Shown: positions 1 to 20,052 of the stretch, piece after piece | How the letters are laid out: each line of letters opens with the position of its first letter | Position numbering within the stretch: the stretch's first letter is position 1 | IMG/VR virus record: IMGVR_UViG_3300030060_001375 | Location: 1-20,052 of that record | Direction: 5' to 3' (one strand) | Source: a virus | DNA length: 20,052 bases | Translations under genes and position numbers: made by a program | The notes under the pieces: generated by a model | What the model saw: only the letters and a program-made list of their open reading frames with translations | Told to the model about the DNA's origin: nothing | Database searches by the model: none

Positions 1-159
1 AGTCTTACCACAACCCGGACCTCCCGACAACAACAGATTTTGCGACTCGTTTGAGTTTACCATTTCCCTGAAGGTATTCTTGATACTATCAGGCAAGATA
101 CACTCATCGATAGTCTTGGGTCGATACTTCTCAACCCATAGGTACTGTTTGTTTTCCAT
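1..159 (-). CDS. 44: Clamp loader large subunit gp44, N-terminal part (cut by window edge)
   Basis: An open frame from ATG at 159 runs off the left edge, giving 53 residues. It starts MENKQYLWVEKYRP, typical of clamp-loader AAA+ ATPases (the W-x-E-K-Y-R-P motif), and ends exactly in a Walker A loop, GGPGCGKT. In T4, gp44 with gp62 uses ATP to load the gp45 clamp on primed DNA. The gene lies 11 bases downstream of gp45, the usual T4-group arrangement. GGAG sits 5 bases before the start. The frame is too short for the ORF list but the two motifs make the assignment firm. The rest of the gene is outside the window. Confidence 0.9.
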   Translation of the reverse strand, partial: MENKQYLWVEKYRPKTIDECILPDSIKNTFREMVNSNESQNLLLSGGPGCGKT

Positions 160-170
160 ATTGTCTCCGT

Positions 171-860
171 TCACGCAGAGTAGCGTGAATCGCTCTCAAG
201 TGCAATCCAATACTTTAGATCCATTCCAGTGTGAGTAAACTGACTCACAACCTTATCCGTAACATCCACACGATAATCACCGGGAAGAAGTTTGAGGTTG
301 TCCACGCGGAACACAAACTCAAAATCACTCTCAACGGCAACTTCACCGAGTTCTACAGAGTAACTGTTAGTGGTGTCATCCTGTCGGTCAAGTGCTACCA
401 TAACGATGGTAGTACCCTCACTGCGAACAACCAGATCTGGAAGTTGCATTACAGAAGAAGCACGGGTAATTTCATTGAGTGCATCCTGTGTAAGATCAAA
501 GGATACGACCGGCTCAGGCATCACAATATCCTTAGTAGGAACCGTGAGTAGACGAGGTTCGCTGTAGTAGTAGTTCACCGAAGAACCACCCTCACCCGAG
601 ATGGTCACTGATCGTTCACCAAATTCAAAAGATGGTGCATTGAACAGGGACGCAGTTCCGAGAAACTTGTTGAGATCCCAGATACCAAACTCAGTATCAA
701 AGTTCTCAGGTACAGTAGCAACTGCCATAATGTTCTTGACAGGTGAGATCGTCTTGATCACATCACCCGGCTTGACTAGGATGTTGCTGTTGATTGAAGC
801 AAAGTTCTTGAGCAGATCGAGTGTCTGCTTAGACATGCTAGTTCCAGTAGTTGTTGTCAT
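171..860 (-). CDS. 45: Sliding clamp gp45 (DNA polymerase processivity factor)
   Basis: A 229-residue protein, against about 228 in T4 gp45. The N-terminal segment SKQTLDLLKNFASINSNIL closely parallels the T4 clamp start (LSKDTTALLKNFATINS). In T4 the trimeric ring tethers polymerase gp43 to DNA and also carries the late transcription factors gp55 and gp33, so it couples replication to late gene expression. AAGGAG at 871-876, 10 bases upstream, supports ATG 860. The ATG at codon 9 (836) would align better with T4 and remains an alternative. Flanked by clamp loader gp44 downstream and a small basic protein upstream. Confidence 0.93.
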   Translation of the reverse strand: MTTTTGTSMSKQTLDLLKNFASINSNILVKPGDVIKTISPVKNIMAVATVPENFDTEFGIWDLNKFLGTASLFNAPSFEFGERSVTISGEGGSSVNYYYSEPRLLTVPTKDIVMPEPVVSFDLTQDALNEITRASSVMQLPDLVVRSEGTTIVMVALDRQDDTTNSYSVELGEVAVESDFEFVFRVDNLKLLPGDYRVDVTDKVVSQFTHTGMDLKYWIALESDSRYSA

Positions 861-883
861 AACAAAAAATCTCCTTGAAGTTC

Positions 884-1063
884 CTAACCATAATACTCTT
901 CATAATCATCAAAGTCAACATTTCCTCGCTTCAATTCTCGAATTATTTCATTCGATCTCTTTCGTTGAGATTTACCTTTCTCCTTCTGAGCCTTTCGCTC
1001 AGACTTGCGAGCCTCGTAGTCGTCTGCTACAAATTTCTTGAATCGCTTGTTGCCCTTCTTCAT
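884..1063 (-). CDS. Small basic protein of 59 residues, unassigned, next to the clamp gene
   Basis: ATG 1063 to TAG 884-886 encodes 59 residues. The first two thirds are very rich in Lys/Arg (MKKGNKRFKKF..., then KSERKAQKEKGKSQRKR), and the tail is acidic and aromatic, ending VDFDDYEEYYG. GAGGA lies 7 bases before the start, and the start directly abuts the RNase H stop (TGA-ATG), so it is translationally linked. I do not recognise a family. The architecture, a basic body plus a short hydrophobic-acidic tail, recalls small T4 proteins that bind the clamp through their C-terminus (gp33 and gp55), but the tail is not a clear match. Position beside gp45 is the only other support for that idea. 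Confidence 0.75.
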   Translation of the reverse strand: MKKGNKRFKKFVADDYEARKSERKAQKEKGKSQRKRSNEIIRELKRGNVDFDDYEEYYG

Positions 1064-1909
1064 TCAAAATTCCTCGATATGCTCCATGAGATTCTTCAGT
1101 CGTTTTGTAACGAAGTAATTGAACAGTTTAGAACGGTGACCATTGATAGGCTTATCCCATTCTCGTTCAATATCAGAAACAAGCCACTCAGGAATCTTTT
1201 CAAAATCGATCATGCTTTGATTGCGATCCCAATTACTCTCAAGACCTTTAGGCGCCTCTCCAAAGGCAAGGTCTTCGTGAATTGAGTTCATCATCTTTTG
1301 CGTGAGACGCTTTTGTCTCTTGTCGGGATCGACGAATGTGTCGGAATCAGAAAGGATATTGGGAATACCATCGGAGGAATCACCACGGATAATATGTTCC
1401 TTTAGGAATGCCTCGGGATCCTTGCAGGTCAGTTTCTTCTTTGTCCGTGGACTAAACTGTTCGATATTAGGATATCGTTGTAGTTGCTGAAAGTCCTTGT
1501 CCGAAGAGATAATCATGATCTTCTCTTCAGTATGATACCTCTTTGCGAGATAGGCGATGATATCATCTGCCTCTGCTCGGGGAACAAGCATAACCTTATA
1601 CGGAAAGGTCTCTGTGATCTCTTCACGAATATCTCTAATGGTAGAGAAAACAGAACCCCAATCAAAGTCAGATTGACTCTGCTTCATTTTCCTAGGCTTC
1701 TTGTAGTGTTCAAAGATGTCTTTACGCCAGTAATTACCAGCATCGAACGTCAATACCACATTCCCATAAGAATCACCAAACTGTTTTCGGATGATTCGGA
1801 GATTGTTTAGTGTCACATGACGAACCAGATCTTCGCTGATCTCATCAGTGTTCTTGGTCATTGCGAAGATGTTGGACAATACCACTTGGTGCATGTCAAC
1901 TAAAATCAT
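1064..1909 (-). CDS. rnh: RNase H, FEN-family 5'-3' exonuclease (T4 rnh type)
   Basis: 281 residues, against 305 in T4. In T4 this enzyme removes RNA primers and adjacent DNA from lagging strands. Acidic metal-site candidates are visible in order: D5 (ILVDMHQ), D56 (LTFDAG), E113/D115/D116 (RAEADD), D137/D139 (SSDKDF) and D177/D180 in the helix-three-turn-helix (RGDSSDGIPN). The YWRKDIFEHYKK segment and the end, IEEF, also parallel T4 RNase H (YWRRDFAYYYKK, INEF). The start overlaps the stop of the upstream gene as ATGA (1906-1909). No good Shine-Dalgarno is seen, so it probably depends on translational coupling. Confidence 0.93.
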   Translation of the reverse strand: MILVDMHQVVLSNIFAMTKNTDEISEDLVRHVTLNNLRIIRKQFGDSYGNVVLTFDAGNYWRKDIFEHYKKPRKMKQSQSDFDWGSVFSTIRDIREEITETFPYKVMLVPRAEADDIIAYLAKRYHTEEKIMIISSDKDFQQLQRYPNIEQFSPRTKKKLTCKDPEAFLKEHIIRGDSSDGIPNILSDSDTFVDPDKRQKRLTQKMMNSIHEDLAFGEAPKGLESNWDRNQSMIDFEKIPEWLVSDIEREWDKPINGHRSKLFNYFVTKRLKNLMEHIEEF

Positions 1910-2394
1910 TTTGTTTTCGCTTTCTTAGTTCGCTTCTTTTTGGTTTTCTTCAACTGAGAAGCCTTGTGTTTGGATCTTGCCAGATCACATGCATTCTTCG
2001 CTGCCATCAAATACATGTCTGCATGACCTCTCATGTATTCACGATCTTCTTTCTTGGAGTTACCTCTTTCAAGGAACTCCCTTTCTACAAGCCATTCATG
2101 CTTGATCTCATCACCCCATCGGATTTGGACACGAAGATCCTTCTTGGGAATGAACGTAGGATACTCGGTAGCATCTGCTCGCTTGTATACTTTCAGTTTG
2201 AAGTTTCTGTGAATGAACGCAAGACCTTCTTCCAGATATCGCTGATACGACATTGAGGATTGAGGGTTGATACCGCTAACGAATGGTCCATCAGGGAAGT
2301 TTGATGGACCCTGCCACGAAGGGTACTTCGGTGCAGTTCGTTTAGCGGCTTTCTTCTTGGTTCGCTTTTTACGAGTAGTCTTTTTCTTGCTCAT
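1906..2394 (-). CDS. Unassigned 162-residue protein with lysine-rich tails at both ends
   Basis: No family recognised. The first 18 residues (SKKKTTRKKRTKKKAAKR) and the last 14 (KKTKKKRTKKAKTK) are almost purely basic and resemble histone or ribosomal-protein tails. Between them is a soluble, mixed domain with aromatic and charged residues (PSWQGPSNFPDGPFVSG; IRWGDEIKHEWLVEREFLERG). There is no signal peptide or membrane segment. The tails suggest nucleic-acid binding, which is inference only. It overlaps RNase H by ATGA, so the two are likely made together. No clear Shine-Dalgarno precedes ATG 2394, and the gap to the gene upstream is 25 bases. Confidence 0.8.
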   Translation of the reverse strand: MSKKKTTRKKRTKKKAAKRTAPKYPSWQGPSNFPDGPFVSGINPQSSMSYQRYLEEGLAFIHRNFKLKVYKRADATEYPTFIPKKDLRVQIRWGDEIKHEWLVEREFLERGNSKKEDREYMRGHADMYLMAAKNACDLARSKHKASQLKKTKKKRTKKAKTK

Positions 2395-2419
2395 GACTAA
2401 TAGTGTATCATGTCTTGGG

Positions 2420-3196
2420 TCAGTTTACAACCCATTCTGAATAAACTTCCTGTCTATCTCCCCTGTCGAGAGGAAACCTGTATACAATTCGCCTAATTCC
2501 AAATGCATTATCCTGAAGACACTTTAGTCTTCTTCCCTTGGTCATGTCTTTCAATGGCTTCATATCTGTGTTTCTTCTCTCTTCGTGAATAGCCACTAGA
2601 AGATTTTCATTGTCCTCCCAGCCTATTATGTCTTCGTATGGGCAAGTGAGTCTATCGCCTTTTTCATAATAGGGAAGGATCATTGGATCATTGAAGTTGA
2701 AAAATCTAACCTCTCGATATTCCGCCAGTTCAGTATGTTTTGTTTTTACTGAACCTTCGATTGCAAGGGTCTCCCCATTTGGGGAAAGATGAAACTTCTG
2801 CCATGAGAACTCCATTTCTCTTTGAGCCTTTTCGGAAACGAACTCAGTTCGGTCTCCAGTATCAAGTCGGAAGATTGTTTGCGATTGGTAATCTTCGGCA
2901 CAGAGTAGATAGTCATGACCATCTATGTGATCTTCTACAAACAAGAATGGAAATTTTTCCCCATTCCTTTTGATGTTTGCAATGACCTTATTACCCTTCT
3001 TGATTTTTGCAAGAGTGTATGCAAAGAATCGATCATCGTGCTTGAATACAACAGGCAATATTTCAATCTTATATTTACCTGAATCGGAGGGGTATATCTT
3101 CTTTTTGTCGTGTAGGTACTTACCTTTTTGAAAAACGGTTTCTACTTTTCTTCTGTGAGTTTTGTACCAGTCTTGACGAGTATGGTTTTCGTTCAT
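2420..3196 (-). CDS. Unassigned 258-residue protein with a beta-propeller-like segment
   Basis: No named family recognised. A strong ribosome site (AAGGAGG) precedes ATG 3196. The middle contains HLSPNGETLAIEG, close to the S-P-D/N-G-x-x-L-A turn of WD40/TolB-type beta-propeller blades, preceded by DYLLCAEDYQSQTIFRLDTGD and followed by another strand-rich stretch (GWEDNENLLVAIHEE). This suggests one to three propeller-like blades or a related all-beta repeat fold. The N-terminus is basic (QDWYKTHRRKVET). No signal peptide or membrane helix. It lies 45 bases downstream of glutamine synthetase and 25 bases before the lysine-rich protein, inside the accessory block. A role as a protein-interaction module is inference. 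Confidence 0.75.
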   Translation of the reverse strand: MNENHTRQDWYKTHRRKVETVFQKGKYLHDKKKIYPSDSGKYKIEILPVVFKHDDRFFAYTLAKIKKGNKVIANIKRNGEKFPFLFVEDHIDGHDYLLCAEDYQSQTIFRLDTGDRTEFVSEKAQREMEFSWQKFHLSPNGETLAIEGSVKTKHTELAEYREVRFFNFNDPMILPYYEKGDRLTCPYEDIIGWEDNENLLVAIHEERRNTDMKPLKDMTKGRRLKCLQDNAFGIRRIVYRFPLDRGDRQEVYSEWVVN

Positions 3197-3241
3197 CGAA
3201 AATCCTCCTTTGAATTTACCTCCATTATGTCATCATCGTAT

Positions 3242-4363
3242 TCAGATCACTTCAGCGGCTTGCCTCTTTTCCTCGTATGAGTTTTCAAGGGCATTTACTA
3301 CGAAAGCGTATGTTTCGTATGGGTCCATGTTCGCCGCGGGGCGACGGTCTTCGAGATGACCTTTCCATCCGTTACGAACTGTGAACATAGGGATTCTGAC
3401 TGATGCTGTACGGTCACCGTTTCCCCATGTGAATTTCTTGTAGTGTTGAGTTTCACACTTACCTGTAAGTCTTTCTTCGTTACCCTCACCATATACCTTC
3501 ATGGCATTTTTATGAGTATCTCGGAGTTTCATTACAAGATCATTCATGAAGTTTGCTCCACCCTCTTTTCGCATCATGTCGGTGCTGAAGTTGATGTGAC
3601 AACCAGAACCATTCCAACCGGGACCAAGTGGTTTTGGAGAGAAATCAACAGCAACTCCTGCCTTTTCTGCAAGACGCTGGAGTAGGTATCTACTCATCCA
3701 AAGATCGTCTGCCGCCTCAAGTGGTTCGGTGGGTGATAGTTGGTATTCCCACTGAGCCGGTGCAACTTCGGCATTCGTACCACAAAGTGGAAGTCGCATC
3801 ATCTGACAGATTGTTGCGTGCATCTCTACCAACTCTCTACCGGAGATGAGACCACCAGAACCACAGTAATATCTACCCTGCTCTTCCGAATTATCGTCAA
3901 AGTCCAGAGGAGTTCCCTTCTTGTCTGTAACAAAATACTCCTGCTCAGGTGCAAACCAATACCCCTCAAGATTACCTTGAATAGCCTCTCGGAGTCCTGC
4001 TCTGGTATTAGTTTCAAGGGGTTCTGGAACTGTGTCCATTGTCATTGATTCACACAAAACGAAGAACGATGGCATGTCTGTTTCTTCGAGCGGGTTCGCG
4101 TACACACGCACAGGGTTCAGAAGGACATCGCTGTTGTCAACTTCTGCTTGACCTGTACTAGATCCATCGTAGGACCACTGCGGACACTTAGATAGTACTG
4201 AATCGCGGGACAGACCTGCATTGGTGTCCAACTTCCAGTTTTCATAACGTACCTTGCTTCTCAGGTTTTTAGTAGTATGACCATCTAGCCACACATACTC
4301 CAGACGGATCATCATATCCTGAATTGCGTTCATTTGAATTTGCGGTTGTAGACCTTCACTCAT
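3242..4363 (-). CDS. Glutamine synthetase, type II (GlnII/eukaryotic-like)
   Basis: 373 residues, full length for GSII (usually about 340-370). The family joins glutamate and ammonia to glutamine using ATP. Motifs in order: LEYVWLDG (21-28), WSYDGSSTGQAEVDNSD (63-79), WFAPEQEYF (136-144, metal-binding Glu), YYCGSGG (165-171), GTNAEVAPAQWEYQ (195-208), DFSPKPLGPGWNGSGCHINFST (240-261), NEERLTG (295-301), DRTASVRIP (317-325), DRRPAANMDPYE (339-350). All point to GSII, not the GSI of most bacteria. The oddity is GKCET where GSII usually has G-x-HET. The start is 4 bases after the methyltransferase stop, with GAGG just upstream. GSII lacks the adenylylated loop of GSI, so host GlnE control should not apply. 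Catalytic activity is likely but unproven. Confidence 0.95.
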   Translation of the reverse strand: MSEGLQPQIQMNAIQDMMIRLEYVWLDGHTTKNLRSKVRYENWKLDTNAGLSRDSVLSKCPQWSYDGSSTGQAEVDNSDVLLNPVRVYANPLEETDMPSFFVLCESMTMDTVPEPLETNTRAGLREAIQGNLEGYWFAPEQEYFVTDKKGTPLDFDDNSEEQGRYYCGSGGLISGRELVEMHATICQMMRLPLCGTNAEVAPAQWEYQLSPTEPLEAADDLWMSRYLLQRLAEKAGVAVDFSPKPLGPGWNGSGCHINFSTDMMRKEGGANFMNDLVMKLRDTHKNAMKVYGEGNEERLTGKCETQHYKKFTWGNGDRTASVRIPMFTVRNGWKGHLEDRRPAANMDPYETYAFVVNALENSYEEKRQAAEVI

Positions 4364-4367
4364 AGTT

Positions 4368-5948
4368 TTACCTCACTTTTTTGAATACGAAAATGGGTTC
4401 GTACTTCTGATAATCCCCATTCACTTGACAGTAGTTTTTGCATAGCGGTTTTCCATCTTCTCCAACTCTATTTTGACCCGGCATTCCTTCCATCCGCATC
4501 TTGAGAGTATAGAGATACTTCAATCCATTCTGTTCTGCTATATTTATAGAATCTTGTTCGAGCGGAAGGTAATTTCCTCGATTTAGTATGTCTGCAATAT
4601 TCCAAATCATATAGCCGTTAGGACGTAACCACTCTGCGATTGTTTCGATTGTAGGTTGAAGAAATCCATCCCTCCAAGATTCATACGACGATCCATGCTT
4701 CTTGTAAGATTGGTTTTCGTCTTCTGAGTATGCCTCTCGATTGAAATAAGGTGGGGATGTAAATGCCACACTGATCTCACCTTTATGTTGTTGAAACTCT
4801 GGATCGTGCTGGATCACCTCAGAACCAAGTTGGTGGATCTCAAATGTGTTTGTCTCGGGAAACAAACCACAACCACGATACGTCTTAGTGTTGTAGAAGT
4901 CTGCAATATCGGCATACTTAGATCTACCATCGTAGAAGTTGTCGGGATTGGGATCAGTTCCAATATAGTGAATCTTTCTATCGTCCTTTGCAGACATCGC
5001 ACCAAGAATGCGACCACCCCACCCGGCAGAAGGATCGTAGATTTTGATTACTTCATCATCCTTGAACTCCTCGGTGTATCTGTCCCAAATATACTTCGCG
5101 GTCATCGGGGGGAAGTTGACCGCAGGTTGGATGTAACCGATTCGGAAAGCGGCGAACCCCTTTGGAAAAATGCGATTACCCTTTTTGTACAGACGCACGC
5201 TGTATACACGGTCATCCGGCATATCGTTTATATCAAATGTGGAATGATGTCGATACTCCAGAATACCATCGTGCTTCAATGATACCACTTGCTCTTTGGT
5301 TAGTTGGAGAATGTTTGAGTGGTCTACTTGATTGTAGCCGCTATTCATTCCCTCTTTGATTTTGACCTGCTCCAACATGAAGTCATGGTTTCCAAAGATT
5401 TCACGATTAGATCTGACTGTACGAACATATTCTGCCGCGTCTTCGCAATCAATCAACGAAGTTTTCTTATTGTTCTTGATGCACGATGGTGCGTGAAGGT
5501 ACATCGAATCTCTCTTGAAGTGACGATTACACCCCTTGATCATCCGCTCCTTGAATCTGTCGTCGGCAAAAAGATCGTAGATAGAGTATCCGGTATCCTT
5601 TTCCGTGTAGTTGATGCGGACCTTGTACATGTTTGGAAACCACTGATCAGCCTCAACACCAAGTTTGCTTGTGTTGACAATCACATCATCCTCTACATCT
5701 GACAATTCATCAGTGAAGGTGAACTTGTGGATTGGGTAAGAACACATCTTGTTCCACTGGTCAATGATGTCACGATCCTCCTTACCTCTTCGTGGAGGAA
5801 CGTCTTCATTATCCCACACATCGACTACAGTCTTCCTAAGATTTACGACCCACTCTTCAAACCTAGTAGAATCCATCTCCAACAGTTCCTCGAACATAAC
5901 ATTGATGTCCGAGTCTATTAGGTGTGTGTTTTTTCCATAGTGAGTCAT
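4368..5948 (-). CDS. SAM-dependent amino-methyltransferase with SPPY motif and large N-terminal region
   Basis: 526 residues. The C-terminal half is a Rossmann methyltransferase: motif I DPSAGWGGR (305-313), an acidic motif II-like GTDPNP (330-335), and catalytic motif IV TSPPYFNRE (398-406), the S/D-P-P-Y signature of enzymes that methylate exocyclic amino groups (N4-cytosine or N6-adenine in DNA). It ends with EPIFVFKK, common in such enzymes. Motif order I to IV without a long insert is gamma-like. Residues 1 to about 270 match nothing I know and may recognise the target. No restriction enzyme is adjacent, so a lone modification enzyme or an RNA/protein target is possible. The start overlaps the gp46 stop (TAATG), with AGGA 7 bases upstream. 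Confidence 0.85.
   Translation of the reverse strand: MTHYGKNTHLIDSDINVMFEELLEMDSTRFEEWVVNLRKTVVDVWDNEDVPPRRGKEDRDIIDQWNKMCSYPIHKFTFTDELSDVEDDVIVNTSKLGVEADQWFPNMYKVRINYTEKDTGYSIYDLFADDRFKERMIKGCNRHFKRDSMYLHAPSCIKNNKKTSLIDCEDAAEYVRTVRSNREIFGNHDFMLEQVKIKEGMNSGYNQVDHSNILQLTKEQVVSLKHDGILEYRHHSTFDINDMPDDRVYSVRLYKKGNRIFPKGFAAFRIGYIQPAVNFPPMTAKYIWDRYTEEFKDDEVIKIYDPSAGWGGRILGAMSAKDDRKIHYIGTDPNPDNFYDGRSKYADIADFYNTKTYRGCGLFPETNTFEIHQLGSEVIQHDPEFQQHKGEISVAFTSPPYFNREAYSEDENQSYKKHGSSYESWRDGFLQPTIETIAEWLRPNGYMIWNIADILNRGNYLPLEQDSINIAEQNGLKYLYTLKMRMEGMPGQNRVGEDGKPLCKNYCQVNGDYQKYEPIFVFKKVR
4541..4548 (-). promoter_or_regulatory. Candidate T4-type late promoter box inside the methyltransferase gene, upstream of glutamine synthetase
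   Basis: On the minus strand the eight bases read TATAAATA, the exact T4 late promoter -10 box used by gp55. Initiation would fall near 4535 and give a leader of about 170 bases before the glutamine synthetase start. It lies inside coding sequence (codons for S-I-N-I), so chance occurrence is quite possible. Confidence 0.35.
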
Positions 5949-7660
5949 TACGAAATCCTACTGAAGTTGTTCTTTTTCTCAAACCGAATAGTCCCATCGA
6001 ACTTATCGTGCAACTGGTCTGACTTGTGACTGATCACAAAGATGTTGTTGTTCTTTCCAAACCCCTTGAGGATCTTCAAGAACTCATCTGTACCAACCGC
6101 ATCAAGACTAGAGTCAAACACTTCGTCTAGAATCAATAGATTACAGTTGGTACTGTTGCGTAGTGTAGCAACTTCTCTCCATGCAAGCAAGAGAGAAAGG
6201 TCGATTCTTAGTCTTTCACCTTCACTGAAATTGTGATAAGAAAACTCGTCCCGATGCCTACTCTTGATAGTCTCGTTGAAGTTTTCGTCCAACTCAAATG
6301 TAACAAAGAACTCCATACTCTTGAGATACTGATTGATTAGCCTATTCATGATAGGCAAATAGTGCTTGATGATTTTTGCCTTGATCCCTGTGTCTTTGAG
6401 TAACAGAGAGGCGATCTCGTAGTTGTTCTTATCCTTCAGAAGACTCATTCGCTCGCATACAAGATCCTTGCCTTCGATTGCAAGTTTCTTCATCTCGTCT
6501 TTATCATCTTCTATCTTTCCTCGGTCGGATGTTGTACGCTCAATGTCCGTTTTGAGTTTAGCGATGTACTTCTTTGAAGATGAGACAATACCCCGGCGGG
6601 TTCTGATTTCTTCTTCAAACACTCGAACCGCAGACAATACTTTCTCGATCTCTTCCAGTCTTGTAGAAGCACCGTCTAGTTTATCTTGTAGAGCCTCTTG
6701 CTCTTTATCTTGCTTATCGATAGTCTCTTTCAACCCATCGATCATTTTGTCCTTGTGTTCGGAGTCAATTTTCTGAGAACAAGCGGGACATATATCATTC
6801 TTCTCATAGAACTCTACTGATTCTTTGATTGTCTTATTGTCTCTTTTTGAGTCTCTGATTGATGCCTTCGTGTCGGTAATCTCCGTCTGTACTTCCGCCT
6901 TACCTTGACTAACTTCGAGTAGTTTTTCAATTTTGCCCTCTATGGTTTGAATTTCTTCTTCGATTCGCTCGATGTCTTTTCGACTACTTTCGATTTCTGT
7001 TTTGTGTGCCTCTATTGCATCATCAGACCTCGACTGAATGTCCTTGATCAACTTTTCTTGTGTTTCGATCTTTGTTCGTACAATATCTACCTTGTAGTCA
7101 ATGTCTTTCATACTGTCTTTAGACTGAGAAAGTCTAGACTTGATGATAGCGTTCATCGCAGAGAAGATATCGATATCCAAAAGAGTTTCAACAACTGCAC
7201 GGCGATCGGCAGTAGACAACTTCATAAACGGAACATAGTTCGATGATCCCAGAACAATTACCTGACAAAATGAACGATAAGACATTTTGAGGATCTGCTC
7301 CTCAAGCATCGACTGGTAATCTTTGGAGTTCGAGTTTTGATCCACCATTTTTCCGTTTTTGAAAATCTCAAACACTTTAGGTTTGTGACCTCGACGGACT
7401 AAGTATTCGTTTTCGCCAATTTCAAAACCAATCTCTACGATGCAGTCTTTATCGTTTACACTATTGATAAGTTGAGGGATATTCGTCCCTCGAAACGACT
7501 TACCAAACAGACAGTATGTAAGTGCATCCAATATCGTTGATTTACCTGCACCATTATCACCTGCGATCAGTGTAGTTGGTCGTTTGGTAATATCGATTGA
7601 GGTAAAGTAGTTACCTGTGCTAAGGAAGTTCTTCCATCTGATTGCTTTGAAGGTAATCAT
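5948..7660 (-). CDS. 46: Recombination nuclease ATPase subunit gp46 (Rad50/SbcC family)
   Basis: 570 residues from ATG 7660 (T4 gp46 about 560). With gp47 it forms the Mre11-Rad50-like complex that resects ends for recombination-dependent replication. Seen: Walker A GDNGAGKST (34-42), Q-loop region near SFCQVIVLGSS, long coiled coils broken by a CPAC zinc hook (291-294), ABC signature-like FSEGERLRIDLSLLL, and Walker B NLLILDEVFDSSLD, then a switch His in FVISHK. A frame extension to a GTG at 7690 adds 10 residues, but ATG 7660 forms an ATGA overlap with the gene upstream and has AAGGAG within range. The coiled coil is short, as in other phage gp46 proteins. Confidence 0.95.
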   Translation of the reverse strand: MITFKAIRWKNFLSTGNYFTSIDITKRPTTLIAGDNGAGKSTILDALTYCLFGKSFRGTNIPQLINSVNDKDCIVEIGFEIGENEYLVRRGHKPKVFEIFKNGKMVDQNSNSKDYQSMLEEQILKMSYRSFCQVIVLGSSNYVPFMKLSTADRRAVVETLLDIDIFSAMNAIIKSRLSQSKDSMKDIDYKVDIVRTKIETQEKLIKDIQSRSDDAIEAHKTEIESSRKDIERIEEEIQTIEGKIEKLLEVSQGKAEVQTEITDTKASIRDSKRDNKTIKESVEFYEKNDICPACSQKIDSEHKDKMIDGLKETIDKQDKEQEALQDKLDGASTRLEEIEKVLSAVRVFEEEIRTRRGIVSSSKKYIAKLKTDIERTTSDRGKIEDDKDEMKKLAIEGKDLVCERMSLLKDKNNYEIASLLLKDTGIKAKIIKHYLPIMNRLINQYLKSMEFFVTFELDENFNETIKSRHRDEFSYHNFSEGERLRIDLSLLLAWREVATLRNSTNCNLLILDEVFDSSLDAVGTDEFLKILKGFGKNNNIFVISHKSDQLHDKFDGTIRFEKKNNFSRIS

Positions 7661-8220
7661 GCTGTTACTAGAATCTCCTTGGGAGACCACCAGTCTGGAG
7701 CGTCTCTATTTGTCCACTTTGCAAAGTATGCCTTTTCACCGTGGTAGTAGTTTCGGTAAGCCTGCACTGCACACTCATTCTTGTATTCTTCCGGCATAGC
7801 CTGTGCAAATGGAGTTAGGTTACCGATTGGAATGTTCATAGGAAACTCGTCCTCTAAGTATCGAAGAAGTTTCTCCGACTTATGGATCTTCCCATACCTG
7901 TGTGTATATTCCTCACAAAGAGCAACACCATGAAGACTCAACCAATGGTAATTTAGATGAGACTTCATACACCATTGTGTACATGGATGACCTACGAAAG
8001 ATGCTTTCCACAAAGACTCTTCACGAATATCCTCCAGCCTCCATCTCTTGATCTTTCTTGGACGTTCACCTTTAGACATGTCGTAGTATTCAGACCCGTC
8101 GAGAACGCGATGTGCGGTCGAAAGCATCTGACCTGTTTCTATAATCATCTTTACTACATGCTTGTCGCATGACTGCTGTGCTGAAACGACCGGATCGTTG
8201 TCGAGTACAAAGATGTTCAT
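7657..8220 (-). CDS. Unassigned Cys/His-rich protein between gp47 and gp46
   Basis: 187 residues, no function recognised. From memory, similar proteins beginning MNIF-x-LD-x-DP occur in marine T4-like phages, but I cannot verify this. Conserved-looking features are the start FVLDNDPVVSAQQSCDKHVVK (C18, H21), STAHRVL (H37), a dense patch HPCTQWCMKSHLNYHW (H78, C80, C84, H88, H92), and a C-terminal AYRNYYHGEKAYFAKW. The Cys/His spacing could bind a metal (inference). It overlaps gp47 at its start and gp46 at its stop, both by ATGA, with GGAGG 10 bases before the start. It is therefore made in step with the two nuclease subunits and may be a partner or regulator. Confidence 0.85.
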   Translation of the reverse strand: MNIFVLDNDPVVSAQQSCDKHVVKMIIETGQMLSTAHRVLDGSEYYDMSKGERPRKIKRWRLEDIREESLWKASFVGHPCTQWCMKSHLNYHWLSLHGVALCEEYTHRYGKIHKSEKLLRYLEDEFPMNIPIGNLTPFAQAMPEEYKNECAVQAYRNYYHGEKAYFAKWTNRDAPDWWSPKEILVTA

Positions 8221-9272
8221 TGTGTAATAGCCTCCATGTAGATGTCCTTGAAAATCTTCTTGAGTTCTGATGGGTTGTCTACTTCACCAGATAGAGAATC
8301 GATCTCTTCGTAGATTATATCAAGGGTTCCTTTTGCAAGATCAATTCGTTCTTCTTCACCGATATCTTCCTGAATGTCTTCTACTACTTGGACATTTGCA
8401 GGTTGAACAGAGTACAGTTTATCAAGCACTTTATCGAATGTAAAGGGAAACTTTTTGTTGGCTACAAAGACTTTTACGAACTTATCCTTGTATTCAGAAT
8501 AGTCGGCAGTCATGTATTTCATGGCGTCTACTGCTTCATCATCATACACGAAAGAGTGAAAGAGCCTTCTTGGGTTTTCAATAAACTCTATATCAGCAGA
8601 CGATGTATCGAAAACATGAAAGCCTTTCTTCTCGTTCAAGTCTGAGAAGGTAAGTTGATACTGTGTGCCTAAGTAGTGTACGTTGCCTTTAGTGTGCTTT
8701 GAGTGGAAGTGACCAGACAGAACCATAGCGTACTTGGCAAGCATTGACGGATCCATACCACCATCGAACTTGACACCTCGCATTACTTCATAACCATTCA
8801 GTTCAAAATGACCACACAAGTAATTTGCCGATTTGTGTTTGATAAACTCGATTGATTCCTCGTAGTTCTCTTTATTGATCCACGGAACAAACGAGAATGG
8901 AATCCCATCCAGACGAACAATCTCAGGCTTTTCATACACCTTGAACGACTCGGCATTTGAAAACACCTCTCGTAGTGAGTTGACCTTATTCGTGTTTCTG
9001 AAATAGGTATCATGGTTACCTAGAATACAGTGAATAGTAATACCCATCTGCTCTAGGGGTTCTACGAACTTCTCACGCACCCGCGTGAGGGTATTGAAGT
9101 TTACATACTTGCGCCTATCAAGAAAGTCACCCAAGTGGACAATCTCGGTTACGTTGTTTTCTTTGCAGTATGGAAAGAACTGATTCTCAAAGAAATCAAG
9201 AGAGTAGTCTAGAAATACAGGAGAATCGTTTCTTGCACCAAAGTGAGTGTCATTGATAAAAGGAATTTTCAA
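8217..9272 (-). CDS. 47: Recombination nuclease subunit gp47 (Mre11/SbcD family)
   Basis: 351 residues (T4 gp47 339). Calcineurin-like phosphoesterase motifs appear in order: NDTHFG (D-x-H), LGDFLDRR, LGNHDTYF (GNHD) and SGHFHSKH (GHxH). These bind two metal ions for exo/endonuclease action with gp46. The family-typical start M-K-I is at a TTG codon (9270-9272), with GGAG 6 bases upstream, and no ATG fits the alignment. The gene starts one base after the gp55 stop and its end overlaps the next gene by ATGA. The uncommon start may lower its translation relative to gp55. Confidence 0.94.
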   Translation of the reverse strand: MKIPFINDTHFGARNDSPVFLDYSLDFFENQFFPYCKENNVTEIVHLGDFLDRRKYVNFNTLTRVREKFVEPLEQMGITIHCILGNHDTYFRNTNKVNSLREVFSNAESFKVYEKPEIVRLDGIPFSFVPWINKENYEESIEFIKHKSANYLCGHFELNGYEVMRGVKFDGGMDPSMLAKYAMVLSGHFHSKHTKGNVHYLGTQYQLTFSDLNEKKGFHVFDTSSADIEFIENPRRLFHSFVYDDEAVDAMKYMTADYSEYKDKFVKVFVANKKFPFTFDKVLDKLYSVQPANVQVVEDIQEDIGEEERIDLAKGTLDIIYEEIDSLSGEVDNPSELKKIFKDIYMEAITQ

Positions 9273-9273
9273 A

Positions 9274-9816
9274 TCAGTCTCCGAAAAACTCGTCTAGAGT
9301 GGCTCCTGCATCGTCTTTAGTTTTCTTAGTCTTCTTCTTTTTGGACTTAGGCGTAAAGTTCTCGATGTCGGTATCAGTCAAATTGAATTTCTGTCTCATT
9401 GTCTTTTCGTCTTCCCAAACAGGAAAGTGTTTATAGAACTCTGACTGTTCGGCAACCTTGTACTTTACATACATCTGCTTCTTCTCTTTTTGAATCCTGC
9501 GTAGAAACGCATAGTATATCATTTGAGTGAAGTAGGAGAATGGGTTCTTTGATTTTTCGGGGTTGAAGTTATGAGCGTACATCAGGCAGTTTTCAATACC
9601 ATCGCCGATCATCTCTTCTCTGTATTCATAGTTGATGAAGTTGGGTTTGTACGATAGATGTTCTGCAATCTTCATAAAACACTCTCCAATATACTCTGAT
9701 ACTGGAGGTCTAGATTCACCCAAATCATCCGCCTCGATAACCTTCTTTTTCCATTCACACATTGCTATGAAAAATTGCTCGTTATCTACATAATGTTCTT
9801 TCTTTGCTTTCGCCAT
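9274..9816 (-). CDS. 55: Late sigma factor gp55
   Basis: 180 residues (T4 gp55 185). It directs host RNA polymerase core to phage late promoters (TATAAATA type). The middle NYEYREEMIGDGIENCLMYAHNFNPEKSKNPFSYFTQMIYYAFLRRIQKEKK region parallels T4 gp55 ([22 protein letters not shown]...[24 protein letters not shown]), a reduced sigma region 2. A lysine-rich linker (KSKKKKTKKTKDD) leads to the C-terminal TLDEFFGD, matching the clamp-binding tail of T4 gp55 (SLDFLYE). AGGAAG precedes ATG 9816. It is first in a long operon behind a sigma70-like promoter. Late boxes found in the head module are its expected targets. Confidence 0.95.
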   Translation of the reverse strand: MAKAKKEHYVDNEQFFIAMCEWKKKVIEADDLGESRPPVSEYIGECFMKIAEHLSYKPNFINYEYREEMIGDGIENCLMYAHNFNPEKSKNPFSYFTQMIYYAFLRRIQKEKKQMYVKYKVAEQSEFYKHFPVWEDEKTMRQKFNLTDTDIENFTPKSKKKKTKKTKDDAGATLDEFFGD

Positions 9817-9961
9817 GTAATCACTTCCTTGTTTTTCATACTATACACTACCTCGTAAAAAAATCAACACAAAGTAGGAAATTTATCTATTGACATGTTT
9901 CATTTTCGGGTTATCTTATCTGTGTCTTGGTTGGGTATGGGTATATCTAATAACTATTAGT
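9817..9961. other. Longest intergenic spacer (145 bases)
   Basis: This spacer between gp55 and the unassigned 222-residue gene contains the promoter at 9840-9867 and a small AT-rich inverted repeat at about 9948-9961 (CTAATAACTATTAG). No ORF, tRNA or convincing terminator is visible. Confidence 0.6.
9840..9867 (-). promoter_or_regulatory. Sigma70-like early/middle promoter for the gp55 operon
   Basis: On the minus strand, TTGATT (9867-9862) is followed after 16 bases by TATAGT (9845-9840). Transcription would begin near 9833, about 17 bases before the gp55 start. This is the clearest host-type promoter in the window. It lies in the only spacer over 100 bases (9817-9961). Confidence 0.6.
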
Positions 9962-10630
9962 TTATGGTTCTGGATCCCAGTCATCAAACTGACTACCAAA
10001 ATCCCAATCATCACGCTTAGGTGGAGAAGGAGGGCGTCTCTTCGGTTGAGAAGGCTTCTCCTTCTTTTTGTTCTTGAACTCCTCGAACTTCTCCATGAAT
10101 GCATCAGTATCAAATTCGATACCATTGTCTTCATCAATTCCCATAATACCATTCGCTAGGAAATGAAAGAACATACCGGGAGACATGCGGAAATTCACAT
10201 CGATGTTTTCCGCGTCCTCGATCTTCTGTTCCATTTCCTCGCTAGGAAAACCAGGCATCTCATCCATTTCATCTAATTCTTCGCGGATCATTTTTTCAAT
10301 GAATCCCTGAAGTTGTTCGGGATCATTCTGGATCTCAGCGGCGATGTCGTGAGCAACATCTTCTTTCTCTAGAGCGTATTGGTATTTTCTTACGAGATCA
10401 GGAGCAGGGAGCGAAGTCACCAAGACGGAATCTACAGGAAGATCAACAGTAATATCATCGCTATTTTCAATCCAAGGCTTTATAACCTGCACGATCCGCA
10501 TACCCATTTCACTGGGCATCGGCATGTTATGCAGGACAAAAGGTCTGTGAAGAATAAGGGAGTCTTTGTTCTTTCCTCTAATTTCCCCGATGATGTCTAA
10601 GTTGTTTTTTAGTTTGAATAGTCTAATCAT
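9962..10630 (-). CDS. Unassigned protein with Sm/LSm-like N-terminus and acidic DDWD tail
   Basis: 222 residues. The first 70 have the strand pattern of an Sm fold: MIRLFKLKNNLDIIGEI (G-x-x-x-G-E-I), NKDSLILHRPFVLH, GMRIVQVIKPWIE, ITVDLPVDSVLVT. This is a fold guess from pattern, not a family hit. The middle is acidic and helical (EEMEQKIEDAENID). A Lys/Pro linker (KPSQPKRRPPSPPKR) then leads to a tail with the four-residue unit DDWD twice (DDWDFGSQFDDWDPEP). There is no membrane segment. AGGAG lies just before ATG 10630, 8 bases after the UvsW stop, so it is probably expressed with UvsW. RNA binding or a short-peptide interaction are possible roles, both inference. Confidence 0.8.
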   Translation of the reverse strand: MIRLFKLKNNLDIIGEIRGKNKDSLILHRPFVLHNMPMPSEMGMRIVQVIKPWIENSDDITVDLPVDSVLVTSLPAPDLVRKYQYALEKEDVAHDIAAEIQNDPEQLQGFIEKMIREELDEMDEMPGFPSEEMEQKIEDAENIDVNFRMSPGMFFHFLANGIMGIDEDNGIEFDTDAFMEKFEEFKNKKKEKPSQPKRRPPSPPKRDDWDFGSQFDDWDPEP

Positions 10631-10638
10631 CCTGACTC

Positions 10639-12135
10639 CTAAATTCGTATTTTGATTGACTTGTAATCGAATCGTTCTGTGTTATAGAGTTTCATTCTTT
10701 CAAGGAAGTGTTTGAGGGTATGATTCTTCCATGTTTTCCAACTCAAATTATCTCCGATGTCGTAGAGCCTTGCAAGATCTTTATGCTCTGATTTTCTTAG
10801 TTGCCTACCGATACTTTGCAACACACGGATGCGACTTTTTGATGGAGAAGCGAATATGATATTGTGTAGTCTTCTGATAGAGATTCCTGTTGAGAACGTA
10901 CCATACGATGCGACAATAATTGCATTCTCATTCTCCTCTGCGATCTTTCGGATGCTTTCTCTATCGTGAACATCGGTTCCTCCGTACACGAAGAATACTT
11001 GATGGTCGGGACACATCTTCTCTATCAGTTTATTTAGGTGTTTTCCATGCTTCTCTACCAACTGAAAGAGTATCAGTGTGTTACCTTTTAGTGACTTTGC
11101 CATGTTTGCAATGAAGTTGTTTCGGTCTTTGTTGGTTACTAACCACTCCAGTTCCTCGAAATACTTCATTCTAGCGTTTTGCTTCTTCACCTTATCATCG
11201 TAGTCAAGAAGAATACAGTCGATGCTTAGTTTCGATAGCAATTCCATGTCCATGAGATTTTTGGTATCTGTGACTTTATACACAGGACCGAACAACCCTT
11301 CAATCACCAACTTGTGTGTGAGCGTTCCATCTAACGTACCTGTTGTCCCCACTCTATAGGGACAATCTTTCAATTTGGACATGATACGAGTCAGTGATTT
11401 TGATTTGAACAAGTGACACTCATCCCCGAATACCCCACCGAAGTTATCAAAGTACTTCTCAGGCATCTTGTGGATACTTTGCCAAGTGGAAATGATTACT
11501 CTCGCATCTGCGATCTTATCCTGACCAGCAAACACAACATGACAGTCTGTTTCCGCCGAGAAGTTGGGATCGTGTGTAGAGTACTCTGCAAAGTCGGAGT
11601 ACATCTGCGTAACCAGAGAAGTGGTGGGTACGACGATAAGAACCTTCTTGTCTTTCGGAAGAATCTCTAGACAGTGACGCACCAGAGCGTAGATCATCAG
11701 AGACTTACCGGATGCGGTAGGAGATAGCAATAGGCATCTTTTGTTCTGCATTGCATGATGTACACCCTCGACTTGATGATCGTGTGCATTGATTTTCTGT
11801 CCACCTGCAATAGGCTGTAGATGGTCATCGATGAATTTGCGAACCTGCTCCACAGACATGTCATCTTTGACATCCAGTTTGGGATCGATCTCAATAGTAT
11901 AAGATCTCTCATTGGCAAAAGCCTTGACATATGGAACAAGACCTGCGTAGAGACTCTCTGAAAACATGTTGTATAGTTTGATAGTACCGTCCCACATTTT
12001 GTTTTTGTAGGCAGGCATAAACTGATACCCCGGAACCTTGAAGGTAAAGAACTCTGAAAGTTCCTTTGCGACATGACGTTCACAAGTGACACGAACGCTC
12101 GCGGTATCGATTGGATTTACAACAAGATCACTCAT
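10639..12135 (-). CDS. uvsW: Recombination/replication helicase UvsW
   Basis: 498 residues (T4 503). SF2 helicase that in T4 unwinds R-loops and branched DNA, stopping origin-dependent replication and driving fork regression and recombination. Seen: N-terminal domain with GYQFMPAYKNKMWDGTIKLY (T4: GYRFNPRFRYGNWDGRIRL), Walker A SPTASGKS (138-145), VVPTTSLVTQM, DECH box (238-241), motif III GTTGTLDG, IVASYGTFSTGISI and motif VI LQSIGRQLRKS. ATG 12135 lacks an obvious Shine-Dalgarno and follows the deaminase stop by 8 bases. A near-match late box (CATAAATA, 12148-12141) is too close upstream to leave a leader. Confidence 0.95.
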   Translation of the reverse strand: MSDLVVNPIDTASVRVTCERHVAKELSEFFTFKVPGYQFMPAYKNKMWDGTIKLYNMFSESLYAGLVPYVKAFANERSYTIEIDPKLDVKDDMSVEQVRKFIDDHLQPIAGGQKINAHDHQVEGVHHAMQNKRCLLLSPTASGKSLMIYALVRHCLEILPKDKKVLIVVPTTSLVTQMYSDFAEYSTHDPNFSAETDCHVVFAGQDKIADARVIISTWQSIHKMPEKYFDNFGGVFGDECHLFKSKSLTRIMSKLKDCPYRVGTTGTLDGTLTHKLVIEGLFGPVYKVTDTKNLMDMELLSKLSIDCILLDYDDKVKKQNARMKYFEELEWLVTNKDRNNFIANMAKSLKGNTLILFQLVEKHGKHLNKLIEKMCPDHQVFFVYGGTDVHDRESIRKIAEENENAIIVASYGTFSTGISIRRLHNIIFASPSKSRIRVLQSIGRQLRKSEHKDLARLYDIGDNLSWKTWKNHTLKHFLERMKLYNTERFDYKSIKIRI

Positions 12136-12143
12136 ACAAGTAT

Positions 12144-12641
12144 TTATGGGTGGAAGTCTTTACCATCTACTCGAATGGTAATCTCTCCAATTTTACCCGA
12201 CCAAAATGCACATATCACTCCTGCTTCTTGCATCATTTGGTGACCAATACTAACACTCTTGCGCCATCTTTCAGGCACGATGTCCATGTATTCCTTGTGT
12301 CCAACTACTCTCCGTATACCTGTTTGAATGATTGCTCTTGCACAATCAGAACACGCATAAAATGGACAATAGAGAGTAAGTCCTTCCGGGGAGTATCCAG
12401 AACGAATCGCTTTGTATATGGTGTTGCGTTCCGCATGTTCCACATAATGGTACTTCTCGTCCCCCCACCGCTCCTCTGAGACGTTTACACCCCTCGGAAA
12501 TTCATTTGGACACCCAGAGATCATACCTTGTGAGTGGTCTACTAAAACTGCTCCATTTTGAGTTCTTGGGTCAGGAGACTTTTCTGCTAAGTAGTATGCG
12601 TGCTTGAGATACACGCGATGCATCGGATCACTAGAGTCCAT
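12144..12641 (-). CDS. Deoxycytidylate (dCMP) deaminase-like enzyme
   Basis: 165 residues from ATG 12641. The zinc-dependent deaminase signature is present: HAE (69-71, in VEHAERNTIY) and C-x-x-C (C97, C100, in FYACSDCARAII). The residue before the first Cys is Ala where Pro is usual. Expected reaction: dCMP to dUMP plus ammonia, feeding dTTP synthesis. Early residues SPDPRTQNGAVLV match the substrate loop of cytidine/dCMP deaminases. The start at 12641 has GGAG 11 bases upstream and overlaps UvsY by 11 bases. An upstream ATG at 12668 would overlap more and is less likely. Substrate (dCMP versus another cytidine compound) is inferred from phage precedent. Confidence 0.85.
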   Translation of the reverse strand: MDSSDPMHRVYLKHAYYLAEKSPDPRTQNGAVLVDHSQGMISGCPNEFPRGVNVSEERWGDEKYHYVEHAERNTIYKAIRSGYSPEGLTLYCPFYACSDCARAIIQTGIRRVVGHKEYMDIVPERWRKSVSIGHQMMQEAGVICAFWSGKIGEITIRVDGKDFHP

Positions 12642-13065
12642 TGGTAAACTTTCTCCACTCAATCGCATTCTTGATATCCCACTGTCGTGCAGTGATAGAC
12701 TTCAAAGTTGCTTGGAGAAAATCAACCTTCTCTTCTTGGAAAGCAATACGATCATACTCGCGTGCAACATGCGTATCAGACTCGATGTATCTATCGAGAT
12801 CTTGCTTCAATACTTTGAGTTGAAATGGTTCCCAGCCTAGACGTTCGAGTTTCTCTTCGCTCATCTTACCACTGTAGAATTCCCATTTATCACGAACAAG
12901 TTCCTTGATTCGAGACTTCATCTGCTTTAGAATAAGTCTTTCATCATGGTAGAGGTTTAGATACTTGTTGTGTAATTGAGGAGTCTTCAGAGATTCAATA
13001 TCAAGTTCAGTTCCATCAATCTTCATGTCCACCGAAACCATGCGGCGGAGTTCATCAAATTTCAT
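12631..13065 (-). CDS. uvsY: Recombination mediator UvsY
   Basis: 144 residues (T4 137). UvsY hexamers load the UvsX recombinase on gp32-coated single-stranded DNA. The FYSGKM segment (T4: YYSGR), the Lys-rich helix around LILKQMKSRIKELVRDK, and the end (LKSITARQWDIKNAIEWRKF against LDAIKSRGFAIKHIQDMRAF) align with T4 UvsY. AGGA lies 10 bases before ATG 13065. It sits between a tail-tube-like structural gene and the deaminase, 8 bases after the former. No UvsX is in the window. Confidence 0.88.
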   Translation of the reverse strand: MKFDELRRMVSVDMKIDGTELDIESLKTPQLHNKYLNLYHDERLILKQMKSRIKELVRDKWEFYSGKMSEEKLERLGWEPFQLKVLKQDLDRYIESDTHVAREYDRIAFQEEKVDFLQATLKSITARQWDIKNAIEWRKFTNGL

Positions 13066-13072
13066 AGTGAAG

Positions 13073-13747
13073 TTATCCTGTCTGGTTTCCTAGATTCCTA
13101 ATCTCATACGAAGTATAGCCGAAACTTACGGTTGCTTCGATTGGGTTTATTGTACCAGCAGTTGTTGTCATTTCAATAGCAGATAGTGACTTTGGGAATA
13201 GATCTTTGATCTCCACTTCAAAGTTTATATTCATGGCACTATTCAATGTCATTAGTGTGGCATTTGAGTAGTGTGTGTTTGTATCTTTGTACTCATCGTA
13301 ATCGTCAAAGGTAGTGATAGATCTCATCCAGTTGTAAATCTCTAGCCAGTTTGACAAGTCTTCGTTCACAAGGAACGTAATCTCAAAGTCATCAAGTGAC
13401 GGAGATCCTGCAACGGGTATTGGAAGCATACCAATGTTAGTTGGTCGATCAAGAGCCTCTACCTGCATACCGGGAATAGTTGCACTTTGGCAAAAGTAAC
13501 TTAGGTGAGGGGAACGAAAGAGACTAAATTTGAATCCGGGTTGCTGTAGATAGTTGATCTTCTCTGGATACTTATCGAGATAGTTACCCTGAGTAGAACC
13601 AGTTCTTGTTGAAGGGAGATAAGAATCAATCCCGGTAGGACGAGAAGAAGATGTAGTTAGGTCCAACCTTGGATCGTTGCCCATTGGATTCCGCAATTTA
13701 GGCTTCTTCTTGACGACTTTGTGTAAGTTCAATCCTTCAAAACTCAT
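13073..13747 (-). CDS. Tail-tube-fold structural protein, paralogue of gp19
   Basis: 224 residues. Its core aligns by eye with the tail tube protein at the right end of this window: CQSATIPGMQVEAL versus IRSASIPAMEVGEI, LDDFEITFLVNEDLSNWLEIYNWMRSI versus FADWDITIISDEAYELHGKFQAWQNAL, and FPKSLSAIEM versus WPKSIGAIEV. It therefore has a gp19-family fold with an extra basic, low-complexity N-terminus of about 70 residues (KKKPKLRNP; SSSRPTG). In T4, related folds include baseplate-tube initiators gp48/gp54 and tail completion gp3. I cannot decide which role applies. It has its own late promoter box and GGAGG ribosome site directly after the gp23 terminator. Confidence 0.8.
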   Translation of the reverse strand: MSFEGLNLHKVVKKKPKLRNPMGNDPRLDLTTSSSRPTGIDSYLPSTRTGSTQGNYLDKYPEKINYLQQPGFKFSLFRSPHLSYFCQSATIPGMQVEALDRPTNIGMLPIPVAGSPSLDDFEITFLVNEDLSNWLEIYNWMRSITTFDDYDEYKDTNTHYSNATLMTLNSAMNINFEVEIKDLFPKSLSAIEMTTTAGTINPIEATVSFGYTSYEIRNLGNQTG

Positions 13748-13762
13748 GAGTTTCCTCCATAG

Positions 13763-13770
13763 TATGTATA
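13763..13770 (-). promoter_or_regulatory. Late promoter box (TATACATA) for the tail-tube-like gene
   Basis: TATACATA on the minus strand differs from the T4 late consensus TATAAATA by one base and is repeated exactly before gp23. With T4 spacing the transcript would begin near 13757, right at the GGAGG ribosome site of the gene starting at 13747. It follows the terminator hairpin by 6 bases. Confidence 0.65.
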
Positions 13771-13775
13771 AGAGA

Positions 13776-13807
13776 AAACCCCCGAGCCTTTCTGGTCTCG
13801 GGGGTTT
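13776..13807 (-). terminator. Rho-independent terminator after gp23
   Basis: A perfect 11-base-pair stem (13776-13786 with 13797-13807; AAACCCCCGAG/CTCGGGGGTTT) with a 10-base loop, followed on the minus strand by TTTTCTCTT. It lies about 40 bases beyond the gp23 stop and should end the abundant capsid transcript. The A-tract on the other side would also make it work for plus-strand transcripts. Confidence 0.93.
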
Positions 13808-13810
13808 CCT

Positions 13811-13827
13811 GTCGGGCTAAGTCCGAC
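13811..13827. repeat. Short hairpin just after gp23
   Basis: GTCGG/CCGAC arms of 5 bases with a 7-base loop, between the gp23 stop and the terminator. There is no T-tract, so it may protect the 3' end or be incidental. Confidence 0.35.
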
Positions 13828-13848
13828 TATTTCAATTATCCGTCAGGA

Positions 13849-15267
13849 TCAGGGTGATACCGACTGAGTTCCTGCTTGGACACCGTGGAGGTTATCTACA
13901 CGGAAGATTCTGTAGTAGACATTGACGCGAGTTTCAAGAGGAGTCTGACCGTTGTCAAACGAAGTGCTTGGGGCAGTTGCACCCTTCGAGAAGGGGTTAG
14001 CAACCATACCGTAGCGAGTCTTGAACGCGATCTGTGGTTGATAGGAATCGCTATCGACCGCTCTTGCCATTTGCAGTGGGACGTATGGGCAGTAGAACAC
14101 ACCAGCGTCATACTGCGACGAACCACGGTAACCTACGTTGATGTAGTTTACAGTAGCGTAAGGATCGATGTAAACCTTGAGACGACCATTGAGAACACCG
14201 ACGAAGGTGTTACCAGTGTCATCGACTTCGAGGTTTGCGAATGCAGGATTTGTGTCGAGCATACCACTCATGGAGAGGGCAGAAGCAACATCTGACGAGC
14301 AGATGATGAAGTTACCCTTACCGCGACGAGTTTCCTTAGCAATGGTGTTGCACTCACGCTCGATTTGGAAGAGTAGACCACGGAACTTCTCAGCACTCCA
14401 ACGACCGTCAGAGTCCTTAGTTACGTCATATACACCCTTCTGGAGCAGTCCAGTCGAGACACCAGCACCGTCAACTGTAATACCAGCAGACGAAGCAAGG
14501 TCACCCTGTGATGCACCAAGAACAGCAGTGAGGTTGAGGTTACGAACGACCTCGCGGTTGATCTCACCGAGGATTTCGGTTGAGAGAATGTTAGCGAGTT
14601 CCGCTTCAGCATCTAGACCGTGAACAGCCTTGAGATCCTGAGCGAGTTCGGTGGAGTACTTCGCTTGGAGGGAACGAGTCTTGGCTTCAACAGCAACTCT
14701 CTCGATGGAGAATGCCATTTGCTTAGGACTCTTACCTTCCGCAGTGGAAGTAAAGTCACCTTCGTTGGCGAAGTATGTTCTAGCGTGAACACTAGCAGTG
14801 AGACCAGCAGACTGTCCAGATAGAGGATCGCCTGTGTACTCTGCGGTTGTACCACCAGTGCCGCTAAGGTTAGCACCACCAGAGAAACCGGGTTCGTTGT
14901 AGAATGCTTCGGTTCCAGTTTGAGAATCGTAGCGGGATCGCATTGCGAAGATGAGTCCGGTAGGACCAGTCATTGGCTGGACACCGCAAACATCGTATGC
15001 CATCATGTTAGGCATGGCGCGACGAACGAGTGAGATAAGCACAGGATCGAAACCCTTGACGCTACCTTCTGATTCAAGACCGTTGGGGGTCATTGAACCA
15101 CCGAGTGCGTTGGTGGGGGCTGCTTCGTTGAGTGCCATCTGTTGGTTTTCAAGGAGTACCGCAGTTACGTTTTTGCGATAGTTATCCTTGATTGGGTCAT
15201 AGTCCGCATGTTCGAGGACTGGTGCCCACTTCGATTGAAGTTGTTCGGTCAGTAGTTGATCTGACAT
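13849..15267 (-). CDS. 23: Major capsid protein gp23
   Basis: 472 residues (T4 521). The N-terminus SKWAPVLE matches T4 (NKWKPLLE), and RRAMPNMMAYDVCGVQPMTGPTGLIFAMR matches the T4 RRAIPNLIAFDICGVQPMNSPTG region. HK97-fold hexamer protein. In T4 the protease gp21 removes the N-terminal 65 residues. A candidate cut here is after E48 in ALNE/AAPT, fitting the L-x-E rule, which would leave 424 residues. AAGGAG precedes ATG 15267, with a late box at 15303-15310 and a strong terminator downstream, as suits the most abundant virion protein. No vertex paralogue gp24 is in the window. Confidence 0.97.
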   Translation of the reverse strand: MSDQLLTEQLQSKWAPVLEHADYDPIKDNYRKNVTAVLLENQQMALNEAAPTNALGGSMTPNGLESEGSVKGFDPVLISLVRRAMPNMMAYDVCGVQPMTGPTGLIFAMRSRYDSQTGTEAFYNEPGFSGGANLSGTGGTTAEYTGDPLSGQSAGLTASVHARTYFANEGDFTSTAEGKSPKQMAFSIERVAVEAKTRSLQAKYSTELAQDLKAVHGLDAEAELANILSTEILGEINREVVRNLNLTAVLGASQGDLASSAGITVDGAGVSTGLLQKGVYDVTKDSDGRWSAEKFRGLLFQIERECNTIAKETRRGKGNFIICSSDVASALSMSGMLDTNPAFANLEVDDTGNTFVGVLNGRLKVYIDPYATVNYINVGYRGSSQYDAGVFYCPYVPLQMARAVDSDSYQPQIAFKTRYGMVANPFSKGATAPSTSFDNGQTPLETRVNVYYRIFRVDNLHGVQAGTQSVSP

Positions 15268-15302
15268 TGTGTTTCTCCTTTTACTGTGGAAGTAAGTCTT
15301 TC

Positions 15303-15310
15303 TATGTATA
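15303..15310 (-). promoter_or_regulatory. Late promoter box (TATACATA) for gp23
   Basis: Minus-strand TATACATA in the gp22-gp23 spacer. Initiation near 15297 gives a leader of about 30 bases ending in AAGGAG before the gp23 start. The same variant box lies before the tail-tube-like gene. Confidence 0.65.
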
Positions 15311-15321
15311 AAAAGTGTGGG

Positions 15322-16314
15322 TTAGACTGATTGGCTAGGACGGTTTGAAATTCGAGAAAGGTTCTGGACAAGATTATCCATCACGCTTCCGCTCTCTACT
15401 AGAGGAGCGGATCCATCGGAACTCTCCTCGATCTTCTCTTCGCTTACGATGGTGTTTTCACCAAAGTAAGACTCCTTCAGGATGTTCAACTTATCGACAT
15501 ATTGGGCGTTATCGTCGAACTCAATCCCTTCTGATAGAGATTTGAACTTCTCTACTTCAGTATCAGTTAGCCCATCACAAGCGGAAACAAATGCCTGTTC
15601 ACGCTCAAGGTTTTCGCTGATCTTTACCAGTTCAATGTTCTTCTCAAGTTGTTCTTGAAGTTTACCTTCGAGTTCCTCAACTCTGCCGTTAGCAGTTTCA
15701 AGTGCATCGAACTTTTCTTCAGGAATGCTAATGTTGTGACTCTCAAAAAGTTCTCGAAGACCTGTAATGAAGGACTCTGAGATTTCATTTTTGAGACCAT
15801 GCTCAATAGCGATTTCGTTCTCTTCAGCCCATTCCTTGACAACGTAGTTTAGATAGTCATCAAGTTTGGTAGTGAGTTCGTTGGTTACGGATTCGAGTTC
15901 TTCAGCAAGTCTAGTATCGTACTGCTCTTGCAGTTCGGTAGTCTTTGCTTCAACTCTTTCATTGATAGCGGAATCAAAGATGACGGTTGCCTTATTGCGG
16001 AAATCTTCGGAAAGATCTTCGCCACCGAAGAGAGCATCCATATGCTCCTTCATTTTGTAGGACATTTCCTTCATCTTGATTTCTTCTTCTTCTTCTGCGG
16101 AAGCATCTGAGGGTTTCATATCAGCGGACTTTTTGTTCTTCTTAGCATCAGCATCTTTGGCTTTGGGGTCAATTACTTCGACCTTCTTTCCTCCAATGAC
16201 TTTGCTTTCTTTGCCGCCGATTACTTCCTCTTCAGCCTCAACAATGGTTTCGTCCTGAATCGCTTCGGATTCAAGAACTTCTTTTGCTGCCTCTAGAGCA
16301 TCGATATCGGACAT
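15322..16314 (-). CDS. 22: Prohead scaffold (core) protein gp22
   Basis: 330 residues (T4 269). Acidic and mostly helical, forming the inner core around which gp23 assembles and later cut to small peptides by gp21. The N-terminal third is low complexity with VIGGK twice and runs of Glu and Lys. The middle (LNYVVKEWAEENEIAIEHGLKNEI...FITGLRELFESHNI) is the region I associate with gp22 proteins of T4-like phages, followed by a coiled coil (ANGRVEELEGKLQEQLEKNIEL). It lies between gp21 and gp23 as in T4. AAGGAG and a perfect late box precede it. The longer size is due to the charged N-terminal region. Confidence 0.92.
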   Translation of the reverse strand: MSDIDALEAAKEVLESEAIQDETIVEAEEEVIGGKESKVIGGKKVEVIDPKAKDADAKKNKKSADMKPSDASAEEEEEIKMKEMSYKMKEHMDALFGGEDLSEDFRNKATVIFDSAINERVEAKTTELQEQYDTRLAEELESVTNELTTKLDDYLNYVVKEWAEENEIAIEHGLKNEISESFITGLRELFESHNISIPEEKFDALETANGRVEELEGKLQEQLEKNIELVKISENLEREQAFVSACDGLTDTEVEKFKSLSEGIEFDDNAQYVDKLNILKESYFGENTIVSEEKIEESSDGSAPLVESGSVMDNLVQNLSRISNRPSQSV

Positions 16315-16346
16315 GTGAATTCTCCTTTAGTTTGGAATGACTGTTG

Positions 16347-16354
16347 TATTTATA
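16347..16354 (-). promoter_or_regulatory. Late promoter box (TATAAATA) for gp22
   Basis: An exact T4 late box on the minus strand in the gp21-gp22 spacer. Initiation near 16341 leaves about 26 bases, including AAGGAG, before the gp22 start. This is the best late promoter in the window. Confidence 0.8.
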
Positions 16355-16358
16355 CTTT

Positions 16359-17009
16359 TTAGAGCCTAGAGAGGAAATATTTGAAGCACTTGATCTTAGC
16401 CTCATCAATTTTACGCCTATCAGCCTTTGAAATTGATTCTTGCATGATTTCGATTTCACGCGGCTGTAGAACACCATTCTCCCAAACCCATTCTTTATTT
16501 TCCATAACACCATTGACGAATGCGTCAGGTGCAGATGGATCGGCAACAATATCAACTGCTGCCAACATGAAGTCCTCTTGCACTTCATTGACTCCCTCAT
16601 TGTTTCTTTTGAGTGAACCCATACCACGCGAAGACACACCTAGTTTTGCACCCTCATCAATCAGATTCTTCACGATCTGACCATAGGGAGTGTCTAGGAT
16701 TTTAGCCTTACCCAAGATGTTATCTCCGTCCACTTTCATCTCTTTGATGAGGTGAGAAACACGTTCGAGGTTCACAGTTGGACCCTCGGGATGACCGAGT
16801 TCGCCCATTGCACGGCTGTTTGTAACATACTCTTTGTTGTATCGCTTGACCTCTTTCATAAGGGTCTTACCGGGATACACTCTACCATTTCGGTTCTTCT
16901 GCTCTGCTTGCATAAAGATACCTTCAATGAAGTACTCTTTCTTACCGGACTCCTCGTCTGCTTCGCAGATGAGTTTGATGTCCTCAGTCGTTTCCGTGAT
17001 CAGTAGCAT
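16359..17009 (-). CDS. 21: Prohead protease gp21
   Basis: 216 residues (T4 about 212). Serine protease that matures the T4-type prohead by cutting scaffold and capsid proteins after L/I-x-E. YFIEGIFMQAEQKNRNGRVYP parallels T4 LYIEGIFMQAEVVNRNKRLYP. Catalytic candidates are H73 (GELGHPE), S126/S127 (LGVSSRG) and D157 (VADPSAPDA). GGAGG lies 9 bases before ATG 17009, and the start overlaps the end of the gene upstream by 26 bases. Encoded just before its substrates gp22 and gp23. Confidence 0.96.
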   Translation of the reverse strand: MLLITETTEDIKLICEADEESGKKEYFIEGIFMQAEQKNRNGRVYPGKTLMKEVKRYNKEYVTNSRAMGELGHPEGPTVNLERVSHLIKEMKVDGDNILGKAKILDTPYGQIVKNLIDEGAKLGVSSRGMGSLKRNNEGVNEVQEDFMLAAVDIVADPSAPDAFVNGVMENKEWVWENGVLQPREIEIMQESISKADRRKIDEAKIKCFKYFLSRL

Positions 17010-17280
17010 CCGTTGGTTCCTCCGGTTCGGGTGTTTCTGTTTCTTGTTCGGGTGTCACTTCAGCATCAACTTCGGGTTCAACCTCAGTTGGGATGTCTTC
17101 AAAAGTGTGAACATCATCAACATCAACACTCAGAGTTTGAGAAATATTAGAAGCAACCTGTTCTTTTCTTGATGACATATAGTCAGCAGCCTTTTGATAA
17201 AGGAGGTCTCTTGTAACATCTCTTGCAGTATCTAGATTACTATCTCTGATTGCATCAATAACGTCTTTTGATTCTGCCAT
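16984..17280 (-). CDS. Small prohead core protein, gp67-like by position and make-up
   Basis: 98 residues. The N-terminal half is helical (ESKDVIDAIRDSNLDTARDVTRDLLYQKAADYMSSRK), reminiscent of the short T4 internal core protein gp67. The C-terminal half is highly acidic and Pro/Glu/Thr-rich (PEQETETPEPEEP). T4 has gp67 and gp68 between gp20 and gp21, the same place. AGGAA lies 7 bases before ATG 17280. The gene overlaps gp21 by 26 bases in another frame. Sequence similarity is weak, so the assignment rests mainly on synteny and composition. Confidence 0.75.
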   Translation of the reverse strand: MAESKDVIDAIRDSNLDTARDVTRDLLYQKAADYMSSRKEQVASNISQTLSVDVDDVHTFEDIPTEVEPEVDAEVTPEQETETPEPEEPTDATDHGND

Positions 17281-17283
17281 AAC

Positions 17284-17862
17284 TTAGTTCCTATTCTTGT
17301 GTGCGAAATCAATCACACTAGCCATGTTCTTACTATCTATAAAAAACCTATCAACAAGCAGGCTTTGATTGTCAAATGACAATCTGTCATATAGTTCCAT
17401 GACAGCCTTTGCGTCGTTTTTCTCAATCACGTTTGACTTACCGTCATTGATTTCGACTTTAGTCTTCCCCTCGTTCAATGCAGTCTTGATCGAATGCACG
17501 AAGTATGACTCTTTGTTCATACGTTGAAGGTATTCCTTTACCGCCTTTGTAGCCTTTTTGGGTCCGGCGAATACTTCCCATCTCTTATCATTGACATATA
17601 CAACAACAGGTGCAGTTGAACCCAACCCCAAAGTCTTTAGAGTTACGGTATTCTCTCCGACATCAAATGTAGAGTGATAGAACTCCTTCTCTAGTTTAGG
17701 GTCAAGGGCGATTTCTGCATCGTCCTGTGTCTTTTCGGGTTTCGCACCTTGCGATGGGTTTGCTTCTTTCTTCGGTTCGGAGACAGCAACACCATCTTCC
17801 TGTTCACGAAGCATCGTTTCTTGCAGTTTTAGTAGTTCGTAGAGTTTGTTGTATTCGATCAT
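17284..17862 (-). CDS. Probable prohead core protein, gp68-like position
   Basis: 192 residues from ATG 17862 (T4 gp68 141). MIEYNKLYELLKLQETMLREQ is a helical start, followed by a hydrophilic Lys/Glu/Pro linker and a C-terminal domain with VVVYVNDKRWEVFAGPKKATKAVKEYLQRM and LYDRLSFDNQSLLVDRFF. Function not recognised; core/scaffold membership is inferred from position between portal and protease. The frame extends to a GTG at 17892, but ATG 17862 overlaps the preceding micro-gene by ATGA and has AAGGA 6 bases upstream, so the shorter form is preferred. Confidence 0.75.
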   Translation of the reverse strand: MIEYNKLYELLKLQETMLREQEDGVAVSEPKKEANPSQGAKPEKTQDDAEIALDPKLEKEFYHSTFDVGENTVTLKTLGLGSTAPVVVYVNDKRWEVFAGPKKATKAVKEYLQRMNKESYFVHSIKTALNEGKTKVEINDGKSNVIEKNDAKAVMELYDRLSFDNQSLLVDRFFIDSKNMASVIDFAHKNRN

Positions 17863-17960
17863 AGTTGGTCCTTGACTACAGAGTAATACCACTCGATCTC
17901 TTCATCAGAAGTGAATGTGAAATGCTCTGCATAAGTTTCTTTGAATTCTTCGAGTGACAT
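17859..17960 (-). CDS. 33-residue micro-gene between portal and core genes
   Basis: ATG 17960 to TGA 17859-17861 encodes 33 residues, MSLEEFKETYAEH then FTFTSDEEIEWYYSVVKDQL. AAGGAG (17969-17974) sits 8 bases upstream. The start shares a base with the portal stop (TGATG) and the stop overlaps the next start (ATGA), so it is tightly coupled on both sides. It fills exactly the gap between the two larger genes. An acidic peptide; function unknown, possibly a prohead core component by position. Confidence 0.75.
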   Translation of the reverse strand: MSLEEFKETYAEHFTFTSDEEIEWYYSVVKDQL

Positions 17961-19483
17961 CAATAGAACTCCTTCGTGTCTGGTTCGATCTTACCTTCTT
18001 CTCGTTCAGACTGAATTTGAGCATCAATCTCCTTGATTTCCTCATCGGTCTGGTTGAGTACCTTCTTACGAATAAACTCATGAGAGTAGTATTTACCTAC
18101 ATGATCTGTAATCTCTCGAAGCACACCCATTCTATTCTCTAGAATTTCAGCATCCTTCAGTTCAGTGAAGTATGAGTCTCTGGCATATTCATATCGAATA
18201 TCATTTTTGATCTTGTCAAACTCTTCCTCTTTCATCACACCCTTGAGTACGAGTTGAATGCGAAGAGCCTGTGTAAACATCTCGGAGAACTTCTGTCGTA
18301 GTTTCTCGATCATCTTGAAGAACTTGAGTTCATCACGGGTGATCTCTGATGACCTGCCCATGTTGAAACCATTGTCTGCTTCGAGTCGAGAAGAAGGAAC
18401 ACCGAGTGATCGGTATAGTTTCTTCTTGAAGTATTCGACATCATCCATCTGTCCAAGATTCTCACCACCCGGAAGGGTGCTAATCTCAGTTCCCCTGCCA
18501 CCCTCTCGTCGTGGTAGCCAGAAGTCTTCGAGCATTGACTGATGTCTTCGATCATCTCGAATCTCACCTGTGGTTGCATCATAAACAAGTTTGTTTCGAT
18601 AACGATTCATGACATCACGGAGATATTGTTCCGCTTTGTTCTTTGGTAGAGAACCTACATCAATGTAGAATATCCTACGCTCAGGCGCCCGCGAGATCCT
18701 ATAGATTACAACCGCATCCTCAATCATTCGGAGTTGGTTTAGAGGCTTGATTGCCTTGTGTAGATTTCCGTATACACGCTTCTTTGCGAGATCGTAAAGA
18801 CCAGAGTGACAATAAACAATCGAATCTGGGTAAATCTTCAAGCCTTGTTGCTCTGGTGTATTCTCATTTTCCATGTAGAGATAGTACTCTTCTACACGAT
18901 CAACAACTTTGACTGCATCTCGACCCTGTTTATCTTTGACTGATTTCTTCTTGACGCTCTTGATCTTTTGAATCTTTGCAGAATCAACAGGACGAAGTTC
19001 GAGAAGACCCTTTTTTGGATTCTGCGGATCAATAACCGCATGGTAATAAGTCTTTCCTTCGATGTACCACTTTCTAAAAATGTCATAACCTCTATTCTTG
19101 AAGTTCAGCATCTTTAGGATATGCTCAAACTCTTCGGTCATCTTGCCTTTGACTGGATCTGGTAGATCCACATCCTCAAGATCGAGTTGAAGAGTTTGTT
19201 TGATATCGTCCTGTACAATCGCTTCGTTTACAATATCATCGATTGCTGTATCTACCTCAGAGTGTAGGGACATATCTCGATATTTGTAAATGAGATCTCT
19301 CTCGTTTTTGATTTGTCCATCGAAATCGACAAACTGCCCAAAAAACCCAGCCGAAGCATCAACATATGATGCACCGTCTTCTGGGTCTGGTGGGACAAAG
19401 GATACGGGTCTGGACAGAAGAGCCTCTGAACCAACAGTAGGCTTCTTCCGACCAATCGAGAATCCAAAAAGGTCGAGTGGCAT
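17960..19483 (-). CDS. 20: Portal protein gp20
   Basis: 507 residues (T4 524). Forms the dodecameric ring at one capsid vertex through which DNA is packaged and the neck attaches, and which starts prohead assembly. Characteristic stretches include FVDFDGQIKNERDLIYKYRDMSLHSEVDTAIDDIVNEAI, YRISRAPERRIFYIDVGSLPKNKAEQYLRDVMNRYRNKLVYDATTGEIRDDR, SMLEDFWLPRREGGRGTEISTLPGGENLG and LYRSLGVPSSRL, all hallmarks of T4-type portals. AAGGAA precedes ATG 19483. It ends in a TGATG junction with the micro-gene, in the T4 order gp19-gp20-core-gp21. Confidence 0.97.
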   Translation of the reverse strand: MPLDLFGFSIGRKKPTVGSEALLSRPVSFVPPDPEDGASYVDASAGFFGQFVDFDGQIKNERDLIYKYRDMSLHSEVDTAIDDIVNEAIVQDDIKQTLQLDLEDVDLPDPVKGKMTEEFEHILKMLNFKNRGYDIFRKWYIEGKTYYHAVIDPQNPKKGLLELRPVDSAKIQKIKSVKKKSVKDKQGRDAVKVVDRVEEYYLYMENENTPEQQGLKIYPDSIVYCHSGLYDLAKKRVYGNLHKAIKPLNQLRMIEDAVVIYRISRAPERRIFYIDVGSLPKNKAEQYLRDVMNRYRNKLVYDATTGEIRDDRRHQSMLEDFWLPRREGGRGTEISTLPGGENLGQMDDVEYFKKKLYRSLGVPSSRLEADNGFNMGRSSEITRDELKFFKMIEKLRQKFSEMFTQALRIQLVLKGVMKEEEFDKIKNDIRYEYARDSYFTELKDAEILENRMGVLREITDHVGKYYSHEFIRKKVLNQTDEEIKEIDAQIQSEREEGKIEPDTKEFY

Positions 19484-19505
19484 AATATAAATTCCTTATT
19501 ACTGC

Positions 19506-20052
19506 TTAGAAGGCAGCGGTATCTGTCTGGAAGTATTGGTAGGTAAGGGTCACAGTAAATTCAGCGAATGAGTCGTTAGTATCGGCAGCAACTTCGATAG
19601 CACCGATACTCTTAGGCCAGCAACCTACGAGGTTCCAAGATCGCACAGCATCACCACCACGGTCAAGTGCTTCTACGATCCAGTCCTTGTATAGTGTACC
19701 GCCGAAGATTTCACCGGCTGAAGTTGCATTCGTATCGTTTGCTTGAACACTACCGAGTGCGTTCTGCCATGCTTGGAACTTACCATGAAGTTCGTAGGCT
19801 TCGTCTGAAATGATTGTGATATCCCAATCCGCAAAGGTTCTGTCGCCGGGTGCTTTGACCTGTCGTCCGCGATAAGGAACGACGATCTCTCCAACTTCCA
19901 TTGCTGGAATTGAAGCGGATCTGATCAAAACTGCTTCGGCTCTAGCGTCCATTGCACCTTCTGGTCCAATGTCGCCGGTAACACGGAACATGTTAGGACG
20001 GGCGATACCCTTTGCTTTTACCTGATTTAGAAAGTCTCTAATGTCGTTAGGC
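19506..20052 (-). CDS. 19: Tail tube protein gp19 (5' end cut by window edge)
   Basis: The frame is open from the stop at 19506 to the right edge without interruption. An internal ATG at 19991 is not the start, because the upstream codons read PNDIRDFLNQVKAKGIARPNM, matching the T4 gp19 N-terminal FARPNLF region. The core APGDRTFADWDITIISDEAYELHGKFQAWQ parallels T4 AGDRTFDDWTVTVMNDEAHDARQKFVDWQ, and WPKSIGAIEV parallels WPTNVGELQL. It polymerises into the inner tail tube. About 181 residues are present, and only a few N-terminal codons are missing. Confidence 0.95.
   Translation of the reverse strand, partial: PNDIRDFLNQVKAKGIARPNMFRVTGDIGPEGAMDARAEAVLIRSASIPAMEVGEIVVPYRGRQVKAPGDRTFADWDITIISDEAYELHGKFQAWQNALGSVQANDTNATSAGEIFGGTLYKDWIVEALDRGGDAVRSWNLVGCWPKSIGAIEVAADTNDSFAEFTVTLTYQYFQTDTAAF

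Follow-up and report, generated by a model that had tools for sequence, protein, structure and literature searches.

The DNA analyzed here (the window) is a 20-kb IMG/VR fragment of 20,052 nucleotides from a T4-like phage whose lineage is known only from metagenomes. Its T4-type genes comprise gp45, RNase H, gp46, gp47, gp55, UvsW, UvsY, gp23, gp22, gp21, and gp20, a set that places it among the T4-like phages (gp23-type myoviruses). The identified genes around the glutamine synthetase (GS) gene all lie on the minus strand, in the row gp47-gp46-u526-GS-u258-u162-rnh-gp45:

171..860, minus strand: gp45 sliding clamp
1064..1909, minus strand: T4 RNase H-like 5'-3' exonuclease (rnh), the downstream border of the GS slot
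1906..2394, minus strand: u162, a small lysine-rich protein that occurs with and without GS
2420..3196, minus strand: u258, the function-unassigned downstream neighbor, which was seen only alongside GS or pseudo-GS
3242..4363, minus strand: type II GS (GSII), 373 amino acids, ATG start, stop codon included
4368..5948, minus strand: u526, the conserved upstream neighbor, 526 amino acids, with a C-terminal part weakly like N4/N6 DNA methylases
4541..4548, minus strand: TATAAATA, an exact T4 late-promoter core, about 180 nucleotides upstream of GS and within the u526 codons
5948..7690, minus strand: gp46 (SbcC-like) recombination nuclease subunit, upstream of u526
8217..9272, minus strand: gp47 (SbcD-like) subunit

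An earlier note on this DNA had described an unbroken 373-codon GS frame at 3242 to 4363, set among T4-like replication genes. The coordinates and the frame stand, as does the setting, since gp45, RNase H, gp46, and gp47 flank the gene. The strand required correction: on the plus strand of this interval stops interrupt the GS frame, and it is the minus strand that carries the open frame.

The encoded protein matched Pfam Gln-synt_C (7.8e-23) and scored far higher against the NCBIfam GlnII model (1.1e-82, 277.9 bits) than against the GSI (9e-19, 67.5 bits) or GSIII (47.8 bits) models, which assigns it to class II. Because the GlnII score falls under the NCBI equivalog cut-off of 500 bits, the window GS is a divergent GSII. 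Its matches in the PDB were plant, animal, yeast, and Streptomyces GSII, with maize GSII at the top (5e-74), and all 19 catalytic-site positions, covering the metal, glutamate, ammonium, and ATP sites, are identical to those of maize GSII; nearly all of these residues are invariant across the family. The open reading frame is thus a full-length type II glutamine synthetase, as the earlier note had proposed.

The structural comparisons agreed with this assignment. At 373 amino acids, the subunit lies within the roughly 340 to 375 expected of GSII, and an AF2 monomer model (pLDDT 90.2) superimposed on solved GSII chains with TM scores of 0.79 to 0.93, varying with the chain and length used (0.86/0.93 for Streptomyces 4bax; 0.83/0.88 for maize 2d3a). 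Cellular GSIIs (Streptomyces GlnII 4bax, maize GS1 2d3a, and yeast Gln1 3fky) share the fold, length, and catalytic residues of the window GS but are only 35 to 40% identical to it in structure alignments and fall in a separate clade. Between the window and three close relatives, the dN/dS of GS was 0.03 to 0.09, indicating purifying selection, although these values are approximate because synonymous distances are large (dS 1.7 to 2.1). The codon usage of the gene resembles that of its neighbors. Judged from its sequence and predicted structure, the window GS is likely an active enzyme.

The earlier note did not count GSII among the usual genes of the T4 group. This view held for catalogued T4-like phages, as no GSII match was found among approximately 2,500 records with a T4-type gp23 or gp20, but rarity as such did not: GSII was located at at least 567 places in viral contigs in one scan and 511 in another, and a viral group was published in 2007. 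GSII is therefore common in uncultivated phages and not new as a phage gene. Fifteen catalogued phage records matched the window GS, none reaching 60% identity; judged by name, none of them is a T4-like isolate, with the uncultured ones untyped. The closest catalogued relatives of the window's gp23 and gp20 belong to T4-like cyanophages and Melnitz methylophages (∼55% identity, as for the cyanophage proteins), and those in the catalogue gave no GSII match; Melnitz has been reported without glnA (PMC9004378). At the DNA level, catalogued phages gave no match to window positions 1000 to 10000.

Several known systems resemble the window in part. Passages of the 2007 Global Ocean Sampling (GOS) survey assign a type II GS group from metagenomes to marine viruses (PMC1821046); like the window gene, these are viral type II GS from metagenomes, but the survey passages link the group to neither a T4-like genome nor a fixed slot (PMC1821046). 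GS has also been reported in moraphages (PMC12619734), in jumbo phages as GS/glnA (PMC13037316), and in viromes (PMC9083009). The moraphage and jumbo-phage genes are likewise phage-borne but belong to other lineages, and the moraphage genes were compared as GS, type unspecified. Three huge phages of other lineages (LR756501, LR756502, and LR745206) carry a GSII like the window's at 41 to 43% identity. In our GS tree, LR756502 and LR745206 lie near eukaryotic and actinobacterial GSII and LR756501 lies near bacterial GSII, all outside the clade described below. What appears to be new here, as read from the sequences, is a T4-like GSII in one slot and one clade with core-like divergence, together with the loss of its active site in one contig, L188.

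The GS junctions are shared by three other metagenome assemblies (both junctions in L001, the downstream one in L002, and the upstream one in L003), so the locus is not an assembly chimera; a chimera at 3242 to 4363, the artifact considered in the earlier note, is ruled out. The gene lies beside phage genes and away from any assembly join. Using one query constructed from the window, L001, and L188 proteins, we recovered the arrangement u526-GS-(u258, u162, or another gene)-rnh-gp45 in L274 to L282, L284, L327, and L336/L337, although the two borders are not both visible in every contig and L336 and L337 carry identical GS. T4-like GS was found in this single slot in at least 16 contigs. A gp23 match was present in 6 of the 11 slot contigs searched (L274 to L282, L284, and L336), five of them at 1e-141 or better, and the five without a match are fragments of 7.7 to 12.4 kb.

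In the GS tree the window protein falls among GSIIs and not with non-GS ligases, the placement that would have undone the original reading. The T4-slot copies form one clade (support 97/86), and its sister, L286, also bears gp23. In a tree that lacked the slot relatives, the window clade formed a long branch of uncertain placement; adding these relatives resolved its position. The main groups of a core-gene tree match those of the GS tree, and GS distances track those of rnh, gp45, and u526 (Spearman 0.82, with L188 left out; the pairs are non-independent). Given the fixed slot, the single clade, and divergence in step with the replication genes, these 15 sequences from metagenome fragments point to a single old acquisition followed by mostly vertical inheritance and occasional loss. 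Between the window and L001, GS is 78% identical and most neighbors are 90 to 97% identical, a difference that could reflect faster evolution or allele exchange.

Two contigs, L189 and L191, are without GS even though they fall inside the clade in the core-gene tree, which suggests loss or replacement and implies that GS is dispensable. The slot is empty in L189. In L191 it is occupied by a GalE-like sugar epimerase, named from sequence motifs (2981-3976, plus strand), so the slot accepts different cargo. In L013 to L018 the slot holds an unrelated protein of about 371 amino acids; for L016 and L018, the complete source records were searched as well and contained no GS match. The photosystem reaction-centre gene (PF00124) was absent from the four related GS-less contigs searched, leaving a cyanobacterial host unsupported. 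The slot GS of L282 (plus strand, ending near 6354) has about 100 extra N-terminal residues that are glutaredoxin/thioredoxin-like, below Pfam cut-offs; this extension may be either a natural fusion or a misread upstream start.

L188 carries a GSII ortholog (5082-6038, plus strand) in the slot shared with the window GS, with its open frame intact. Nearly all of its catalytic residues are gone, including the NGSGxH, NAEV...QWE, and RLTG motifs. It nevertheless retains N-terminal features specific to the window lineage, its model is GSII-like (pLDDT 82.6, TM 0.79), and the core-gene tree unites L188 and the window (96/94). No second GS was found in this 50-kb contig, and a search for further copies of this kind recovered L188 alone. 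This ortholog, present in one contig, may be a decaying copy or may have acquired a new non-catalytic role.

Taken together, the window GS is unremarkable as an enzyme but notable for its location, as an old resident of the T4-like replication-gene row. We consider it probable that the intact GSII is a long-resident metabolic gene of an uncultivated T4-like clade, with a constant position that has u526 on one side and RNase H/clamp on the other, and that it makes glutamine during infection. GS would be made alongside the replication proteins, its subunits would assemble as a GSII decamer, and the enzyme would convert glutamate, ammonium, and ATP to glutamine. This glutamine could supply the glutamine-dependent enzymes that make nucleotides for phage DNA (PurF, PurL, GuaA, and PyrG), the role that we infer to be most likely, and control of the host's own GS might be bypassed. 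Escape of a phage GSII from adenylylation is plausible by analogy with its enzyme class. A stable, mostly vertical gene in the T4-like replication row, as opposed to a scattered recent pickup, suggests that these phages are under a lasting constraint from nitrogen assimilation. Because the slot holds orthologs that look active and one that looks dead, it also offers a natural comparison for the gene's purpose.

The L188 ortholog bears on an alternative in which catalysis is dispensable and the slot protein acts by binding to proteins of the host or the phage, or joins host GS assemblies and inhibits or stabilizes them. In L188 the frame is still open, the N-terminal half is still that of the lineage, and the predicted fold is still that of GSII, although nearly all catalytic residues are gone. 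This would fit such a role, yet it is a single contig that may simply be decaying, and wherever their fragments reach, the other slot copies retain all acidic, histidine, and arginine residues of the catalytic site. Bacterial hosts usually have dodecameric GSI, which should not mix with GSII subunits. We regard this alternative as unlikely, and we are just as doubtful of a version in which GSII was captured once, became near-core, and took on a role beyond catalysis, with L188 as a maintained pseudoenzyme such as a regulator or decoy in nitrogen metabolism.

GS chemistry on another substrate (a gamma-glutamyl amide or DNA-modification precursor), performed jointly with the methylase-like u526, would account for the constancy of this neighbor and the weak DNA methylase matches of its C-terminal part. 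It is nonetheless quite improbable, as the glutamate-, ammonium-, and ATP-site residues are conserved when aligned to maize GSII and u526 is also present in phages without GS. The greater divergence of GS than of its neighbors between close relatives might be taken to indicate a recent accidental host gene or a chimera with no phage function, but the recurring junctions, the single slot clade with core-gene-like divergence, the neighbor-like codon usage, and the purifying selection leave this reading hardly credible.

The TATAAATA core is retained in L001 and L003 and replaced by TATACATA in L188; it is weak evidence of a putative GS late promoter, as about one such 8-mer is expected per strand by chance and this one lies inside codons. 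An Rfam scan of the window at gathering thresholds, glutamine riboswitches included, gave no match, a tRNA scan of the window found none, and sigma-70-type promoter sites were no more frequent than in shuffles. Upstream of the slot, u526 is conserved in both GS-bearing and GS-less T4-like contigs, with its methylase likeness confined to the C-terminal part. In L018 (5261-5989) and related GS-less contigs, a gene with a weak match to PALP (PLP-dependent enzymes) separates gp46 from u526. A SET-domain protein (L018, 2762-3574) is encoded beside gp46.
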